Origin: Butyricicoccus sp.
Lineage (GTDB): Bacteria; Bacillota; Clostridia; Oscillospirales; Butyricicoccaceae
Assembly (NCBI GenBank): GCA_017886875.1
Contig: JAGHIZ010000103.1
Coordinates: forward strand, 62,001-126,000
Reading direction: 5' to 3'
Length of the DNA stretch: 64,000 nt
Shown piece after piece: positions 1 through 64,000 of the stretch. Under the pieces are notes generated by a model. That model made no database searches and was not told the origin of the DNA. It was given only the letters and a program-made list of their open reading frames with translations. The translations under genes and the position numbers were made by a program. The stretch's first letter is position 1, and each line of letters starts with the position of its first letter.

Positions 1-608
1 TTATCATCTTCAACAATAGATGCAACATCTAAATAAACAGCGTCTTTTTCTTCTGCTAAAGCCTCTAATTTTTCATTTCTTTCACGAATAGTTTTATTAT
101 TTATACCATCTTCATTTTTATCTGAAACTTCTTTTGACACTGGAAGCATAGATTGTACATAAATAGTTGCTTTTGGCTGATATTCACGAACAGTATCAAT
201 AATTTCACTATACCCATCTAAAAAAGCCTGCTCATTTGGCCAACCAAGCTCATTTTCGCCAAACATCAAAAGAACTTCGTCATATTCTTTATCATTTTTA
301 AGTTCTTCAATAACAGGCACTTCACCATCTATCATAGTTTCGGTGAAAACCGTTCTAACATTAAGCCCTACACGATAAAAACAATCAGTTTCAGGCAAAA
401 CAGAGTATGTATCAAAACCATAAAGATAAGAATTTCCAAGCATAGCTGCATTAGATAAATCATTTTCTTTCTTTTCGGTTTCAGATGATATGGCACTATT
501 TGCACCACTTTGAGAACCAGTATTTATATTTTGCTGACAAGCAGTTAATAAAAAGCATAAAAAACCTGCACTAATACCAGATAAAATACGCTTGTAAAGA
601 ACTTTCAT
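1..608 (-). CDS. SGNH/GDSL-type hydrolase-like lipoprotein, 3' end outside window
   Basis: The gene reads leftward from an ATG at 608 and runs off the left edge after about 202 codons, so its C-terminus is missing. The N-terminus is a lipoprotein signal: a short basic start, a hydrophobic stretch and the lipobox LLTAC (Cys near residue 22), then a Ser/Asn/Gly-rich linker. The exported part has GNSYLYGF, where the nucleophile block of SGNH hydrolases (GDS-like) would lie, and FGENELGW, resembling their block III GxN. Later catalytic blocks are outside the window. By family it would be a surface-anchored esterase or acetylhydrolase; the substrate is unknown. The ribosome site is weak (GAAGTG region). 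It has its own promoter. Confidence 0.7.
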   Translation of the reverse strand, partial: MKVLYKRILSGISAGFLCFLLTACQQNINTGSQSGANSAISSETEKKENDLSNAAMLGNSYLYGFDTYSVLPETDCFYRVGLNVRTVFTETMIDGEVPVIEELKNDKEYDEVLLMFGENELGWPNEQAFLDGYSEIIDTVREYQPKATIYVQSMLPVSKEVSDKNEDGINNKTIRERNEKLEALAEEKDAVYLDVASIVEDD

Positions 609-686
609 TTTATACACTTCGCTTTCTGTTCAATGCCTTTACACTTGCTATATTTAGTAATAATTTAGCTCATATTGGCATAATTA

Positions 687-715
687 AGGATACTCCATTT
701 GTCGAATAGTGTCAA
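687..715 (-). promoter_or_regulatory. Sigma-A-type promoter for the SGNH lipoprotein
   Basis: Read on the minus strand, TTGACA (710-715) and TATCCT (687-692) are separated by 17 nt. This places the start of transcription about 70 nt upstream of the lipoprotein ATG. Confidence 0.7.
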
Positions 716-749
716 TATAGATATCCCTTGTGTAGTTGAAATGTAACCT

Positions 750-1640
750 TTACTTTATGCCCTCGCCATTAAATTCTGGTATAAAACTTTCTGTTGCTGC
801 CTCTCCTTCTTGCCGATATCCAGAAAGCCCAAGCATTTCAAAATATTCTACTCCTTCATTATATTCATAGTCTGTTATTTTTCGGTTAAGCTCTGGAAAG
901 TTTTGCATATCAAATGGTGTATATTGTCTCATAAGGCTTACAAGCACATTATCTCCCCAGTTTTCAGCAATTCTTCTAAGCACTTGTTTTGTATCTGATA
1001 ACATATTAGGTAACATTAAATGACGTATAACAGTACCTTTTTGTAAAATACCATCTTTATTAAAAATAGGTTTACCTGTTTGTTTTACCATTTCATCTAT
1101 GGCTTTTTCGCACACTTCCAAATAATCAACTGCATTTGAATACTTTTCGGCATAATAACCACTATAATATTTAAAATCTGGTAAATAAATATCTATTTTT
1201 TTATCAAATAATTTTATCGTTTCTGTTTTTTCATATCCGCCACAGTTTAATAATACTGGAATGTAAAGCCCTTTTTGTTTTGCAAGGTCAATAGCTTTAC
1301 ATACACTAGGAGTATAATGAACCGCTGTCACTAAATTGATATTATGTGCGTTTTTTTGCTGTAAATCTAAAAAAATTTCCGATAGTTTATTTTCATCTAC
1401 AAAAACCGATTTTGAATGTCTACAGCTAATACTTCTATTTTGACAATATACACAACCAAGTGTACAATGTGCAAAAAATACTGTCCCTGAGCCGTTTGTA
1501 CCTGAAATGCTAGGTTCTTCCCAGTGATGAAGTGAAGCTCTACCAATTTCCATTTTATCACTTGCACCACAAAAACCAATTTCACCATTTGCTCTATTAA
1601 CTTTACATTCTCTAGGGCAAAGCATACATTTACTATACAT
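750..1640 (-). CDS. Radical SAM protein, pyruvate-formate-lyase-activase-like (PflX/COG1313 type)
   Basis: A protein of about 296 residues. Cys59, Cys63 and Cys66 form the CxxxCxxC motif (CTLGCVYC) that binds the radical SAM [4Fe-4S] cluster. An additional N-terminal cysteine group (Cys5, Cys8, Cys12, Cys24) suggests a second metal site, as in the PflX-like subfamily. The central region has the glycine-rich and LPDFKYY segments typical of that group. It should cleave S-adenosylmethionine to make a radical; the target is unknown. The start is the ATG at 1640 because AAGGGGA lies at proper distance before it; an in-frame ATG further upstream has no such site. It lies downstream of cysK beyond a hairpin, so it may depend on read-through. 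Confidence 0.8.
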   Translation of the reverse strand: MYSKCMLCPRECKVNRANGEIGFCGASDKMEIGRASLHHWEEPSISGTNGSGTVFFAHCTLGCVYCQNRSISCRHSKSVFVDENKLSEIFLDLQQKNAHNINLVTAVHYTPSVCKAIDLAKQKGLYIPVLLNCGGYEKTETIKLFDKKIDIYLPDFKYYSGYYAEKYSNAVDYLEVCEKAIDEMVKQTGKPIFNKDGILQKGTVIRHLMLPNMLSDTKQVLRRIAENWGDNVLVSLMRQYTPFDMQNFPELNRKITDYEYNEGVEYFEMLGLSGYRQEGEAATESFIPEFNGEGIK

Positions 1641-1664
1641 TATATTCCCCTTTTCATATAAAAT

Positions 1665-1693
1665 AAGCACTGTAAAATTAAATTACAGTGCTT
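1665..1693 (-). terminator. Terminator hairpin after cysK
   Basis: An 11-bp perfect stem (AAGCACTGTAA with its complement) and a 7-nt loop lie just past the cysK stop. On the minus strand they are followed by ATTTTAT. The downstream radical SAM ribosome site follows closely, so it may act as an attenuator. Confidence 0.6.
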
Positions 1694-1701
1694 ATAAACT
1701 A

Positions 1702-2628
1702 TTAATCAAAAACTCCAGTTGATAAATAACGTTCACCAGTATCAGGTAAAACCACAACAATATTTTTATTTTTAAATTCTGGTCTTTTTGCAATTTGTAT
1801 TGCTGCTGAAACCGCTGCACCAGATGAAATACCAACAAGTAAACCTTCTGTTCTAACTATTTCTTTTGTAAACGCAAATGCATCTTCATTTGTAACAGTT
1901 AAAACTTCATCAGCTAATTTAACATTCATATTATCAGGTACAAAATTCGCACCAATGCCCTGAATTTTATGAGGTCCTGCTTTGCCTTCAGATAGAAGTG
2001 GTGAAGCTGCTGGTTCAACTGCTACAATATATAAATTAGGATTTTGCTCCTTGAGGTATTTACCTGCACCAGAGATTGTGCCGCCTGTACCAAAACCTGC
2101 AACTAATACATCAACTTTACCGTCCATATCATTCCAGATTTCAACACCTGTGGTATTATAATGTATTTCTGGATTTGCTGGGTTTGTAAACTGACCTGCA
2201 ATAAAACTGCCTTCAATTTGCTTTGAAAGCTCCTCAGCCTTATCAACTGCACCCTGCATACCCTTTGATGCCTCTGTTAAAACAAGCTCTGCACCATAAG
2301 CCTTTAATAAATTTCTGCGTTCAACGCTCATTGATTCAGGCATAGTAAGTATAAGCTTATAACCACGAGCAGCCGCAACAGATGCAAGACCTATACCAGT
2401 GTTACCCGAAGTAGGTTCAATAATAGTTGCACCCGCTTTTAAAATTCCACGCTTTTCAGCATCTAAAATCATTGCACAACCAATTCTATCCTTTGCACTG
2501 CCAGCAGGATTAAATAACTCTATTTTTGCTGTGATTTTTGCACCTTCACAGTGCTTTTCACACAGGCGATTTAGTTCAAGCATAGGTGTATTTCCGATTA
2601 AATCAATTAAACTTTTTGCAACGTGCAT
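1702..2628 (-). CDS. cysK: Cysteine synthase A (O-acetylserine sulfhydrylase)
   Basis: PLP enzyme converting O-acetylserine and sulfide to cysteine and acetate in the cytoplasm. The 308-residue length is normal. The N-terminus LIGNTPMLELNRL and the PLP-lysine segment NPAGSAKDRIG (Lys near residue 47) are diagnostic, as are the substrate loop PTSGNTGIG and the phosphate-binding GTGGTISG. The C-terminus ends soon after VVLPDTGERYLSTGVF, as in CysK. A clear AAAGGAG precedes the ATG. It has its own promoter carrying a palindrome between the -35 and -10 boxes, so transcription is probably controlled by a repressor, perhaps a sulfur regulator (inference). Confidence 0.95.
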   Translation of the reverse strand: MHVAKSLIDLIGNTPMLELNRLCEKHCEGAKITAKIELFNPAGSAKDRIGCAMILDAEKRGILKAGATIIEPTSGNTGIGLASVAAARGYKLILTMPESMSVERRNLLKAYGAELVLTEASKGMQGAVDKAEELSKQIEGSFIAGQFTNPANPEIHYNTTGVEIWNDMDGKVDVLVAGFGTGGTISGAGKYLKEQNPNLYIVAVEPAASPLLSEGKAGPHKIQGIGANFVPDNMNVKLADEVLTVTNEDAFAFTKEIVRTEGLLVGISSGAAVSAAIQIAKRPEFKNKNIVVVLPDTGERYLSTGVFD

Positions 2629-2673
2629 TTTTAATTCACTCCTTTTTAAATCTTGCTAGTTGCTACTTTTTAT

Positions 2674-2702
2674 ATTATACCTTAATAGTAGGTAAAAAGC
2701 AA
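2674..2702 (-). promoter_or_regulatory. cysK promoter with internal palindrome
   Basis: On the minus strand TTGCTT (2697-2702) and TATAAT (2674-2679) are 17 nt apart. The spacer carries an imperfect 15-nt palindrome, arms ACCT and AGGT (2679-2693), well placed for a repressor that blocks RNA polymerase. The regulator cannot be named from the sequence. Confidence 0.7.
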
Positions 2703-2793
2703 CTCCTATTTAAATAGTATGAATTATTCTTTTTGGTAATTGAGTGTAATAATCCATCTTACAAAGCAATACGAGCTTTTTATAAAAATTTGA

Positions 2794-2849
2794 TTGACAC
2801 TCTTTTAATACTACATAATATTTTTGACTAATACCATAAAATATGGTAT
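2794..2849 (+). promoter_or_regulatory. Promoter of the tyrosine recombinase, with inverted repeat at the start site
   Basis: TTGACA (2794-2799) and TAATAT (2816-2821) are 16 nt apart. A 7-bp inverted repeat (ATACCAT, 5-nt spacer, ATGGTAT; 2831-2849) covers the expected transcription start, an operator-like position. It could instead be a 5' UTR hairpin. Confidence 0.55.
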
Positions 2850-2874
2850 CTTAAAGTTTGAGGTGAATAAAAAT

Positions 2875-3981
2875 ATGCAAAAATATATTATTTCGGAATA
2901 TGCACATGATGCACCAGCTGTTATTCGTGAATTTTTAGTTTATATGGCAACAATCAAAGGTAAATCCCCTCATACTGCTTATGAATATTATCTTGATTTA
3001 AGAATGTTCTTTAGATATGTATTACATAATAGAAACCTTGTACCAACTGATATGCCTCTTGATGAAATTTCTATAAAAGAAATAGATATTGAGTTTATAA
3101 GAACAATAACAATTTCTGATGCATATGATTTTCTTGAATATATGGCACAAGAAAGACCACGTCAGCAAAACAGCCCTTCTACTGAATATGGTATTTGTTC
3201 TCGCTCTCGTGCAAGAAAAGTTGCATCACTTCGTGCATTTTTTAAGTATTTAACCCACAAAGCAAAACTTATAGATTATAACCCTATGGAAATACTTGAT
3301 TCTCCATCTCAGCCTAAACGTTTACCACAAGCTTTAAGCCTTGAAGATTCAATTTCTCTTTTAGAACATGTAGATGGCACATATGCAAGCAGAGATTATT
3401 GTATTCTAACACTGTTTTTAAATTGTGGTATGCGTGTATCTGAGCTTGCAAATATGAATTTACAGGATATTAGAGGAGATATACTCACTATAACAGGTAA
3501 AGGCAATAAAGAACGACCTATCTACTTAAATGATGCATGTAAACAAGCTATTGAGGCTTATTTACCAGATAGAGTTGTGCCACACCCTGCTGATAAAAAC
3601 GCATTTTTTACAAGTCGAAATCGTAACCGTTTAAGTATACCTACTATTAAATGGCTAGTTAAAAAACATTTAGGTGCAGCGGGACTTGACACAACCAAAT
3701 ATTCAACTCATAAATTAAGACATACAGCCGCTACACTTATGTATCAAAATGGTGTAGATATTAGAACTTTACAAACGGTTTTAGGACATACCAACCTTGA
3801 TACAACTAAAATATATACTCATGTAAATAATGATGATGTAAAGTTTGCCGCCATGAACAACCCACTTGCTAAAATAATGCCAAACAAAAAAATAAAGGCA
3901 CAAACTGAACAAGCTGAACCTGAACAAATGGAAATAACTGAACCTGCAAAGCCCGCCGTAATTCCTGATGATATGTTATAA
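2875..3981 (+). CDS. Tyrosine recombinase, XerC/XerD-like
   Basis: A 368-residue DNA strand-transfer enzyme. An N-terminal SAM-like core-binding domain (roughly residues 15-140) precedes the catalytic domain. Visible catalytic residues are Arg in GMRVSEL, Lys in TGKGNKERP, HxxR in HKLRHTAA, His in LGHTNLDTT and the nucleophile Tyr in KIYTHV. It exceeds the usual XerC/D length of ~300 because of an insert (ERPRQQNSPSTEYG region) and a Glu/Pro/Lys-rich tail of about 35 residues after the catalytic domain. GAGGTG precedes the ATG at 2875; an upstream TTG was rejected. No attachment sites or cargo genes are nearby, so a housekeeping chromosome-resolution role is likelier than a mobile-element integrase. 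Confidence 0.85.
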   Translation: MQKYIISEYAHDAPAVIREFLVYMATIKGKSPHTAYEYYLDLRMFFRYVLHNRNLVPTDMPLDEISIKEIDIEFIRTITISDAYDFLEYMAQERPRQQNSPSTEYGICSRSRARKVASLRAFFKYLTHKAKLIDYNPMEILDSPSQPKRLPQALSLEDSISLLEHVDGTYASRDYCILTLFLNCGMRVSELANMNLQDIRGDILTITGKGNKERPIYLNDACKQAIEAYLPDRVVPHPADKNAFFTSRNRNRLSIPTIKWLVKKHLGAAGLDTTKYSTHKLRHTAATLMYQNGVDIRTLQTVLGHTNLDTTKIYTHVNNDDVKFAAMNNPLAKIMPNKKIKAQTEQAEPEQMEITEPAKPAVIPDDML

Positions 3982-3985
3982 AAAT

Positions 3986-4017
3986 AAGACGTACCACATT
4001 TTTATGTGATACGTCTT
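3986..4017. terminator. Bidirectional terminator between the recombinase and tyrS
   Basis: A 14-bp stem with one mismatch (arms AAGACGTA.. and ..TACGTCTT) is flanked by T-rich sequence on both strands. It lies between two convergent genes and serves both. Confidence 0.8.
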
Positions 4018-4022
4018 TTTAT

Positions 4023-5252
4023 TTATGCTAAAGTTACTTTGTGATATGTCTTTTTACCCTTTTTAATAACAACGCCATTATTAAATGTGTCCTTGTTTAG
4101 CATTAGTTTAGGGTCAGTTACCTTTTCACCCTCAAAGGATACGCCGCCACCTTGAATTAGCTTTCTAGCCTCGCCATTGGAAGACGCTAGACCACACTTT
4201 ACCATTAGTGTAAGCATACCGATTTGACCATCTGTAAAATCTTCGGCTGTTAGCTCAGTGCTTGGCATATTTTCATCAGATGCACCGCCCTCAAATACTG
4301 CCTTTGCAGCTGCAAGAGCCTTTTCAGCTTCTTCTTTACCATGAACCATGGTTGTTATCTCATATGCTAAACGCTCCTTAACCTTGTTAAGCTCTGCACC
4401 CTCTAATTTTTCAAACTCTGCAATTTCTTCTAGTGGTACAAATGTTAAAAGTTTCATACAACGGATAACATCAGCATCACCAACATTACGCCAGTACTGG
4501 AAAAAGTCATATGGTGAGGTTTTTTGAGGGTCAAGCCATACAGCACCCTTTTCAGTCTTACCCATTTTCTTACCTTCTGATGTAGTAAGCAATGTAAATG
4601 TTAAACCGTAAGCATCATCTTTACCATCAACACGGCGGATAAGGTCAGCACCGTTTATAATATTAGACCATTGGTCGTCGCCGCCAAGCTCTAAATGACA
4701 ATCCATTGTTCTGTAAAGGTGTAAGAAGTCATAGGACTGTAAAAGCATATAGTTAAACTCAATAAAGCTTAATCCCTTGCCCTCTAAGCGAGATTTAAAA
4801 CATTCAGCAGTTAGCATACGGTTTACTGAGAAATGCACACCAACTTCACGTAAAAACTGCATATAGTTAAATTTTAAAATCCAGTCGGCGTTGTTCATCA
4901 TAACAGCCTTACCGTCTGAGAAATCAACTAAACGACGCATTTGTGTGCGGAAACACTCTGCATTATGTTCGATTTGCTCCATAGTAAGCATTTTACGCAT
5001 ATCTGTTTTGCCGGTAGGGTCACCAATCATAGTAGTACCGCCACCAATAAGAGCGATTGGTCTATGACCTGCTTTTTGTAATCTGCTCATTACAACAAGC
5101 TGTAAAAAGTGACCGATATGCAGACTGTCAGCGGTTGCATCAAAACCAATATAGAATGTAGTTTTATGATTATCTAATAAATCCTTAACTTTTTCCTCAT
5201 TTGTGCACTGAGCAATCAGTCCACGGGCTTTAAGTTCTTCAAATACTGTCAT
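4023..5252 (-). CDS. tyrS: Tyrosyl-tRNA synthetase
   Basis: Charges tRNA-Tyr with tyrosine. The 409 residues carry the class I signatures HIGH ([10 protein letters not shown], near residue 45) and KMGKT, the form of the KMSKS loop seen in many Firmicutes TyrS. The tyrosine pocket (GGDDQWSNI) is visible. The last ~65 residues form the S4-type RNA-binding domain. A promoter lies immediately upstream. Unlike many Firmicutes tyrS genes there is no room for a T-box leader: only about 95 nt separate it from recN, with no T-box sequence. Confidence 0.96.
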
Positions 5253-5297
5253 TTTGTTTTTAAACTCCTTTTTATCTTTGTATATTCCAGTATAAGC

Positions 5298-5326
5298 ATT
5301 TTACACTATGGAGCACGTTCTTTCAA
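5298..5326 (-). promoter_or_regulatory. tyrS promoter
   Basis: On the minus strand TTGAAA (5321-5326) and TAAAAT (5298-5303) are separated by 17 nt. Transcription would start about 40 nt before the tyrS ATG. Confidence 0.65.
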
Positions 5327-5349
5327 ATTTTCATGTATAATAACCATTT

Positions 5350-7026
5350 TTATATGTTTCCTGCTTTTTTAATAAGCTCAAGAGCATTATTTCTTGATGT
5401 GTCGGTTATAAAATCGCCTGAAATCATTCTTGCAATTTCTTCAACTCGTTTATTTTCATCAAGTTTGCAAACATCAGTGTAAGTCCTATCATCACGTACA
5501 CTTTTATAAATTAACATATGATGTTTACCCATTGCGGCAATTTGTGGCAGATGGGTTACACAAAGAGTTTGTTTTTTATCGCCTATTTGAGCGAGTTTAT
5601 GAGCGATTTTCTGAGCTGCACGACCAGAAACACCAGTGTCTATTTCATCAAAAATAAGCGTTCCAACAGGCTCATTAGTGGTTAGCACATTTTTCATAGC
5701 AAGCATAACTCTTGAAAGCTCACCACCAGATGCAACTTTTGAAAGCCCTCTAAGCGGTTCACCCGGATTTACAGAAATCTGAAATTCTACTGTATCAAAA
5801 CCCTTTATACCAAGTTTTGTACCTGTTTCCACACGTACTGCAAGCCTTACTTTATTCATATCGAGGTCTACAAGCTCAGAAACAATAGCTTTTTCAAGTT
5901 TTATTGCATATTCACGTCTAACGCTTGAAATTTTTCTTGCAAGTTCTCTTGCAAGTTCTCTAAGCTCTTTATACTCACTTAAAAGCTGAGAACGCTGTTC
6001 ATCTGCCGACTCCAATGTTTCAAGCTCATTTCTAGCCGACTCCGCATAAGCTAAAATATCGCTTATTTCAGCACCATATTTAAGTTTTAATCTATAAATT
6101 AAATCCAAACGTTCTTCAATAGCTGTTCTTTCCTCTTGAGAAAATTCGGTTCTTGAACGCATTTGAGCAATAGTATCTCTAAGGTCAATAGCTAAATATT
6201 TTACTTCTTCGGCTTTTTCGGTCATTTCACTAAGCTCAGTTGAAACATCTGCAAGACTTCCCAAAGCACCAGATGCACTTGATAAAAGCTCACAAGCACC
6301 CATAACTTCATCTCCGCCATCTAAAGCGGAATAAGCCTGTTCTAAAACATTTACAAGTCTTCCAACATTATCAAAAAATGCTTTACGCTCGGAAAGCTTT
6401 TCATCTTCGCCTTCCTTGAGCTGTGCCTCATCTATCTCCTGTAAATGAAATGTAAGCATATCAACTCTTTGTAATCTTTCTTGTTCGCTTTTATCTAAAG
6501 CGTTTATCTGTCTTTTGAGTGATAAAAGTTTATGATAACAAGGCTGATACTGCTGTAAAAGCTCATCAATATTTGCAAAGCTATCTAAAAAATCTATATG
6601 ACAGCTTTCGTCCATAAGCTTTTGACCGTCATGCTGACCATGTATATTGATAAGATATGGACTAATTTGTTTTAATGTGCTTACAGAAACAGGTTTCATA
6701 TTTACTCTGCATACGGATTTACCATCTGGTGAGATTTGACGCTGAATATGCAAAGTATCATTTTCATCGCTATCGAGCTGATTTTCACGCAGCCACTGTA
6801 CAAGTTCGGGTGCAAGTTCGGTAAAAACCGCACTTACAAAGCCTTTAGTAGCACCTGAACGAATAAGAGAGCGATTTGTACGCTGTCCCATAATTGCACC
6901 GATTGAGTCAATAATAATGGATTTACCTGCACCAGTTTCACCAGTTAGCACAGTAAGACCGTTTTCAAACTCAATATCAGCTCGCTCAATAACTGCAATA
7001 TTTTCAATATGAAGTAAACTGAGCAT
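5350..7026 (-). CDS. recN: DNA repair protein RecN
   Basis: SMC-like ATPase acting early at double-strand breaks. The 558 residues show an N-terminal Walker A (GETGAGKS, near residue 30), the family's NIHGQHDGQ segment near residue 130, and long coiled-coil arms (about 155-370). The ABC signature is LSKVASGGELSRV and the Walker B is TLIFDEIDTGVSG, with THLPQIAAMG after it. RecN is usually ~550 residues, so it is complete. It is the last gene of the nusB-to-recN run, 20 nt after argR; argR-recN adjacency is typical of Firmicutes. AGAAAGGAT precedes the start. Confidence 0.95.
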   Translation of the reverse strand: MLSLLHIENIAVIERADIEFENGLTVLTGETGAGKSIIIDSIGAIMGQRTNRSLIRSGATKGFVSAVFTELAPELVQWLRENQLDSDENDTLHIQRQISPDGKSVCRVNMKPVSVSTLKQISPYLINIHGQHDGQKLMDESCHIDFLDSFANIDELLQQYQPCYHKLLSLKRQINALDKSEQERLQRVDMLTFHLQEIDEAQLKEGEDEKLSERKAFFDNVGRLVNVLEQAYSALDGGDEVMGACELLSSASGALGSLADVSTELSEMTEKAEEVKYLAIDLRDTIAQMRSRTEFSQEERTAIEERLDLIYRLKLKYGAEISDILAYAESARNELETLESADEQRSQLLSEYKELRELARELARKISSVRREYAIKLEKAIVSELVDLDMNKVRLAVRVETGTKLGIKGFDTVEFQISVNPGEPLRGLSKVASGGELSRVMLAMKNVLTTNEPVGTLIFDEIDTGVSGRAAQKIAHKLAQIGDKKQTLCVTHLPQIAAMGKHHMLIYKSVRDDRTYTDVCKLDENKRVEEIARMISGDFITDTSRNNALELIKKAGNI

Positions 7027-7045
7027 TATTTATATCCTTTCTTTG

Positions 7046-7501
7046 TTATAACAAGGTTTTCTGAGCCTCAGAGCAAAATTCACTTGCAACTTTTTCGTCC
7101 TGCATAACAATAAATACAGTGTCATCACCGCCAAGCGAACCTATAACACGTCTATCACGCATAGAGTCAATAGCCATAGCTGCGGCTTGACCTAAACCGG
7201 GTAAAGTTTTAATAACAACCATGTTTTGTGCATAACTAATTTCAGTTACACACTCCTTGAATATATTTCTAAGACGGTTGGTGAAGCTGTTTTCAACTTC
7301 AGAAGTTGCAACCGCATAACGATATTTTCCTGTTGTAGATGACAGTATCTTAATCAGTCTAAGCTCTTTTATATCACGAGAAACAGTTGCTTGAGTTGTG
7401 GTATAACCTAAATCTCGTAAATGCTCTGAAAGCTCTTCCTGAGTTTCGATTTCAAACTGGTCTATTAAATCCAGTATTTTTGCCTGCCGTTGGAATTTCA
7501 T
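7046..7501 (-). CDS. argR: Arginine repressor ArgR/AhrC
   Basis: Arginine-sensing hexameric transcription factor of 151 residues. The N-terminal winged helix covers about residues 1-70, with TTQATVSRDIKELRLIK as the recognition helix region. The C-terminal domain binds arginine and makes the trimer; its typical GSLGGDDTVFIV lies near residue 125. The ATG overlaps the nadK stop by 4 nt (ATGA), so the two are probably translationally coupled. No arginine biosynthesis genes are in the window, so its targets lie elsewhere. Confidence 0.93.
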   Translation of the reverse strand: MKFQRQAKILDLIDQFEIETQEELSEHLRDLGYTTTQATVSRDIKELRLIKILSSTTGKYRYAVATSEVENSFTNRLRNIFKECVTEISYAQNMVVIKTLPGLGQAAAMAIDSMRDRRVIGSLGGDDTVFIVMQDEKVASEFCSEAQKTLL

Positions 7502-8367
7502 CTTTCGTTCCCTCCGTCAGATAGTTTTTTCCTAAGTATATGATAAAAGCTTTTGCCTTTAATTCTAATTAAGTTTGTTTCAAGTTTAGACTTACGCACA
7601 ATAACAACATCATTTGGTAAAACCTCAACCCCATGGTCACCATCAGTTGAAACACAAACTGAACTGCCATCAAGTCCAGAAGCAGTAACTGCAATTTCTC
7701 TTTCTTTAGAAAATACAAAAGATTTTGCAGATAAATCATGTGGACAGATAGGGGTTACTGCTAAATTTTCTGCTGATGGCTCAATTATTGGGCCACCCGC
7801 TGCAAGAGAATAAGCAGTTGAACCTGTTGGAGTTGATACTATTACACCATCACCACGAAATTTGGTAACAGGTACACTATCAGCACATATATCCATGCTG
7901 ATTATATGAAAAGGGTTTTGTTTTGTAACAGTGACATCATTTAAACCAGTTTTAGAATAAATGATTTTACCATCTCTTACAAGCTCAAGGTCTAACATCA
8001 TTCTATTATCAAGAGTATATTCACCATCAAATATTTTGCTCATAAGAGAAATTTCGCTTTTTTCAAGCTCACTCATAAAGCCAACATGACCTACATTTAC
8101 ACCAATAAGCGGAATATTATATATAGCAGCTTTTTTTGCAATTCGTAAAATAGTGCCATCGCCACCAAGAGCAACAATAAAATCTACCTTTTTTATAGCG
8201 TTATCATCATCAGTATAACTGATATTTTGACCATTAACACCTATTGTTTGAGCTTTAAGCGGCATTGTTATATTTGCACCGCAGCTTGTCAATACTTTGC
8301 AAGTTTCTTCAAGTGCTGTTGTTATGCCCTCTTTTCTAAGGTTTGGGCTAATAAATACATTTTTCAT
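7498..8367 (-). CDS. nadK: NAD kinase
   Basis: Phosphorylates NAD to NADP. Of 289 residues, the key ones are the GGDGT motif (VALGGDGTILR, near residue 70), the VNVGHVGFM loop, the NDV segment (GLNDVTVTK) and the glycine-rich GDGVIVSTPTGSTAYSLAAGGP that forms the NAD site. Its place between tlyA and argR is a conserved Clostridia/Bacilli arrangement. It starts 4 nt after the tlyA stop and its own stop overlaps argR. Confidence 0.95.
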   Translation of the reverse strand: MKNVFISPNLRKEGITTALEETCKVLTSCGANITMPLKAQTIGVNGQNISYTDDDNAIKKVDFIVALGGDGTILRIAKKAAIYNIPLIGVNVGHVGFMSELEKSEISLMSKIFDGEYTLDNRMMLDLELVRDGKIIYSKTGLNDVTVTKQNPFHIISMDICADSVPVTKFRGDGVIVSTPTGSTAYSLAAGGPIIEPSAENLAVTPICPHDLSAKSFVFSKEREIAVTASGLDGSSVCVSTDGDHGVEVLPNDVVIVRKSKLETNLIRIKGKSFYHILRKKLSDGGNER

Positions 8368-8371
8368 TTAT

Positions 8372-9175
8372 TTAGTCCTTTTTATCCAGCTCATCATGTG
8401 CTTGTTTTACAACATCTGCAAGATTGTATTCGCCCTCATCAAGAGTTTTGCCGAGATAACCAAGAAATTCAATATTTCCTTCTGGTCCTTTAATAGGTGA
8501 AAAAGTTATATCATGCACATTAAATCCTGCATCATGAGCGTTCTGAATAAAATTCTCTAAAACCTCTAAATGTATTTCTGGCTCACGAACAACGCCTTTT
8601 TTACCAACTTTACCCTTGCCCGCTTCAAATTGCGGTTTAATAAGGCAAGCAATACGCCCTTCATCGGTTAAAAGTTTATACACAACTGGCAAAACAAGCT
8701 TTAGAGATATAAAAGAAACATCAATAACTGCAAGCTCTGGAGTCCTATCTAACATATCTGGTGTTACATGACGAATGTTTGTTCTTTCCATACATTTAAC
8801 ACGCTCATCTTGTCTAAGGCTCCAAGCAAGCTGACCATAACCCACATCAATAGAGTAAACTTTAACTGCTCCACGCTGCAAAAGGCAATCGGTAAAACCG
8901 CCTGTTGACGCACCAATATCCATACAAGTAAGACCATCAGGATTAATATTAAAATAACCAAGTGCTTTTTCTATTTTTTTACCGCCACGAGAAACAAAAT
9001 TTTTACCATTTGAACGCACTTCAATTTGTGCATCTTCGGCTACTTGTTCACCCGCTTTATCAGCCTTTTGACCGTTGATATATACTAATCCTTCCATAAT
9101 AGTGGTTTTAGCACGTTCTCTTGACGGTACTAATCCTTTTTCAAATAATAAAACATCAAGTCTTTTTTTCGCCAT
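8372..9175 (-). CDS. TlyA-family rRNA 2'-O-methyltransferase
   Basis: 267 residues. An N-terminal S4 RNA-binding domain (RLDVLLFEKGLVPSRERAK) precedes an FtsJ/RrmJ-like Rossmann methyltransferase (DIGASTGGFTDCLLQRGA near residue 85, then AVIDVSFISLK). The family contains mycobacterial TlyA, which methylates ribosomal RNA cytidines, and the Firmicutes YqxC proteins annotated as haemolysin-like. RNA methylation is the likely role; the exact site is inference. It sits 2 nt after dxs and directly before nadK, the canonical order. Confidence 0.9.
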   Translation of the reverse strand: MAKKRLDVLLFEKGLVPSRERAKTTIMEGLVYINGQKADKAGEQVAEDAQIEVRSNGKNFVSRGGKKIEKALGYFNINPDGLTCMDIGASTGGFTDCLLQRGAVKVYSIDVGYGQLAWSLRQDERVKCMERTNIRHVTPDMLDRTPELAVIDVSFISLKLVLPVVYKLLTDEGRIACLIKPQFEAGKGKVGKKGVVREPEIHLEVLENFIQNAHDAGFNVHDITFSPIKGPEGNIEFLGYLGKTLDEGEYNLADVVKQAHDELDKKD

Positions 9176-9177
9176 AA

Positions 9178-11049
9178 CTATCTACCTATTTTCTTTAAGG
9201 TGTATTTTGCTTTTTCTGCAATTTTTTCACTGTTTATTCCGCAATATTCATATACATGCTTTATATCTCCATGAGGCATAAACCTATTCCCTGTGTTAAA
9301 ACAAATCACTTTTTTCCCTGTTGCTATTCGTGCAACACATTCGCTAAAACTGCCATTTTGCACTACATCTTCAACAACTGCAATATATTTTGCAAAACTT
9401 GGCATTTGCTCCTTGAGTTTTTGCACAGATTGTTCGGAAATTTCATTTATTTTTATAACTTCAGTTTTTATGCCTTGGGTTTTAAGTATTTTAACAGCAT
9501 CTAAAACTTCATTTATCATTATACCATAACTAATAAATGTTATATCAGCTTTTTTGTTATCTGTATAAATGCACTCAAATATCTCATTTGCTGTATCTCT
9601 TTTAAATTCGCCCTCTGTACCTCTTGGGTAACGAAGTGCGACCGCACACTTTTCTCTATAAATAGCATTATAAAGCATTGATTTCAGTTCCGCAAAATTA
9701 GACGGACATAGTATTTTCATATTTGGAATTGAGCGTAAAAACGCAATATCAAAAACTCCATTGTGTGTCGCACCATCAGCACCAACTATACCTGCTCTAT
9801 CAAGTGCAAAAACCGCATGAATATTTCCATCTATTGCAACATCATGTATAAGCTGGTCATAACCACGCTGTAAAAAGGTTGAATAAATAGCACAAACAGT
9901 ATTTAAACCTTGTTTTGCCATGCCTGCCGTCATTGCTACAGCGTGTTCTTCAGCTATACCAACATCAAAAAAACGTTTTGGATATCTGTTTGCAAAGCTT
10001 GAAAGCCCTGTACCGCTTGGCATGGCGGCAGTAACTGCACAAAGTTTGTTATCTTGCTTTGCAAATTCACACATAGCTTTTCCAAAAACTGATGAAAAAC
10101 TTTTTGCATTTGATTTTGCAAGCAAACCTGTTTTAACATCAAAAGCTGAAACCCCATGAAAAGCGTCTGGTCTTTGCTCGGCTGGTGAATATCCTTTGCC
10201 CTTTTGCGTCACCGCATGAATTATAACAGGCTTTCTCATCTGTTTAGCTATTGACAATGTTTCACATATAGATTTTATATCATGCCCATCAATAGGCCCT
10301 AGATATGCAAAACCCATTTCTTCAAAAAGCGAGCTGTGAAGCAGTACAGATTTAACTGCACTATTAACTTTTGAAATACTTCTTGAAACAGGTTTACCTA
10401 GTGGTACATTATCAAAAAAGCGTTTAACTTTATTTTTAGCGTTTAAATATTGCGGATTTAATCTTAAATTTGCCAAATGGCGGCTAAGTGCACCCACATT
10501 TTTGTCAATCGACATATTATTATCATTAAGCACAACTATAAGCGGTTCTTTGCTATCTCCTGCACTGTTTAAAGCCTCATAAGCCATACCGCCAGTAAGT
10601 GCACCATCACCAATAATAGCCACAACATTATAGTTTTGCCCTGTTACCGTTCTAGCATGAGCCATACCAAGTGCAACAGATACCGAATTTGAAGCATGAC
10701 CACTTGTACAAGCGTCTGTTTTACTTTCTTTAGGACGTAAAAAGCCTGATATACCGTTGTATTTTCTTAAATTTTCAAAATCCTGTTTTCTCCCTGTGAG
10801 TATTTTATGAACATAGCATTGATGTCCAACATCATAAACAAGTCTATCAATTTTTGAATTAAACTCACGCTCAAGAGCAACAGCAATTTCCACAACACCC
10901 AAATTAGATGAAAGATGTCCACCTGTTTTAGAAACATTATCAACTATAAATTCTCTAAGCGACGAACAAAGCTGAGCAAGTTCATTATAAGAGAGCTTTT
11001 TTAGGTCTTTTGTGCTTTGGATATTGTCCAAAATTTTATATTTTTTCAT
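9178..11049 (-). CDS. dxs: 1-deoxy-D-xylulose-5-phosphate synthase
   Basis: First enzyme of the non-mevalonate isoprenoid pathway: pyruvate plus glyceraldehyde 3-phosphate gives DXP, using thiamine diphosphate. The 623 residues show the ThDP/Mg motif GDGALTGGMAYEALN (near residue 150), GHQCYVHKILTGR with its catalytic-site His, and DVGIAEEHAVAMTAG in the pyrimidine-binding domain. The C-terminal transketolase-like domain is complete. GAGGAG precedes the ATG. It shares the operon with ispA, placing entry and chain-elongation steps of isoprenoid synthesis together on either side of the OLE-like RNA and oapA. Confidence 0.95.
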   Translation of the reverse strand: MKKYKILDNIQSTKDLKKLSYNELAQLCSSLREFIVDNVSKTGGHLSSNLGVVEIAVALEREFNSKIDRLVYDVGHQCYVHKILTGRKQDFENLRKYNGISGFLRPKESKTDACTSGHASNSVSVALGMAHARTVTGQNYNVVAIIGDGALTGGMAYEALNSAGDSKEPLIVVLNDNNMSIDKNVGALSRHLANLRLNPQYLNAKNKVKRFFDNVPLGKPVSRSISKVNSAVKSVLLHSSLFEEMGFAYLGPIDGHDIKSICETLSIAKQMRKPVIIHAVTQKGKGYSPAEQRPDAFHGVSAFDVKTGLLAKSNAKSFSSVFGKAMCEFAKQDNKLCAVTAAMPSGTGLSSFANRYPKRFFDVGIAEEHAVAMTAGMAKQGLNTVCAIYSTFLQRGYDQLIHDVAIDGNIHAVFALDRAGIVGADGATHNGVFDIAFLRSIPNMKILCPSNFAELKSMLYNAIYREKCAVALRYPRGTEGEFKRDTANEIFECIYTDNKKADITFISYGIMINEVLDAVKILKTQGIKTEVIKINEISEQSVQKLKEQMPSFAKYIAVVEDVVQNGSFSECVARIATGKKVICFNTGNRFMPHGDIKHVYEYCGINSEKIAEKAKYTLKKIGR

Positions 11050-11072
11050 ATCTTCTCCTCAATGAAAGGATT

Positions 11073-11645
11073 TTATTTAAGTTTAATTGGTAAAACAGAT
11101 AAAATCCTTCCAACAGCAAACACAATCGGAACGCTAAAACCTATTGCAAACCCCTTACCTATAGCCTTACCACCTATTGTCATAGCTGCTATTAAACCTG
11201 TTATAGTAAGTGATACAATGGTAGCGGGTAAAATTTGCATACCAGCAGTAAGTTTTGCGATAATTATAGCACCTGTAGCACCAGAAATAATACCTGAAAT
11301 ATCGCCTACAACATCATTACAAAAGCTAGAAACTTTATTTGCATTTCTTGAAAGCCAAACAGCTTCTTTTGCACCAGAAACCTTTCTTGATGCCATTGAG
11401 TGAAATTCCTTTTCAGTTGCAGATGTTGCTGCCATACCAATAACATCAAAAACAATACCAATGCTGATAAATATAAGTAAAATAACAAAAGCTAATATAT
11501 TACCTACATTACTTAGAGCCTCAGATGATATATAAGACATAGAAACTGAGATAAAAAAGCTAAGCACAGTTATAGTGCTAACCCATTTCCAGTTTACAAG
11601 TTTTAACAGATTAGACTTTTGTTTTTTATCAATCAATTTTAGCAT
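11073..11645 (-). CDS. oapA: OLE-associated membrane protein OapA
   Basis: A small integral membrane protein of 190 residues. At least four hydrophobic segments are visible: about 25-40, 46-68, 108-135 and 140-185. The soluble loop between the second and third carries ATSATEKEFHSMASRKVSGA. In databases this family is often named CorB-like Mg/Co transporter, but the location between ispA and dxs beside a long non-coding RNA matches OapA, the known membrane partner of OLE RNA. By that analogy it recruits the RNA to the membrane. The start is uncertain: AAAGGAG is only one base before the ATG at 11645, while an in-frame TTG at 11636 has normal spacing. The family assignment rests mainly on context. 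Confidence 0.8.
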   Translation of the reverse strand: MLKLIDKKQKSNLLKLVNWKWVSTITVLSFFISVSMSYISSEALSNVGNILAFVILLIFISIGIVFDVIGMAATSATEKEFHSMASRKVSGAKEAVWLSRNANKVSSFCNDVVGDISGIISGATGAIIIAKLTAGMQILPATIVSLTITGLIAAMTIGGKAIGKGFAIGFSVPIVFAVGRILSVLPIKLK

Positions 11646-11671
11646 TCTCCTTTTGTGTTATATGTAAACAA

Positions 11672-11695
11672 GGCTCGAAACCAAAGCTTCGAGCC
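11672..11695 (-). terminator. Hairpin between OLE-like RNA and oapA
   Basis: A perfect 8-bp stem (GGCTCGAA/TTCGAGCC) with an 8-nt loop is followed on the minus strand by TTGTTTA, a weak T-tract. It could end most OLE transcripts while letting some continue into oapA-dxs, or mark a processing site that frees the RNA from the operon. Confidence 0.55.
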
Positions 11696-11699
11696 AGTC

Positions 11700-12404
11700 C
11701 TTTATTAGATAAAAAAGGTGACAGCAGACAAGGTAAATCTTACGGCTTAGGTTCGGTTGGATTTCCCCACCACTTACCATGCGTCGCCGCTCTGGCGGTT
11801 TCCCTTTAAAAGGTGCGTCGATATGTTACCATATTCGAGACCGAATTGCCACTTAGTCCGTACTGCAATCCCTCATCTGCCCGCAAAGGACAGCCTAGGT
11901 GATTTCCACAACAGCCAACACGACCCTTAGCCTCTTTTGCAGGCATGGTTTCAAAATCAATTCCCTTTAGAGTATGGCCGTACTAAAAAGGGCAGGTACT
12001 CTATCCACCATGACCACTCAAGGCAGGCTACTCTGCACATAGCATTTAGGTCGATTTGTAGCACTTCGCTGTATATTGGATATACAGAAGGTTACTACAA
12101 ACGCCACCACACCACAATGCAGGTTTCACCCTGCCCCGTTGGACAGCCATCAATCAAATAAAGATGCTATAGGTGTCCGACAGAAAACAGGTCTCCACGG
12201 CAATAGGGACGGTATTTCATGCCATTGAAAAGCGCCCTAAAGCCTTAACCCCCAGCACCCACCCCAGACTGGGCGTAAGAAGCAAGCACCAGAGACTTCA
12301 TCGATGTGCCCTTTAACGGATTTTTAGGCCCGCTTTCGGGGACGTATGCACTGACTAGAATACTGCGTCACCTGCGTTAATTTGAAAAAAACGCATAGTA
12401 CACT
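11700..12404 (-). ncRNA. ole: OLE RNA (ornate large extremophilic RNA), approximate ends
   Basis: About 700 nt between ispA and oapA hold no convincing protein. The stretch is clearly more GC-rich than its surroundings and full of small helices, for example 12069-12087 (CTGTATA stem, 5-nt loop), 12119-12134 (GCAGG stem) and 11787-11798 (CCGC/GCGG). OLE RNA is known as a ~600-nt RNA found in anaerobic and extremophile Firmicutes next to oapA inside the isoprenoid operon, which is exactly this context. Known function: it forms a membrane ribonucleoprotein with OapA and other proteins, linked to stress and magnesium or energy responses. The 5' end is set by the promoter at 12411-12440 and the 3' end by the hairpin at 11672-11695. 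tmRNA, RNase P and group II intron signatures were looked for and not found. It is somewhat longer than the classic members. Confidence 0.82.
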
Positions 12405-12410
12405 TCTAAT

Positions 12411-12440
12411 AGTATAACAGATTTACATATATTATTTCAA
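12411..12440 (-). promoter_or_regulatory. Promoter of the OLE-like RNA
   Basis: On the minus strand TTGAAA (12435-12440) and TATACT (12411-12416) are separated by 18 nt, giving a start near 12404. It lies in the AT-rich gap after ispA, so the RNA, and possibly oapA-dxs, can be transcribed independently of the nusB promoter. Confidence 0.7.
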
Positions 12441-12491
12441 GTGTATAGCAGTATATTTATGCATAAATATACAGTATATGATATTTGATAC

Positions 12492-13379
12492 TTAGTTATT
12501 TCTAACTGAAAGTTTATCAGCTAACCAGATTAAAAATTCACTTTCTTCAAAGTCATTTTTGACTGCATTTATAGCGTTTTGAGTTAGCTCTTTAACCTTT
12601 TCTTTGCATTTATCAAGCCCGATTTGAGATGGAAAAGTTGATTTTTCCTTTTTAGCATCAGAACCAATCGGCTTTCCGAAAATCTCAGCATCACCTTCTA
12701 TATCAAGAATATCATCTTGTATTTGGAAAGCTAAACCGAGTGAATAAGCGTATTCTTTAGCTGCTTTTAATTTATTTTCATCTGCACCACCTAAAATACA
12801 GCCCATTAGAGTAGCACTTTCAATTAAAGCACCAGTTTTATATTTTTGCAAAATAACAAGCTCATCATAAGAGATTTTTTTATGCTCTGACTCTATATCC
12901 ATAACTTGTCCACCAATCATACCAAATACACCTGCATTTTTTGCTAGACAATTTGTTGCTTTTAGAATTTGCTCAGCAGTAAATTTTTCAAGGTTTTCTG
13001 GTCTTGTTGCAAGTGCAAAAGCTTCTGTTAATAATGCATCGCCTGCAAGCACAGCCATAGCTTCGCCATATACCTTATGATTTGTAGGCTTACCACGTCT
13101 AAAATCATCATTATCCATGCAAGGTAAATCATCATGTATAAGTGAGTATGTGTGTATCATTTCAAGAGCCACAGCAAATGGTAAAGCGTCCTTAGGATTT
13201 CCGCCTGAAAGTCTGTAAAACTCCATTACAAGAGCTGGTCTTAGACGCTTACCGCCTGCAAGTGCAGAATATCGCATAGCATTTATAATTTGCCCTTGAC
13301 ACTCTTTTTCACTTAAAAGCTGGTCTAAAAACTCATGTACATACCCTGCATATTCTGTTAAACGCTCGGAATGTGTCAT
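12492..13379 (-). CDS. ispA: Polyprenyl (farnesyl/geranyl) diphosphate synthase
   Basis: Condenses isopentenyl diphosphate with allylic diphosphates. The 295 residues contain the first Asp-rich motif DDLPCMDND (near residue 85) and the second, DDILD (near residue 220), which bind Mg and diphosphate. GGKRLRPALV, LAGDALL and a short-chain type FQIQDDILDIEG are typical of IspA. The chosen ATG at 13379 follows AGGAGGA located in the 3' end of xseB; an upstream in-frame ATG within xseB lacks a site. It ends just before the promoter of the OLE-like RNA. Confidence 0.94.
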   Translation of the reverse strand: MTHSERLTEYAGYVHEFLDQLLSEKECQGQIINAMRYSALAGGKRLRPALVMEFYRLSGGNPKDALPFAVALEMIHTYSLIHDDLPCMDNDDFRRGKPTNHKVYGEAMAVLAGDALLTEAFALATRPENLEKFTAEQILKATNCLAKNAGVFGMIGGQVMDIESEHKKISYDELVILQKYKTGALIESATLMGCILGGADENKLKAAKEYAYSLGLAFQIQDDILDIEGDAEIFGKPIGSDAKKEKSTFPSQIGLDKCKEKVKELTQNAINAVKNDFEESEFLIWLADKLSVRNN

Positions 13380-13380
13380 T

Positions 13381-13617
13381 TTATGCTTCCTCCTGTTTAA
13401 AATCCTGCTCATTTATTGTGCCATCAGCTTGTTCTGTAAGCAAAGTAACTTTTTGTTCAGCAGTCTCAAGCATTTTTTGAAGTTCGGCTGAAAGTTTCAT
13501 ACCTTGCTCAAAAAGTTTCATACTTTCATCAAGTGGTGCAGTACCTTTTTCAAGATTTATAACTATATCTTCAAGCTGGTTCATTTTTTCTTCAAATGAA
13601 AGCTGTTTTTTTGCCAT
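13381..13617 (-). CDS. xseB: Exodeoxyribonuclease VII small subunit
   Basis: A 78-residue helical protein, the partner of XseA in the single-strand nuclease ExoVII. SFEEKMNQLEDIVINLEKG is the conserved N-terminal helix, followed by PLDESMKLFEQGMKLS and a Gln/Glu-rich tail, as expected. The start at 13617 is chosen because GAGAGGTAA lies 7-8 nt upstream; another in-frame ATG at 13635 would overlap xseA. The xseA-xseB-ispA order is conserved in many bacteria. Confidence 0.93.
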   Translation of the reverse strand: MAKKQLSFEEKMNQLEDIVINLEKGTAPLDESMKLFEQGMKLSAELQKMLETAEQKVTLLTEQADGTINEQDFKQEEA

Positions 13618-13631
13618 AGCGAATTTACCTC

Positions 13632-14897
13632 TCATTCTTCTATTTTTAAGGTTTTACATTCAGCACTACCCTTTTTAAACTTAATTTTTAATATATCACC
13701 CTGTTTTATCTGTGATGAATTATAAATAGCTTTACCTTGCTCATTTACAGTCACAGAATAACCTCTGCTAAGCACTTTAAGCGGGCTAAGTGCATCTAAA
13801 AAGGCACAATTTTTAGTAAACTCACGTTTAGAAATATCAAGTCTTTTATTTATCGCCTGCTCAAGCTGTTTTACTGCAAAATCACATTTTAATTTATTTT
13901 CAGTTTGTTTACTTTCCATAGCACGAATTAAACGTTGTTTATACAGATTAACCATTTGATTTTTCTGCTTTAAAATCTTTTCAGGTGAAGAAAGTCTATG
14001 TAAAAGCGAATTTAATTTTGTATTATAAAGCTCTATTTGTTTATTTTGAGCTTTTACAAGCCTATTTTGCATATTTTGAATATTATAAATTAACTTTGTG
14101 CTGTCTGGTGTGGCAAGTTCGGCTGCACCAGATGGAGTTGGAGCTCTCATATCAGCCACAAAATCCGAAATAGTAAAATCTGGCTCATGACCTACAGCCG
14201 AAATTACAGGAATATCGCTTTTAAAAATCTCATAAGCAAGGTTTTCATCATTAAATGCCCATAAATCCTCTATTGAGCCACCGCCACGACCTATAATAAT
14301 AATATTAGCTTTATTGTGTTTATTTGCAAGTTTTAATGCTTTTATAAGCTCATTTGGTGCATTTGTGCCTTGAACTGCGGCCGGATATATAAGAATGTCT
14401 GCAAAACTCCAACGTCTTTTTATTATTCTTAACATATCTCTAATAGCAGCACCTGTTGGCGAAGTTATAAGAGCTATTTTTTCTGGATAAGCTGGCAATA
14501 GTTTTTTATGCTCATTATTAAACAAGCCCTCATTATAAAGCTTTTGTTTTAACTGCTCAAATTGTAAATGTAATGTTCCAATGCCTTGTGGCATCATATC
14601 AGCTATATAAAGCTGAACCTGTCCGGTTTTAGGGAAAGAACTAACTCTACCTCTTGCAATGATTTTAATACCATTAGCGAGTTTAAATCTCAGTTTTAAA
14701 GCATCTTGTTTAAATAATACTGCTGAGATTGCTCCACCATCATCTTTAATAGTCATATAATGATGACCAGATGAATGAGCTTTATAGTTAGATATTTCTC
14801 CCTGCACGAACAGGTTATAAAATGACGGATTGCTTTCAAGAAGATTTTTAATTTCTGTATTAAGCTGTGTTACCGAGTAAATTCGCTGATTTACCAT
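13632..14897 (-). CDS. xseA: Exodeoxyribonuclease VII large subunit
   Basis: Catalytic subunit degrading single-stranded DNA to oligonucleotides. The 421 residues start with an OB-fold (about 1-100, including NLFVQGEISNYK and HHYMTIKDD). The nuclease core follows, with TSPTGAAIRD and IIIGRGGGSIEDLWAFND (near residue 190), VISAVGHEPDFTISDFVADMRAPTPS-type motifs near 225, and a C-terminal coiled coil that binds XseB. It overlaps the M22-protein stop by 7 nt, so translation is likely coupled. Confidence 0.95.
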   Translation of the reverse strand: MVNQRIYSVTQLNTEIKNLLESNPSFYNLFVQGEISNYKAHSSGHHYMTIKDDGGAISAVLFKQDALKLRFKLANGIKIIARGRVSSFPKTGQVQLYIADMMPQGIGTLHLQFEQLKQKLYNEGLFNNEHKKLLPAYPEKIALITSPTGAAIRDMLRIIKRRWSFADILIYPAAVQGTNAPNELIKALKLANKHNKANIIIIGRGGGSIEDLWAFNDENLAYEIFKSDIPVISAVGHEPDFTISDFVADMRAPTPSGAAELATPDSTKLIYNIQNMQNRLVKAQNKQIELYNTKLNSLLHRLSSPEKILKQKNQMVNLYKQRLIRAMESKQTENKLKCDFAVKQLEQAINKRLDISKREFTKNCAFLDALSPLKVLSRGYSVTVNEQGKAIYNSSQIKQGDILKIKFKKGSAECKTLKIEE

Positions 14898-15829
14898 AAA
14901 TTTTCTCCGTTCTGCTTTGCTGCAAGAATGGCTACACCAACAGCATTATCCCCTGAAAGTTCAGGGCTTGCAAAAAAAGCACCAAATTTTTCTGACATAT
15001 GCTTTTGTAAGCTTTTATTACTCATAACACCGCCAGCACATAAAACAGGTGCATTAAATTTAAGTTTTGCTTGTTTTGTAGCCTTATCGGTTGCATAAAT
15101 TATAGTTTCTATTGTAAATCTTGCAATTTGTTCTGGCGAAATGCCATTTTTATACATTTGCTCAACTTTATTTTGCATACCAGAAAGTGAAAATACACTA
15201 TCATTTACTTTAACAGCAAAAGGTTTTACTTTTTCCGATTTATTAGCGATTTTTTCAAGTTCGGCACCACAAGGAAACTGAAGTCCCAAAAGTACACCAG
15301 CTCTATCCACAAGCTGACCTGCTGAAATATCGCTTGTACCGCCTATCTGCTCAGCCTTAGGCATACCATTATCATCTGGTTTTACAAATAAAAGTTCAGT
15401 CGTTCCGCCTGACAAATGCCAAGCGAGCAAATCACCATTTAATAAATCAAGTTTGCTTGCACTAAAAGCAGCAGCTACTAAATGCCCTTGCTGATGTGAG
15501 GCTGTAAAACAAGGCACATTTAGTATATTTGCTATACTTCTAGCGACATTTTCACCCGCTAAAAAGCAAGGCATATAAGAGCCTTCCACAGCTCTTGGTC
15601 TAGTGCTTACACACACAGCATTTATTTTAATATCTTTAGGCAAATTTGCTATTTGCTCATGTAGATGAAGCGTATGCTGAAAAAGAGCTTCAGACTGTCT
15701 TAAACCAAGAGTACCATATTTTATATCTAAAAGTCTACCAGAATTATAATACTTACCTGTTTGAGCATCAAATACCGCTGCTGATGTGCGGTAATTTGAT
15801 GTATCAATACCAAGATAGAAACGGCTCAT
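14891..15829 (-). CDS. TsaD-like M22 (glycoprotease-fold) paralogue
   Basis: About 312 residues of the ASKHA/M22 fold that includes TsaD (Gcp/Kae1). The N-terminus FYLGIDTSNYRTSAAVFD is the phosphate-1 strand; the metal-binding HxxxH is HQQGH near residue 110, and LSGGTTEL is the second nucleotide loop. The sequence is shorter and more divergent than true TsaD, and clostridial genomes usually carry this paralogue between nusB and xseA in addition to TsaD. Whether it acts in tRNA t6A synthesis is not shown; call it TsaD-like only. The ATG at 15829 overlaps the nusB stop as ATGA. Confidence 0.75.
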   Translation of the reverse strand: MSRFYLGIDTSNYRTSAAVFDAQTGKYYNSGRLLDIKYGTLGLRQSEALFQHTLHLHEQIANLPKDIKINAVCVSTRPRAVEGSYMPCFLAGENVARSIANILNVPCFTASHQQGHLVAAAFSASKLDLLNGDLLAWHLSGGTTELLFVKPDDNGMPKAEQIGGTSDISAGQLVDRAGVLLGLQFPCGAELEKIANKSEKVKPFAVKVNDSVFSLSGMQNKVEQMYKNGISPEQIARFTIETIIYATDKATKQAKLKFNAPVLCAGGVMSNKSLQKHMSEKFGAFFASPELSGDNAVGVAILAAKQNGENLW

Positions 15830-16281
15830 TCTTTGCCCATTCCCCACTGACGGCTTACAGCACCTAAAATACCATTTACAAAAGAACCAGTATCTTCTGT
15901 TTCATAGTTTTTAGCAAGCTCAACAGCCTCATTTATTGCAACACCAACCGGAACATCTTGCATATATTTCATTTCATAAAGTGCAAGACGTAAAACAGCC
16001 ATTGTCATTCTGGAGATACGTTTCATACTCCAGCCCTTAGCGTTTTTTTCAACAAGCTCATCAAGCTCTGCAAGATGAGTTGCAACACCCTTTACCACTT
16101 CTCTAATATATATGCTATCTTTTTCTGAAATTTTGCCAGCATAAAGTTCAATTTCTCCACCGATTGATTTTAAAATACTTTCATCAAGTCGGTCTGTTAG
16201 GATTTCATCAGCCTCAAACTCATTAAATCCCATTTCAAACACTAAATGCAGTGCGATTTCTCTAGCTTGTTTTCTGCTCAT
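15826..16281 (-). CDS. nusB: Transcription antitermination factor NusB
   Basis: All-helical RNA-binding protein of 151 residues that joins NusE/S10 in rRNA antitermination. REIALHLVFEMGFNE at the start and the C-terminal VPVGVAINEAVELAKNYETEDTG-type segment are NusB signatures (central arginines in MKRISRMTMAVLRLALYEM). It is the first gene of the operon, with GGAGG before the ATG and a good promoter about 70 nt upstream. Confidence 0.93.
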   Translation of the reverse strand: MSRKQAREIALHLVFEMGFNEFEADEILTDRLDESILKSIGGEIELYAGKISEKDSIYIREVVKGVATHLAELDELVEKNAKGWSMKRISRMTMAVLRLALYEMKYMQDVPVGVAINEAVELAKNYETEDTGSFVNGILGAVSRQWGMGKE

Positions 16282-16347
16282 TGTTTTCCTCCGTTATCTT
16301 TCCCCTGCACGCACTGAGCGTCACAAGACAAATCCATATATATAGTA

Positions 16348-16376
16348 ATATTAACAATAATTATTTATAAAATCAA
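16348..16376 (-). promoter_or_regulatory. Promoter of the nusB-xseA-ispA operon
   Basis: On the minus strand TTGATT (16371-16376) and TAATAT (16348-16353) are 17 nt apart in an AT-rich gap. The leader to nusB is about 60 nt. Confidence 0.6.
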
Positions 16377-16382
16377 TATTTT

Positions 16383-17300
16383 TTATATTAGAACGCTTGA
16401 TATTGTCAAAGCAATCATATAAATAAATACAGCTATAATCGGTTTACAGGTAAAAAAGCTGCTGTAAACACCTTTTGCAGTACGATTTTGTTTTATATCC
16501 TTTAAAAGAGGTTTACCTGCACTCATAATCATTAGGAAAATAGACACTATACCAGCGATTAACACGCTTAAATTTATAAGCACACCCATATTTTCACTAT
16601 AAGCAGATATACGCCCTATTATTTCAACAGATAAGTTATTAAGTACATGAAGTATCATGGAAAGACCGATTGAATATTTAATAGTTAAATATCCAAAAAG
16701 CAAACCTATTACAAGTGCTACTGGAAATTGCACAGCATTTCCATGCATAAGTCCAAAAATAAGTGCACTTATAATAATAGCGAACCATTTGCCATATCTT
16801 TCAAGTGTTCTAAGTAGTACACCTCTATAAAGTAATTCCTCTATAATAGGGGCAATTATAATAGAATACAGCATCATAGAGCTTGAAACGCTGTGTGATG
16901 TAGCTACTTCATTAGCCTCACTAAATGAAACGCCGGTTGATGACTCTAAAAAGTTTATAACAGGTGTCATAGCTATATTAGTAAGCATTTGCAAGCCCAT
17001 AATAACAAAAAATATAAATGCAATTTGTACAGGCCATGCCTTTTCACGTTTTTGAATTATATTTATAAGGCTATTATTTTTAACTCCAACTATAAGCATT
17101 GGAATTGCACCGCCAATAGCAGAAAACATAACAATATAACCTTCTATAAGGTTCCAAGTCCTTTCAAGAGGACTAAATATATAGAGAAATTGAGAAGCAA
17201 TCAAACTTAAAAATAGAGAGAGGAAAAACATTGTAAGCTGGGAAATTACTAACGCCCAACCTATCATCTCAAAATCTGATTTTCTTAAATCATACATCAT
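16383..17300 (-). CDS. CPBP-family intramembrane glutamic endopeptidase
   Basis: A multi-spanning membrane protein of 305 residues with about eight hydrophobic segments. The CAAX-protease/bacteriocin-processing (CPBP, Abi) motifs are visible: EEllyR in PIIEELLYRGVLLRTL (near residue 170) and the later FGLMHGN histidine motif near residue 205. Such enzymes cleave within or near the membrane; the substrate is unknown. The ATG at 17300 follows AAAGGGG and overlaps the EamA gene by 11 nt, making it the last gene of the pgeF operon. Confidence 0.85.
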   Translation of the reverse strand: MMYDLRKSDFEMIGWALVISQLTMFFLSLFLSLIASQFLYIFSPLERTWNLIEGYIVMFSAIGGAIPMLIVGVKNNSLINIIQKREKAWPVQIAFIFFVIMGLQMLTNIAMTPVINFLESSTGVSFSEANEVATSHSVSSSMMLYSIIIAPIIEELLYRGVLLRTLERYGKWFAIIISALIFGLMHGNAVQFPVALVIGLLFGYLTIKYSIGLSMILHVLNNLSVEIIGRISAYSENMGVLINLSVLIAGIVSIFLMIMSAGKPLLKDIKQNRTAKGVYSSFFTCKPIIAVFIYMIALTISSVLI

Positions 17301-18195
17301 TATTTTTCCCCTTTCTTTTAAATATTTGTCTTTCACTAAGCACAAGCCCTAAAAGTACAAGCACCGTACCCAAAATCTCTTTAACGTTCATTCTCTCGCC
17401 TAAAACTATGGCTGCTAAAATAACGGTTACAACTGGTGATGCGTAAATATATACACTAGATTTTACCACACCAAGCTGTTTTACTGCAAAACTCCATGTT
17501 ACAAAACATAAAGCACTAGCAATAAGCCCTAAAAATATTAAATTCAAAAATACAGTTAAATTCATTGTAATCACTGCGTTTATGCGAAAACCACTAGAAA
17601 TGGCAACTGGTATCATCATAATAACAGCGAATAAAAAAGTATATTTAGTGATTTCAAAGCTATCATAACCAAAAAAGGTTATTTTTCTTATTAATATAGA
17701 ATAAAATGCCCAAGATATAGCACCTGCAAATGCAAGAATTATACCTAAAATTTGCACTCCTGTGCTTTCTGCTGTCCAAGAAAGCAAAAACAATCCAATC
17801 ATTGCAAATGCAAAACCTATAAAGAAATTTTTACTTAATTTCTCTTTTAGAAAAATAGCACTTAAAATACCTGAAAATATAGGGGCACTTGAAACAATAA
17901 CACCAATTAACGAGGCATCGCCATAACCTAATGCAATATTTTCACAAAGATAATATAAAAATAGACCTGTAAAACTTGCACCAATAAAATAAAGATAATG
18001 TGATTTTTCTTTCATTTTTACTTTTTGAGGTTTATAAAGCCAAAGTGCTATTAGTCCCATTGAAAATCTTAAAAATAATATTTCTTCTGCTGTAAAATGT
18101 TTAAGCAACACTTTGGTCGATACAAAGGTTGCACCCCATACTATAACTGTAGATATTGCAAGTATATGCCCTATTGTTTCATGTCTGCTTTCCAT
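17290..18195 (-). CDS. EamA/DMT-superfamily transporter
   Basis: A 301-residue membrane protein with ten predicted helices in two EamA repeats (about 10-140 and 155-290). The repeats begin with STVIVWGATFVSTKVLL and LAFAGAISWAFYSILI. This superfamily exports metabolites or amino acids; no substrate can be read from the sequence. The C-terminus is short and basic. GGAG precedes the ATG. It lies 30 nt downstream of mnmA in the same operon. Confidence 0.88.
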   Translation of the reverse strand: MESRHETIGHILAISTVIVWGATFVSTKVLLKHFTAEEILFLRFSMGLIALWLYKPQKVKMKEKSHYLYFIGASFTGLFLYYLCENIALGYGDASLIGVIVSSAPIFSGILSAIFLKEKLSKNFFIGFAFAMIGLFLLSWTAESTGVQILGIILAFAGAISWAFYSILIRKITFFGYDSFEITKYTFLFAVIMMIPVAISSGFRINAVITMNLTVFLNLIFLGLIASALCFVTWSFAVKQLGVVKSSVYIYASPVVTVILAAIVLGERMNVKEILGTVLVLLGLVLSERQIFKRKGKNNDV

Positions 18196-18226
18196 GTTGA
18201 CTCTCCATTAAAAAAAGATATTTTTA

Positions 18227-19243
18227 TTACTCGATAAATCCACCGCCAATAACTATATCTTTATCATAAAATACAGCTGATTGACCAGCTGCTGGTGCTC
18301 TAACCTCGTTTTCAAATACAACTTTTGCGTCTTGTCCTTGTGGGTAAACGGTTGCATTTTCAGCACGTTTTGAATAACGTACACGAACTTGACAGTTAAA
18401 AGCTCCATTTTCCATATATTCTGGTGCACAATAATTTATATCTTTAACCATTATTTCTTTTTTAAACACATCATTTAAGGATAAAACAACTTCATTAGTT
18501 TCAGGTCTTAATTCATGGACAAATAATCTGCCTTTGGCTGCAACGCCTAAACCTTTACGCTGACCTACTGTATATTGATGTATTCCCTTATGTTTGCCTA
18601 AAACATTGCCATTTTCATCTACAAAATTGCCTTCTGGCAAATCTACACCATAACGCTTTAGCCAACCGCACCAATCACCATCTGGAATAAAACAAACGTC
18701 CATACTATCTTTTTTATCTGCAGATGGTATTTTTCTTTCTTTAGCTAAAGCCCTAACTTCTTCCTTATCTGCTGCCTCACCAAGCGGGAAAATACAACGC
18801 TCTAAAATCTCTCTTGGCAGTCTATTTAGCATATAAGTTTGGTCTTTTGGTGACTTTGCTTGAACAAGTAAAGCTCTACCTTCACTATCTCTACGAATAC
18901 GAGCATAATGCCCTGTTGCTAAATATTTTGCCCCAATTTTATCAGCATAATCAGCCATTGTTTTAAATTTTACAGTTGGGTTACACATAACACATGGGTT
19001 TGGTGTACGGGCATTCTTATATTCATTTGCAAAATAACTGCAAACATACTTTTCAAGCTCATCTTTTTTATGAGCAATATAAAGCGGAATACCAACACTA
19101 TCAGCAACTTTTTGTGCCTCTTGTTCTCCACCAAGTCCCATTTCTAAAAACAGACCATAAACTTCATAGCCTTGTTCCTTTAAAAGAGAGGCTGCAACAG
19201 CGGAGTCTACTCCACCAGATAAGCCTAAAACAACTTTTTCCAT
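18227..19243 (-). CDS. mnmA: tRNA-specific 2-thiouridylase MnmA
   Basis: Thiolates U34 of tRNAs for Lys, Glu and Gln. The 338 residues start with the PP-loop SGGVDSAV for ATP. Catalytic cysteines are visible in NPCVMCN (near 105) and DVCFIPDGD (near 190), and ATGHYARI and KDQTYML are family hallmarks. The C-terminal beta-barrel ends in QSAVFYDKDIVIGGGFI. It starts 1 nt after the stop of the solute-binding protein gene, so the two are surely cotranscribed although functionally unrelated. Confidence 0.95.
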   Translation of the reverse strand: MEKVVLGLSGGVDSAVAASLLKEQGYEVYGLFLEMGLGGEQEAQKVADSVGIPLYIAHKKDELEKYVCSYFANEYKNARTPNPCVMCNPTVKFKTMADYADKIGAKYLATGHYARIRRDSEGRALLVQAKSPKDQTYMLNRLPREILERCIFPLGEAADKEEVRALAKERKIPSADKKDSMDVCFIPDGDWCGWLKRYGVDLPEGNFVDENGNVLGKHKGIHQYTVGQRKGLGVAAKGRLFVHELRPETNEVVLSLNDVFKKEIMVKDINYCAPEYMENGAFNCQVRVRYSKRAENATVYPQGQDAKVVFENEVRAPAAGQSAVFYDKDIVIGGGFIE

Positions 19244-19244
19244 T

Positions 19245-20789
19245 TTAATTTTTCCTCCAACCGCCTACACCATGGAATATCCAGTTTGGTGAAGGGCTAA
19301 ATCCTTTTATTAGATTGCTTCTAACAACTACTTGGTCTTTTGCAAATGCTATTGGAATAATAGGCATTTCTGCAAGAAAATGCGTATAAAGCTGAGTTTT
19401 GGTTTCTTCTAGTCCACTTGCTCTTGTGTCCATTACAAGTTGGTCGGTTTGTGCATTGCTATATCTGCCATAGTTTAATGCACCACCTGTCATAATAAGT
19501 GAACGTAAATCAAAATCAGGTGTCATACGGATTTCACCATAATACATTTCAAAATTTTCTGTTGCAATTCGGGTTTGGTACTCCTCAAAAGTTACTTCTT
19601 CAATCGAAGTTTTAATACCTATTGCAGTAAGGGAAGCTGCTATTTGATTTGCCGCTGCAACTTTAAACGGATTTTCACTATTCACTAAAATACTTATAGT
19701 AAGTGAAACCGAACGACCATTAACACTTTGATATTCTAAAATTCCATCATTATTATTATCAGCTATACCAGAAGCTGCAAGGATTGAAATAGCTGATGTA
19801 CGGTCTAAATCTGTACTTTGTCCCTCTGGTTGAGGGTTTACAGGTAAAACCGCAGGCTCAGCAAAAGACTGAAGTTGAGTTGAACATATACCATTTCTAT
19901 CAATAGCAAGTGAAATAGCTTGACGCACAGCAGGTATACTAAAAGGTTCTATATTATTAGCAAAGCCTAAAAAATGCATATCAGTTGTAGGTAGTTTATA
20001 AATATCAACCGAGCCGCTAACTGTTACTGAGTCTGTGCCTATTCTTTCTGTTCTCATAAGCGAGATATCACCAGTTTCAAAGCTATGCTGAACAGCATCA
20101 GAACGAGTGGTGTTTACTAAATCTATTCTATCAAATTCACTTAACTGACCGCCATGCCAATTTTCATAAGGTACTAAATGCCATACACCATTTTCCTGAA
20201 CAGGTTTATAAGCTCCTGTACCATCTGAAAATGTTAACCCCTCTGTGTCTTCTCTAAAAATGGGTATATCCATAAGGCTTGGAAAATTCATATTAGGACT
20301 GCTTAAAGTTATAACAACAGTATTTTCACCATCAGCATAAACACTTTGTATATCTGTTGTTCTTGTTTTATAAATTGAATTAGTATTTCTTTGTGCAGTT
20401 TTTATTGTGTAAACTATATCATCTGCTGTAAGCGGCTCACCAGACCAAAAAGTTACACCTTGTTTAATATAAAAACGAAATGTAGTACCATCGCCTTCCC
20501 AGTTTTCACAAAGCATAGGCTGAGGCTTAAAATTATCATCAAGATAAATCATACCCTCATAAAGAGCATCTACAAGCACTCTATTCATATCTGTTTTAAC
20601 CAAAACAGGGTTTATATTCTCGCCTGAATAGTAAGTTAAACCAAAATAATTTGCAAGATTTTCATTTTGTACTACATTATCTGTTTCACTACTATCCGCT
20701 GAACCAAGTCTTTCTGTAAGAGTACAGCCTGTGAGCATAAAGCATGAAAGAGTTAATGCTAAAAGACGTTTAAGCTTTAAAAGCTTCAT
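19245..20789 (-). CDS. Solute-binding lipoprotein, family 5 (peptide/nickel ABC type)
   Basis: 514 residues with a lipoprotein signal (lipobox LTGC near residue 22). The SBP_bac_5 domain follows, with YEGMIYLDDNFKPQPMLCENWE and FYIKQGVTFWSGEPLTADDIVYTI as the recognisable N-terminal blocks and AVRQAISLAIDRNGI in the middle. Such proteins bind peptides, nickel chelates or similar ligands outside the cell. No permease or ATPase genes accompany it; it stands between pgeF and mnmA in one operon, so it must use components encoded elsewhere or act as a cell-wall-peptide sensor or binder (inference). Confidence 0.88.
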   Translation of the reverse strand: MKLLKLKRLLALTLSCFMLTGCTLTERLGSADSSETDNVVQNENLANYFGLTYYSGENINPVLVKTDMNRVLVDALYEGMIYLDDNFKPQPMLCENWEGDGTTFRFYIKQGVTFWSGEPLTADDIVYTIKTAQRNTNSIYKTRTTDIQSVYADGENTVVITLSSPNMNFPSLMDIPIFREDTEGLTFSDGTGAYKPVQENGVWHLVPYENWHGGQLSEFDRIDLVNTTRSDAVQHSFETGDISLMRTERIGTDSVTVSGSVDIYKLPTTDMHFLGFANNIEPFSIPAVRQAISLAIDRNGICSTQLQSFAEPAVLPVNPQPEGQSTDLDRTSAISILAASGIADNNNDGILEYQSVNGRSVSLTISILVNSENPFKVAAANQIAASLTAIGIKTSIEEVTFEEYQTRIATENFEMYYGEIRMTPDFDLRSLIMTGGALNYGRYSNAQTDQLVMDTRASGLEETKTQLYTHFLAEMPIIPIAFAKDQVVVRSNLIKGFSPSPNWIFHGVGGWRKN

Positions 20790-20834
20790 TATATTATAAC
20801 CTCTCTATATTTAGTTATCAAAGTTTTATTGTTT

Positions 20835-21629
20835 TTAAAGACAAATAATACCTGCTTGAACTCCTCTTTTGCCATTTGTAACTCTATGTGACCAAAATTC
20901 ATCACTATGGCAATAAGTACAAATATCAGTGTTTATAATTTTATTTAAACCTGCATTTTTAAGGAGCATTTGATTTATTCCTTGTAAATCAACATGAAAT
21001 TTTTCACCTTTTTCATGTATAAACGGACGCACTTTTTCGCCCATTTGTTTTTCCATAGCTTCAGGTACATCTGCATCTGTTTCAAAGCAACATACACCAA
21101 TAGATGGCCCTATAACACATATTATATCCTCTGGTTTAGAATTAAAACATTCTTGCATTTTTTGTACTGTTCTAGGTAAAATTTCTTGTGCTGTGCCTCT
21201 CCAACCACTGTGACATACACCGCAGCTTTCACTTACTGGGTCATATAAAAGTGATACCACACAATCGGCATAAAATCCTGCAAGTGGTGTATTTTTAAGA
21301 TTAGTAACAAGTGCATCAGACTCCCAAGCAAGCGGTTTATTAATGCCTGAACCAACATATTCTTCAGTTACAACAGATACATCATTTTTATGTACCTGTT
21401 TAGTGGTTGTTATTCTATCAAAAGGTATATCTATTGCATTTGAAAGTATTTGATAATTTTTAATTACATTTTCATATTTATCGCCACGAGAAAAGCCTAA
21501 ATTTAAACTTTCTAAATCACCTGTGCTGACTCCTCCACTTTTAGTAGTGAATGCATGACGAATATTTAATTCGGAGCAAATATAGTATTTCATACTTCCG
21601 CTTATTTTACTAATAATTTTATTGTTCAT
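20835..21629 (-). CDS. pgeF: Peptidoglycan editing factor PgeF (YfiH/laccase-domain)
   Basis: 264 residues of the multicopper-polyphenol-oxidase (YfiH) family. Metal-binding residues stand in TTKQVHKNDV, DCVV and CHSGWRGT (near residue 140), and GPSIGVCCFE is typical. PgeF proteins remove wrong residues from peptidoglycan precursors, and some members act on purine nucleosides. The C-terminus has CTYCHSDEFWSHR. It is the first gene of an operon and has its own promoter. A pairing with a cell-wall-peptide binding protein directly downstream would be sensible but is unproven. Confidence 0.9.
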   Translation of the reverse strand: MNNKIISKISGSMKYYICSELNIRHAFTTKSGGVSTGDLESLNLGFSRGDKYENVIKNYQILSNAIDIPFDRITTTKQVHKNDVSVVTEEYVGSGINKPLAWESDALVTNLKNTPLAGFYADCVVSLLYDPVSESCGVCHSGWRGTAQEILPRTVQKMQECFNSKPEDIICVIGPSIGVCCFETDADVPEAMEKQMGEKVRPFIHEKGEKFHVDLQGINQMLLKNAGLNKIINTDICTYCHSDEFWSHRVTNGKRGVQAGIICL

Positions 21630-21742
21630 ATTTAAATTCCTTTTTGATTTTTATTTTCAAGATAAACTATCTAACAAAAGTACAGTATATAAACACTGCA
21701 TACTTAACAAGCTAAACTCATACATTTTACCCCTATTATAGT

Positions 21743-21772
21743 ATTATACTACGTTTAATATGGATTAAACAA
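21743..21772 (-). promoter_or_regulatory. Promoter of the pgeF operon
   Basis: On the minus strand TTGTTT (21767-21772) and TATAAT (21743-21748) are 18 nt apart, facing away from the rny promoter. Confidence 0.6.
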
Positions 21773-21787
21773 GTGTATATATTAACC

Positions 21788-21816
21788 TTGGGCAGTCTGA
21801 CCGATTTTATGCCCAA
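21788..21816. repeat. Inverted repeat between divergent pgeF and rny promoters
   Basis: Perfect 7-bp arms TTGGGCA and TGCCCAA are separated by 15 nt, directly upstream of the rny -35 box and upstream of the pgeF -35 box. It looks like a two-site operator; the binding protein is unknown. Confidence 0.5.
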
Positions 21817-21830
21817 ATAGTGTGTTTTCC

Positions 21831-21859
21831 TTGACATACCGTTCAAAAGGCATTAGAAT
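21831..21859 (+). promoter_or_regulatory. Strong rny promoter
   Basis: Consensus TTGACA (21831-21836) and TAGAAT (21854-21859) with the ideal 17-nt spacing. The transcript would carry a leader of roughly 110 nt before the rny ATG. Confidence 0.8.
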
Positions 21860-21977
21860 ATTCATGTAATACCTTTTTGTAATGTTCAGTGTTATATACA
21901 CTATACTTCATACAGGGATTATGTACGCTTTGCATTTTGAAAAATTTAACATTTCTAGGAGGTGCCCCGCAAGGCTT

Positions 21978-23519
21978 ATGGAACTTATAATCAAGCTGAT
22001 TGTTGGTGTTGTCTGTTTGATTATTGGCGTAGCTGTCGGTATACTTTACCGCAAGAACGTTTCCGAAAAAACCATCGGAAGTGCTGAGCAGGAAGCCACC
22101 CGTATTATCAATGATGCAATTAAATCGGGTGAAACTAAAAAGCGTGAGGCAATATTGGAGGCAAAAGACGAAATTTTAAAGGCTCGAACTGAGGCAGACC
22201 GTGAAATTAAGGAACGCCGCAACGAAGTCCAAAAAACCGAACATCGCCTCCATCAGAAAGAAGAGAACCTTGAACGTAAAACTGATGCAATGGAGAGAAA
22301 GAACGAAGAACTTACTCGTAAAATTGCTCAGGTTCAAAAAACACAAGAGGAGTCCGAGCAGCTCAAGGCAGAACAAATTGCAACCCTTGAGCGTTTGTCT
22401 GGTCTAACAAGAGAAGAAGCTAAGGATTATCTTGTAACTTCAATCGAAAATGAAGCAAAGCATGATGCAGCTGTAAGACTGCGTGAAATTAACCAAAAGA
22501 TGAAAGATGAAGCGGAAACCACCGCAAGAGAACTCATCGCAACCGCTATTCAGCGTTTTTCAGCAGATCAGGTTTCTGAATCTACTGTTTCTGTCGTTGC
22601 TCTGCCTAACGACGAAATGAAAGGCAGAATTATCGGTCGTGAAGGACGCAATATTCGTGCCCTCGAAAGTTTGACCGGTGTTGACCTTATTATTGATGAT
22701 ACTCCAGAGGCAATCACTCTGTCCTCTTTTGACCCAGTGCGTCGTGAAATTGCCCGTCTAAGCCTTGAAAAACTAATTTTAGACGGTCGTATACACCCAC
22801 CTCGCATTACTGAAATGGTGCAGAAGGCTCAAAAAGAAGTTGAACAAATTATTCGTTCTGAAGGTGAACGTGCAATCTTTGAAACAGGTCTGCATGGTAT
22901 ACACCCTGAGCTCATACGCTTGTTAGGTCGTTTGCATTACCGTACAAGCTATGGTCAAAATGTTCTGCTGCACTCTATTGAAGTTGCTCATATTGCCGGT
23001 ATGCTTGCATCTGAACTGGGTATTGACCCTACACTTGCAAGACGTGGCGGCTTACTTCATGATATAGGCAAGGCTGTCGACCAAGAATTTGAAGGTTCAC
23101 ATGTTACCATTGGCGTAGACCTTGCAAAGAAATATAAGGAGTCTCCAGCTGTTGTGCATGCAATCGCTGCACACCATGGTGACGTAGAGGCTACTACTAT
23201 AGAAGCTTGTCTTGTTCAGGCTGCTGATGCTATTTCAGCAGCTCGCCCAGGAGCAAGACGTGAAAATTATGAAAACTACATCAAACGACTGGAAAAGCTC
23301 GAAGAAATCGCAAACACCACTGCTGGCGTTGAGCGTTCATATGCAATTCAAGCTGGTCGTGAGTTGTGCATTATCGTTAAGCCTGAAGAAGTTAACGATG
23401 ATAATATGACCTTGCTTGCTCGTGATATAGCAAAGCATATTGAAGAAGAGCTAGACTATCCAGGTCAGATTAAAATTAATATGGTACGTGAAACTCGTGC
23501 TGTAGAATACGCAAAATAA
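21978..23519 (+). CDS. rny: Ribonuclease Y
   Basis: Membrane-anchored endoribonuclease that initiates mRNA decay. From the ATG at 21978 it is 513 residues: an N-terminal transmembrane helix ([18 protein letters not shown]), a long charged coiled coil to about residue 190, a KH domain ([17 protein letters not shown]) and an HD phosphohydrolase domain ([12 protein letters not shown] near 365, then AIAAHHGD). An AGGAGG lies 15 nt before the ATG, an unusually long spacing. Codon use is less AT-biased than its neighbours, suggesting high expression. Downstream ymdB, its usual partner, is 20 kb away here. Confidence 0.95.
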
Positions 23520-23544
23520 GAAAAAAATCAGACAACACCAATTA

Positions 23545-23572
23545 CGGGTAGGAAGTGAAAACTTCCTACCCG
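23545..23572 (+). terminator. rny terminator
   Basis: A perfect 12-bp GC-rich stem (CGGGTAGGAAGT) closed by a GAAA tetraloop and followed by CTTTTT. Confidence 0.85.
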
Positions 23573-23585
23573 CTTTTTAATGCAT

Positions 23586-25670
23586 TTATAGATTTTTAAC
23601 TGATGCTTTTGGTGCATTTATGGCAAGCCTGCCTGCTGGTCTATTAGTCAGCAAAATAACCTGTCTTTCATTTGAAAAGGACTGAAGTAAGCGAAGTCCT
23701 TTTTCTGAACGTTTGTTATCCCATGTTACAAATGGGTCATCTAAAATAATAGGCACACTTTCATTCCCTGTAAGCACCTGACACACTGCAAGTCTAAGTG
23801 CAAAATAAAGTTGGTCTCTTGTGCCAGAAGAAAGCCTTAGTGCATCAAGCAATGTGCCATCATCACCCGCACATCTTGCCCTAAGTGATGAATCAAGTTT
23901 TACTTCTTTATAGCTATCACTTGTAAGATAAGCCATGTATTGCTCGGCAAGCTCGGTTATTTTAGGTGAAATTCTTGCACTAAGCACAGCATTTTGTTCT
24001 TCTATAATTTGTTCTGCAAGCTTTAAAGCATTCATTTTTTGCTCAGCATTATCCATTGCAACTTTTATACTATCTCTTGTACTTCTCCACTCCAATGCGT
24101 TTCCAAGTGTTTGTAATCTGCCTTGCATTCTTGATAATTCCTGATGAGCATATTCAGCTGCATGACGTGCCTCAACCGCTTTATTTCTTGCATCATCTAC
24201 AAGCTTTTGTGCATCTACATCAATATTTCTTGAGCTTTCCATTTTCTTCATCTCAACTAAAATATCTTGTAGTTTGCTTTGCTCCTGTCTTAAAAGCTGC
24301 AAATCATGCCTTGCACCCCTTATCCATTCTCCTGCTTGCTCAACGGTTTTAACATTTGGCCAGATTTTACTTGCAGCTCTTACAACTGCATCATATTGTT
24401 CTTGTAAAACTGATGTTGCCATATGTTGAGCACCAACCGTTTTTTTACGTTCCATATTGAGTTGTTGTTTTGACTCGTCATAATCTTCATCTGGGTCATC
24501 AAGTCTTGGTACACTTCCAATAAAACTTGTAAGCAGAGCAATAAATGCCATACCAGAAAGTATATAAGGCATATAAGGTGTCCATTTACCCCAGTTTATA
24601 TTAGAAAATGAACTGCCAGCCGCAACAAGTGCCAAAATCAAAGCTAAAATAAGTGCAGACCAACGAATTTTAGGACGCACAATATAATTTCTTTTTACTT
24701 CTTCTTTGGTTCTTCTTTTATCAACTTCCTTAACTGCATCTTGAAACTTAGAATCTACATAAGGCATATTTTTACGTTTTTCACGTTCAAGCTCCACTGC
24801 ACCCTCATAGCCATAAAGTGCATCTTCCGCTTCACGAAGTAAAATTTCATCAGGTAAATCTGATTTTAGATGTTTAATTCGTTTTTCAACATCTTTTTTT
24901 AATACCGCCAGTGAACCTTCTTCTTCTGCCACTTTGCCTGCATAATTTCTATATACTTTTTCATATTCTAAATGAAGTTTTTCCGCTTTTTCTGTTAATG
25001 CCGCTGCTTTTTCACGTTGTTTTGACATTTGTGTTTCTAAAGCTGCAATATCATCGAGGTGTTGCTCAGCAGTTTTATAATCTTTTTCCAGTCGTGGCTG
25101 TTCACCATGACCATTACCAGAATTTAAATCTAAACGCCATCTTGTAAGTGTTTTAAGTGCAGAAGAACAACGTGTACTATTATCGCCTGTTTGTGCTAAG
25201 CTTATAAGTAGCTCATTAAGCTCAGATGATGAACGTGTCATATCCATTCCATCGACCATAGCACTTGATAGAAAAGCATCTTCACTCATTCCAAGTAACA
25301 CTTCACCGCAATTTTTTGCAGTTATCTGTGTAAAAGGTTCGCCTGTATCCTCATAAAATGCCTCAAAATCCTGCATTAAACCATTTCGGCTACTGCCTCT
25401 TATAATAGTTATTGGTCTACCAGCAAATTCAACTGTCATTCTACCGCTCATTGGTTTGCCGTCTTGCGGATAATATTTGGTTTTATCTGAAAGTGAATTT
25501 GCAGTATCTCTCCTGCTTGTGTTAAGTCCATAAAGCATAACACGAATAAAAGCACACAGAGTTGTTTTTCCCCAGCCATTTGGCAGCACTCTACAGCATA
25601 GCTTATCTGAAAAATCTATTTTTTGCCCATTTATATTACCAAAATGACCTTGTATAGATAAAATCTTCAT
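23586..25670 (-). CDS. YhaN/SbcC-like AAA ATPase with central membrane segments
   Basis: 694 residues. The N-terminal P-loop PNGWGKTT (near residue 30) lacks the usual first glycine, a form seen in YhaN-like AAA proteins. Coiled-coil stretches (about 210-290 and 410-560) flank two adjacent hydrophobic segments (WSALILALILALVAAGSS and YILSGMAFIALLTSF, about 340-390). The ABC-like signature LSSGTRDQLYFALR and Walker B PIILDDPF close the C-terminus. Related proteins pair with a YhaO/SbcD-type phosphoesterase to process DNA ends; such a gene is at 48133-49236, not beside it. The start at 25670 follows a distant GGAG; the upstream ATG at 25691 has none. Confidence 0.82.
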   Translation of the reverse strand: MKILSIQGHFGNINGQKIDFSDKLCCRVLPNGWGKTTLCAFIRVMLYGLNTSRRDTANSLSDKTKYYPQDGKPMSGRMTVEFAGRPITIIRGSSRNGLMQDFEAFYEDTGEPFTQITAKNCGEVLLGMSEDAFLSSAMVDGMDMTRSSSELNELLISLAQTGDNSTRCSSALKTLTRWRLDLNSGNGHGEQPRLEKDYKTAEQHLDDIAALETQMSKQREKAAALTEKAEKLHLEYEKVYRNYAGKVAEEEGSLAVLKKDVEKRIKHLKSDLPDEILLREAEDALYGYEGAVELEREKRKNMPYVDSKFQDAVKEVDKRRTKEEVKRNYIVRPKIRWSALILALILALVAAGSSFSNINWGKWTPYMPYILSGMAFIALLTSFIGSVPRLDDPDEDYDESKQQLNMERKKTVGAQHMATSVLQEQYDAVVRAASKIWPNVKTVEQAGEWIRGARHDLQLLRQEQSKLQDILVEMKKMESSRNIDVDAQKLVDDARNKAVEARHAAEYAHQELSRMQGRLQTLGNALEWRSTRDSIKVAMDNAEQKMNALKLAEQIIEEQNAVLSARISPKITELAEQYMAYLTSDSYKEVKLDSSLRARCAGDDGTLLDALRLSSGTRDQLYFALRLAVCQVLTGNESVPIILDDPFVTWDNKRSEKGLRLLQSFSNERQVILLTNRPAGRLAINAPKASVKNL

Positions 25671-25791
25671 TGGTCTTTTAACTCCAAACATAATAATTTA
25701 TAATCTAACTCAGTATATCATTTTTAGATAATATTCGCAATGATATTAACTAAGGCTTAAAAATTTTTTAAAAAATTATTACAAAGTGTTG

Positions 25792-25820
25792 TTGACTTTT
25801 GCGAATTAAAGTGTTACAAT
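25792..25820 (+). promoter_or_regulatory. Promoter of the amino-acid ABC transporter operon
   Basis: TTGACT (25792-25797) and TACAAT (25815-25820) are 17 nt apart, giving a leader of about 40 nt. Confidence 0.75.
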
Positions 25821-25867
25821 ACTGACACAATATGATTTGATTTTGATAAACAGAAGGGATTTTTTAT

Positions 25868-26677
25868 ATGAAATTAAAAAAATTACTCGCTCTTATGATG
25901 ACTGGCATTATGGCATCTGTTATGCTTGCTGGTTGCGGTGGTCAAGGCAACGATAGCAAAAATGACAGCGAACTTCAGACTATTAAAGATAATGGTGTTT
26001 TAAAAATCGGCTACACCCTCTATGAGCCTATGAACTATGAAGGCGAAGATGGTGAGCTTACAGGCTTTGATACTGAATTTGCTGAAGCTGTATGTGAAAA
26101 GTTGGGTGTTGAACCTGAATTTGTGCTAATTGATTGGAGCAACAAAATTATTGAGCTTGAAGCGGGAAATATTGACTGCATTTGGAACGGTTTTACTATC
26201 ACTGATGATATGAAGGAAAGCGTTGATTTTACTCAGCCATATGTAGAAAACAAACAAGTTCTTGTTGTAAATAAAGATAATGCTGATGTATACACAAGCA
26301 CAGAGGCTTTAAAAGGTAAGACTGTTGTTGTTGAAGCTGGCTCTGCTGGTAATAGTGTTGCAAGTGGTGATGAAAACATTGCAGATAGTGTTATGACTGT
26401 TCAATATCAAACAGATGCACTTTTAGAGCTAAAATCTGGTACTGCTGATGCAGCGATTTTTGATAAAACTTTGGCTGATAATATGATTGGCGAAGGCACA
26501 GACTTTGCAGACCTTGTTGTAACTGCCACACTAATGGACGAACAATATGGTGTTGGTTTCCGTAAAGGTAGCGACTTATGTACAGAGGTTAACAAGTGCA
26601 TTGATGAAATGCGTGAAGATGGAAGCTTATCCGCTATTGCTGACCAATACGGTTTACAGCTTGCAACCGCTGAATAA
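25868..26677 (+). CDS. Amino-acid ABC transporter substrate-binding lipoprotein
   Basis: 269 residues, SBP family 3. The lipoprotein signal ends in LAGC (near residue 22). The mature part starts with LQTIKDNGVLKIGYT, then GFDTEFAEAVCEKLGVEPEFVLIDW, the signature of polar amino-acid binders; EAGSAGNS and DAAIFDKTLADN form the second lobe. Ligand likely cystine, glutamine or another polar amino acid (inference). It is first in a binding protein - permease - ATPase operon, and a hairpin after it probably raises its level relative to the other two. Confidence 0.92.
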   Translation: MKLKKLLALMMTGIMASVMLAGCGGQGNDSKNDSELQTIKDNGVLKIGYTLYEPMNYEGEDGELTGFDTEFAEAVCEKLGVEPEFVLIDWSNKIIELEAGNIDCIWNGFTITDDMKESVDFTQPYVENKQVLVVNKDNADVYTSTEALKGKTVVVEAGSAGNSVASGDENIADSVMTVQYQTDALLELKSGTADAAIFDKTLADNMIGEGTDFADLVVTATLMDEQYGVGFRKGSDLCTEVNKCIDEMREDGSLSAIADQYGLQLATAE

Positions 26678-26698
26678 AATAATAGTATTTTTAACAAA

Positions 26699-26725
26699 CG
26701 GGACAGCATATTTTATGCTGCCCCG
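26699..26725 (+). terminator. Attenuating hairpin between binding protein and permease
   Basis: An 11-bp stem with one A-C mismatch (arms CGGGACAGCAT and its partner) is followed by CTAAGTTTTGTTT. The weak T-tract suits partial termination, so that more binding protein than permease is made. Confidence 0.6.
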
Positions 26726-26755
26726 CTAAGTTTTGTTTAAAGGAGAGAAATTTTT

Positions 26756-27421
26756 GTGAGTGTCCCAGTTGTTTTTTCAAAACTATTTGAGGGCTTTGGA
26801 ATAAACTGCACTATATTTTTTGTAACTTTACTTGGTGCCTTGCCTCTTGGACTGCTTGTTTCTTTTGGTTCAATGAGTAAATTCCGTCCTATTCGCTACA
26901 TTATAAACACACTTGTATGGATTATTCGTGGTTCACCACTTATGCTGCAAATTATCTTTATTTTCTATGTTCCATCGCTTATAAACCTTGGTAACCCTTG
27001 GGCATCTTTTGGAACTAATGGCAGAGTTTTTGCAGTTTGTGTGGCTTTTATTATAAACTATGCATGTTATTTTTCAGAAATTTTTAGAGGTGGTATTCAG
27101 TCTATACCAAAGGGACAATATGAAGCAGGTCTTGTACTAGGTATGACAAAATCTCAAATTTTCTTTAAAATCACACTTTTACAGGTTATTAAACGTGTAA
27201 TTCCACCAATGGGCAATGAATTTATGACACTTATTAAGGATACTGCACTTGCAAATATACTTGCAACTCGTGAAATTATTTGGGTTGCTAAGGAATTTAC
27301 ATCAACTAAAGGTCTTATCTGGCCATTATTCTCAACCGCAATTTTCTTCTTATTTTTCTGCGGTGTTCTTACATTGTTATTTAACTGGCTTGAAAAGAAA
27401 ATGGATTATTTCCGCACTTAA
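26756..27421 (+). CDS. Amino-acid ABC transporter permease
   Basis: 221 residues, His/Glu/Gln-type BPD permease with about five membrane helices. The coupling EAA loop is visible as EAGLVLGMTKSQIFFKITL (near residue 125). RGSPLMLQIIFIFY is the typical helix-2 region. The start codon is GTG at 26756 with AGGAGAG upstream. It is directly followed by the ATPase gene, 15 nt away. Confidence 0.92.
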   Translation: MSVPVVFSKLFEGFGINCTIFFVTLLGALPLGLLVSFGSMSKFRPIRYIINTLVWIIRGSPLMLQIIFIFYVPSLINLGNPWASFGTNGRVFAVCVAFIINYACYFSEIFRGGIQSIPKGQYEAGLVLGMTKSQIFFKITLLQVIKRVIPPMGNEFMTLIKDTALANILATREIIWVAKEFTSTKGLIWPLFSTAIFFLFFCGVLTLLFNWLEKKMDYFRT

Positions 27422-27436
27422 TGGAGGCTTTTAAAA

Positions 27437-28228
27437 ATGCCAATTTTAGAAGTAAAAAATATAAATAAAAGCTTTGGTGCTACCAAAGTATTAAATGATA
27501 TCAGCTTTTCACTTGAAAAAGGTCAAGCACTTGCTATAATAGGTTCTTCTGGCTCAGGTAAAACCACACTTTTACGCTGTTTAAACTTTCTTGAAACACC
27601 AGACAAGGGGCAAATTATAGTAAATAATAAACCTCTTTTTGACTCTGCTAGCCCTAATTTACAATCAGAGGAAGAAATCCGCAAAAATAGGCTACATTTT
27701 GGTATGGTTTTTCAATCATTTAATTTATTCCCACAATATACCGCACTTGAAAATGTAATGCTTGCCAATCTTTTAATGGCTAGAAAACAGCCTGATTATA
27801 AAAAGAATAAGCGTGAAATAAATGATAAAATACAATCTGAAGCTATGGCACTTTTGGAACAAATGAGCCTATCTGGTAGAATGAGCCATTATCCTCATCA
27901 GCTTTCAGGCGGTCAACAACAGCGTGTAGCCATTGCAAGAGCACTTGCAATGAAACCTGATATTTTATGTTTTGATGAACCTACTTCTGCCCTTGACCCA
28001 GAGCTAACAGGCGAAGTATTAAAGGTTATTCGCTCACTTGCAGACAAACGCACAACTATGTTAATTGTAACGCATGAAATGTCATTTGCACATGATGTTG
28101 CAGACCAAATAGTGTTTATGGATAAGGGTGTAATTGTTGAGCAAGGCACGCCAGAAGATGTTTTTGAACATACACAAAACGAACGCACTAAAGCCTTTCT
28201 TAGTAGATTTTCCCAAAACAATAATTAG
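27437..28228 (+). CDS. Amino-acid ABC transporter ATP-binding protein
   Basis: 263 residues of the GlnQ/HisP type. Walker [10 protein letters not shown] (near residue 38), Q-loop [17 protein letters not shown], signature [15 protein letters not shown], Walker [15 protein letters not shown] and the switch His in VTHEMSFAH are all intact. It energises uptake by the two preceding gene products. The stop is followed by a 313-nt gap before the thiolase gene. Confidence 0.95.
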
Positions 28229-28541
28229 TATATGGTTTATCGTAATTTTTAGGAAAAAATATATATTTTAAGCATAAAAAACTGGTAAAAAAGACAGGAG
28301 AAAATGAATTTGTCAATCAATTTTTTGAAAAATCTTCTGTTAATTTTGCCGATTTTTCTTTTTGCTTTTTATGCAATATTCCGAATTTGTGAAAAATTTA
28401 ACTTTTTGTCGTTTTGCCCTCTTTTCTTTTTAGTTGTAATTTGATAAAATAATAACAAGCAAGGTCGTTTACTGATTTGCCCCTTGCATTATTAAATTAT
28501 GCGGCATTATTTTTGCCGTCAAAGAAAAGGAGATTTTTCCA
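28229..28541 (+). promoter_or_regulatory. Thiolase leader and upstream gap
   Basis: No gene is visible in this 313-nt AT-rich stretch. Around 28444-28449 a TAAAAT could be a -10 box, but its -35 is poor. Two hairpins follow: arms GCAAGG (28459-28464) and CCTTGC (28482-28487), and CGGCA/TGCCG (28502-28518) just before the AAGGAG of the thiolase. They may stabilise the mRNA or regulate it; no known riboswitch was recognised. Confidence 0.4.
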
Positions 28542-29732
28542 ATGAACGTTTATATCTGTTCTGCTGCTCGTACTGCAATTGGTTCTTATGGCGGTACCCT
28601 AAAAGATGTTTCTGCTGCTGATTTAGGTACAGCTGCTGCTAAAGCTGCTATCGAACGTGCTGGCATTGACAAGGCTGCAATTGATGAGGTTATGTTCGGT
28701 CAGGTTCTTCAAGGTGGCGTAGGTCAGAACGTGGCTCGTCAGGTTCTTATCGGTGCAGGTCTACCAATCACAACTCCAGCTATGACACTTAACAAGGTTT
28801 GTGCATCTTCTATGCGTGCAATTTCCCTTGGTTCCCAGATTATTCGCTCTGGCGAAGATCAGGTAATGCTGGTTGGCGGCTGCGAAAGCATGTCTGGTGC
28901 TCCTTACTACGCTCCAAATGTACGTTGGGGTGCTCGTATGGGCGATGTTAAGCTAATCGACCTTATGGTACATGACGGTGTATTTGATATCTTTAACGGC
29001 TACCACATGGGTATTACTGCTGAGAACGTTGCTGAGCAGTATGGTATTACTCGTGAGATGCAGGACGAAATCGCTTACAACTCTCAGATGAAGGCTGCTA
29101 AGGCTGTTGCTGATGGTAAGTTTAAGGACGAAATCGTTGCAATCGAGGTTAAGCAGAAGAAGACAACTGTTACATTTGATACTGATGAATATGTAAAGCC
29201 ACAGACCACTATGGAAGGTCTTGCAAAGCTACGTCCAGCATTTAAGAAGGACGGCGGTACTGTTACTGCTGGTAACGCTTCTGGTATCAATGATGCTGGT
29301 GCTGCTATGATTATCGCTTCTGAGGACTTCGTAAAGGCTAACGGTCTAAAGCCAATGGTTAAGATTCGTTCCTTCGGTTCTGTTGGTTGTGACCCATCTA
29401 TTATGGGTATTGGTCCAATCGAGTCCACCCGTCAAGCTCTAAAGCGTGCTGGTCTGACTGTTGCTGACCTAGACCTAATCGAGTCTAACGAAGCATTCGC
29501 TGCTCAGGCTGCTGCTGTAAATAGAGAATTAGGTTTTGACCTTGATAAGGTTAACGTTAACGGTGGTGCAATCGCTCTTGGTCACCCAATCGGTGCTGCT
29601 GGTTGCCGTATCTCTACAACTCTGATTTATGAAATGATTAAGCGTGACGCTACTCTTGGTCTTGCTACAATGTGTATTGGCGGCGGTATGGGCGAAGCTC
29701 TTATCGTTGAGCGTGACGAGCTTTGTAAGTAA
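28542..29732 (+). CDS. thlA: Acetyl-CoA C-acetyltransferase (thiolase)
   Basis: Condenses two acetyl-CoA to acetoacetyl-CoA, the first step of butyrate formation in Clostridia. The 396 residues hold the active-site Cys in NKVCASSMRAI (near residue 88), the His motif NGGAIALGHPIGAAG (near 350) and the second Cys in CIGGGMGEA. Codon use is strongly biased, unlike most neighbours, as expected for an abundant fermentative enzyme. A crotonase follows after a hairpin, but 3-hydroxybutyryl-CoA dehydrogenase, butyryl-CoA dehydrogenase and etfAB are absent from the window, so the pathway is completed elsewhere if at all. Confidence 0.95.
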   Translation: MNVYICSAARTAIGSYGGTLKDVSAADLGTAAAKAAIERAGIDKAAIDEVMFGQVLQGGVGQNVARQVLIGAGLPITTPAMTLNKVCASSMRAISLGSQIIRSGEDQVMLVGGCESMSGAPYYAPNVRWGARMGDVKLIDLMVHDGVFDIFNGYHMGITAENVAEQYGITREMQDEIAYNSQMKAAKAVADGKFKDEIVAIEVKQKKTTVTFDTDEYVKPQTTMEGLAKLRPAFKKDGGTVTAGNASGINDAGAAMIIASEDFVKANGLKPMVKIRSFGSVGCDPSIMGIGPIESTRQALKRAGLTVADLDLIESNEAFAAQAAAVNRELGFDLDKVNVNGGAIALGHPIGAAGCRISTTLIYEMIKRDATLGLATMCIGGGMGEALIVERDELCK

Positions 29733-29757
29733 TTTAAATATAGCTTGAACATATATA

Positions 29758-29782
29758 AGTCCAAGGGTTACTCCCTTGGACT
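29758..29782 (+). terminator. Hairpin between thiolase and crotonase
   Basis: A perfect 10-bp stem (AGTCCAAGGG/CCCTTGGACT) with a 5-nt loop. The T-tract comes about 10 nt later, so it probably terminates only partly or protects the thiolase mRNA end. Confidence 0.6.
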
Positions 29783-29818
29783 AAATTATATTTTTTTAAA
29801 TAAAAGAGGACTTTTATT

Positions 29819-30634
29819 ATGACAGATGTTATAATTGAAAAACAAGGACATGTTGCGATTGTAAAAATCGAGCATATGCAGGCACTCAATGCACTTTCTA
29901 CTGATATGTATGGTCAGCTTGAAGAAGCTTTTGATGAACTTGCAAAAATGGACGATGTTTACTGTGTAGTGCTAACCGGTTCTTCTATGGTAAACAAAAA
30001 AGGTAAAACTGTTAACTCCTTTGTTGCAGGTGCTGATATCTCTGAAATGTCCACAAAGACTGTTGCTGAAGGTAAATTATTTGGTAATGAGGCTAACAGA
30101 GTTTGTCAAAAGATTGAAAACTTCCACAGACCAGTTATCGCTGCAATCAATGGTTTCTGCTTAGGCGGTGGCTGTGAGCTTGCAATGTGCTGTGATATCA
30201 GAATTGCATCTGAAAATGCTTTATTTGGTCAACCAGAAGTTGGCTTGGGTATTACTGCTGGTTGTGGTGGTACACAGCGTTTAGCTCGTCTAGTTGGCAT
30301 GGGTAAAGCTAAGGAAATGCTTTATACTGCTCGTGGTAACTATACTGCACAAGATGCTCTCAATATGGGATTAGTAAACAATGTTTACCCTCTTGAAAAT
30401 TTGATGGAGGAAGCTTTAAAGCTTGCAAATGAAATTGCAGCACAAGCTCCTATTGCAGTATCCTTAACTAAGGAAGCTATCAATGTTGGTATGCAAATGG
30501 ACATTGACTCTGCACTAAAATTTGAAGGTAACTGCTTTGGTCAATGTTTTGCAACTGAAGACCAAAAGTATGGAATGGCTTGGTTCTTAGACAAGAACAA
30601 AGATAAGCCTGCAAAACATTTCAACAACAAATAA
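29819..30634 (+). CDS. crt: Enoyl-CoA hydratase / 3-hydroxybutyryl-CoA dehydratase (crotonase)
   Basis: 271 residues of the crotonase family. The oxyanion-hole regions VAGADISEMS (near 65) and GFCLGGGCELAMCCDIRIAS (near 110-125, first catalytic Glu region) and QPEVGLGITAGCGGTQRL (second Glu) are complete. It would reversibly dehydrate 3-hydroxybutyryl-CoA to crotonyl-CoA. Its position directly downstream of the thiolase supports the butyrate-pathway assignment over fatty-acid oxidation. It has AGAGGA before the ATG and a terminator after it. Confidence 0.9.
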   Translation: MTDVIIEKQGHVAIVKIEHMQALNALSTDMYGQLEEAFDELAKMDDVYCVVLTGSSMVNKKGKTVNSFVAGADISEMSTKTVAEGKLFGNEANRVCQKIENFHRPVIAAINGFCLGGGCELAMCCDIRIASENALFGQPEVGLGITAGCGGTQRLARLVGMGKAKEMLYTARGNYTAQDALNMGLVNNVYPLENLMEEALKLANEIAAQAPIAVSLTKEAINVGMQMDIDSALKFEGNCFGQCFATEDQKYGMAWFLDKNKDKPAKHFNNK

Positions 30635-30642
30635 ATAATTAT

Positions 30643-30680
30643 CAAGCCAAGTTGTGCATTTTAAGCATAATCTTGGCTTG
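30643..30680 (+). terminator. crt terminator
   Basis: Perfect 9-bp arms CAAGCCAAG and CTTGGCTTG with a 20-nt loop (itself partly paired) are followed by TAGTTTTATT. The remaining gap to 30886 is AT-rich with T-tracts and nothing else recognisable. Confidence 0.7.
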
Positions 30681-30886
30681 TAGTTTTATTCACAGGTTTG
30701 TATCTAAATTGTATACTTTTTATTCAATTTTTTAACGTTTTTTATTGGTTTTTTTATTCTTTTTTTGTTATCCTTGAAAATTTTTACAAAATATAGCACA
30801 TGTTTTTAATCACTACGACGATTTTAGAAAAAAAGGGTAGATTTTTCAGTATAATTATGTATAATATTAGTTGATAACCTGTCATA

Positions 30887-31393
30887 TTAAAATATTTTAA
30901 CGAAAAATGCCGATGTGACAAATGCCACCATATCGCCAGCTAACGCTACAGGTATTGCATATCGGGTATTTTTTATTCCTAAGTAACCACAGTAAATACC
31001 AATTGTGTAAAGACTTGTCTCTGATGCTCCAAGCATCACAGCGGCAACTCTCCCTGGATAACTATCAGCACCATATGCTTTTATAATCTCACTGCCCACC
31101 GCAAGTCCTCCCCCACCACTTATTGGTTTCAATAGTGCTAAAACTGTACATTCTTTAGGAATTCCTAACATGGACATAATTGGAGATAATATCTCACTGG
31201 TTAGGTCAATCACTCCTGAAGCTCTAAGCATATAAACTGCTGTGAGCAAACCAACAAGCGTAGGTAATATACCTATTGCCGCATCAAGCCCCTTTCTGGC
31301 ACCTTGCAAAAAAACTGAAAACACGTCTATTCCTGTGTAAAGTGCATAACCACAAATTGCAAACAACAGAAATGGTACCAATACAGAAACCAT
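30887..31393 (-). CDS. spmB: Spore maturation protein B
   Basis: 168-residue membrane protein of the nucleoside-recognition (Gate) fold with about four hydrophobic segments. ARKGLDAAIGILPTLVGLLTAVYMLR, KPISGGGGLAVGSEIIKAYG-like motifs and VMLGASETSLYTI are SpmB hallmarks. With SpmA it acts in spore core dehydration in Bacilli and Clostridia. AGAGGTGG precedes the ATG. It lies 140 nt downstream of spmA rather than overlapping it as is common. Confidence 0.92.
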   Translation of the reverse strand: MVSVLVPFLLFAICGYALYTGIDVFSVFLQGARKGLDAAIGILPTLVGLLTAVYMLRASGVIDLTSEILSPIMSMLGIPKECTVLALLKPISGGGGLAVGSEIIKAYGADSYPGRVAAVMLGASETSLYTIGIYCGYLGIKNTRYAIPVALAGDMVAFVTSAFFVKIF

Positions 31394-31533
31394 GTATTTC
31401 CACCTCTTATTTTATAAAAGTTGAAATTTTGTAATTTTTTTACTTTATACTCCACGTTTCGACAAATTTTTCAATCAAAATGGTGGATAATACAAATTGT
31501 AAAAAACATAAACACTATGCACAAGGTCAGCAT

Positions 31534-32121
31534 CTAATTGCTGATGTCAGGAAACCTGTTTTTAAGCATTCGTGCCAGAAATAAGACTGTGATGACCGAA
31601 AATAATGATGCCCCCCAAACAGCTGGCATAATATCAAATGGTTTTGCTGCACCATAACTTGAACGTATGGCGGCAACAGTTGTAGGAATTATTTGTATTG
31701 ATGCTGTGTTTAAAACAACTAGGGTAAGCACACTGTCTGGCGTTCCTTTATTGCCTGATATTTGGTAAAGCCTTGAAGCTGCTTGTAAGCCTATAGGTGT
31801 TGCTGCATTGCTAACTCCAAGCAAATTAGCAGTTATATTTGCACTTATAAGCTCCATAGCTTTTTCATCTTTTGACGCTTTACCAAAAAGCAATTTTAAA
31901 AGCGGACGCATTAAGCTGGCTATATGACCAGAAAGCCCAGACTGATAAGCAATCTCCATTACCCCAGACCATAAACACATAAGTCCTACAATTTTTAAAA
32001 TAAGCTCTATAGCTGCTGCTGCACCTTCTGTATATGCTGCCGAAACCACGTCCATTTTATTCGTCAAAACCCCAAAAACAAAGCTAATTCCTAAAAAACT
32101 AACCCATAATTTTGACAACAT
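31534..32121 (-). CDS. spmA: Spore maturation protein A
   Basis: 195-residue membrane protein of the same Gate fold. It has four hydrophobic segments and the SpmA motifs GLMCLWSGVMEIA, NITANLLGVSNAATPIG and LVVLNTASIQIIPTTVAAIR. It works with SpmB in spore dehydration and heat resistance. GGGGG lies about 10 nt before the ATG. It is transcribed divergently from an AbrB-type regulator, separated by 80 nt. Confidence 0.92.
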   Translation of the reverse strand: MLSKLWVSFLGISFVFGVLTNKMDVVSAAYTEGAAAAIELILKIVGLMCLWSGVMEIAYQSGLSGHIASLMRPLLKLLFGKASKDEKAMELISANITANLLGVSNAATPIGLQAASRLYQISGNKGTPDSVLTLVVLNTASIQIIPTTVAAIRSSYGAAKPFDIMPAVWGASLFSVITVLFLARMLKNRFPDISN

Positions 32122-32201
32122 TTTCGTCTAACCCCCTTATTTCTAAGTGTGTTTGATTTGACAGGTATCTATTTTTTCAAAAAGAAAGGTAAGGAATCAT
32201 T

Positions 32202-32444
32202 ATGAAATCTACTGGTATTGTAAGAAAAGTTGACGAACTAGGACGTATTGTACTGCCAATCGAGCTTCGCCGTACACTTGACATCGAAGTAAAAGATGCA
32301 CTTGAAATTTATGTTGACGGTGCCCAAATCATTTTAAAGAAGTATGAGCCAGCTTGTATTTTCTGTGGAAATGCTAAGGATATCATCAACTTCAAAGGCA
32401 AAAACATTTGCCATGAATGTATGGCTGAGATGTCTTCTAAGTAA
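32202..32444 (+). CDS. AbrB-family regulator with C-terminal zinc ribbon
   Basis: 80 residues. The N-terminal swapped-hairpin AbrB domain (STGIVRKVDELGRIVLPIELRRTLDI, about 3-50) binds DNA. The C-terminal part has CIFCGN and CHEC (two CxxC pairs, near 56-76), probably one zinc site. The AbrB/SpoVT class controls transition-state and sporulation genes; being between spmA and spoIIID suggests the same theme here (inference). GAAAGG precedes the ATG. Confidence 0.88.
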   Translation: MKSTGIVRKVDELGRIVLPIELRRTLDIEVKDALEIYVDGAQIILKKYEPACIFCGNAKDIINFKGKNICHECMAEMSSK

Positions 32445-32450
32445 ATATAC

Positions 32451-32481
32451 AACGGTTTATCATATTTTATGGTAAACCGTT
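32451..32481. terminator. Shared terminator of the AbrB-type gene and spoIIID
   Basis: AACGGTTTA pairs with TAAACCGTT, extended by three further pairs, and is followed by TCTTTTTG on the plus strand. The spoIIID stop codon is inside the stem. The genes are convergent. Confidence 0.8.
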
Positions 32482-32732
32482 TCTTTTTGTCTTAAATATT
32501 TTTCCTTTGTAGCCCTTCCCCCTCTTATATGACGCTCTTTTTTGTTTATATCCATAACCTCCCTGACCTGTAAATAAAGCGAACGATTAAGCCTATACAA
32601 ATTGCTTGTAATATCTTTATGTACAGTTGATTTACTTATACCAAATTTACTAGCCGTTTGTCTAACAGTTGCTCTGTTTTCAATCATATATTCTGCTAAA
32701 CAAATAGCTCTTTCTTCTGGCATACCTTTCAT
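32460..32732 (-). CDS. spoIIID: Sporulation transcription factor SpoIIID
   Basis: 90-residue helix-turn-helix protein that tunes sigma-E-dependent transcription in the mother cell. The HTH TVRQTASKFGISKSTVHKDI (about 22-41) and the following DITSNLYRLN and HIRGGRATKEKY tail match SpoIIID closely; the basic C-terminal helix contributes to DNA binding. AAAGGAGTG precedes the ATG. In B. subtilis it lies near spoIIQ and mreBH; here it faces an AbrB-type gene. Confidence 0.95.
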   Translation of the reverse strand: MKGMPEERAICLAEYMIENRATVRQTASKFGISKSTVHKDITSNLYRLNRSLYLQVREVMDINKKERHIRGGRATKEKYLRQKETVYHKI

Positions 32733-32863
32733 TATAAAATCACTCCTTTCAGAGCAATTTTATGCAGCAGTTTTTAAAATAATGATTTATATTGAATTTT
32801 TATTTTTAATTTATTATAATGATATATAGTAAATTATCAGATTTAATTTAATGGGGGATTTTT

Positions 32864-33805
32864 TTGCTCGACAATGTTCTATTGTTTGTAGTTGCATTTT
32901 CAATGATTTTAGATAGTTGTATACGACTATTTATATGGAAAGATATGGTTAAGGACAAGCCCAAACATTTGATTTTTATATATATTTTACTATCAATCTT
33001 TCCTGTAGGTGTACTTATTCATTTACAAAATCATCTTATATTATTTTATCTTTCATATTTTTTTCTTTGCTTTGTTCAAAATGTTATTATCCCATCAGAC
33101 AAAAATAATATAAATCATTCCATACGTATACGCTTTGTTATGTATTGTAGTATACATTTAACAATAATAGGCGTTTTTGCCCTATCAACAAACTATACAT
33201 TGTCTGAAGTTTTAATTTTAAATAATATATTTTTAATTTGCACATTTATTACATCTATTTTATTTAGTTTACTTCGTCTTTCTAAATTAATAATAAAACA
33301 AAATGTTGGTTTTGATATAAAAAATGGTCAGACAAAAGAATTCCAATATTTATATAATTTTCTGAATATAAATATAATATATATTTTTATCGAGGCTTTT
33401 CTTTGTGAATTTCCATGCACTCTTACAACTAATTTAAGTATATTGTTATGTAGTAACATACTATCTGTGCTACTTATATCATGCTACATTCAAAGCCTAC
33501 TTAAAATTTTGAATGAAAATCAAGCTAAAAAATTTAATATTGAACTTTTTAAATCATTAGGTGATTATAATATTAAACTAAATGAAATGAGAGCCCATGT
33601 ACACTATGATACTTTAACTGGAGCTAGGTCAAGAATATTTTTGATACAAGAATCTATGCGTTTATTGGACAATAATATACTTTTTTCTCTTGCTTATATA
33701 GGGTTAGATGATTTTACAACAATATTTTCTATGGCAGATAAAGATATGTATAAAATGAAAAAAATGCATAAGCAATTAAATCCTAATTTAATTAGAGCTC
33801 GTTAA
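32864..33805 (+). CDS. Membrane protein with internally deleted GGDEF domain
   Basis: 313 residues starting at TTG with GGGGGA upstream. Residues ~5-210 form about seven hydrophobic segments, a membrane sensor module. From about 240 the start of a GGDEF domain is recognisable: HYDTLTGARSR (DxLTGxxNR motif) and IGLDDF (like the DxDxFK strand). Then the sequence jumps to MADKDMYKMKK, which corresponds to the very end of the domain (ADxALYxAK). About 100 residues including the GGDEF signature are missing, so it cannot make cyclic di-GMP. There is no frameshift: this is an in-frame loss or a decayed gene. AT content is very high. Confidence 0.7.
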   Translation: MLDNVLLFVVAFSMILDSCIRLFIWKDMVKDKPKHLIFIYILLSIFPVGVLIHLQNHLILFYLSYFFLCFVQNVIIPSDKNNINHSIRIRFVMYCSIHLTIIGVFALSTNYTLSEVLILNNIFLICTFITSILFSLLRLSKLIIKQNVGFDIKNGQTKEFQYLYNFLNINIIYIFIEAFLCEFPCTLTTNLSILLCSNILSVLLISCYIQSLLKILNENQAKKFNIELFKSLGDYNIKLNEMRAHVHYDTLTGARSRIFLIQESMRLLDNNILFSLAYIGLDDFTTIFSMADKDMYKMKKMHKQLNPNLIRAR

Positions 33806-33836
33806 AAAAGCTGGAGTTTATAACTCCAGCTTTTTT
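33804..33836. terminator. Bidirectional terminator after the GGDEF-like gene
   Basis: GCTGGAGTT pairs with AACTCCAGC, flanked by A6 and T6, so it works on both strands. It overlaps the stop region of the convergent AEC transporter gene. Confidence 0.85.
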
Positions 33837-34752
33837 ATTTAAGAAGATTACTAGCTATAATTGATAATAATGGAATACTTACCATAGAAAGCACAGTTGA
33901 AATAACAAAAATCTCTGATGCATAAAGAGCGTCTTTTTCATGACGCTCTGCAAACATAATAACTGTTGCACCGGTTGGACATGCAACACCTATCCAAACT
34001 GTAAATAAAATTTCAAATGAAATTGGCATTAACATCAAAATAGGTATGCAAATTATAGGGAATAATATAAGCTTTAAAAAACATACATAATAAATTCTAA
34101 TTTTTTTAAGACTATTAATTAAATTGCTTTGTGCTATATTACAACCAGCTACTATCATTGCAAGTGGTGTATTCATAGAGGCAATCATATCAACAGGTGA
34201 ATATATAATTTCTGGAAGCTGTATTCTAAACAAAAATAACAACAAACCTATAAAAACTGCTATAACCACAGGTGTGATTAAATTTTTCCATGCATTTTTT
34301 ATACTTGCGTTTTTTTCCATAACCAATATGCCATGCGTCCAAACTAAAATATTAAACACTGTCATATATGCGGTCATATAAAATACACCTTCAGAGCCTA
34401 AAATACCATTTATAAGCGGTATTCCTATAAAACCACAATTTGAATATAAAGCCGCCACTTTTTCAACAGAATAATTTACATTTTTCTTAGAAATAAGCGG
34501 CTTTGAAATAAAAATTGTTACAATATACGTTATAATAGATACTATCAATACCAAAATAAGACCGTGTAAAAGCTCATTATCAAATTCCAGTTGATAAGAT
34601 ATAACTATTAAAAGCGGTGAAACTATCATTAAAAGTAAATTTGATAATTTTTTATTTGAGTTTTCATCTATTATACCTGTTTTAAATGCAATAATACCAA
34701 CTATAAGTATTATAAACATTTCTAACATTTTCTCTAATACGATTAAAAACAT
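33835..34752 (-). CDS. Auxin efflux carrier (AEC) family transporter
   Basis: 305 residues with about ten membrane helices. The family pattern is seen in IIDENSNKKLSNLLLMIVSPLLI at the N-terminus, NCGFIGIPLINGILG in helix 4 and NTPLAMIVAG in the second half. Bacterial members export organic acids such as malate or malonate; no substrate can be named. The start at 34752 follows AAAAGGAAAA and overlaps the MATE gene by 10 nt, so the two are cotranscribed. Confidence 0.85.
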   Translation of the reverse strand: MFLIVLEKMLEMFIILIVGIIAFKTGIIDENSNKKLSNLLLMIVSPLLIVISYQLEFDNELLHGLILVLIVSIITYIVTIFISKPLISKKNVNYSVEKVAALYSNCGFIGIPLINGILGSEGVFYMTAYMTVFNILVWTHGILVMEKNASIKNAWKNLITPVVIAVFIGLLLFLFRIQLPEIIYSPVDMIASMNTPLAMIVAGCNIAQSNLINSLKKIRIYYVCFLKLILFPIICIPILMLMPISFEILFTVWIGVACPTGATVIMFAERHEKDALYASEIFVISTVLSMVSIPLLSIIASNLLK

Positions 34753-36086
34753 ACTTTTTCCTTTTTGAGTAATTTTCTCATCGTTATAATATAAGATATT
34801 GAAAGAGGTATAAGTGAACCTGGCCATGCAAGTGAATATGCTACACATATACCAGTAAACCCAAAATATTTAGCTAAAATTATACAGCCCACCGCACGCA
34901 TTATAAGCTCCATAATGCCCGCTATTGTAGGAACTAATCCCTGTCCTAAACCTTGAAGTGTATATCTTAAAATAAACAGTAATGAAAGTGACCAATAAAG
35001 TACACATGTAACCTGTAAATAAGTAGCAGCCATATCATTTACTATTGGTGCATCTTTAATAAATATACCCGAAAGCTGTCTTGCAGCAAAAAATGTAAGT
35101 GCGGTAACAACTGCTGTATATGAAAGTGACATTGCACAGCATCTTCTAACACCCATTTGTATACGTTTCATTTCACCCGCACCATAGTTTTGAGCCGCAT
35201 ATGTTGCCATTGTAAGACCAAATGAACTAAGCGGTGTTAATATAATCTGCTCTACCTTTTGTGCTGCTGTAAATGCAGCTACACTGGTTTCACCTTGTGT
35301 ATTAAGTACAATTTGTAAAGTTATAATTCCTATGCTTATAATTGAAGCCTGAAATCCCATAGGCATACCAACAGTTAAATGTTGCATTATTTCACTATTT
35401 GTAAGTTTAAAATCTTTGCGTTTAACATGAAGTATTGGGAATTTTTTTGCAATATAAATTATACAAAGCAAGCCAGATACAACTTGTGATATAACAGTTG
35501 CTAAAGCTGCACCAGATACACCTATTCCAAAACCTAAAATAAAAGCAAAATCCAATATTATATTTAAAATACTTGCTATTATTAAGAAAATAAGCGGTGT
35601 TCTGCTATCTCCTAACGCACGAAGCACATTAGAAAGAACATTAAACATCATAACAGCAAAAATACCCACAAAAATAATAACAAGATAGCTATAAGCATCA
35701 TCAATAATTTTTGCTGGTGTATTCATAGCTTCCAGTATCCATCTTGTAGCTGGAACAGAAATAACAGTTAAAACTATAGTAACTGCTGTACCAATTACTA
35801 TGTTAGCTGCAAAGCTCCGCCTTACACCGTCATAATCTTCTGCCCCGAAATATCTAGCAGTTACAATGGCTAAGCCAGAACTTACACCTTGAGCAAAACC
35901 GATAATAAAAAACACTATACTACCTGTACAGCCAACCGCTGCAAGTGCATTTACACCAAGCGTTCTGCCAACAATAAGTGTATCCATCATATTATAAAAT
36001 TGTTGGAACAGATTACCACCTAAAAGCGGAAGTGTAAACAGAAAAATAAGGCGGGCAGGCCCACCTGATGTCATGGATTTGGTCAT
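34743..36086 (-). CDS. MATE-family multidrug/cation antiporter
   Basis: 447 residues with twelve helices in two MatE repeats. The start MTKSMTSGGPARLIFLFTLPLLGGNLFQQFYNMMDTLIVGRTLG-type segment is typical of the clostridial DinF/NorM-like branch, with AVGCTGSIVFFI next. Such proteins exchange sodium or protons for drugs or metabolites. The C-terminus LLKKEKVCF overlaps the AEC gene start, suggesting a two-transporter operon. Confidence 0.9.
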   Translation of the reverse strand: MTKSMTSGGPARLIFLFTLPLLGGNLFQQFYNMMDTLIVGRTLGVNALAAVGCTGSIVFFIIGFAQGVSSGLAIVTARYFGAEDYDGVRRSFAANIVIGTAVTIVLTVISVPATRWILEAMNTPAKIIDDAYSYLVIIFVGIFAVMMFNVLSNVLRALGDSRTPLIFLIIASILNIILDFAFILGFGIGVSGAALATVISQVVSGLLCIIYIAKKFPILHVKRKDFKLTNSEIMQHLTVGMPMGFQASIISIGIITLQIVLNTQGETSVAAFTAAQKVEQIILTPLSSFGLTMATYAAQNYGAGEMKRIQMGVRRCCAMSLSYTAVVTALTFFAARQLSGIFIKDAPIVNDMAATYLQVTCVLYWSLSLLFILRYTLQGLGQGLVPTIAGIMELIMRAVGCIILAKYFGFTGICVAYSLAWPGSLIPLSISYIITMRKLLKKEKVCF

Positions 36087-36183
36087 AAAAAAATACCACT
36101 CTTTCTCTTAATTTCCGCTATCAGATTACACCATTATTATAAAATATTAAATACTCATAATTAACAAAAAAACATGCATTTTT

Positions 36184-37065
36184 TCATTTATTTTCTTCCA
36201 GCTTATACAAGTCAGCAACATCATAAATTGCTATATATGCCATTGGGTCTATCCTATGAACTATCTCACGCATATGGCTTATTTGAAAGCGGTTTAAAAC
36301 TATCCAAACAACTTTTCTATTTGCCCCAGAAAAGTAACCTTTTGCATCAAGTATAGTAATTCCTTGTTCAAATGTACTGGACAAATTTTTGCAAATATCT
36401 TCATGATTTGTTGTAACAATATAAACAGATTTTGCTCTGTCAAAACCTTCAACAATCGCATCAACCATTTTTAATGCTGCCATATAAGTAACTATGGAAT
36501 AAAGTGGCAAAATCCAGCTATTAATTGAAAAACCACATACAATATATAAAATTATATTATATCCCATTACAAATGTTCCAACAGACATACCGAGCTTTTT
36601 TGCAAATATGACTGCCATTACTTCTATACCGTCCATAGCACCGCCAAAACGAATTGCTAGACCACTTCCCAATCCTGAAATTATGCCGCCAAATAAAGCA
36701 CACAATAATAAATCTGAACCTGCAAGTGGTGAAGCAATACTTACATCTATTGGCAATATATCAGTTATAAGCCATGCAAAAAGTGAATAAATGGTAACAG
36801 TATAAATTGCATAAAATGTAAATAATTTACCCTGTCTTTTTAAACCATATAAGAACAATGGAAAATTTAAAAGCATTAAAAATAATGAAAGTCCATATTT
36901 TTCAGGTGTAAGTTGAGATAATAACATTGATGTACCTGAAATCCCGCTATCATATAATTTAACCGGTGACAAAAAGACTGTTATTCCAAAAGCATTTATA
37001 ATTCCCGCTATTGTAAGAAAAAATATCTTTTTAGGCTCTATTTCTTTTAAAAATTTAAATTTCAT
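36184..37065 (-). CDS. YitT-family membrane protein
   Basis: 293 residues. Five to six membrane helices come first (to about residue 195, with GLGSGLAIRFGGAMDGIEVMA as the conserved core). A cytoplasmic DUF2179 domain follows (YIVTTNHEDICKNL...FEQGITILDAKGYFSG, about 200-290). The function of YitT proteins is not settled; transport of a small metabolite is suspected. It starts immediately after the acetyltransferase stop, with AAGGAG in that gene's last codons. Confidence 0.88.
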   Translation of the reverse strand: MKFKFLKEIEPKKIFFLTIAGIINAFGITVFLSPVKLYDSGISGTSMLLSQLTPEKYGLSLFLMLLNFPLFLYGLKRQGKLFTFYAIYTVTIYSLFAWLITDILPIDVSIASPLAGSDLLLCALFGGIISGLGSGLAIRFGGAMDGIEVMAVIFAKKLGMSVGTFVMGYNIILYIVCGFSINSWILPLYSIVTYMAALKMVDAIVEGFDRAKSVYIVTTNHEDICKNLSSTFEQGITILDAKGYFSGANRKVVWIVLNRFQISHMREIVHRIDPMAYIAIYDVADLYKLEENK

Positions 37066-37479
37066 TTATCCAATCTCCTTTTTCATTAAAATATGTGGAC
37101 AAAATTCGTCCATATAAATTTCACCTTCAGCCTTATATCCACACTTTTCATAAAATCCTTTTGCTCTAAGTTGTGAAGATAATTCTATTTTTTGCCCTCC
37201 TAAATTTTTAATGACTTGTTCAGCTTTTTTCATAAGCTCTACGCCGTAATCCATTCCCCTATATTCTTTTATTATTGCAAAACGCCCTATATGATAACTG
37301 TTTCCTTCTAAAAATAGTCTACATGTTGCAATAGCTTTATTATCCAAATATCCAACAATATGTGTTGCAATATTGTCTTTATAATCAAATTCCTGTTCAA
37401 AGCCTTGTTCCTCTTTGAAAACCTTTAATCTTATTTTGCTTGCATCATCTAATAATTTTTTACTGATTTGAAATTCCAT
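37066..37479 (-). CDS. GNAT-family N-acetyltransferase
   Basis: 137 residues, one acetyltransferase domain related to ElaA/YjcF proteins. GRFAIIKEYRGMDYGVELMKKAE (near 70-90) contains the acetyl-CoA loop, a modified form of RxxGxG/A. The N-terminal RLKVFKEEQGFEQEFDYKD matches YjcF-like proteins. The substrate is unknown. It is in an operon with the YitT protein. Confidence 0.85.
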   Translation of the reverse strand: MEFQISKKLLDDASKIRLKVFKEEQGFEQEFDYKDNIATHIVGYLDNKAIATCRLFLEGNSYHIGRFAIIKEYRGMDYGVELMKKAEQVIKNLGGQKIELSSQLRAKGFYEKCGYKAEGEIYMDEFCPHILMKKEIG

Positions 37480-37504
37480 TTTTTTATACTCCTTTTAATA
37501 AAAT

Positions 37505-37528
37505 ACTCCCGAAGATGTGTTCGGGAGT
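37505..37528 (-). terminator. Terminator after the pdaA-like gene
   Basis: A 9-bp stem ACTCCCGAA/TTCGGGAGT with a 6-nt loop is followed on the minus strand by ATTTTATT. Confidence 0.7.
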
Positions 37529-37539
37529 TTATATATACT

Positions 37540-38691
37540 TTATTTTACCTGCATATTAACACTATTTGTCAAAGCATCATATGAAATTTGCACTCCAAAA
37601 GCATCACAAAGCTCTCTTATAGATACATAATTATTATTTTCGATACTATATGCATTGAAACTTTGTGAATTAAATGTCTGTTTAGTTTTTTTAGCTTGTT
37701 TTGCAGCCACATTTGATTTACCTGAAAGCTCTGAACCTACATAACTATATTCGCTATTTTTGGTAATTATAATTTGATTATCTTTAAAATCAATATCGAA
37801 TTCGTTATCTGTTCCATCAAGTGCAGCGGCAAAATCACGTAGTTTTATATAGTTTGTATTATTAAACATATATGATGTAATGTTTACAGGCTTTGAATTA
37901 ACATAAAAACTACAAGAACTTGGAATTGCTTTAACTACACCTGTATTAAGTTGAGGTAAACTTGATAAATAAGCAAATTCATAGCCTTGATTTTTAAGAT
38001 TTGTTATAAAAGTATCCAAAATACCTGCATTAGTTGAAGATGTAGAATGTAAAAGTATAATTGCACCATTATGCATACGCTTATTTAAAATATTTAATGC
38101 ACTTTCATAAGATGGTTGATTATTTGTATCCCAATCTGGATAAGCTACACTCCACAAAATTGTATTATAACCTAAACTTTGCAATGTTTGAAGTTTATCA
38201 TATGCATAAGAACCTTCTGGTGGACGAAAATATGGGTCTAGCGGTCTACCTGTTAAATTGTTAAATTTTACACTTAAATTATTAACTTCATTTATAAGTT
38301 TAGTGTTTGATATTTTGGTTATATTAGGGTGACTACTTGTATGATTACCCACTATATGCCCTTCATTTGCCATACGTTTAACAAGTTCCGGATTTTCATC
38401 TATATAATGTTCTAAAAGGAAAAAAGCAACGGGTACATTTTGCTTTTTAAGTACATCTAAAATTGTAGCTGTATAGCCATTTTCATAGCCTGCATCAAAG
38501 GTCAAATATATAGTTTTTTTTGATGTATCACCCATAAAATATGTGTTATATTGGGCAAGATTTTGCACAGTGTCCTCACCGTTTGGAGGCTGATTTAAAC
38601 CATTTGTGTATGAAAGTCCCCAATTTATAGCATGTACATTTGAAAATAAAGTTGCTGATATTAAAATACTTGATATTATTTTTTTAATCAT
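37540..38691 (-). CDS. PdaA-like polysaccharide deacetylase with copper-amine-oxidase-N-like domain
   Basis: 383 residues. A signal peptide (IISSILISATLFSNVHA) is followed by a NodB domain (about 55-245) close to PdaA, the spore-cortex muramic delta-lactam deacetylase. Seen are TFDAGYENGYT, the zinc pair in GNHTSSH, RPPEGSY, WSVAYPDWDTNN and ILLHSTS. The first motif has Ala where classic deacetylases have the second, metal-binding Asp; PdaA itself has Asn there. The last ~130 residues are a beta-rich domain (YIKLRDFAAALDG, YVSIRELCDAFGVQISYD) like copper-amine-oxidase-N repeats, probably for cell-wall attachment. GGGGGT supports the start at 38691. Confidence 0.85.
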   Translation of the reverse strand: MIKKIISSILISATLFSNVHAINWGLSYTNGLNQPPNGEDTVQNLAQYNTYFMGDTSKKTIYLTFDAGYENGYTATILDVLKKQNVPVAFFLLEHYIDENPELVKRMANEGHIVGNHTSSHPNITKISNTKLINEVNNLSVKFNNLTGRPLDPYFRPPEGSYAYDKLQTLQSLGYNTILWSVAYPDWDTNNQPSYESALNILNKRMHNGAIILLHSTSSTNAGILDTFITNLKNQGYEFAYLSSLPQLNTGVVKAIPSSCSFYVNSKPVNITSYMFNNTNYIKLRDFAAALDGTDNEFDIDFKDNQIIITKNSEYSYVGSELSGKSNVAAKQAKKTKQTFNSQSFNAYSIENNNYVSIRELCDAFGVQISYDALTNSVNMQVK

Positions 38692-38942
38692 ATAAATACC
38701 CCCAATCTTATACATTTATTTTACCAAATAATTAAAGGCGTGTACAGATTTTAACACTATACACTTTTTGTTTTTCACAAATCTTTCATATTAATATGGT
38801 GTCTATAAAATATTTTTAGTTAAAAAAGGTAGTTTTTTTATTTAACTTTCATTGTGTTATACAAAACATTATGATAAAATTCGTATAAAAGTTATAAAAT
38901 ATGCAACTTTGATACAAAATACTAGAATATTTGCTCTTTTTA

Positions 38943-38951
38943 TGTTATAAT
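38943..38951 (+). promoter_or_regulatory. Extended -10 promoter of the APC permease
   Basis: TGT followed by TATAAT (38946-38951) makes an extended -10 element; no good -35 box is seen. The 277-nt gap upstream holds only AT-rich sequence. Confidence 0.5.
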
Positions 38952-38992
38952 ACTTATTGTTCGTTTTAAAATTTAATAAAGGTAGGTGTCTA

Positions 38993-40432
38993 ATGGAAAA
39001 CTCTAAGAAAATCAAGTGGTATACACTTGGATTTATGGCGTTCTCCACTGTATGGGGTTTCGGAAACGTTCTTAACGGTTTCGTATATTTCAACGGTACA
39101 CAGGTTATCTTCAGCTGGATTCTGATGTTCGCTCTGTATTTCGTCCCTTATGCTCTTATGGTAGGTGAGCTTGGCTCTGCTTTCAAAAATTCAGGCGGTG
39201 GCGTTAGCTCTTGGATTCATGAAACCATTGGTGCTAAGTGTGCTTATTATGCAGGTTGGACTTATTGGGCTTGTCATATTACCTATATTGCAAGTAAAGG
39301 TAGTGGCGGCCTAAAGGCTCTTAGCTGGATGATTTTCCAAAATGGTACAACTTACGATACGTTCCCTACTCACTGGGTTCAGATTGCAACTTTAGTTGTG
39401 TTCTTGTTCTTCTGCTGGGTTGCTAGCCGTGGTTTAAACCCACTTAAAAAGCTAACAACTGTTGCTGGTACAAGTATGTTCGTAATGTCCATTCTTTATA
39501 TCATTATGATGTTTGCAGCTCCAGTTATCAATCCTAATGGCGGTTTTGTTTCCCTTGACTTCTCTTGGAATAATATCATTCCACAGTTTAACGTGCAGTA
39601 TTTCACCTCTCTGTCAATTCTCGTATTTGCAGTAGGTGGCTGTGAAAAGATTTCTCCTTACGTTAACAAGGTTGAAAATCCTTCTAAAGGTTTCCCTCGT
39701 GGTATGATTTCTCTGGCTATCATGGTTGTAGTTTGTGCTATGCTTGGCACAGTTGCTATGGGTATGATGTTTGACCCTGCTGTTATCAATGGTAGCACAG
39801 AAAGCTTTAACTCTTATGTTTCCAACGGTTCATACTGGGCATTCCAAAAGCTTGGTGAATACTATGGCGTTGGTAATGCACTAATGATTATCTATGCTGC
39901 ATGTAATGCAATTGGTCAGTTCTCTACTTTGGTACTTAGTATTGATGCTCCATTACGTATGCTGCTTGATAACGAAGATGCTAGACAGTTTATTCCAACT
40001 GCTCTGCTCAAGAAAAACAAGCATGGTGCTTATATCAATGGTATCTGGATGGTAGTAATTCTATCTGGTGCAATCATTGTTGTTCAGATTTTCGGCGGTT
40101 CTGGTGCGGCTGGTGTACTAACACAGCTTAACAAGTTAAACTCTGTAACAATGCCTCTGCGTTATCTGTGGGTATTTACCGCTTATATCGCTCTAAGAAT
40201 GTTTGGTAAAAAGTTTAATCCAGAATATCGCTTTACAAAATCTCAACCACTCGCTATTATTGCTGGTGTTTGGTGTTTCATTGTAACAGCTGCTTGCTGT
40301 ATCCTTGGTATGTATGTAAAGGGAGACCTTTACTCTACTATGCTTAATGTAATCACTCCATTTGTACTGACTGCACTTGGTCTGATTATGCCAATTATTA
40401 AGAAAAACGAAAAAACAAAAACGAACATTTAA
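38993..40432 (+). CDS. APC-superfamily amino-acid permease/antiporter
   Basis: About 479 residues and twelve membrane helices. The helix-1 region TLGFMAFSTVWGFGNVLNG and SGGGVSSWIHETIGAKCAYYAGWTYW in helices 2-3 resemble the glutamate:GABA antiporter and related branches. VFAVGGCEKISPYVNKVENPSKGFPRG marks the helix 6-7 region. The substrate is probably an amino acid. The ATG at 38993 has AGGTAGGTG before it; an upstream in-frame ATG was rejected. Codon use is biased to frequent codons, suggesting strong expression. Confidence 0.85.
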   Translation: MENSKKIKWYTLGFMAFSTVWGFGNVLNGFVYFNGTQVIFSWILMFALYFVPYALMVGELGSAFKNSGGGVSSWIHETIGAKCAYYAGWTYWACHITYIASKGSGGLKALSWMIFQNGTTYDTFPTHWVQIATLVVFLFFCWVASRGLNPLKKLTTVAGTSMFVMSILYIIMMFAAPVINPNGGFVSLDFSWNNIIPQFNVQYFTSLSILVFAVGGCEKISPYVNKVENPSKGFPRGMISLAIMVVVCAMLGTVAMGMMFDPAVINGSTESFNSYVSNGSYWAFQKLGEYYGVGNALMIIYAACNAIGQFSTLVLSIDAPLRMLLDNEDARQFIPTALLKKNKHGAYINGIWMVVILSGAIIVVQIFGGSGAAGVLTQLNKLNSVTMPLRYLWVFTAYIALRMFGKKFNPEYRFTKSQPLAIIAGVWCFIVTAACCILGMYVKGDLYSTMLNVITPFVLTALGLIMPIIKKNEKTKTNI

Positions 40433-40450
40433 GAGATTACTTCTCTTTGA

Positions 40451-40480
40451 AAGGGGGCGGGAGTTAATTTCCGTTCCCTT
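40451..40480 (+). terminator. Terminator after the APC permease
   Basis: A GC-rich imperfect stem (AAGGG.. with ..CCCTT, inner CGG/CCG) is followed by TTCTTTTT. Confidence 0.7.
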
Positions 40481-40485
40481 TTCTT

Positions 40486-40514
40486 TTTACACTTGCATTT
40501 ATTTATGTTATACT
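40486..40514 (+). promoter_or_regulatory. Promoter of the M18 aminopeptidase gene
   Basis: TTTACA (40486-40491) and TATACT (40509-40514) are 17 nt apart, overlapping the T-tract of the preceding terminator. Confidence 0.6.
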
Positions 40515-40544
40515 ATAAAAATAAAAACTTTTGGAGGGTTTACA

Positions 40545-41858
40545 ATGTTTGAAAAAACATCTAAAGATGTACTTGAATTTATAAGCAAATGCCCTAGCTG
40601 TTTTCATGCAGTAAATGAGCTTTCAAAAATGCTTGATAATGCTGGTTTTACACACCTTAAAGAGTGTGAAAAATGGGATTTAAAGCGTGGTGGTAAATAT
40701 TATACTATAAGAAACGGTTCTTCTATTATCGCATTTGATATTGGTGAAAAACTGGACAATTACCATTTCCAGCTTACTTCTTCTCATAGCGACTCACCTA
40801 ATTTTAAAATTAAGGAACGTGCAGAAGTCAAGGGCAAAGGTGACTATGTTAAGCTAAACACTGAAGTTTATGGTGGTATGATTTCTTCCACTTGGCTTGA
40901 CCGTCCACTTTCTATCGCTGGTAGAGTGCTTGTAAAAAATGATAATACCATCTGCTCTAAGCTTTTAGCATTTGATAGAGATTTAGTGCTTATTCCTAAC
41001 CTTGCTATACATTTAAACCGTGAAGTTAACAATGGTATGAAATATAGCAATCAGACTGATATGCTGCCTCTGTTTTCTGCCGGTGAATGTGATAGTTATG
41101 ATGAACTTATTGCAAATGAACTCGGTGTAAATAAAGAAGATATTTTAAGCAAGGATTTATATTTATATCCTCGCACACAGCCTAGTATTTGGGGTGCAAA
41201 AAAAGAATTTATATCATCTTCTCGTCTTGATGACTTACAATGTGCTTACACCTCTTTAACCGCTTTTATTAACGCTAATAATGAACATGCTGTTAATGTA
41301 TATTCTTGCTTTGATAATGAAGAAGTTGGTTCTGGCACAAAACAAGGTGCATTATCTACTTTCCTATACGACGTACTTCAGCGTTTAAACACTGGTTTAG
41401 GCTTTACAAGTGAAGATTATTATACTGCCATTGCTAAAAGCTTTATGGTTTCCTGTGATAATGCACACGCTGTACACCCTAACCACCCTGAAAAGACCGA
41501 TGCTGAAAACTGCACATATCTAAACAAGGGTATTGTAATTAAGTTTTCTGCTAACCAGAAGTATACAACTGATGCTATCAGTGCATCTGTATTTACTGAA
41601 ATTTGTAATCGTGCAAATGCACCAGTGCAAAAGTTTGTAAATCATAGCGATGTTGCAGGCGGTAGCACACTTGGTAACCTATCCTCACAAAAGGTTTCCA
41701 TGCATACTGTTGATATTGGTTTACCTCAGCTTTCCATGCATTCTGCTTATGAAACCGCTGGTGTTAAGGACTCAAAATATATGATTGATGCATTAACCGA
41801 ATTTTATAATACAAATCTGTGCATTACTGATAGTGAACAGATTGTATTTTCTAAGTAA
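40545..41858 (+). CDS. apeB: M18-family aspartyl-type aminopeptidase
   Basis: Cytosolic zinc aminopeptidase of 437 residues (family ~430). The metal ligands are visible: SSHSDSPNFK (His and Asp near 82), SRLDDLQ (bridging Asp), FDNEEVGSGT (catalytic Glu-Glu near 265) and HPEKTD/VNHSDVAGGSTLG near the C-terminus with the final His in SMHSAYETAG. M18 enzymes trim acidic or neutral N-terminal residues from peptides. GGAGGG precedes the ATG. Cotranscribed with the next small membrane protein, 3 nt away. Confidence 0.93.
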   Translation: MFEKTSKDVLEFISKCPSCFHAVNELSKMLDNAGFTHLKECEKWDLKRGGKYYTIRNGSSIIAFDIGEKLDNYHFQLTSSHSDSPNFKIKERAEVKGKGDYVKLNTEVYGGMISSTWLDRPLSIAGRVLVKNDNTICSKLLAFDRDLVLIPNLAIHLNREVNNGMKYSNQTDMLPLFSAGECDSYDELIANELGVNKEDILSKDLYLYPRTQPSIWGAKKEFISSSRLDDLQCAYTSLTAFINANNEHAVNVYSCFDNEEVGSGTKQGALSTFLYDVLQRLNTGLGFTSEDYYTAIAKSFMVSCDNAHAVHPNHPEKTDAENCTYLNKGIVIKFSANQKYTTDAISASVFTEICNRANAPVQKFVNHSDVAGGSTLGNLSSQKVSMHTVDIGLPQLSMHSAYETAGVKDSKYMIDALTEFYNTNLCITDSEQIVFSK

Positions 41859-41861
41859 AGC

Positions 41862-42497
41862 ATGAAAAAACAAATTTATATAGATAATCTTTATTTAACA
41901 AAAAAACTCACACCTGAATATCAAGATTTTTTTAATGATATTTTAAATAAAATATCAAATATAAATTCACTTACTGATTTAGAAAAAAGTGCGGCTGTAA
42001 ACTATGCACTTGAACAGTGTTTAAATGCTATAAAAGACGGAAAAACAGTCAAGGAAGCCTTTCCTGATAATGATTATGTGAAGAAATTTACAAAAAAATC
42101 TGTTTTGCAGTCTGTGAAGAAAAAACTCTGTCAGCAAGATTATGAAAAAGTGATTATATCCAGTATTTGGATTGTTTTCACTTTAAGCATGTTATTATTC
42201 TTTTTAAATAATCTTATAACTGGCAAATATCTTGTAAATTACTGGCTTGATGCTTTAATAGGTTGTGTTGCAGGTGCTATTGCATTCCAAAACTATCGCA
42301 TTAAGCATAGAATTATAAAACGCTATAATTTCAAAAAGCTTTATAAATATCTTGATATTGTAACTGTTTTAGCCTGTGTATTTATAAAGATTATCTCAAA
42401 AAGCAATTTTGATATAACATATTTACTGCTTGTAATATCATTTTTTGTGACAAAGAAAAACATCACTCCTGAATTTGAAGTGATGCTGAAAAAGTAG
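41862..42497 (+). CDS. Uncharacterised membrane protein
   Basis: 211 residues that I do not recognise. The first ~95 residues are soluble, helical and Lys/Asp-rich. Four hydrophobic segments follow (about 102-120, 128-145, 165-180 and 187-200), and the end is cytoplasmic and charged. The layout (soluble helical head, four helices) recalls DUF1129/DUF1048-type proteins, but no motif proves it. It starts 3 nt after apeB with no separate promoter, so it is probably coupled. Confidence 0.7.
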   Translation: MKKQIYIDNLYLTKKLTPEYQDFFNDILNKISNINSLTDLEKSAAVNYALEQCLNAIKDGKTVKEAFPDNDYVKKFTKKSVLQSVKKKLCQQDYEKVIISSIWIVFTLSMLLFFLNNLITGKYLVNYWLDALIGCVAGAIAFQNYRIKHRIIKRYNFKKLYKYLDIVTVLACVFIKIISKSNFDITYLLLVISFFVTKKNITPEFEVMLKK

Positions 42498-42504
42498 AAA
42501 CTAA

Positions 42505-42538
42505 AAACATCGTGCTATATCCATTTAGCACGATGTTT
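42505..42538. terminator. Bidirectional terminator
   Basis: A 13-bp perfect stem AAACATCGTGCTA/TAGCACGATGTTT with an 8-nt loop lies between convergent genes, followed by T-rich sequence on the plus strand. Confidence 0.85.
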
Positions 42539-42542
42539 ATTT

Positions 42543-43316
42543 TTATCTATAAAAAATACGTTTAATATCTGTACATTTCTTAGTTGTTGTATCAATATCG
42601 AAAATAATTCCGCCTAAAGCACATTCGCCCTCTGCCGTTTGGAAAGTTTCAGTTAAATCTCCCCTAAACATAGCAATAGATTGCTGTGGTTTTACTCCTA
42701 AAACCGACCACACAGGACCAGTCATTCCAATATCAGTTATATAGCCTGTGCCTTTTGGATTTACTCTCTCGTCTGCTGTCTGTACATGTGTATGTGTACC
42801 ATAAACCGCTGAAACTCTACCATCAAGATAAAAACCCATAGCTAACTTTTCACTTGTTGCTGCTGCATGAATTTCACATACAGCTATATCATATTTACCT
42901 TCCATTTGTCGTAAAATTTTATCTGCTGCTAAAAATGGATTATCTGGTCCAAAAGCCATTTCACACCTGCCTATTAGATTTATAACAAGCACACAATAAC
43001 CAAGAGTATCATATATACCAAACCCATCTCCTGGAGCTTGTGGTGCAAGGTTTGCTGGTCTAAGTATATATTTATTGTCTTCAAGATATGGCACTATTTG
43101 ACGTCTATTCCATACATGATTTCCAAGCGTTATAACATCTGCACCTGCTGCAAATATATCGTCTGCTTGCTGTGGAAATATTCCAACGCCTGCACAGTTT
43201 TCACCATTAACAATAGTAAAATCTATTTTATTTTCCTGTTTAATATGTCTTAATCTGCGTTTTAAGTGTTGCAGACCTGCTGAACCTACTACATCACCTA
43301 CTGCTAAAACTTTCAT
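42543..43316 (-). CDS. ymdB: YmdB-family metallophosphoesterase
   Basis: 257 residues of the TIGR00282 family. Metal residues are in GDVVGSAG (Asp8), NGEN (near 40), GNHVWNRR (near 68), EIHAAATSEK (near 150) and YGTHTHVQTAD (near 175). The Bacillus homologue hydrolyses cyclic nucleotides and affects biofilm and sporulation decisions. In Bacillus it follows rny directly; here it is 20 kb from rny and downstream of prs. AGGAGATAC supports the start at 43316. Confidence 0.92.
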   Translation of the reverse strand: MKVLAVGDVVGSAGLQHLKRRLRHIKQENKIDFTIVNGENCAGVGIFPQQADDIFAAGADVITLGNHVWNRRQIVPYLEDNKYILRPANLAPQAPGDGFGIYDTLGYCVLVINLIGRCEMAFGPDNPFLAADKILRQMEGKYDIAVCEIHAAATSEKLAMGFYLDGRVSAVYGTHTHVQTADERVNPKGTGYITDIGMTGPVWSVLGVKPQQSIAMFRGDLTETFQTAEGECALGGIIFDIDTTTKKCTDIKRIFYR

Positions 43317-43345
43317 AGTATCTCCTATTTCAAAAAATAAAAAAC

Positions 43346-43368
43346 CGGACAAGGGAAACACTTGTCCG
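43346..43368 (-). terminator. prs terminator
   Basis: An 8-bp stem CGGACAAG/CTTGTCCG is followed on the minus strand by GTTTTTTATTTTTTG. A T8 run on the other side makes it usable in both directions. Confidence 0.8.
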
Positions 43369-43381
43369 CTTTTTTTTAAAC

Positions 43382-44341
43382 TTAATCAAATAAAGTAGAA
43401 ACAGATGCTTCCTCGTAAATACGAGCAATAGCTTCAGTGAATACTGGTGCAACATTTAAGATGTTAATTTTATCAATCATCTTATTTTGTGGCAGAGCAA
43501 TAGTATCAAGTAAAGTTAACTCCTTGATTGGGCTATTCTGGATACGCTCAATAGCTGGACCAGAAAGCACACCATGAGATGCACAAGCATAAATTTCAGT
43601 AGCACCGCCCTTTTCAACAAGAGCGTTTGCAGCATGAACAAGGGTGCCTGCTGTGTCGATAAGGTCATCAATCAGCAGAACCTTCTTACCCTTTACATCA
43701 CCGATAATATTCATTACTTCAGATACATTAGCCTTTGGACGACGCTTGTCAATAATAGCTAAAGGTAAATCGAGCTTTTCTGTAAACTTTCTTGCACGGT
43801 TCACAGAACCAAGGTCTGGAGATACAACAACAGTATCAGCACGAGAAATACCAAACTTACCAGCATAGTAAGGAATAAGAACGGAAGAACCGAATAGGTT
43901 ATCAACAGGGATATCAAAGAAGCCCTGAATTTGAGTTGCATGAAGGTCCATTGTCAGCACTCTATCTGCACCAGCGGTTGTTAAAAGGTTTGCAACCAGC
44001 TTTGCAGAGATTGGGTCACGTGCCTTGCTCTTACGGTCTTGACGGGCATAGCCAAAGTATGGCACAACGGCTGTAATACGACCAGCAGATGCACGACGAC
44101 AAGCGTCAATCATAATCAGAAGTTCCATTAGAGTATCGTTTACAGGCTCACATGTAGACTGTACTAAGAATACATCTGAACCACGAACGGTTTCGGAAAT
44201 CGAGATTGAACATTCACCATCAGAGAAAGTACCGATAGTAGCCTTGCCCAGTGTAAGACCAAGTGCAGATGCGATTTGCATAGCTAGTGCTGGATGAGAG
44301 CTACCAGCGAAAATTTTAATGTTTTTACCGTGAGAAATCAT
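43382..44341 (-). CDS. prs: Ribose-phosphate pyrophosphokinase
   Basis: Makes PRPP from ribose 5-phosphate and ATP. About 319 residues. The nucleotide loop [12 protein letters not shown], the flag-like [40 protein letters not shown] and the PRPP-binding loop [13 protein letters not shown] (near 220) are all intact. The start is the ATG at 44341 with AGGGGGT 11 nt upstream; ATGs at 44350 and further up are alternatives. Codon use is biased toward frequent codons. It follows glmU, the same order as gcaD-prs of Bacillus. Confidence 0.94.
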
Positions 44342-44402
44342 TGAAATCATTACCCCCTGCATTCATTGCATAAAATTTTAGTTTTTTCATCTCTCGATTT
44401 TC

Positions 44403-45665
44403 TCATTTGTTCTCTGCCGCCATGCGTTCACGGCGACGGTCATTCCAACCTTCAAGGTTAGTTTGCCTGCTCCTTGCAACAGTAAGTGCACCATCAGGCA
44501 CATTTTTGGTAACGGTTGTTCCAGCCGCTGTGAAAACTCTGTCACCCAAAGTTACAGGTGCGACAAGGTTTGTGTTACAGCCGATAAAGCAATCGTCACC
44601 GATGACAGTTTTGCTCTTGGTATAGCCGTCATAGTTAACTACAACTGTGCCACAGCCAAAGTTTACACGTTCACCCACATCAGCATCGCCGATATAAGTT
44701 AAATGGCTTACCTTTGTGCCGTTTCCGATATTAGCCTTTTTAAGCTCTACAAAGTCACCTATGCGGGTTTTGTCACCAATTTTACAGTTTGGACGCACAT
44801 AAGCAAATGGACCAACAGTTGCGCTTTCGCCGATTGTGGACTCGGTAAACTGTGAATTGTTAACATTAGTACCTGCACCAATTTCCGCCTTTTCAAGCAC
44901 AGTATTTGGACCAATCGTAGCGTTAGCACCGATTTTACAGCCCTGCTTAATTAAACAGTTTGGTAAAATAACAGCACCCGCTTCAATTTGTGCATCAGGT
45001 GAAATAAAGGTATTTTCTGGTGAAAAGATTTGTACACCCTTAGCTATATAGCCAAAGTTAATCTTCATCACAAGTTTTTTCTGTGCCTCATAAGCCTTGA
45101 TACCATCTGTCAATACAGTTACATCATCTACATTACAGACTTCAACCGCAGCACCATCACTAACTAAAAGGTTTATAGCATCAAATAAATTTTCTGCTTT
45201 ACCAATAACCTTTTCTAGTGCGGATTTTTTGAAAATAGCCGCAGGCAATGCCCTATAACCATTTCCAGTGCCGATTTTGCAAACAGCATCATTTTCATCT
45301 CTAATAACAGCATTTTCACAGTAAGCAACATTATTACCTGCAAATACGGTTACATCTTGACCTATTGCAAGATGTAATGCTGCAATTTTAGAGAAATCCG
45401 ACTTAGTCAGCTCAGGCATAGCCACAGCCATAACCAAAATATGCTCTGCATCTTCAGGTAACTTAGCTGCACTTAATGCCTGCTTTTCAGAGGTGAACAC
45501 AGTTTGTTTATCTGTGCTTATGATATTTTGCAGTGGAGTGTTTTCCAGTGCATTTTTAATCCAAGTTTCAGCATCAGTAAACAAAACCTTTCGACTGAAA
45601 GAGCAAAGACCATCGGTTTGCCTAACGCCATCAAGAAACAGCGTCATCATCACATTACTACTCAT
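44403..45665 (-). CDS. glmU: GlmU-like protein: degenerate pyrophosphorylase half, intact acetyltransferase half
   Basis: 420 residues. The C-terminal left-handed beta-helix (from about 215) is complete: hexapeptide repeats, YVRPNCKIGDKTRIGDFVELKK, and SHLTYIGDADVGERVNFGCG with the catalytic His, then NYDGYTKSKTVIGDDCFIG. This half acetylates glucosamine 1-phosphate. The N-terminal ~215 residues align with GlmU only in their last third (IGTGNGYRALPAAIF, the VEVCNVDD area). The nucleotide-binding LAAGxGTRMxS signature, DxPL and related motifs are absent and the domain is shorter, so uridylyl transfer is very unlikely. The glmU-prs order is conserved. Confidence 0.85.
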   Translation of the reverse strand: MSSNVMMTLFLDGVRQTDGLCSFSRKVLFTDAETWIKNALENTPLQNIISTDKQTVFTSEKQALSAAKLPEDAEHILVMAVAMPELTKSDFSKIAALHLAIGQDVTVFAGNNVAYCENAVIRDENDAVCKIGTGNGYRALPAAIFKKSALEKVIGKAENLFDAINLLVSDGAAVEVCNVDDVTVLTDGIKAYEAQKKLVMKINFGYIAKGVQIFSPENTFISPDAQIEAGAVILPNCLIKQGCKIGANATIGPNTVLEKAEIGAGTNVNNSQFTESTIGESATVGPFAYVRPNCKIGDKTRIGDFVELKKANIGNGTKVSHLTYIGDADVGERVNFGCGTVVVNYDGYTKSKTVIGDDCFIGCNTNLVAPVTLGDRVFTAAGTTVTKNVPDGALTVARSRQTNLEGWNDRRRERMAAENK

Positions 45666-45689
45666 TGAAGGATTCCTTCCTATCTATGA

Positions 45690-45713
45690 TGTAACACGAA
45701 ATTTTGTGTTACA
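45690..45713. repeat. Inverted repeat in the glmU leader
   Basis: Perfect 8-bp arms TGTAACAC and GTGTTACA with an 8-nt spacer lie about 25 nt before the glmU ATG, near TATAAT-like sequences. It could be an operator or a 5' UTR hairpin. The remainder of 45666-45889 is AT-rich, with the next gene's GGAGGG at its end. Confidence 0.5.
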
Positions 45714-45889
45714 GTATAATTCGTTATTTATTATACTATATCTATTTGTAAAAATCATCAGTAATTTAAGAAAATTTCTATGTCTATTGCAACATCAAGT
45801 TATACAGGATATAATAAACCCACAAAGCTTTTTATTGGTTTTTCTATTTTTTTCTAGTGTTTTCCATTTTAACGGAGGGAATATTTTTT

Positions 45890-46834
45890 ATGAGTTTAAC
45901 ATCACTACTACTTCCAGATGGCGAGCTTCGTGTTATACGCTGTGATATAACAGATAAAATTATAAGCTGCGGCGATGGTGATAGTGCATTATTATATTTA
46001 TATGTTGTAAAAACAGGTACACGCTTAGACGATACAGTTGCTATGCGAGAACTTAATTTTTCTAAAGACCGATATGAAAAAGCTGTTTTCACATTAACCA
46101 ATATAATGATTGAACAACAAGCAAATTTGGAAACTATCAATGAACCTCAAAAAGCAAGAAAACCTAATTACACATCAAATGAAATTAGACTTGCTGTGAC
46201 AACCGACCATAAATTTTCTGCGGTTTGTGATAGTGCAGAAGATGCACTTGGTACTCTTTTAAGCGATAAGGATATAAGAAGCCTTTATATGATTTATGAC
46301 TATCTTGGGCTTCCTGCTGAAGTTATAATTGAGCTTTTAAGTTATTTAAAACGTGATAGACAAAAAATTGACAGACATACCATTGAAAGAGAAGCTTATC
46401 TATGGACAGATGCTGGTATATACACATATGCTGATGCACAAAAACATCTTGAAAAAATAGAGGCTGAAAAACCTCTTATGGACGCTATTTTTAAATATAT
46501 AAATGTTGTAGGTAGAGACCCTTCAATGAAAGAACGTCAATTTGCCTCTGCTTGTATAAATAGAGGCTTTACACCAGAAGCTGTAGAACTTGCGATAGAA
46601 CGTATGTATGCCAATATAGAGCAATTCAGCCTTAATTACTTAAAGAAAATATTGATTTCATGGCATGAAAAAGGTGTGCATACTGTGTCAGAAATAACAG
46701 CCATTGAACCTCAAAGTAAAAAAGTTGCTAAACCTGCTGAAAACCCTGAACCTCAAACAGATAAGCTTGAAGACTGGGAAATTGAATGGCTTGAAGAACT
46801 TCGCAGATATGAACAAAATAATAAGGAAGATTAA
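45890..46834 (+). CDS. DnaD-domain primosome protein
   Basis: 314 residues. A winged-helix-like N-terminus (about 1-80) and a central DUF/HTH region precede the DnaB2/DnaD C-terminal domain around residues 200-275 (ILYKYI-like segment FKYINVVGRDPSMKERQFASACINRGFTPE-type, then NYLKKILISWHEKGVHT). The YxxxIxxxW-like signature is present as YLKKILISW. The C-terminal tail is acidic. In Bacillus, DnaD/DnaB load the helicase at oriC and restart sites. It is followed 2 nt later by the DnaI-like ATPase. Confidence 0.85.
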   Translation: MSLTSLLLPDGELRVIRCDITDKIISCGDGDSALLYLYVVKTGTRLDDTVAMRELNFSKDRYEKAVFTLTNIMIEQQANLETINEPQKARKPNYTSNEIRLAVTTDHKFSAVCDSAEDALGTLLSDKDIRSLYMIYDYLGLPAEVIIELLSYLKRDRQKIDRHTIEREAYLWTDAGIYTYADAQKHLEKIEAEKPLMDAIFKYINVVGRDPSMKERQFASACINRGFTPEAVELAIERMYANIEQFSLNYLKKILISWHEKGVHTVSEITAIEPQSKKVAKPAENPEPQTDKLEDWEIEWLEELRRYEQNNKED

Positions 46835-46836
46835 AA

Positions 46837-47826
46837 ATGCAATTTGATAAACAAATACTCTCAAATATTTTGCGAGAATATGAAATAAAACGTGAACTTC
46901 GTGCAAAAATGCTTAGCGAAAGAAGGCTAGAAGTTTATAAAAAAGTACCTAGAATAAAACAAATTGATGCTTTGCTTAAAGGTACAGCTGCATCTGTAAT
47001 GAAAATCGCTCTTGAAAATGGTGATAACCCTGAAGATGCTTTAAAGCAACTGAAAGAAAAAAATTTATCACTTCAAAGAGAACGCAAGGAATTACTTATA
47101 AAAAATAATATCCCTGCGGATTTTCTCGATGATAAACCTCAATGTTCAGTTTGTAGCGATATGGGTTATATTGGCTCTAATCCTTGTAGATGTTTAAAAC
47201 ATGCCTATCAGGATAAATTAAATAAACAACTTTCCACTATGCTCCCTATAAACGACCAAAATTTTCAATCTTTTAAACTTGATTTCTACCCTCAAACTAT
47301 TGATGCTCGTATTGGCATATCTGCTCGTGAAAATATGAGAAAAAATTTTGAACGTTGTAGAAAATATGCTAGTAAATTCAATAAAAACTCTAAAAATTTG
47401 TTGTTTTATGGCTCTACTGGACTTGGTAAAACTTTTCTTTCAACCTGTATTGCAAAAGTTGTAACAGAAGCTGGTTTTTCAGTAGCTTATGACACCACAG
47501 CCAATATTGTAACTAATTATGAAACAATAAAATTTAATGGGGTAGACATCGAAAAAGCAAGAGAAGCTATAACAAAATATGAAAAAGCTGATTTGCTTAT
47601 ATTAGATGACCTTGGCACAGAGTTTTCCACTCCTTTTACAATATCTGTAATATATTCACTTTTAAATAATAGACTTATGTCACATAAACCTATGATTATA
47701 AGCACTAATTTATTACCAAATGAGCTTGCAAAGCATTATTCAGATGCTATTGCATCAAGAATTAATGGTGAATTTATACCTATTAGGTTTATTGGCGATG
47801 ATATACGCAAACTAAAGAAAAAATAA
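46837..47826 (+). CDS. DnaI/DnaC-like helicase loader ATPase
   Basis: 329 residues. After a helical N-terminus comes a zinc-binding cluster (CSVCSDMGYIG then CRC, near 104-120), as in DnaI. The AAA+ core has Walker A GSTGLGKT (near 188), Walker B LLILDDLGTEF and sensor IISTNLLP. The arginine finger is probably the DAIASRI region. It would load the DnaB-type helicase together with the DnaD protein encoded directly upstream. It is not the IstB of a transposon: no transposase is near. Confidence 0.9.
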   Translation: MQFDKQILSNILREYEIKRELRAKMLSERRLEVYKKVPRIKQIDALLKGTAASVMKIALENGDNPEDALKQLKEKNLSLQRERKELLIKNNIPADFLDDKPQCSVCSDMGYIGSNPCRCLKHAYQDKLNKQLSTMLPINDQNFQSFKLDFYPQTIDARIGISARENMRKNFERCRKYASKFNKNSKNLLFYGSTGLGKTFLSTCIAKVVTEAGFSVAYDTTANIVTNYETIKFNGVDIEKAREAITKYEKADLLILDDLGTEFSTPFTISVIYSLLNNRLMSHKPMIISTNLLPNELAKHYSDAIASRINGEFIPIRFIGDDIRKLKKK

Positions 47827-47893
47827 GATAAAATAATTATTTTTCTTTACAACTCGTTCATATTTTATTCACATATAAATGCCGAGTTTGGGT

Positions 47894-48041
47894 TATACTT
47901 GTTACATCAGTAAAGGATAGGTCAACCTAAACTGATGGCAGATTTTTTTCTGTTCTTTCTTTTGAATCCCCCTTTTTTACCCCTACTGTTTATTTTGTGA
48001 AGAATGCTGCAAAACCCGCTCGCCCCCCTTGAGCGGGTTTT
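47894..48041 (+). ncRNA. Possible C-rich small RNA, or tandem operon terminators
   Basis: The 306-nt gap after the DnaI-like gene has TATACT (47894-47899), a hairpin with arms CATCAGT (47905-47911) and ACTGATG (47931-47937) plus inner TAGGT/ACCTA and a T7 run (47943-47949). An unpaired stretch with CCCCC (47968-47972) and CCCC (47980-47983) follows, then an 11-bp GC-rich stem AAAACCCGCTC/GAGCGGGTTTT (48011-48041). No convincing -35 box is seen. C-rich loops facing G-rich ribosome sites are a known small-RNA design in Firmicutes. The plain alternative is two terminators in a row. Confidence 0.35.
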
Positions 48042-48132
48042 GTACTGCCTAAAAATAAATTTTATTTATATAAATTTTATGTTATACTTATTTCTAAGGC
48101 AATGCTATTTTTATTAAAGGAGTTTACAGCCT

Positions 48133-49236
48133 ATGCTGTCGATTTTACATCTTGCTGACCTGCATTTGGGTGCAGCCTATTCTTTTTTATCAAGCGAAAA
48201 ATCCGAAAAAGTTAAGGAAAGCCAATTTGCAGCCCTTAAACAAGCTATTGATTATGCAAATGAACAAGAAGTAAACGCTATTTTAATTGCTGGCGATTTA
48301 TTCGACCAACCTATACCACAAAGCGAAGTTGTACACCGCACTTTTTCTATTTTGTCTAAAGCTAATTGCTGTGTGCTTATTTCCCCTGGAAACCATGACT
48401 ATTTATGTGCACAAAGCCCTTATCTAACTGTTAAACGTCCAGACTGCGTTTATGTTTTTTCTTCCCCTACTCTAACACCTTTTCCTATAGGTGATATTGG
48501 TGTTGTTTGGGGTGCTGCTTTCTGTGACCAAAGTGCATCAATCCCGCTTGATGTTGATTTAATACCTGATAAATATAATCTTTTGCTTGTACACTCAGAT
48601 TTAAATACAAAAAGCGGCTATAATCCACTTTCTTCTACAGATTTCAAAACCAGTGGTTTTGATTATGCTGCATTAGGTCATAATCATACATATAGCGGTA
48701 TGCACAGAGCAGGTAAAACTATTTATGCTTGTCCAGGCAGTCCATGTAGCACAGGTGCAGATGATATAGGCAAAAAAGGCTTTTTATTTGGTCAAATTGG
48801 TGAACAGACTAAATTTAGATTTATTCCAAGCGTTGGTATGGAATTTCATAAATTAAAGATTGATTTTACCTCTCTTATGAGTGACCGCATGTTACAACAA
48901 GTGCTCACGCCTATGATACCAAAAAATCACGCAAATTCATGTGCTACTATTGAACTTACAGGTGAACGCTGTTATAACCCGAATTTAGCCGCACTTGAAA
49001 GTGTATTAAATCAGATTTTCTTAAATGCGGTTATTATAGATAACACATCTGAGAAAAAAAGCATTTGGAGATACTCAAAAGATGATGATTTAAGAGGTCA
49101 TGTATCAAGAAAATATCACGAACTTTTAAATAATGCTAAAGATGAACAAGAAAGAAACACTATTATGTTATCACTTAGATATGCTCTTGCAGCATTAAAT
49201 GGTGAAGCATTACCTGCCTTTGATGATAAAGAATAA
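48133..49236 (+). CDS. YhaO/SbcD-like metallophosphoesterase (DNA repair exonuclease)
   Basis: 367 residues. Calcineurin-like motifs: DLHLG (near 10), AGDLFDQP (near 54), SPGNHDY (near 84), VHSD and LGHNHTY (near 180). The remaining C-terminal ~150 residues resemble the capping domain of YhaO rather than full SbcD. Such nucleases act with SbcC/YhaN-like ATPases on DNA ends. The likely ATPase partner is the gene at 23586-25670. A TGTTATACT extended -10 precedes it at 48080-48088, and AAAGGAG supports the start. Confidence 0.85.
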   Translation: MLSILHLADLHLGAAYSFLSSEKSEKVKESQFAALKQAIDYANEQEVNAILIAGDLFDQPIPQSEVVHRTFSILSKANCCVLISPGNHDYLCAQSPYLTVKRPDCVYVFSSPTLTPFPIGDIGVVWGAAFCDQSASIPLDVDLIPDKYNLLLVHSDLNTKSGYNPLSSTDFKTSGFDYAALGHNHTYSGMHRAGKTIYACPGSPCSTGADDIGKKGFLFGQIGEQTKFRFIPSVGMEFHKLKIDFTSLMSDRMLQQVLTPMIPKNHANSCATIELTGERCYNPNLAALESVLNQIFLNAVIIDNTSEKKSIWRYSKDDDLRGHVSRKYHELLNNAKDEQERNTIMLSLRYALAALNGEALPAFDDKE

Positions 49237-49244
49237 TATTATTC

Positions 49245-49273
49245 TTGACACTTGTGTTTATAATATGTATACT
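49245..49273 (+). promoter_or_regulatory. Strong promoter of the 6S-like RNA
   Basis: Consensus TTGACA (49245-49250) and TATACT (49268-49273) with 17-nt spacing. No protein-coding gene follows for nearly 500 nt. Confidence 0.8.
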
Positions 49274-49280
49274 GAAAATA

Positions 49281-49495
49281 GAAAAAGGGCACTGTTAACA
49301 GACGGTTAACCCTTTATAAGTTGTTGGTCAAATGACCGCTGACTTTCTCAGGGTGCAGCGGTCATTTTGCATTTATGGTCAATATGTAAAGTAAATAAAT
49401 CACACATATAAAAAATCTAACAAACCACAAAGCTTTCCCCCCCCTTCTTAGGGAGTGATTAACCGCCTGCTGTCTAGTAACAGTGCCTAGCCAGT
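49281..49495 (+). ncRNA. ssrS: 6S RNA-like transcript (ends approximate)
   Basis: About 200 nt fold by hand into one long rod. 49288-49297 (GGCACTGTTA) pairs perfectly with 49478-49487. 49299-49309 pairs with 49459-49469 with one mismatch, and 49310-49313 with 49450-49453. Then 49321-49328 pairs with 49424-49430 around a bulge, and an 11-bp apical stem follows (49331-49341 with 49356-49366). A closing stem, a large internal bubble and a terminal hairpin under a strong promoter match 6S RNA, which imitates an open promoter to sequester sigma-A polymerase. The internal bubble holds a run of eight C (49437-49444). Another structured RNA class is possible. Confidence 0.6.
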
Positions 49496-49530
49496 ATTAT
49501 ATCAAATTTAAGTTTTAATATCAACAAAAA

Positions 49531-49558
49531 AACCTTGCAGAGTTTTTTCTGCAAGGTT
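49531..49558. terminator. Bidirectional terminator between the 6S-like RNA and tRNA-Arg
   Basis: An 11-bp stem AACCTTGCAGA/TCTGCAAGGTT with T-tracts on both sides. It ends transcripts from the 6S-like RNA promoter and, on the minus strand, the tRNA. Confidence 0.85.
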
Positions 49559-49566
49559 TTTCTTTT

Positions 49567-49643
49567 TGGTACGTCCGAAGGGATTCGAACCCCCAACATT
49601 CAGAACCGGAATCTGACGGTCTGTCCAATTGAACTACGGACGC
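49567..49643 (-). tRNA. tRNA-Arg (anticodon CCG)
   Basis: The 77-nt cloverleaf includes an encoded CCA. The acceptor GCGTCCG pairs with CGGACGT (first pair G-U), the anticodon stem CAGA/TCTG encloses TTCCGGT (anticodon CCG, codon CGG), and the T-loop is GGTTCGAATCC. A stand-alone gene with its own promoter and terminator. Confidence 0.95.
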
Positions 49644-49655
49644 AAATGCTAGTCT

Positions 49656-49684
49656 ATATTAACACAAGTATTATTTTTTGTAAA
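49656..49684 (-). promoter_or_regulatory. Promoter of tRNA-Arg
   Basis: On the minus strand TTTACA (49679-49684) and TAATAT (49656-49661) are 17 nt apart, about 12 nt before the mature tRNA 5' end. Confidence 0.65.
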
Positions 49685-49698
49685 GTAATAAAAACCAC

Positions 49699-49726
49699 TT
49701 GACAATTTAATAAAGAGATATATAAT
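49699..49726 (+). promoter_or_regulatory. Promoter of the metal-resistance operon
   Basis: TTGACA (49699-49704) and TATAAT (49721-49726) are 16 nt apart; an ArsR-type operator lies directly downstream. Confidence 0.75.
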
Positions 49727-49730
49727 AAAT

Positions 49731-49750
49731 ATATGAACAATTATTCATAT
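49731..49750 (+). promoter_or_regulatory. ArsR/SmtB-type operator
   Basis: A 20-nt palindrome with arms ATATGAA and TTCATAT around 6 nt. This is the classic ArsR/SmtB operator form, placed over the transcription start of the operon encoding its likely repressor. Confidence 0.75.
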
Positions 49751-49767
49751 GAAAGGACGTTTTATTT

Positions 49768-50121
49768 ATGTGTATTGATTTATGCTGTGAAGAAAAGTGT
49801 ATTCATGAAGATATAGTTCATAAAGTTGAACATGACCTCCCTAATGATGAAACACTATATGATTTAGCCGAACTTTTTAAGGTTTTTGGTGACTCAACAA
49901 GAATTAAAATTCTATATGCACTATTTGAAGCTGAAATGTGTGTTTGTGATATTGCTGAGCTTTTAAATTTAACTCAATCTGCTATTTCACACCAGCTTAG
50001 AGTGCTTAAATCTGCAAAACTTGTTAAAGCAAGACGTGCAGGAAAAACTGTTTTTTATTCTCTCTCTGATGAACATGTACGCTTGATAATAAATCAAGGC
50101 ATGGAACATATACTTGAATAA
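49768..50121 (+). CDS. ArsR/SmtB-family metal-sensing repressor (CadC/CmtR-like)
   Basis: 117 residues, winged-helix repressor released from DNA by metal. The N-terminus has a cysteine cluster (CIDLCCEEKC, residues 2-11) and helix 3 has MCVCDIAELL (ELCVCD motif, near 57-61); together they form a CadC-type thiolate site for Cd, Pb or Zn. LTQSAISHQLRVLKSAKLVKARRAGK is the DNA-reading HTH and wing. It is first in the operon and probably represses its own promoter through the palindrome at 49731-49750. Confidence 0.9.
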   Translation: MCIDLCCEEKCIHEDIVHKVEHDLPNDETLYDLAELFKVFGDSTRIKILYALFEAEMCVCDIAELLNLTQSAISHQLRVLKSAKLVKARRAGKTVFYSLSDEHVRLIINQGMEHILE

Positions 50122-50139
50122 TTTAAGGGGTTGTTTTTT

Positions 50140-50358
50140 ATGAAAAAGGTATTTAAAATGCAAGACTTAGAATGTGCACACTGTGCAGGAAAAATGGAGG
50201 ACGCTATTAATAAATTAGATGGTGTTAATAAAGCTACAATAAATTTTATGACAATGAAACTGACATTAGATGCAGATAGTGAAAATTTTGAAACTATTTT
50301 AGATGAAGCACAAAAAATCTGCTCCAAAATTGAAAAAGACTGTGTTATTTTGCGTTAA
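50140..50358 (+). CDS. Stand-alone heavy-metal-associated (HMA) domain protein
   Basis: 72 residues with the ferredoxin-like HMA fold and the metal site ECAHCAGKM (CxxC near residues 10-13). It is probably the metal-binding domain or chaperone for the P-type ATPase that follows 15 nt later, which has no such domain of its own. AAGGGG supports the ATG at 50140. Confidence 0.88.
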   Translation: MKKVFKMQDLECAHCAGKMEDAINKLDGVNKATINFMTMKLTLDADSENFETILDEAQKICSKIEKDCVILR

Positions 50359-50373
50359 ATTAGGTAAACTGCT

Positions 50374-52218
50374 ATGACCAAAAAACAAAAGAAAATGCGG
50401 CTTAGAATTATCATAAGCCTTATACTTTACATTATTTGTATTCTCATTCCAGCCCAAAATATAATAAAACTTATACTTTTTCTTGTGCCTTATTTTATTA
50501 TCAGTTATGATGTGCTTTTGAGAGCTATAAACAATATTAAAAATGGTCAAATTTTTGATGAGAATTTCTTAATGGCTATTGCTACAATTGGTGCTTTTAT
50601 AATTGGAGAATATACTGAAGGCGTGGCTGTAATGCTGTTTTATCAAGTTGGCGAGCTTTTCCAAAGTTATGCTGTTGGTAAATCACGACAATCTATTGCT
50701 AGTCTTATGGATATACGACCTGATTTTGCAAATATTGAAAAAGATGGCGAAATTATTGAAGTCGACCCTGATGAAGTTGAAATCGGTCAAACAATAATTG
50801 TTCAGGCAGGTGAAAAAGTTCCTATTGATGGTATTGTTTTAGAAGGTTCATCTTCATTAGATACCGCAGCTCTTACAGGTGAAGCAATACCAAGAGATGT
50901 ATGTAAAGGTAGTGAAGTTATAAGCGGTTGTATCAATCTAAGTGGTATGCTTAAAATACGCACAACAAAAGAGTTTGGTGAGTCTACCGTTTCAAAAATA
51001 CTTGATTTAGTGGAAAACTCAAGCACTAAAAAGGCTAAAGCTGAAAACTTTGTTACAAAATTTGCACGTTACTACACCCCTATTGTGGTTATCTTAGCGG
51101 CTATTTTGGCTATTAGCTTACCTTTTATAATAAATATATCTTTTGCTAATTCTTTTTATCGTGCACTCACATTTTTAGTTATTTCATGCCCTTGTGCACT
51201 TGTTATTTCTATTCCTTTGAGCTTTTTTGGTGGTATAGGCGGTGCATCTAAGCAAGGTATACTTGTAAAAGGCGGAAACTATTTAGAAGCACTTGCCAAA
51301 CTAAAAATAGTGGTTTTTGATAAAACAGGCACACTTACAAAGGGCGTATTTAATGTCAGTGAAGTTATAACTGCAAATGGTTTTTCTGAAAACGAAGTTA
51401 TAGAATTTGCTTGTCTTGCAGAAAGCTATTCTAAACACCCAATCGCTTATGCTCTTAAAAATAAATATAATCAAAAAATAGATTATTCAAGAATTTCTGA
51501 TACAAAAGAGCTTGCAGGAATGGGCATTTCAGCTATAATAGATGGAAAATCTATTTTAATTGGAAATGAACGTCTAATGAATAGCGAAAATATAGAATAT
51601 AATGTTTATAATAGCTATGGAACAGTTATTTATGTTGCTATTGATAATAAGTATGCTGGCTGTATAAGTATTACAGATGAAATAAAACCAAATGCGGATA
51701 AAGCGATAAAAAAGCTTTATGATTTAGGTATAAAAAAGACTGTTATGCTTACAGGCGATAATAAAAAAGCTGCAAGTCATGTTGCAAATATGCTAAATAT
51801 TTCTGAGATGAAATGCGAATTACTACCTGCTGATAAAGTAACTGCTACTGAACAAATTTTAGATAATAAAAATAAAAATGAAGTGCTTGCATTTGTTGGT
51901 GATGGTATAAATGATGCACCTGTTTTATCTAGGGCAGATGTGGGGATTGCAATGGGTGGTTTAGGCTCTGATGCTGCTATTGAAGCTGCTGATGTTGTGT
52001 TAATGGACGATAAACTTGAAAAGCTTGCTGATGCAGTTAAAATTGCCCGCAAAACTATTTTAATAGTAAAGCAAAATATTATTTTTGCTCTTGGGTGTAA
52101 GTTTCTTGTACTTATATTGGGTGCTTTGGGTTATGCTAATATGTGGGCGGCAGTTTTTGCAGATGTTGGTGTTGCTGTAATTGCAATTTTAAATTCATCA
52201 AGAATGTTAATGAAATAG
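50374..52218 (+). CDS. cadA: P-type heavy-metal ATPase (Cd/Zn/Pb exporter type)
   Basis: 614 residues, P1B-ATPase without N-terminal metal-binding repeats. The membrane metal site is SCPCALVIS (CPC, near 275), the phosphorylation loop is FDKTGTLTKG (near 318), the nucleotide HP is in SKHPIAYAL, and GDGINDAPVLSRADVGIAMG forms the hinge. The dephosphorylation loop TGEA is present. The CPC plus a C-terminal DVGVAVIAILNSSRML segment fits the Cd/Zn/Pb group. It works with the HMA protein and is regulated by the ArsR-family repressor. Confidence 0.93.
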   Translation: MTKKQKKMRLRIIISLILYIICILIPAQNIIKLILFLVPYFIISYDVLLRAINNIKNGQIFDENFLMAIATIGAFIIGEYTEGVAVMLFYQVGELFQSYAVGKSRQSIASLMDIRPDFANIEKDGEIIEVDPDEVEIGQTIIVQAGEKVPIDGIVLEGSSSLDTAALTGEAIPRDVCKGSEVISGCINLSGMLKIRTTKEFGESTVSKILDLVENSSTKKAKAENFVTKFARYYTPIVVILAAILAISLPFIINISFANSFYRALTFLVISCPCALVISIPLSFFGGIGGASKQGILVKGGNYLEALAKLKIVVFDKTGTLTKGVFNVSEVITANGFSENEVIEFACLAESYSKHPIAYALKNKYNQKIDYSRISDTKELAGMGISAIIDGKSILIGNERLMNSENIEYNVYNSYGTVIYVAIDNKYAGCISITDEIKPNADKAIKKLYDLGIKKTVMLTGDNKKAASHVANMLNISEMKCELLPADKVTATEQILDNKNKNEVLAFVGDGINDAPVLSRADVGIAMGGLGSDAAIEAADVVLMDDKLEKLADAVKIARKTILIVKQNIIFALGCKFLVLILGALGYANMWAAVFADVGVAVIAILNSSRMLMK

Positions 52219-52242
52219 TCGTCAGAATTTATTTTCTGACGA
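52219..52242 (+). terminator. Terminator of the metal-resistance operon
   Basis: A 9-bp stem TCGTCAGAA/TTCTGACGA immediately after the stop codon is followed by TTTTTTT. Confidence 0.85.
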
Positions 52243-52328
52243 TTTTTTTATTCACAAAAAATTTATAGTAAATTAAGGTAAAGCGTGCTATAATAACCCC
52301 ATATAAAAACATTGTAGGTGTATATGTA

Positions 52329-53492
52329 ATGGATTTAAATCGTAATAATATGCAAAAAATAGCATTGCTTATTGTGTTTACAATAATGCTGCTTGTAGGA
52401 TTGCAAAATATCGGCTATATTTATCTAGCATTAAAATCATTTTTTAGGCTTGTACTTCCATTTGTTATAGGTGGTACTATAGCATTTATATTAAATGTGC
52501 CAATGAAATGTATAGAACGTAATTTATTTAGAGAAAAATATAAAAAAAATCCACTATATAAATTTCGTCGCTTAATATCACTTTTATTAACTCTTGCACT
52601 TTTAATAGCTATTATTTCTATTTTATCACTTTTGATAATTCCGCAAATGGCAGAGTCAATTTTAACTGTCGGCTCTCGTATTTCTGTTGCAACAGGAAAA
52701 CTGATAAATTATTTAAATACACTTGCTGTAACAAATCCAGAGCTTGTTAGTGAACTTGAAGATTTTGCAAGCAATTTACGTTCTATTGATTGGCAAAAAA
52801 TAGGCGAAACTGTTTATAATTTCTTTGCAAATGGGAATATTTTAGGCAATACTTTTAGCTTTGCCTCATCTGTTATAAGTGGCTTTACTAATTTTATTAT
52901 TGGTACAGTATTTGCAATATATCTTCTTTTACAAAAAGAAACTTTGGGCGGACAATTTAAAAGAGTTGTTTATTCCTTTTTCCCTGAAAAGCATGTGGAT
53001 CGCTTTTTTGAAATCTGTCAGCTTGCAAGTGATACTTTCTCAAGCTTTATTTCTGGTCAATGTTTAGAGGCTTGTATTTTAGGCTCACTTTTCTTTATAG
53101 CTATGACGCTTTTAAGAATGCCTTATGCACTTATTATTTCCGTTTTAATCGCTGTAACTGCTCTTATTCCTGTGTTTGGTGCATTTATCGGCTGTGGTGT
53201 AGGTATTTTCCTTATTTTAATTGTAAATCCTATTCAAGCTCTTTGGTTTTTAGTATTATTCTTAGTGCTTCAACAACTAGAAAATAATTTGATTTATCCT
53301 CATGTTGTTGGTGGTTCAGTTGGATTGCCTTCTATTTGGGTGCTTATGGCGGTTACATTAGGTGCGAGCACTATGGGCGTTATTGGTATGATTATAAATA
53401 TACCGCTGTTTTCTGTAATTTACACTTTATTGAAACAATCTGTACGCCGCAGACTTAGAAACAAACATATTGATAAAAGCAAACTAAAATAA
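52329..53492 (+). CDS. AI-2E/PerM-family membrane protein
   Basis: 387 residues with seven to eight membrane helices. The first two lie in residues 10-50, a large loop rich in Leu/Ile follows, and SGFTNFIIGTVFAIYLLLQKE and the FGAFIGCGVGIFL / VVGGSVGLPSIWVLMAVTLGASTMGVIGMI blocks are the family core. The family is called AI-2 exporter-like, but several members are ion or proton/sodium transporters. The substrate here is unknown. A TATAAT (52289-52294) with a weak -35 may be its promoter. Confidence 0.85.
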   Translation: MDLNRNNMQKIALLIVFTIMLLVGLQNIGYIYLALKSFFRLVLPFVIGGTIAFILNVPMKCIERNLFREKYKKNPLYKFRRLISLLLTLALLIAIISILSLLIIPQMAESILTVGSRISVATGKLINYLNTLAVTNPELVSELEDFASNLRSIDWQKIGETVYNFFANGNILGNTFSFASSVISGFTNFIIGTVFAIYLLLQKETLGGQFKRVVYSFFPEKHVDRFFEICQLASDTFSSFISGQCLEACILGSLFFIAMTLLRMPYALIISVLIAVTALIPVFGAFIGCGVGIFLILIVNPIQALWFLVLFLVLQQLENNLIYPHVVGGSVGLPSIWVLMAVTLGASTMGVIGMIINIPLFSVIYTLLKQSVRRRLRNKHIDKSKLK

Positions 53493-53526
53493 TTTGTTTT
53501 TTTTGTGAAATTATAAAGTTTTGCAC

Positions 53527-53555
53527 TTGATTTTTTGGATTTTCAGTATTATCAT
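53527..53555 (+). promoter_or_regulatory. htpG promoter
   Basis: TTGATT (53527-53532) and TATCAT (53550-53555) are 17 nt apart. The start would fall at the first bases of the CIRCE element. Confidence 0.7.
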
Positions 53556-53563
53556 TTTATGTG

Positions 53564-53590
53564 TTAGCACTCGTGCTTAACGAGTGCTAA
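53564..53590 (+). promoter_or_regulatory. CIRCE operator of htpG
   Basis: Exact consensus arms TTAGCACTC and GAGTGCTAA around 9 nt, the binding site of the heat-shock repressor HrcA. Confidence 0.95.
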
Positions 53591-53619
53591 AACTATTTTT
53601 TTCGAGGTGTATTCCTATT

Positions 53620-55515
53620 ATGGCTAAAAAAGAATTCCAAGCAGAGTCTAAGAGACTGCTTGACCTTATGATTCATTCTATTTATACTCACCATGAGATT
53701 TTTCTGCGTGAACTTATTTCAAATGCATCTGATGCAACTGATAAGCTCTACTATAATGCTATGCAGGAAGGCAAAACTGGTATCACTCGTGACAGTCTGC
53801 CAATAACTCTTACAGTTGACAAAGATGCTCGCACACTGACTATTTCTGATAATGGCTGTGGCATGACTGCTGACGAGCTAGAAGAAAATCTTGGTACTAT
53901 TGCCTGTTCTGGCTCTCTTGCTTTTAAACAGCAAATGGAAAAGAAAGATGATGTTGATATCATTGGTCAATTTGGTGTAGGTTTCTATGCTGCATTTATG
54001 GTTGCTAAAACAGTTAAGGTTATCTCTAAATCTGAAAAGACTGGAGAATGTAATGAATGGCTTTCTGATGGTGCTGATGGCTATACTATTAACCCTTGCG
54101 AAAAGGCAAATGTCGGCACAGATATTATTCTAACAATCAAGGATAATACAGAAAATGAAAACTTTGATGAATATTTAGATAATTATCGTATTCAAGCTAT
54201 TGTTAAAAAATATTCTGATTATATCCGCTACCCTATTCAGATGGAAATGACACGCTCTCGTGTTAAAGAAGGTTCAGACCCAGAAAAACCAGAATATGAA
54301 GATTACACTGAGCTTACCACACTAAACTCAATGGTTCCAATCTGGAAAAAGTCAAAATCTGAGCTAACAGATGATGATTACAATAGTTTTTATAAATCAA
54401 AATACTATGATTATCAAGACCCTGTATGTCATATTCACACAAATACTGAGGGTGCAGTAACTTATAATGCATTACTGTTTATTCCAGCGGCTGCACCATT
54501 TAATTACTACACCAAGGATTATGAAAAAGGACTTGCTCTATATTCTAATGGTGTAATGATTATGGAGCGTTGTGCAGACCTGCTTCCTGACCACTTTAAT
54601 TTTGTTCGTGGCTTGGTTGATACTGCTGACCTTTCTCTTAATATCTCCCGTGAAATGCTACAGCATGACCGCCACTTAAAGCTAATTGCAACAAATATTG
54701 AAAAGAAAATTAAATCAGAGTTATTATCTCTGCTTAAAAACAACAGAGAAAAATATGAAACTTTCTTCAAGGCATTTGGTGCACAGCTAAAATACGGCAC
54801 ATATGTTGATTATGGCACTCATAAAGATTTATTAAGTGACCTGCTGATTTACCATTCCTCAAGTGAAAATAAGCTTGTAACACTTGAAGAATATGTTTCC
54901 CGTATGAAAGAAGACCAAAAGTATATTTATTATGCTTGCGGTGAAAGCACAGCTAAAATTGATTTACTGCCACAAATGGAGCTTATTCGTGATAAGGGTT
55001 ATGAAGTTCTATTTATGACTGATAGAATTGATGAGTTTTGTGTAAAAATGATGAGAAACTTCAAGGATAAAGAATTTAAGTCCATTACAGATGGTGACTT
55101 AGGACTTGAAAGCGACGAGCAAAAGAAAGAAATTGAAAAGCTTTCTGAAGAAAACAAAGCTTTACTTGAAAATATCAAGACTTCACTTGGTGAGCGTGTA
55201 GCAAAAGTACAGCTTACAAACCGCTTAAAATCACACCCTTGTTGTTTATCTGCTCAAGGTGCAGTTTCTCTTGAAATGGAAAAAGTGCTTAATGCTCAAC
55301 GTATGGGCGGTGAGCCAGAGGTTAAGGCAGAGCGTGTTTTAGAGCTTAACGCAAATCACCCTATCTTTAAAAAATTATCAGCTCTTGAAAATGACAGTGA
55401 AAAGCTAAAAACATATGCTGAAATCTTATATACACAAGCACAGCTAATAGAAGGCATTGCACCTGAAGACCCTGTTTCTTATGCAAATGCTGTTTGCAGC
55501 CTGCTTTCTGAATAA
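53620..55515 (+). CDS. htpG: Molecular chaperone HtpG (Hsp90)
   Basis: 631 residues. N-terminal GHKL ATPase: RELISNASDATDKL (catalytic Glu), DNGCGMTADELEENLG, and GQFGVGFYAAFMVA lid. The middle domain contains the catalytic-loop SLNISREMLQH (Arg of the client/ATP arm), and the C-terminal dimer domain starts near 510. Length is typical. The ATG at 53620 follows GAGGTG. Control by HrcA through the CIRCE element differs from B. subtilis, where htpG is not a CIRCE gene. Confidence 0.95.
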   Translation: MAKKEFQAESKRLLDLMIHSIYTHHEIFLRELISNASDATDKLYYNAMQEGKTGITRDSLPITLTVDKDARTLTISDNGCGMTADELEENLGTIACSGSLAFKQQMEKKDDVDIIGQFGVGFYAAFMVAKTVKVISKSEKTGECNEWLSDGADGYTINPCEKANVGTDIILTIKDNTENENFDEYLDNYRIQAIVKKYSDYIRYPIQMEMTRSRVKEGSDPEKPEYEDYTELTTLNSMVPIWKKSKSELTDDDYNSFYKSKYYDYQDPVCHIHTNTEGAVTYNALLFIPAAAPFNYYTKDYEKGLALYSNGVMIMERCADLLPDHFNFVRGLVDTADLSLNISREMLQHDRHLKLIATNIEKKIKSELLSLLKNNREKYETFFKAFGAQLKYGTYVDYGTHKDLLSDLLIYHSSSENKLVTLEEYVSRMKEDQKYIYYACGESTAKIDLLPQMELIRDKGYEVLFMTDRIDEFCVKMMRNFKDKEFKSITDGDLGLESDEQKKEIEKLSEENKALLENIKTSLGERVAKVQLTNRLKSHPCCLSAQGAVSLEMEKVLNAQRMGGEPEVKAERVLELNANHPIFKKLSALENDSEKLKTYAEILYTQAQLIEGIAPEDPVSYANAVCSLLSE

Positions 55516-55530
55516 TAAGGAGTTTTTTAT

Positions 55531-56430
55531 ATGCCGCAAAGATTATTATTTGTCGTAAACCCAAACTCAGGCAAAGGCGAAATGCGTCATCACATTGTTG
55601 ATTGTGTAGATGCATTTGTTCGTGCAGAGTTTGAAGTTACACTATATACAACACAAAAATCTGGTGATGCTACTCGTATTGTAATGGAACGTGGTGCAGA
55701 ATTTGACCGTATTGTATGCAGCGGTGGCGATGGTACATTAAATGAAACTGTTGCTGGACTTATGGCACTAAATGAAAAGCCAGCTTTAGGTTATATTCCA
55801 TCTGGTACGACAAATGACTTTGCATCTAGTTTAAAAATACCTAAAAATCCTATTGAGGCTACAAATCTTATTATAGATGGTAAACCATATCATGTTGATG
55901 TAGGACAATTTAATGATAGATATTTCACCTATGTAGCTGGTTTTGGTGCATTTACTGAGGTTTCATATTCTACACCTCAGGTATCTAAAAATACACTTGG
56001 TAGACTTGCTTATATTTTAGAGGGAATAAAATCATTACACACACTAAGACCTTATAGTGTTACAGTTAAAACCGACGAGCAGATTATATCTGATAAATTT
56101 ATCTTTGGTATGGTTACAAATGCCACAACGGTTGGTGGATTTAAAGGTATTATTGCAAATGATGTCGGGCTTGATGATGGGCTTTTTGAAATTTTTCTTG
56201 CAAAAGCACCAACAAATCCAATCGAACTGCAAATGACAATAAATGAGCTTTTAGTTTCACCAGATACAAATAAATTTATCACTAGATTTAAAGCACAAAG
56301 AGTTGAATTTATTTCTGATGAAGAAATACCTTGGACTCTTGATGGTGAGTTCGGTGGAGCACCTAAAAATGTAGAAATTATAAACCATCAAAAAGCACTT
56401 AATATTTTTGCTGGCAATCCAAATGAATAA
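55531..56430 (+). CDS. YegS/DagK-family lipid kinase
   Basis: 299 residues of the diacylglycerol/sphingosine-kinase catalytic fold. NPNSGKGEMR at the start, GGDGTLNETV (near 70) and SGTTNDFASSLKIP (near 95) are the nucleotide and substrate loops; the C-terminal beta-sandwich ends in PWTLDGEFGG. It probably phosphorylates diacylglycerol to return it to phospholipid synthesis. It begins 15 nt after htpG and may be partly cotranscribed with it. Confidence 0.9.
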   Translation: MPQRLLFVVNPNSGKGEMRHHIVDCVDAFVRAEFEVTLYTTQKSGDATRIVMERGAEFDRIVCSGGDGTLNETVAGLMALNEKPALGYIPSGTTNDFASSLKIPKNPIEATNLIIDGKPYHVDVGQFNDRYFTYVAGFGAFTEVSYSTPQVSKNTLGRLAYILEGIKSLHTLRPYSVTVKTDEQIISDKFIFGMVTNATTVGGFKGIIANDVGLDDGLFEIFLAKAPTNPIELQMTINELLVSPDTNKFITRFKAQRVEFISDEEIPWTLDGEFGGAPKNVEIINHQKALNIFAGNPNE

Positions 56431-56434
56431 AATC

Positions 56435-56466
56435 AAAGGACGAATGAAATAAATCATTCGTCCTTT
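56435..56466. terminator. Bidirectional terminator of dagK-like and cbiE-cbiT genes
   Basis: A 13-bp perfect stem AAAGGACGAATGA/TCATTCGTCCTTT with a 6-nt loop and T-tract. The cbiE-cbiT stop codon lies in the stem. Confidence 0.85.
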
Positions 56467-57683
56467 TTTGTATCTATATTTTCATTCATAAGCTCTTTAC
56501 CGCCACACAGTAAAAACATAGGTTTATCTGAAAGCATCATAGTATGAGAACCTAGTGTTTTTGCCCTTGAGATTGTAAACTGGCTTACTTCAACCGCTGC
56601 AAATCTAAGGCTTGCTAAGGCTGCTTGTGCCTCTGATAGACGTTCTAAATTATGAGCTGCTATAACAACCCTAATTTTATCGTTTTTATGTTTTAAAGAT
56701 TGTAGTATTCTTTTAATTCCTCTAACATTATCGCCTACAAACACCGCATCTGGTATAATATCCACATTATGCTCTAGCATTTCAAGAGCATTGCCATATA
56801 AAGCAGCTATATTATAAAGCCCCAAATGCTCTTTATTTTGCTTTAGCATTTCAAATTCCCCAGCATCTTCTTCTATTGCGATTACACTACCCTTGTAAGC
56901 CATTCTAGCAAGCTCTACAGCCATTTCTCCACTGCCTGCACCTATATTTATAATTTTATCAGTCGGCTGTATACGCATTAAATTCGCTGCACTCCAACGC
57001 ACTTCTTGAGTCAGTGCATTTTCACATAATTTAAGCTCACTATCAAAAACAGTCTTTGTTTTATCATTGAAATTAGGATTTTCAATAATTATAACAGATG
57101 GATTTGCAAACTCATAATCACGCAAGTGTTTTGCCTCATCTTGAACAATACGCTCTCTACCTGTTGCAACTTTTGAGCCTACTGTAACCCTTATATTATT
57201 AAGTCCTGCATCACATAACATTCTACAAATATGGTCTGGTATATTTTCACCGCTTAAAAGCACAGCAACTTTTTTATTATAACTTATAGCTGCCAGTAAA
57301 TCTTCACTACCATATTCAAGCCAATAAATATCATCATAGCTTTGATTTGTTTTTGCACAAAGATACTGTACTGAGCTTACACCTGCATAACATCTAACAT
57401 CAGCATAAGCTTTAAGTTCATTGTAAAGCTGCTCACCTTTTTCAAAAAACAGGCTATCGCCCTCTAAAAGCAATACAATATGCTGTCTTTTAGACTCTAT
57501 GGCAAGCTCTTTCATATCGCTAAACGGAACAACTCGCCATGTATCACGCAGAGTTATAAGTGTACCCGCAATTTTTCCGTTTGCATATACTTCATCTGCT
57601 GTTTTGATTATCTGAGTTACCTGTTCGGTAAGCAAACCTGCATGACCTGCACCTGCACCGATAATAGAAATAATTCGGCTCAT
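56454..57683 (-). CDS. CbiE-CbiT fusion (precorrin-6Y methyltransferase/decarboxylase, CobL-like)
   Basis: About 409 residues joining two modules. Residues ~1-205 are a tetrapyrrole C5-methyltransferase (CbiE-like): IISIIGAGAGHAGLLT, then GDSLFFEKGEQL. Residues ~225-400 are a CbiT-like Rossmann methyltransferase (RWSAANLMRIQPTDKIINIGAGSGEMAVELA). CbiE and CbiT act on precorrin-6/7 in cobalamin synthesis. The CbiE loop reads GAGAGHAG rather than GxGPG, and no other cob or cbi genes are in the window. Start 57683 (AGGAGGG about 10 nt upstream) or 57689. Confidence 0.85.
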   Translation of the reverse strand: MSRIISIIGAGAGHAGLLTEQVTQIIKTADEVYANGKIAGTLITLRDTWRVVPFSDMKELAIESKRQHIVLLLEGDSLFFEKGEQLYNELKAYADVRCYAGVSSVQYLCAKTNQSYDDIYWLEYGSEDLLAAISYNKKVAVLLSGENIPDHICRMLCDAGLNNIRVTVGSKVATGRERIVQDEAKHLRDYEFANPSVIIIENPNFNDKTKTVFDSELKLCENALTQEVRWSAANLMRIQPTDKIINIGAGSGEMAVELARMAYKGSVIAIEEDAGEFEMLKQNKEHLGLYNIAALYGNALEMLEHNVDIIPDAVFVGDNVRGIKRILQSLKHKNDKIRVVIAAHNLERLSEAQAALASLRFAAVEVSQFTISRAKTLGSHTMMLSDKPMFLLCGGKELMNENIDTKKDE

Positions 57684-57748
57684 TGTCATTTACCCTCCTA
57701 TACAAAAAGCATATTTAGTATAGCAAAAATTTATTATAAAGTCAAAAA

Positions 57749-57777
57749 CAGCTGAGCACTAAAACTGTGCTCAGCTG
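57749..57777 (-). terminator. groEL terminator
   Basis: An 11-bp stem CAGCTGAGCAC/GTGCTCAGCTG with a 7-nt loop is followed on the minus strand by TTTTTG. Confidence 0.85.
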
Positions 57778-57790
57778 TAAAAATTTTATA

Positions 57791-59419
<1,629 letters not shown>

Positions 59420-59450
59420 TTAAATTCCTCCAATTAATAAAGATAATATA

Positions 59451-59747
<297 letters not shown>

Positions 59748-59774
59748 CTAAAATTTTGAATTTACAATTTCATT

Positions 59775-59801
59775 TTAGCACTCTAAGCTTACGAGTGCTA
59801 A
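59775..59801 (-). promoter_or_regulatory. CIRCE operator of groES-groEL
   Basis: Exact CIRCE arms TTAGCACTC and GAGTGCTAA around 9 nt; the HrcA site lies between the groES promoter and its ATG. Confidence 0.95.
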
Positions 59802-59809
59802 CGATTATT

Positions 59810-59838
59810 ATAATACATCACTCATCTATAAATTGCAA
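59810..59838 (-). promoter_or_regulatory. groES-groEL promoter
   Basis: On the minus strand TTGCAA (59833-59838) and TATTAT (59810-59815) are 17 nt apart; the start falls just before the CIRCE element. Confidence 0.7.
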
Positions 59839-59856
59839 GGGGTGAATTGTGTTTTT

Positions 59857-61056
59857 TTAATAAATTTTTTTAGAGTTTTTTGTGTTTCTTGGCTGTCTAG
59901 TCGAATTTTTAGCCATCTGGTTTTTAAAAGGCTTTCTTTCAGGCTTAAAATACATATATAAATCGCATTTAATCATGCCGTTATATAGTTTTCTTTTTTT
60001 ATCCGCAATATAACCAAAATGCTTTTCAAATTCCTCATCAGATGTTAGATAATACTGTTTTAAATCTGACTTACCTGCGGCTTTACCTAAAAGAGTATAA
60101 AGTTTTCTAGCCTCATCAATATCCATAAGTCGCTCACCGTATGGAGGGTTTGCAAACACTAAACCACTTCTATTTATATAATTAATCTTGGTTGCATCTT
60201 CAGTTGTAAACTGAATTAAATTATTTACTCCCGCTTTTTTGGCATTTGCAATAGAAAGTTCTGTACATTCTTTGTCTATATCTGAACCGTAAATCTCAAA
60301 TTTAGCATCAGTTAAAATGTTATCGAGTGCATTTTTTCTTGCATTGCTCCAAACCTCTTTAGGTATAACGTCCCACTTTTCCGCATCAAATCTACGTGTT
60401 AAACCTGCGGCACGTCTTTGTGCAATCATAGCCGCCTCAATAGCAATCGTGCCAGAGCCACAAAACGGGTCTAAAAGTGCATCTCTGCCACGCCAGCGAG
60501 CTACTTTTATCATAGCAGCCGCAAGGGTTTCTCTAAGCGGTGCAGCATTAGAGTTTGCACGATAACCACGTTTATGAAGTCCTGCACCCGAGGTATCAAG
60601 AAATATTTCGGCTATATCATTCATAATAGAAAACTGTATTTGCACTTTTGAACCTACTTCTTCAAACCATGAAACACCATAAACACTTTCAAGTCGTTTA
60701 ACAATAGATTTTTTAATCATTGCTTGAGTGTGTGGCAATGAATTTATTTTTGAACCCAATATATGACCTTTAACTGGGAATGCATCATTTACACCAATCC
60801 AGCTTTCCCAATCAATTTTATATACATTATCAAATAATTCTTCAAAATTTGTGGCTTTAAACTTTGCAAGCCTAATAAGTACACGCTCTGCACAACGTAA
60901 ATTTAAATTTGCCCATGCAAGAGTGTTAAAATCACCTGTAAAAAACACTCTGCCATTTTCTGCCCTTACATCTTCAAGTTTACCTTCAAAACGTAGTTCA
61001 TCTGCAACAATGCCTTCCAGTCCAAAAAGTGTAGGACAACAAAACTCCAACTTCAT
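59857..61056 (-). CDS. THUMP-domain RNA methyltransferase (RlmL N-terminal-like)
   Basis: 399 residues. A ferredoxin-like/THUMP RNA-binding part (about 1-155, with FCCPTLFGLEGIVADEL) precedes the methyltransferase domain (UPF0020): LDPFCGSGTIAIEAA near 195 and FANPPYGERL near 300, the N6/N2-type NPPY motif. Homologous to E. coli RlmL's N2-guanine part and to Bacillus YpsC; likely an rRNA guanine-N2 methylase. The C-terminus is a basic, disordered tail. AAAGGAT supports the ATG at 61056. Confidence 0.9.
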   Translation of the reverse strand: MKLEFCCPTLFGLEGIVADELRFEGKLEDVRAENGRVFFTGDFNTLAWANLNLRCAERVLIRLAKFKATNFEELFDNVYKIDWESWIGVNDAFPVKGHILGSKINSLPHTQAMIKKSIVKRLESVYGVSWFEEVGSKVQIQFSIMNDIAEIFLDTSGAGLHKRGYRANSNAAPLRETLAAAMIKVARWRGRDALLDPFCGSGTIAIEAAMIAQRRAAGLTRRFDAEKWDVIPKEVWSNARKNALDNILTDAKFEIYGSDIDKECTELSIANAKKAGVNNLIQFTTEDATKINYINRSGLVFANPPYGERLMDIDEARKLYTLLGKAAGKSDLKQYYLTSDEEFEKHFGYIADKKRKLYNGMIKCDLYMYFKPERKPFKNQMAKNSTRQPRNTKNSKKIY

Positions 61057-61080
61057 ATTTTTTATCCTTTCTTTTAAAAA

Positions 61081-61107
61081 AGCTCTCATCTTTCAAAGAT
61101 AAGAGCT
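61081..61107 (-). terminator. Terminator between spoVB-like and RlmL-like genes
   Basis: A hairpin with arms AGCTCTTATCTTT and AAAGATGAGAGCT (one mismatch) on the minus strand, followed by T6. Confidence 0.8.
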
Positions 61108-61138
61108 GTTTGTATCATATCTTGTTTAGTTTAATTTG

Positions 61139-62692
61139 TCAATAGAGTGACCATATAAATGACATATTAGTTGATTTATCTGTTTTTATATAATCACTGA
61201 GTTTTACACCTAATATATTAAGTAAAAATACACATATGCCACCTGATGAAATAACGGTAAACACAACTGATAACCACTGAAAACCAACTGCACCAAGGAA
61301 AAATGTATATAAAACTCTTACCCATAAAAAAACAGTTGCACCACAAACAAGTGGTTTTGCAAAAAGAGAAAATAATTTTTGTTTTATATCAGTACAACTA
61401 CATAAACATATAAAATTACAACCAACAGTTAAAATACTAGCCATAACTTGAGCTATTATATACCCATAAATACCAAGTTTTGGACTTGCTGCAAGCACCC
61501 ATACCAAAACAAGTTGTAAAATCTCACCTGCAACAGCAGAAAACACAACAAAACGTTGTTTACCTAGTCCATTTAATATACCAGTTGTAACCATATGATA
61601 ATAAACAAACACCACTTCAACGCCTAATATAGCCATATATGAAAGCGTTATCTGCTCAGCAAAGAATAAACGTGATAATGTAGGTGCTAACGGCACAATT
61701 AACGCTGTAAGCGGAATTGCAAGTAGACCTGTTATACCTATTGCTTTTTCAACAAGTGCATTTATACGGTTATCATTTCCCTGTGTACGGCTTTTACTTA
61801 TAGCGGGCATTATAACTGTACACATAGAACCAACCATAGCTATTGGTAAGAGTAAAAGCGGCATAGCCATTGAAGAAATAACACCTAGTTGATAAAGTGC
61901 TTGCTGTTCGGTAAGTCCTGCAAGCATTAAACGCTTAGGCAAAATAATAGAACTTGCTGACGCTAATATATTATTAAACACAGCCGCACCAGTTAGCGGC
62001 AAAACAACAGAAATAAATTCCTTATTAAATCCGCTTGGTAAAGGTTTTAATATTGGTTTATATATTTTAGTTTTATATATTCTAGCAAGTAGTGTTGCAC
62101 TTGCACATTCACTTAAACACATACCAATAAAAATTATTATTGCAACCTTGCCTGTATCCTCTCCCCCCAAAATAGCAAGCAATCCAAGCACACTGCCAAT
62201 TCTTATTATTTGTTCGGTAAGCTCGGCTGATGCTGCCCATTCCACTTTATCAAGTCCTATACATATTGATTTTACAATGTTTTCAACACCTGTTAAAGCT
62301 AAACAGATAATCATTATAGGGAAAACTGTTTTTATGCTTAAATCTCCTAGTATATTTTGTGCTATAAAATCCCTAAAAATAAAAAGTATAATTGCACCTA
62401 GAGATATAAATAAAACAAAAGTTTTTGCAGCTTTTTTGGTCATTAGTCCTATAGAGTTCCTATGTCCTGAGGCGTAAAGCTCGGCTGATAACCTAGAACA
62501 TGCCATAGTAATACCCGATAAACAAGCCGCATGTACCACAGCATAAACCGAATATGCTAAATGATACAATCCTAAACCCTCAGCACCAGCAAGACGGCTA
62601 ACACCTATACGATATATAAACCCTAAACCTTGTAAACCTATATTAGAGGCACATAAAACCATTATGCTATATAAAAGTCCATGATGTTTCAA
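61139..62692 (-). CDS. spoVB: SpoVB-like polysaccharide/lipid II flippase (MOP superfamily)
   Basis: 517 residues and about fourteen membrane helices. The N-terminal YSIMVLCASNIGLQGLGFIYRIGVSRLAGAEGLGLYHL-type segment and the interior LPKRLMLAGLTEQQALYQLG match SpoVB-like proteins, which are required for spore cortex formation as putative lipid II flippases. The reading frame begins with TTG at 62692 with AAAGGA 12 nt upstream; no ATG near the start fits. A specialised sporulation role versus vegetative flippase cannot be settled from sequence. Confidence 0.85.
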   Translation of the reverse strand: MKHHGLLYSIMVLCASNIGLQGLGFIYRIGVSRLAGAEGLGLYHLAYSVYAVVHAACLSGITMACSRLSAELYASGHRNSIGLMTKKAAKTFVLFISLGAIILFIFRDFIAQNILGDLSIKTVFPIMIICLALTGVENIVKSICIGLDKVEWAASAELTEQIIRIGSVLGLLAILGGEDTGKVAIIIFIGMCLSECASATLLARIYKTKIYKPILKPLPSGFNKEFISVVLPLTGAAVFNNILASASSIILPKRLMLAGLTEQQALYQLGVISSMAMPLLLLPIAMVGSMCTVIMPAISKSRTQGNDNRINALVEKAIGITGLLAIPLTALIVPLAPTLSRLFFAEQITLSYMAILGVEVVFVYYHMVTTGILNGLGKQRFVVFSAVAGEILQLVLVWVLAASPKLGIYGYIIAQVMASILTVGCNFICLCSCTDIKQKLFSLFAKPLVCGATVFLWVRVLYTFFLGAVGFQWLSVVFTVISSGGICVFLLNILGVKLSDYIKTDKSTNMSFIWSLY

Positions 62693-62835
62693 AGCATTGC
62701 CCAGTCCTTTAAAATAATTGTTTACTAAACTATATGCTCTGTTAATATATCTTTATGATTTAAAAATTTATTTTAATATGTATGTAGTATTTGACTTTAA
62801 AAAGGTAGTATATAAGTAGAGGGAGGTAAAAAACA

Positions 62836-63384
62836 ATGGAAGATGAAAAAATTATTGATTTATTTTTTGAAAGGTCGGAAAAAGCAATACAAGAACTAGA
62901 CAGCAAATATGGTAAATTATTTTATAAGCTGTCAAATAATATTATAAACAACAAGCAAGATGCAGAAGAATGTGTGAATGATGCTTATTTAGGGGCATGG
63001 AACACCATACCGCCACAAAAACCAAATCCACTTTTATCTTACATATGCAAAATTGTTCGTAATATTTCAATTAAAAACTATTGGAAAAATAAAAAACACA
63101 GCACTTATACAATTTCACTTGATGAGCTAAAGCCATTTATATGCGGAAATTCAACCACAGAAAATGAAATTGAAGTCAAAGAATTAACACATATTATTGA
63201 AAATTTTTTAGATACGCTTTCAAAAGAAAACCGCATTATTTTTATAAGGCGATATTGGTTTTATGATAACTACAAAGATATAGCTGAATTTATGGGGGTT
63301 TCCGAAAAAACAATCTCTGTCAGATTAACAAGGATAAGAAAAAAATTAAAAGCACACCTAATAGAAATGGAGGTTTTATCATGA
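62836..63384 (+). CDS. ECF-type RNA polymerase sigma factor
   Basis: 182 residues. Region 2 (about 20-90, DAEECVNDAYLGAWNTIPPQKPN) and region 4 (about 125-175, LSKENRIIFIRRYWFYDNYKDIAEFMGVS-type helix-turn-helix, then SVRLTRIRKKLK) are present with no region 3. GGGAGG precedes the ATG. Its stop overlaps the next gene (ATGA), the classic layout of an ECF sigma factor with its membrane anti-sigma partner. TTGACT lies upstream at 62789-62794, but no clear -10 box is seen at standard spacing. Confidence 0.88.
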   Translation: MEDEKIIDLFFERSEKAIQELDSKYGKLFYKLSNNIINNKQDAEECVNDAYLGAWNTIPPQKPNPLLSYICKIVRNISIKNYWKNKKHSTYTISLDELKPFICGNSTTENEIEVKELTHIIENFLDTLSKENRIIFIRRYWFYDNYKDIAEFMGVSEKTISVRLTRIRKKLKAHLIEMEVLS

Positions 63385-64000
63385 ATACCAAAAAATTTTC
63401 TGATGCTATGAGCCAAATTGATGATAAATATATTGATGAGGCTATAAACTACAAGAAAAATAAAAAAATCACTTGGATTAAGTTGGGTGCAGTAGCGGCT
63501 TGTTTTGTGATTGTTGTTACAGCAGTTTCGGTTTTGCCTAATGTTACACCAGATAAACCAAAAAACCGTTTTGGATTATCTGATAATTCTTATGCTGAGA
63601 AATCTCTTCTATGTTCATATACTGAGGAAGAACTATTTACTGTTTTTGATACACATATTTTCAAAGGTAAAATTTTATCACTTGATAATATAGAGATGGA
63701 TTTTAACGGTGAGAAACTATATCGTGCGATTGCACAAATAAAAATAGAAAAAGTTTATAGAGGTTCTTGTGACAAAGGTGATACTGTTTCTGTTATGTTG
63801 CCATGTCCTATTACAGAAGGTGTTTGGGTGGAAGATACAGATACAGTATGTGCTATGAAAGAAGGCATGACTGGAATATTTATGCCTATATTTTACACAG
63901 AGGAAAACTCCTTTTTAGAATATAACAATGCACGTTTATTTCAAAAAGATATTGCGGATTATGGCTTTCCTGATGGTATACGTTTTGCTTTTCTTGAAAC
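63381..64000 (+). CDS. Putative anti-sigma/membrane partner protein, 3' end outside window
   Basis: 206 codons are present before the window edge. A cytoplasmic ~37-residue N-terminus (MNTKKFSDAMSQIDDKYIDEA) is followed by one membrane helix (LGAVAACFVIVVTAVSVLP, about 39-57) and an extracytoplasmic beta-rich domain. The short N-terminus with DDKYIDEA resembles a clostridial group of proteins coupled to ECF sigma factors, but no zinc-anti-sigma (ZAS) motif is seen. The coupling to the sigma gene (4-nt overlap) is the main evidence that it controls that factor. The function of the outer domain is unknown. Confidence 0.7.
   Translation, partial: MNTKKFSDAMSQIDDKYIDEAINYKKNKKITWIKLGAVAACFVIVVTAVSVLPNVTPDKPKNRFGLSDNSYAEKSLLCSYTEEELFTVFDTHIFKGKILSLDNIEMDFNGEKLYRAIAQIKIEKVYRGSCDKGDTVSVMLPCPITEGVWVEDTDTVCAMKEGMTGIFMPIFYTEENSFLEYNNARLFQKDIADYGFPDGIRFAFLE

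Follow-up and report, generated by a model that had tools for sequence, protein, structure and literature searches.

To our knowledge, few of the structured bacterial RNAs that still lack an assigned biochemical function are as large as OLE RNA. It has been reported in 2,822 Bacillota genomes, gut clades included (PMC11332333), and a cryo-EM structure is available from the mesophile C. acetobutylicum (PMC12286853). By analogy with published work in other species, OLE RNA would dimerise and be tethered to the membrane through OapA, which has a CNNM-like membrane domain but neither the CBS nor the CorC part of Mg2+ transporters; the particle would help adaptation to Mg2+, alcohol, cold and carbon-source stress. 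The locus described here, from a Butyricicoccus sp. genome, shares with the OLE ribonucleoprotein of Halalkalibacterium halodurans (OapA, OapB, OapC) a full-length RNA, oapA immediately 3' of it, an encoded OapB and an OapC candidate, the isoprenoid neighbours ispA and dxs, and a promoter of its own. It differs from the H. halodurans system by an extended P8 hairpin, by about 18 nt more in the P7 loop and by a terminator hairpin between ole and oapA. With the OLE RNA of C. acetobutylicum (577 nt, solved as a cryo-EM dimer, PMC12286853) it has in common a Clostridia host and the L4, L5.1, L6.1 and L9 strings, but exceeds that RNA by about 110 nt, most of them in P8. OLE variants 1 and 2, from the TANB77 and RF39 gut clades (PMC11332333), likewise occur in gut-type uncultured hosts; their P7-P8 region is shortened or missing and OapB and OapC are mostly absent, whereas P7-P8 is enlarged and OapB present in the genome studied here.

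Judging from its sequence, the locus almost certainly encodes a complete, full-length OLE ribonucleoprotein module. An earlier note on the window (the whole stretch of DNA analysed, 64 kb) had placed a structured RNA of about 700 nt between ispA and a membrane protein upstream of dxs, and had identified it as OLE. The covariance search of the minus strand bore this out, with a match to RF01071 at 12387-11702 (686 nt, 464 bits, E 6.3e-134) that covered the Rfam model from end to end (positions 1-616 of 616) and lay above the gathering score of 50 bits. It was the sole cmscan match above threshold between 8 and 16 kb; the only other RNA family within the window was one tRNA-Arg, and a single OLE copy was found in the 2.79-Mb, 122-contig genome. 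The RNA is, as had been noticed, GC-rich relative to its surroundings (0.48 over the match against about 0.33-0.37 in flanking 500-base windows). The principal features of the locus are the following.

11702 to 12387, minus strand: OLE RNA, full length (RF01071, 464 bits, 686 nt by the Rfam model)
12492 to 13412, minus strand: ispA (farnesyl diphosphate synthase), upstream neighbour (NF045485, 352 bits)
9178 to 11049, minus strand: dxs, downstream neighbour (TIGR00204, 682 bits)
11073 to 11636, minus strand: oapA, 187 aa, TTG start (the listed open reading frame begins at 11645)
12411 to 12440, minus strand: sigma-A-type promoter of ole, TTGAAA-18 nt-TATACT (10 of 12 consensus matches; kept in genus relatives)
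11672 to 11695, minus strand: intrinsic terminator-like hairpin between ole and oapA (10-bp stem followed by a T-rich tail)

On the minus strand the genes run xseA, xseB, ispA, ole, oapA, dxs, a TlyA-like gene, nadK, argR and recN, where ispA and dxs were named by profile match and the other genes recognised from their translations. This order resembles that of published OLE clusters (PMC12265935). The argR gene of the cluster lies at 7046-7501 of the window; ArgR has been named as an unpublished OLE partner candidate (PMC12265935). The sigma-A-type promoter that the earlier note had seen in front of the RNA corresponds to a promoter-like site at 12440-12411. Since its pattern by itself is not above chance in this region, we argue for it from conservation, the site being conserved in the genus relatives L005, L009 and L010. 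The terminator-like hairpin is also kept in genus relatives and in L012, and persists with a changed sequence in L016.

The RNA is indeed longer than the classic length of about 600 nt, as the earlier note had remarked, and the excess lies mainly in one hairpin extension.

12049 to 12105, minus strand: lineage-specific lengthening of the P8 hairpin (covarying across six genus sequences)

This longer P8 side arm is the main local novelty of the locus. The extra length could be a neutral insertion without fixed structure: its sequence shows little conservation even among congeneric species, and no other segment measured varied as much in length as P8. We consider this unlikely, because the two long helices of the extension kept 83-85% pairing with double changes in 11 of 15 pairs, and none of 500 shuffles reached either overall value of the P8 structure (92% paired; double changes in 13 of 31 pairs, 11 of them within the extension). 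When the partner strand was slid, pairing fell to 29-48%, a control that is biased towards the P8 structure since the latter was derived from the same small alignment of six sequences. In one g6 subset the sequences were too alike and only 2 pairs had double changes; the P8 segments of L016 and L038 were identical. Leaving out misplaced anchors, P8 segments of at least 83 nt occurred only in the genera g1, g5, g6 and g14 and in two g10 species of Butyricicoccaceae, the others being mostly 15-74 nt long. Apparent segments of 93-126 nt in L004, L008, L063, L070, L074 and similar loci were discarded, the anchor having been misplaced in P7 (AGACCUG).

We take the structured extension to be a tolerated peripheral elaboration, because neither P7 nor P8 takes part in dimer contacts (PMC12265935) and both are missing from variant 2 RNAs. 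The P8 arm, outside the dimer interface, has grown in Butyricicoccaceae by a covarying hairpin. Alternatively, the covariation could reflect a functional additional arm through which a lineage-specific partner joins the OLE particle, but we rate this as rather improbable.

Besides P8, stem P3 and the expected dimer and protein sites were located on the RNA.

12339 to 12349, minus strand: P3, 5' strand, of the stem suggested to span the membrane (partner strand 11926-11915; 90% standard pairs, 43 unique sequences)
11915 to 11926, minus strand: P3, 3' strand (same P3 pairing analysis)
12296 to 12306, minus strand: J4a/5 strand of the OapC kink-turn (CAUCGAUGAAG), conserved string present
12190 to 12198, minus strand: J6/7 strand of the kink-turn (GUGGAGACC), present here and in 30 of 32 family RNAs
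11976 to 11979, minus strand: palindromic GGCC of the P9 apical loop (kissing-loop dimer contact), string present
11783 to 11788, minus strand: GGCGAC loop of the P13 region (OapB site region), present here and in 24 of 32 family RNAs

The kink-turn position was taken from PMC9723947 and PMC12286853 and the role of the P9-loop GGCC from PMC12286853 and PMC12265935, while the GGCGAC loop was placed in P13 by inference from the Rfam structure and PMC9723947. All eight strings tested were present in the window OLE, including the dimer-contact loops L4, L5.1, L6.1 and L9. Among the 32 family RNAs these four loops matched exactly in 31, 30, 32 and 26, respectively, the J4a/5 strand in 14 and the P12-region GGURAC in 26; such exact-string counts understate conservation.

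Stem P3, which cryo-EM models led others to propose as membrane-crossing (PMC12265935), was almost constant in length, its 5' strand segment measuring 22 nt in 97 and its 3' segment 13 nt in 83 of 117 OLE records (some of them duplicates). Over the 43 unique sequences with 22/13 segments, 11 hand-read pairs of P3 were standard in 90% of cases, compared to a mean of 62% (maximum 67%) after shuffling and 36-47% when slid. P8 in that set spanned 25 to 96 nt between the 5th and 95th percentiles, some anchors being misplaced. A fixed length combined with a free sequence is what a membrane-spanning stem would predict; a rigid spacer between two domains would predict the same.

The partner proteins were sought in the host genome, where the earlier note had suggested looking for OapB and OapC. 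OapB was recognised at G000:C114 from its position in a translation operon, between map and infA, and then matched the solved structure of OLE-associated protein B (7k9b, E 8.9e-10); the PF00467 KOW model recovered ribosomal L24 only and missed it. The result for OapC (YbxF) was more nuanced: an L7Ae protein encoded between rpoC and rpsL is a candidate, scoring above the cut-off of PF01248 and below the cut-offs of the NCBIfam L7Ae-like models. A YlxQ-like protein is encoded separately from this candidate. The genome also encodes one CNNM-CBS-CorC (MpfA-type) protein (G000:C118), in line with the none or one MpfA-type transporter reported for OLE-bearing species (PMC11332333).

Reduced-genome gut lineages have been reported with a shortened OLE and without OapB and OapC (PMC11332333), so that the locus might represent a decaying or reduced OLE (variant 1 or 2, or a pseudogene) with no full particle. 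This reading is very improbable: all 616 model positions were matched, P7 and P8 are enlarged instead of shortened, compensatory changes mark the evolution of P3 and P8, the RNA has its P13-region loop, and OapB and an OapC candidate are encoded. A complete module is again the reading that we retain.

From its sequence relatives and predicted fold, the neighbouring small multi-pass membrane protein is OapA, as the earlier note had proposed for 11073-11645. Translation probably starts at TTG 11636 and not at ATG 11645, because an ATG start would leave a spacing of only about 1-2 nt after the AGGAG, and translation of relatives begins at the corresponding TTG or GTG, conserved 3' of a Shine-Dalgarno sequence. 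No Pfam or NCBIfam model matched the protein, no other domain (CBS, CorC) was found in it, and a PDB sequence search gave no match. It carries DVVGD, an instance of the DxxxD motif that is described as distinctive of OapA and absent from CNNM domains (PMC11332333); both aspartates were invariant in 14 and in 46 sequences. Relatives stand next to OLE throughout Bacillota. Of the 541 that a profile scan confirmed in named genomes, the best 80 were kept, and at 71 of these the locus had at least four of five OLE sequence marks; several of the remaining loci end at contig borders. The AlphaFold2 model (46 sequences, pLDDT 85) is helical, and its best solved counterparts are CNNM domains (MtCorB 7m1t_A, Z 13.8, 2.3 A over 130 residues), the first unrelated fold following at Z 8.2. 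A CNNM-like fold is also the one published for OapA. OapA thus has its membrane-domain fold in common with CNNM/CorC (MpfA-type) Mg2+ transporters, and differs from them in its DxxxD motif and in having no CBS or CorC domain. That the protein is an ordinary small CNNM transporter, as the predicted fold and weak PF01595 matches of its relatives might suggest, can practically be dismissed, since OapA itself is CNNM-like, the motif reportedly missing from CNNM domains (PMC11332333) is present and invariant, and 33 of the 87 family genomes lack oapA and OLE alike.

Of six genus relatives, five carried OLE, as did 50 of the 87 Butyricicoccaceae genomes, and its occurrence agreed with that of OapA in 82 of the 87 (49 with both, 33 with neither). 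The partner missing from G005, G016 and G028 was put down to contig ends, and that missing from G093 probably to low completeness. In G015 (99% complete), oapA is followed by dxs (L177, G015:C99:20744-21298) and no OLE was detected; this oapA may truly stand without ole, or the assembly may have a gap. When six genomes were searched again for OLE there was no hit, a result that does not prove absence since no positive control gave a signal. CNNM (MpfA-type) transporter copies averaged 0.54 in OLE-positive and 1.92 in OLE-negative genomes of the family (p 5e-7, 87 genomes). As genomes are not independent, the value to lean on is that of the genus means (p 0.0045, 15 genera), which also ignores the tree. 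These counts agree with the published anticorrelation of OLE and MpfA-type transporters across Bacillota. Genomes of the OLE-less genera g2, g3, g7, g8 and g15 each encode two to four CNNM-type transporters, and the genes often form tandem pairs. Several MpfA-type transporters may cover the role of OLE in such relatives. OapB was detected in 35 of 50 OLE-positive and 6 of 37 OLE-negative family genomes, having been sought with one query sequence, so that g10 copies may be missed (1 of 12 genomes of that genus).

In genus g10, ole and oapA are separated. They lie 20 kb apart in G091 (L165/L166) and on different contigs in the other separated genomes: other genes follow ole in G094 (L173/L174) and G092 (L171/L172), with oapA-dxs elsewhere, and oapA-dxs is apart from ispA-ole in G087 (L167/L168). 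Both genes being kept after separation is consistent with action in trans. An apparent separation in G002 was rejected as a contig-end effect. In an Oscillibacter MAG, a gene for a 779-aa lipoprotein-like product, probably solute-binding, stands between ole with its terminator and oapA (L112:492-2831).

The earlier note had regarded OLE in a gut-type spore former as a surprise. The host is as described, a Butyricicoccaceae genome that encodes spo0A, and the occurrence is real; the distribution is not news, because OLE has already been published from anaerobes, mesophiles and uncultured gut Bacillota (PMC11332333, PMC12286853). A literature search found OLE RNA and Butyricicoccus never mentioned together, which is weak evidence that Butyricicoccaceae had not been singled out before. 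With this locus a known system gains one more member, an ordinary and complete one, and the comparison yields testable points. The length of P3 hardly changes, whereas that of P8 is free to vary; within one family, the absence of OLE is accompanied by more MpfA-type Mg2+ transporters; and one genus retains ole and oapA despite their separation. Butyricicoccus pullicaecorum (the name being inferred), available as a DSM strain, has this system too and could be used as a model organism for the gut.
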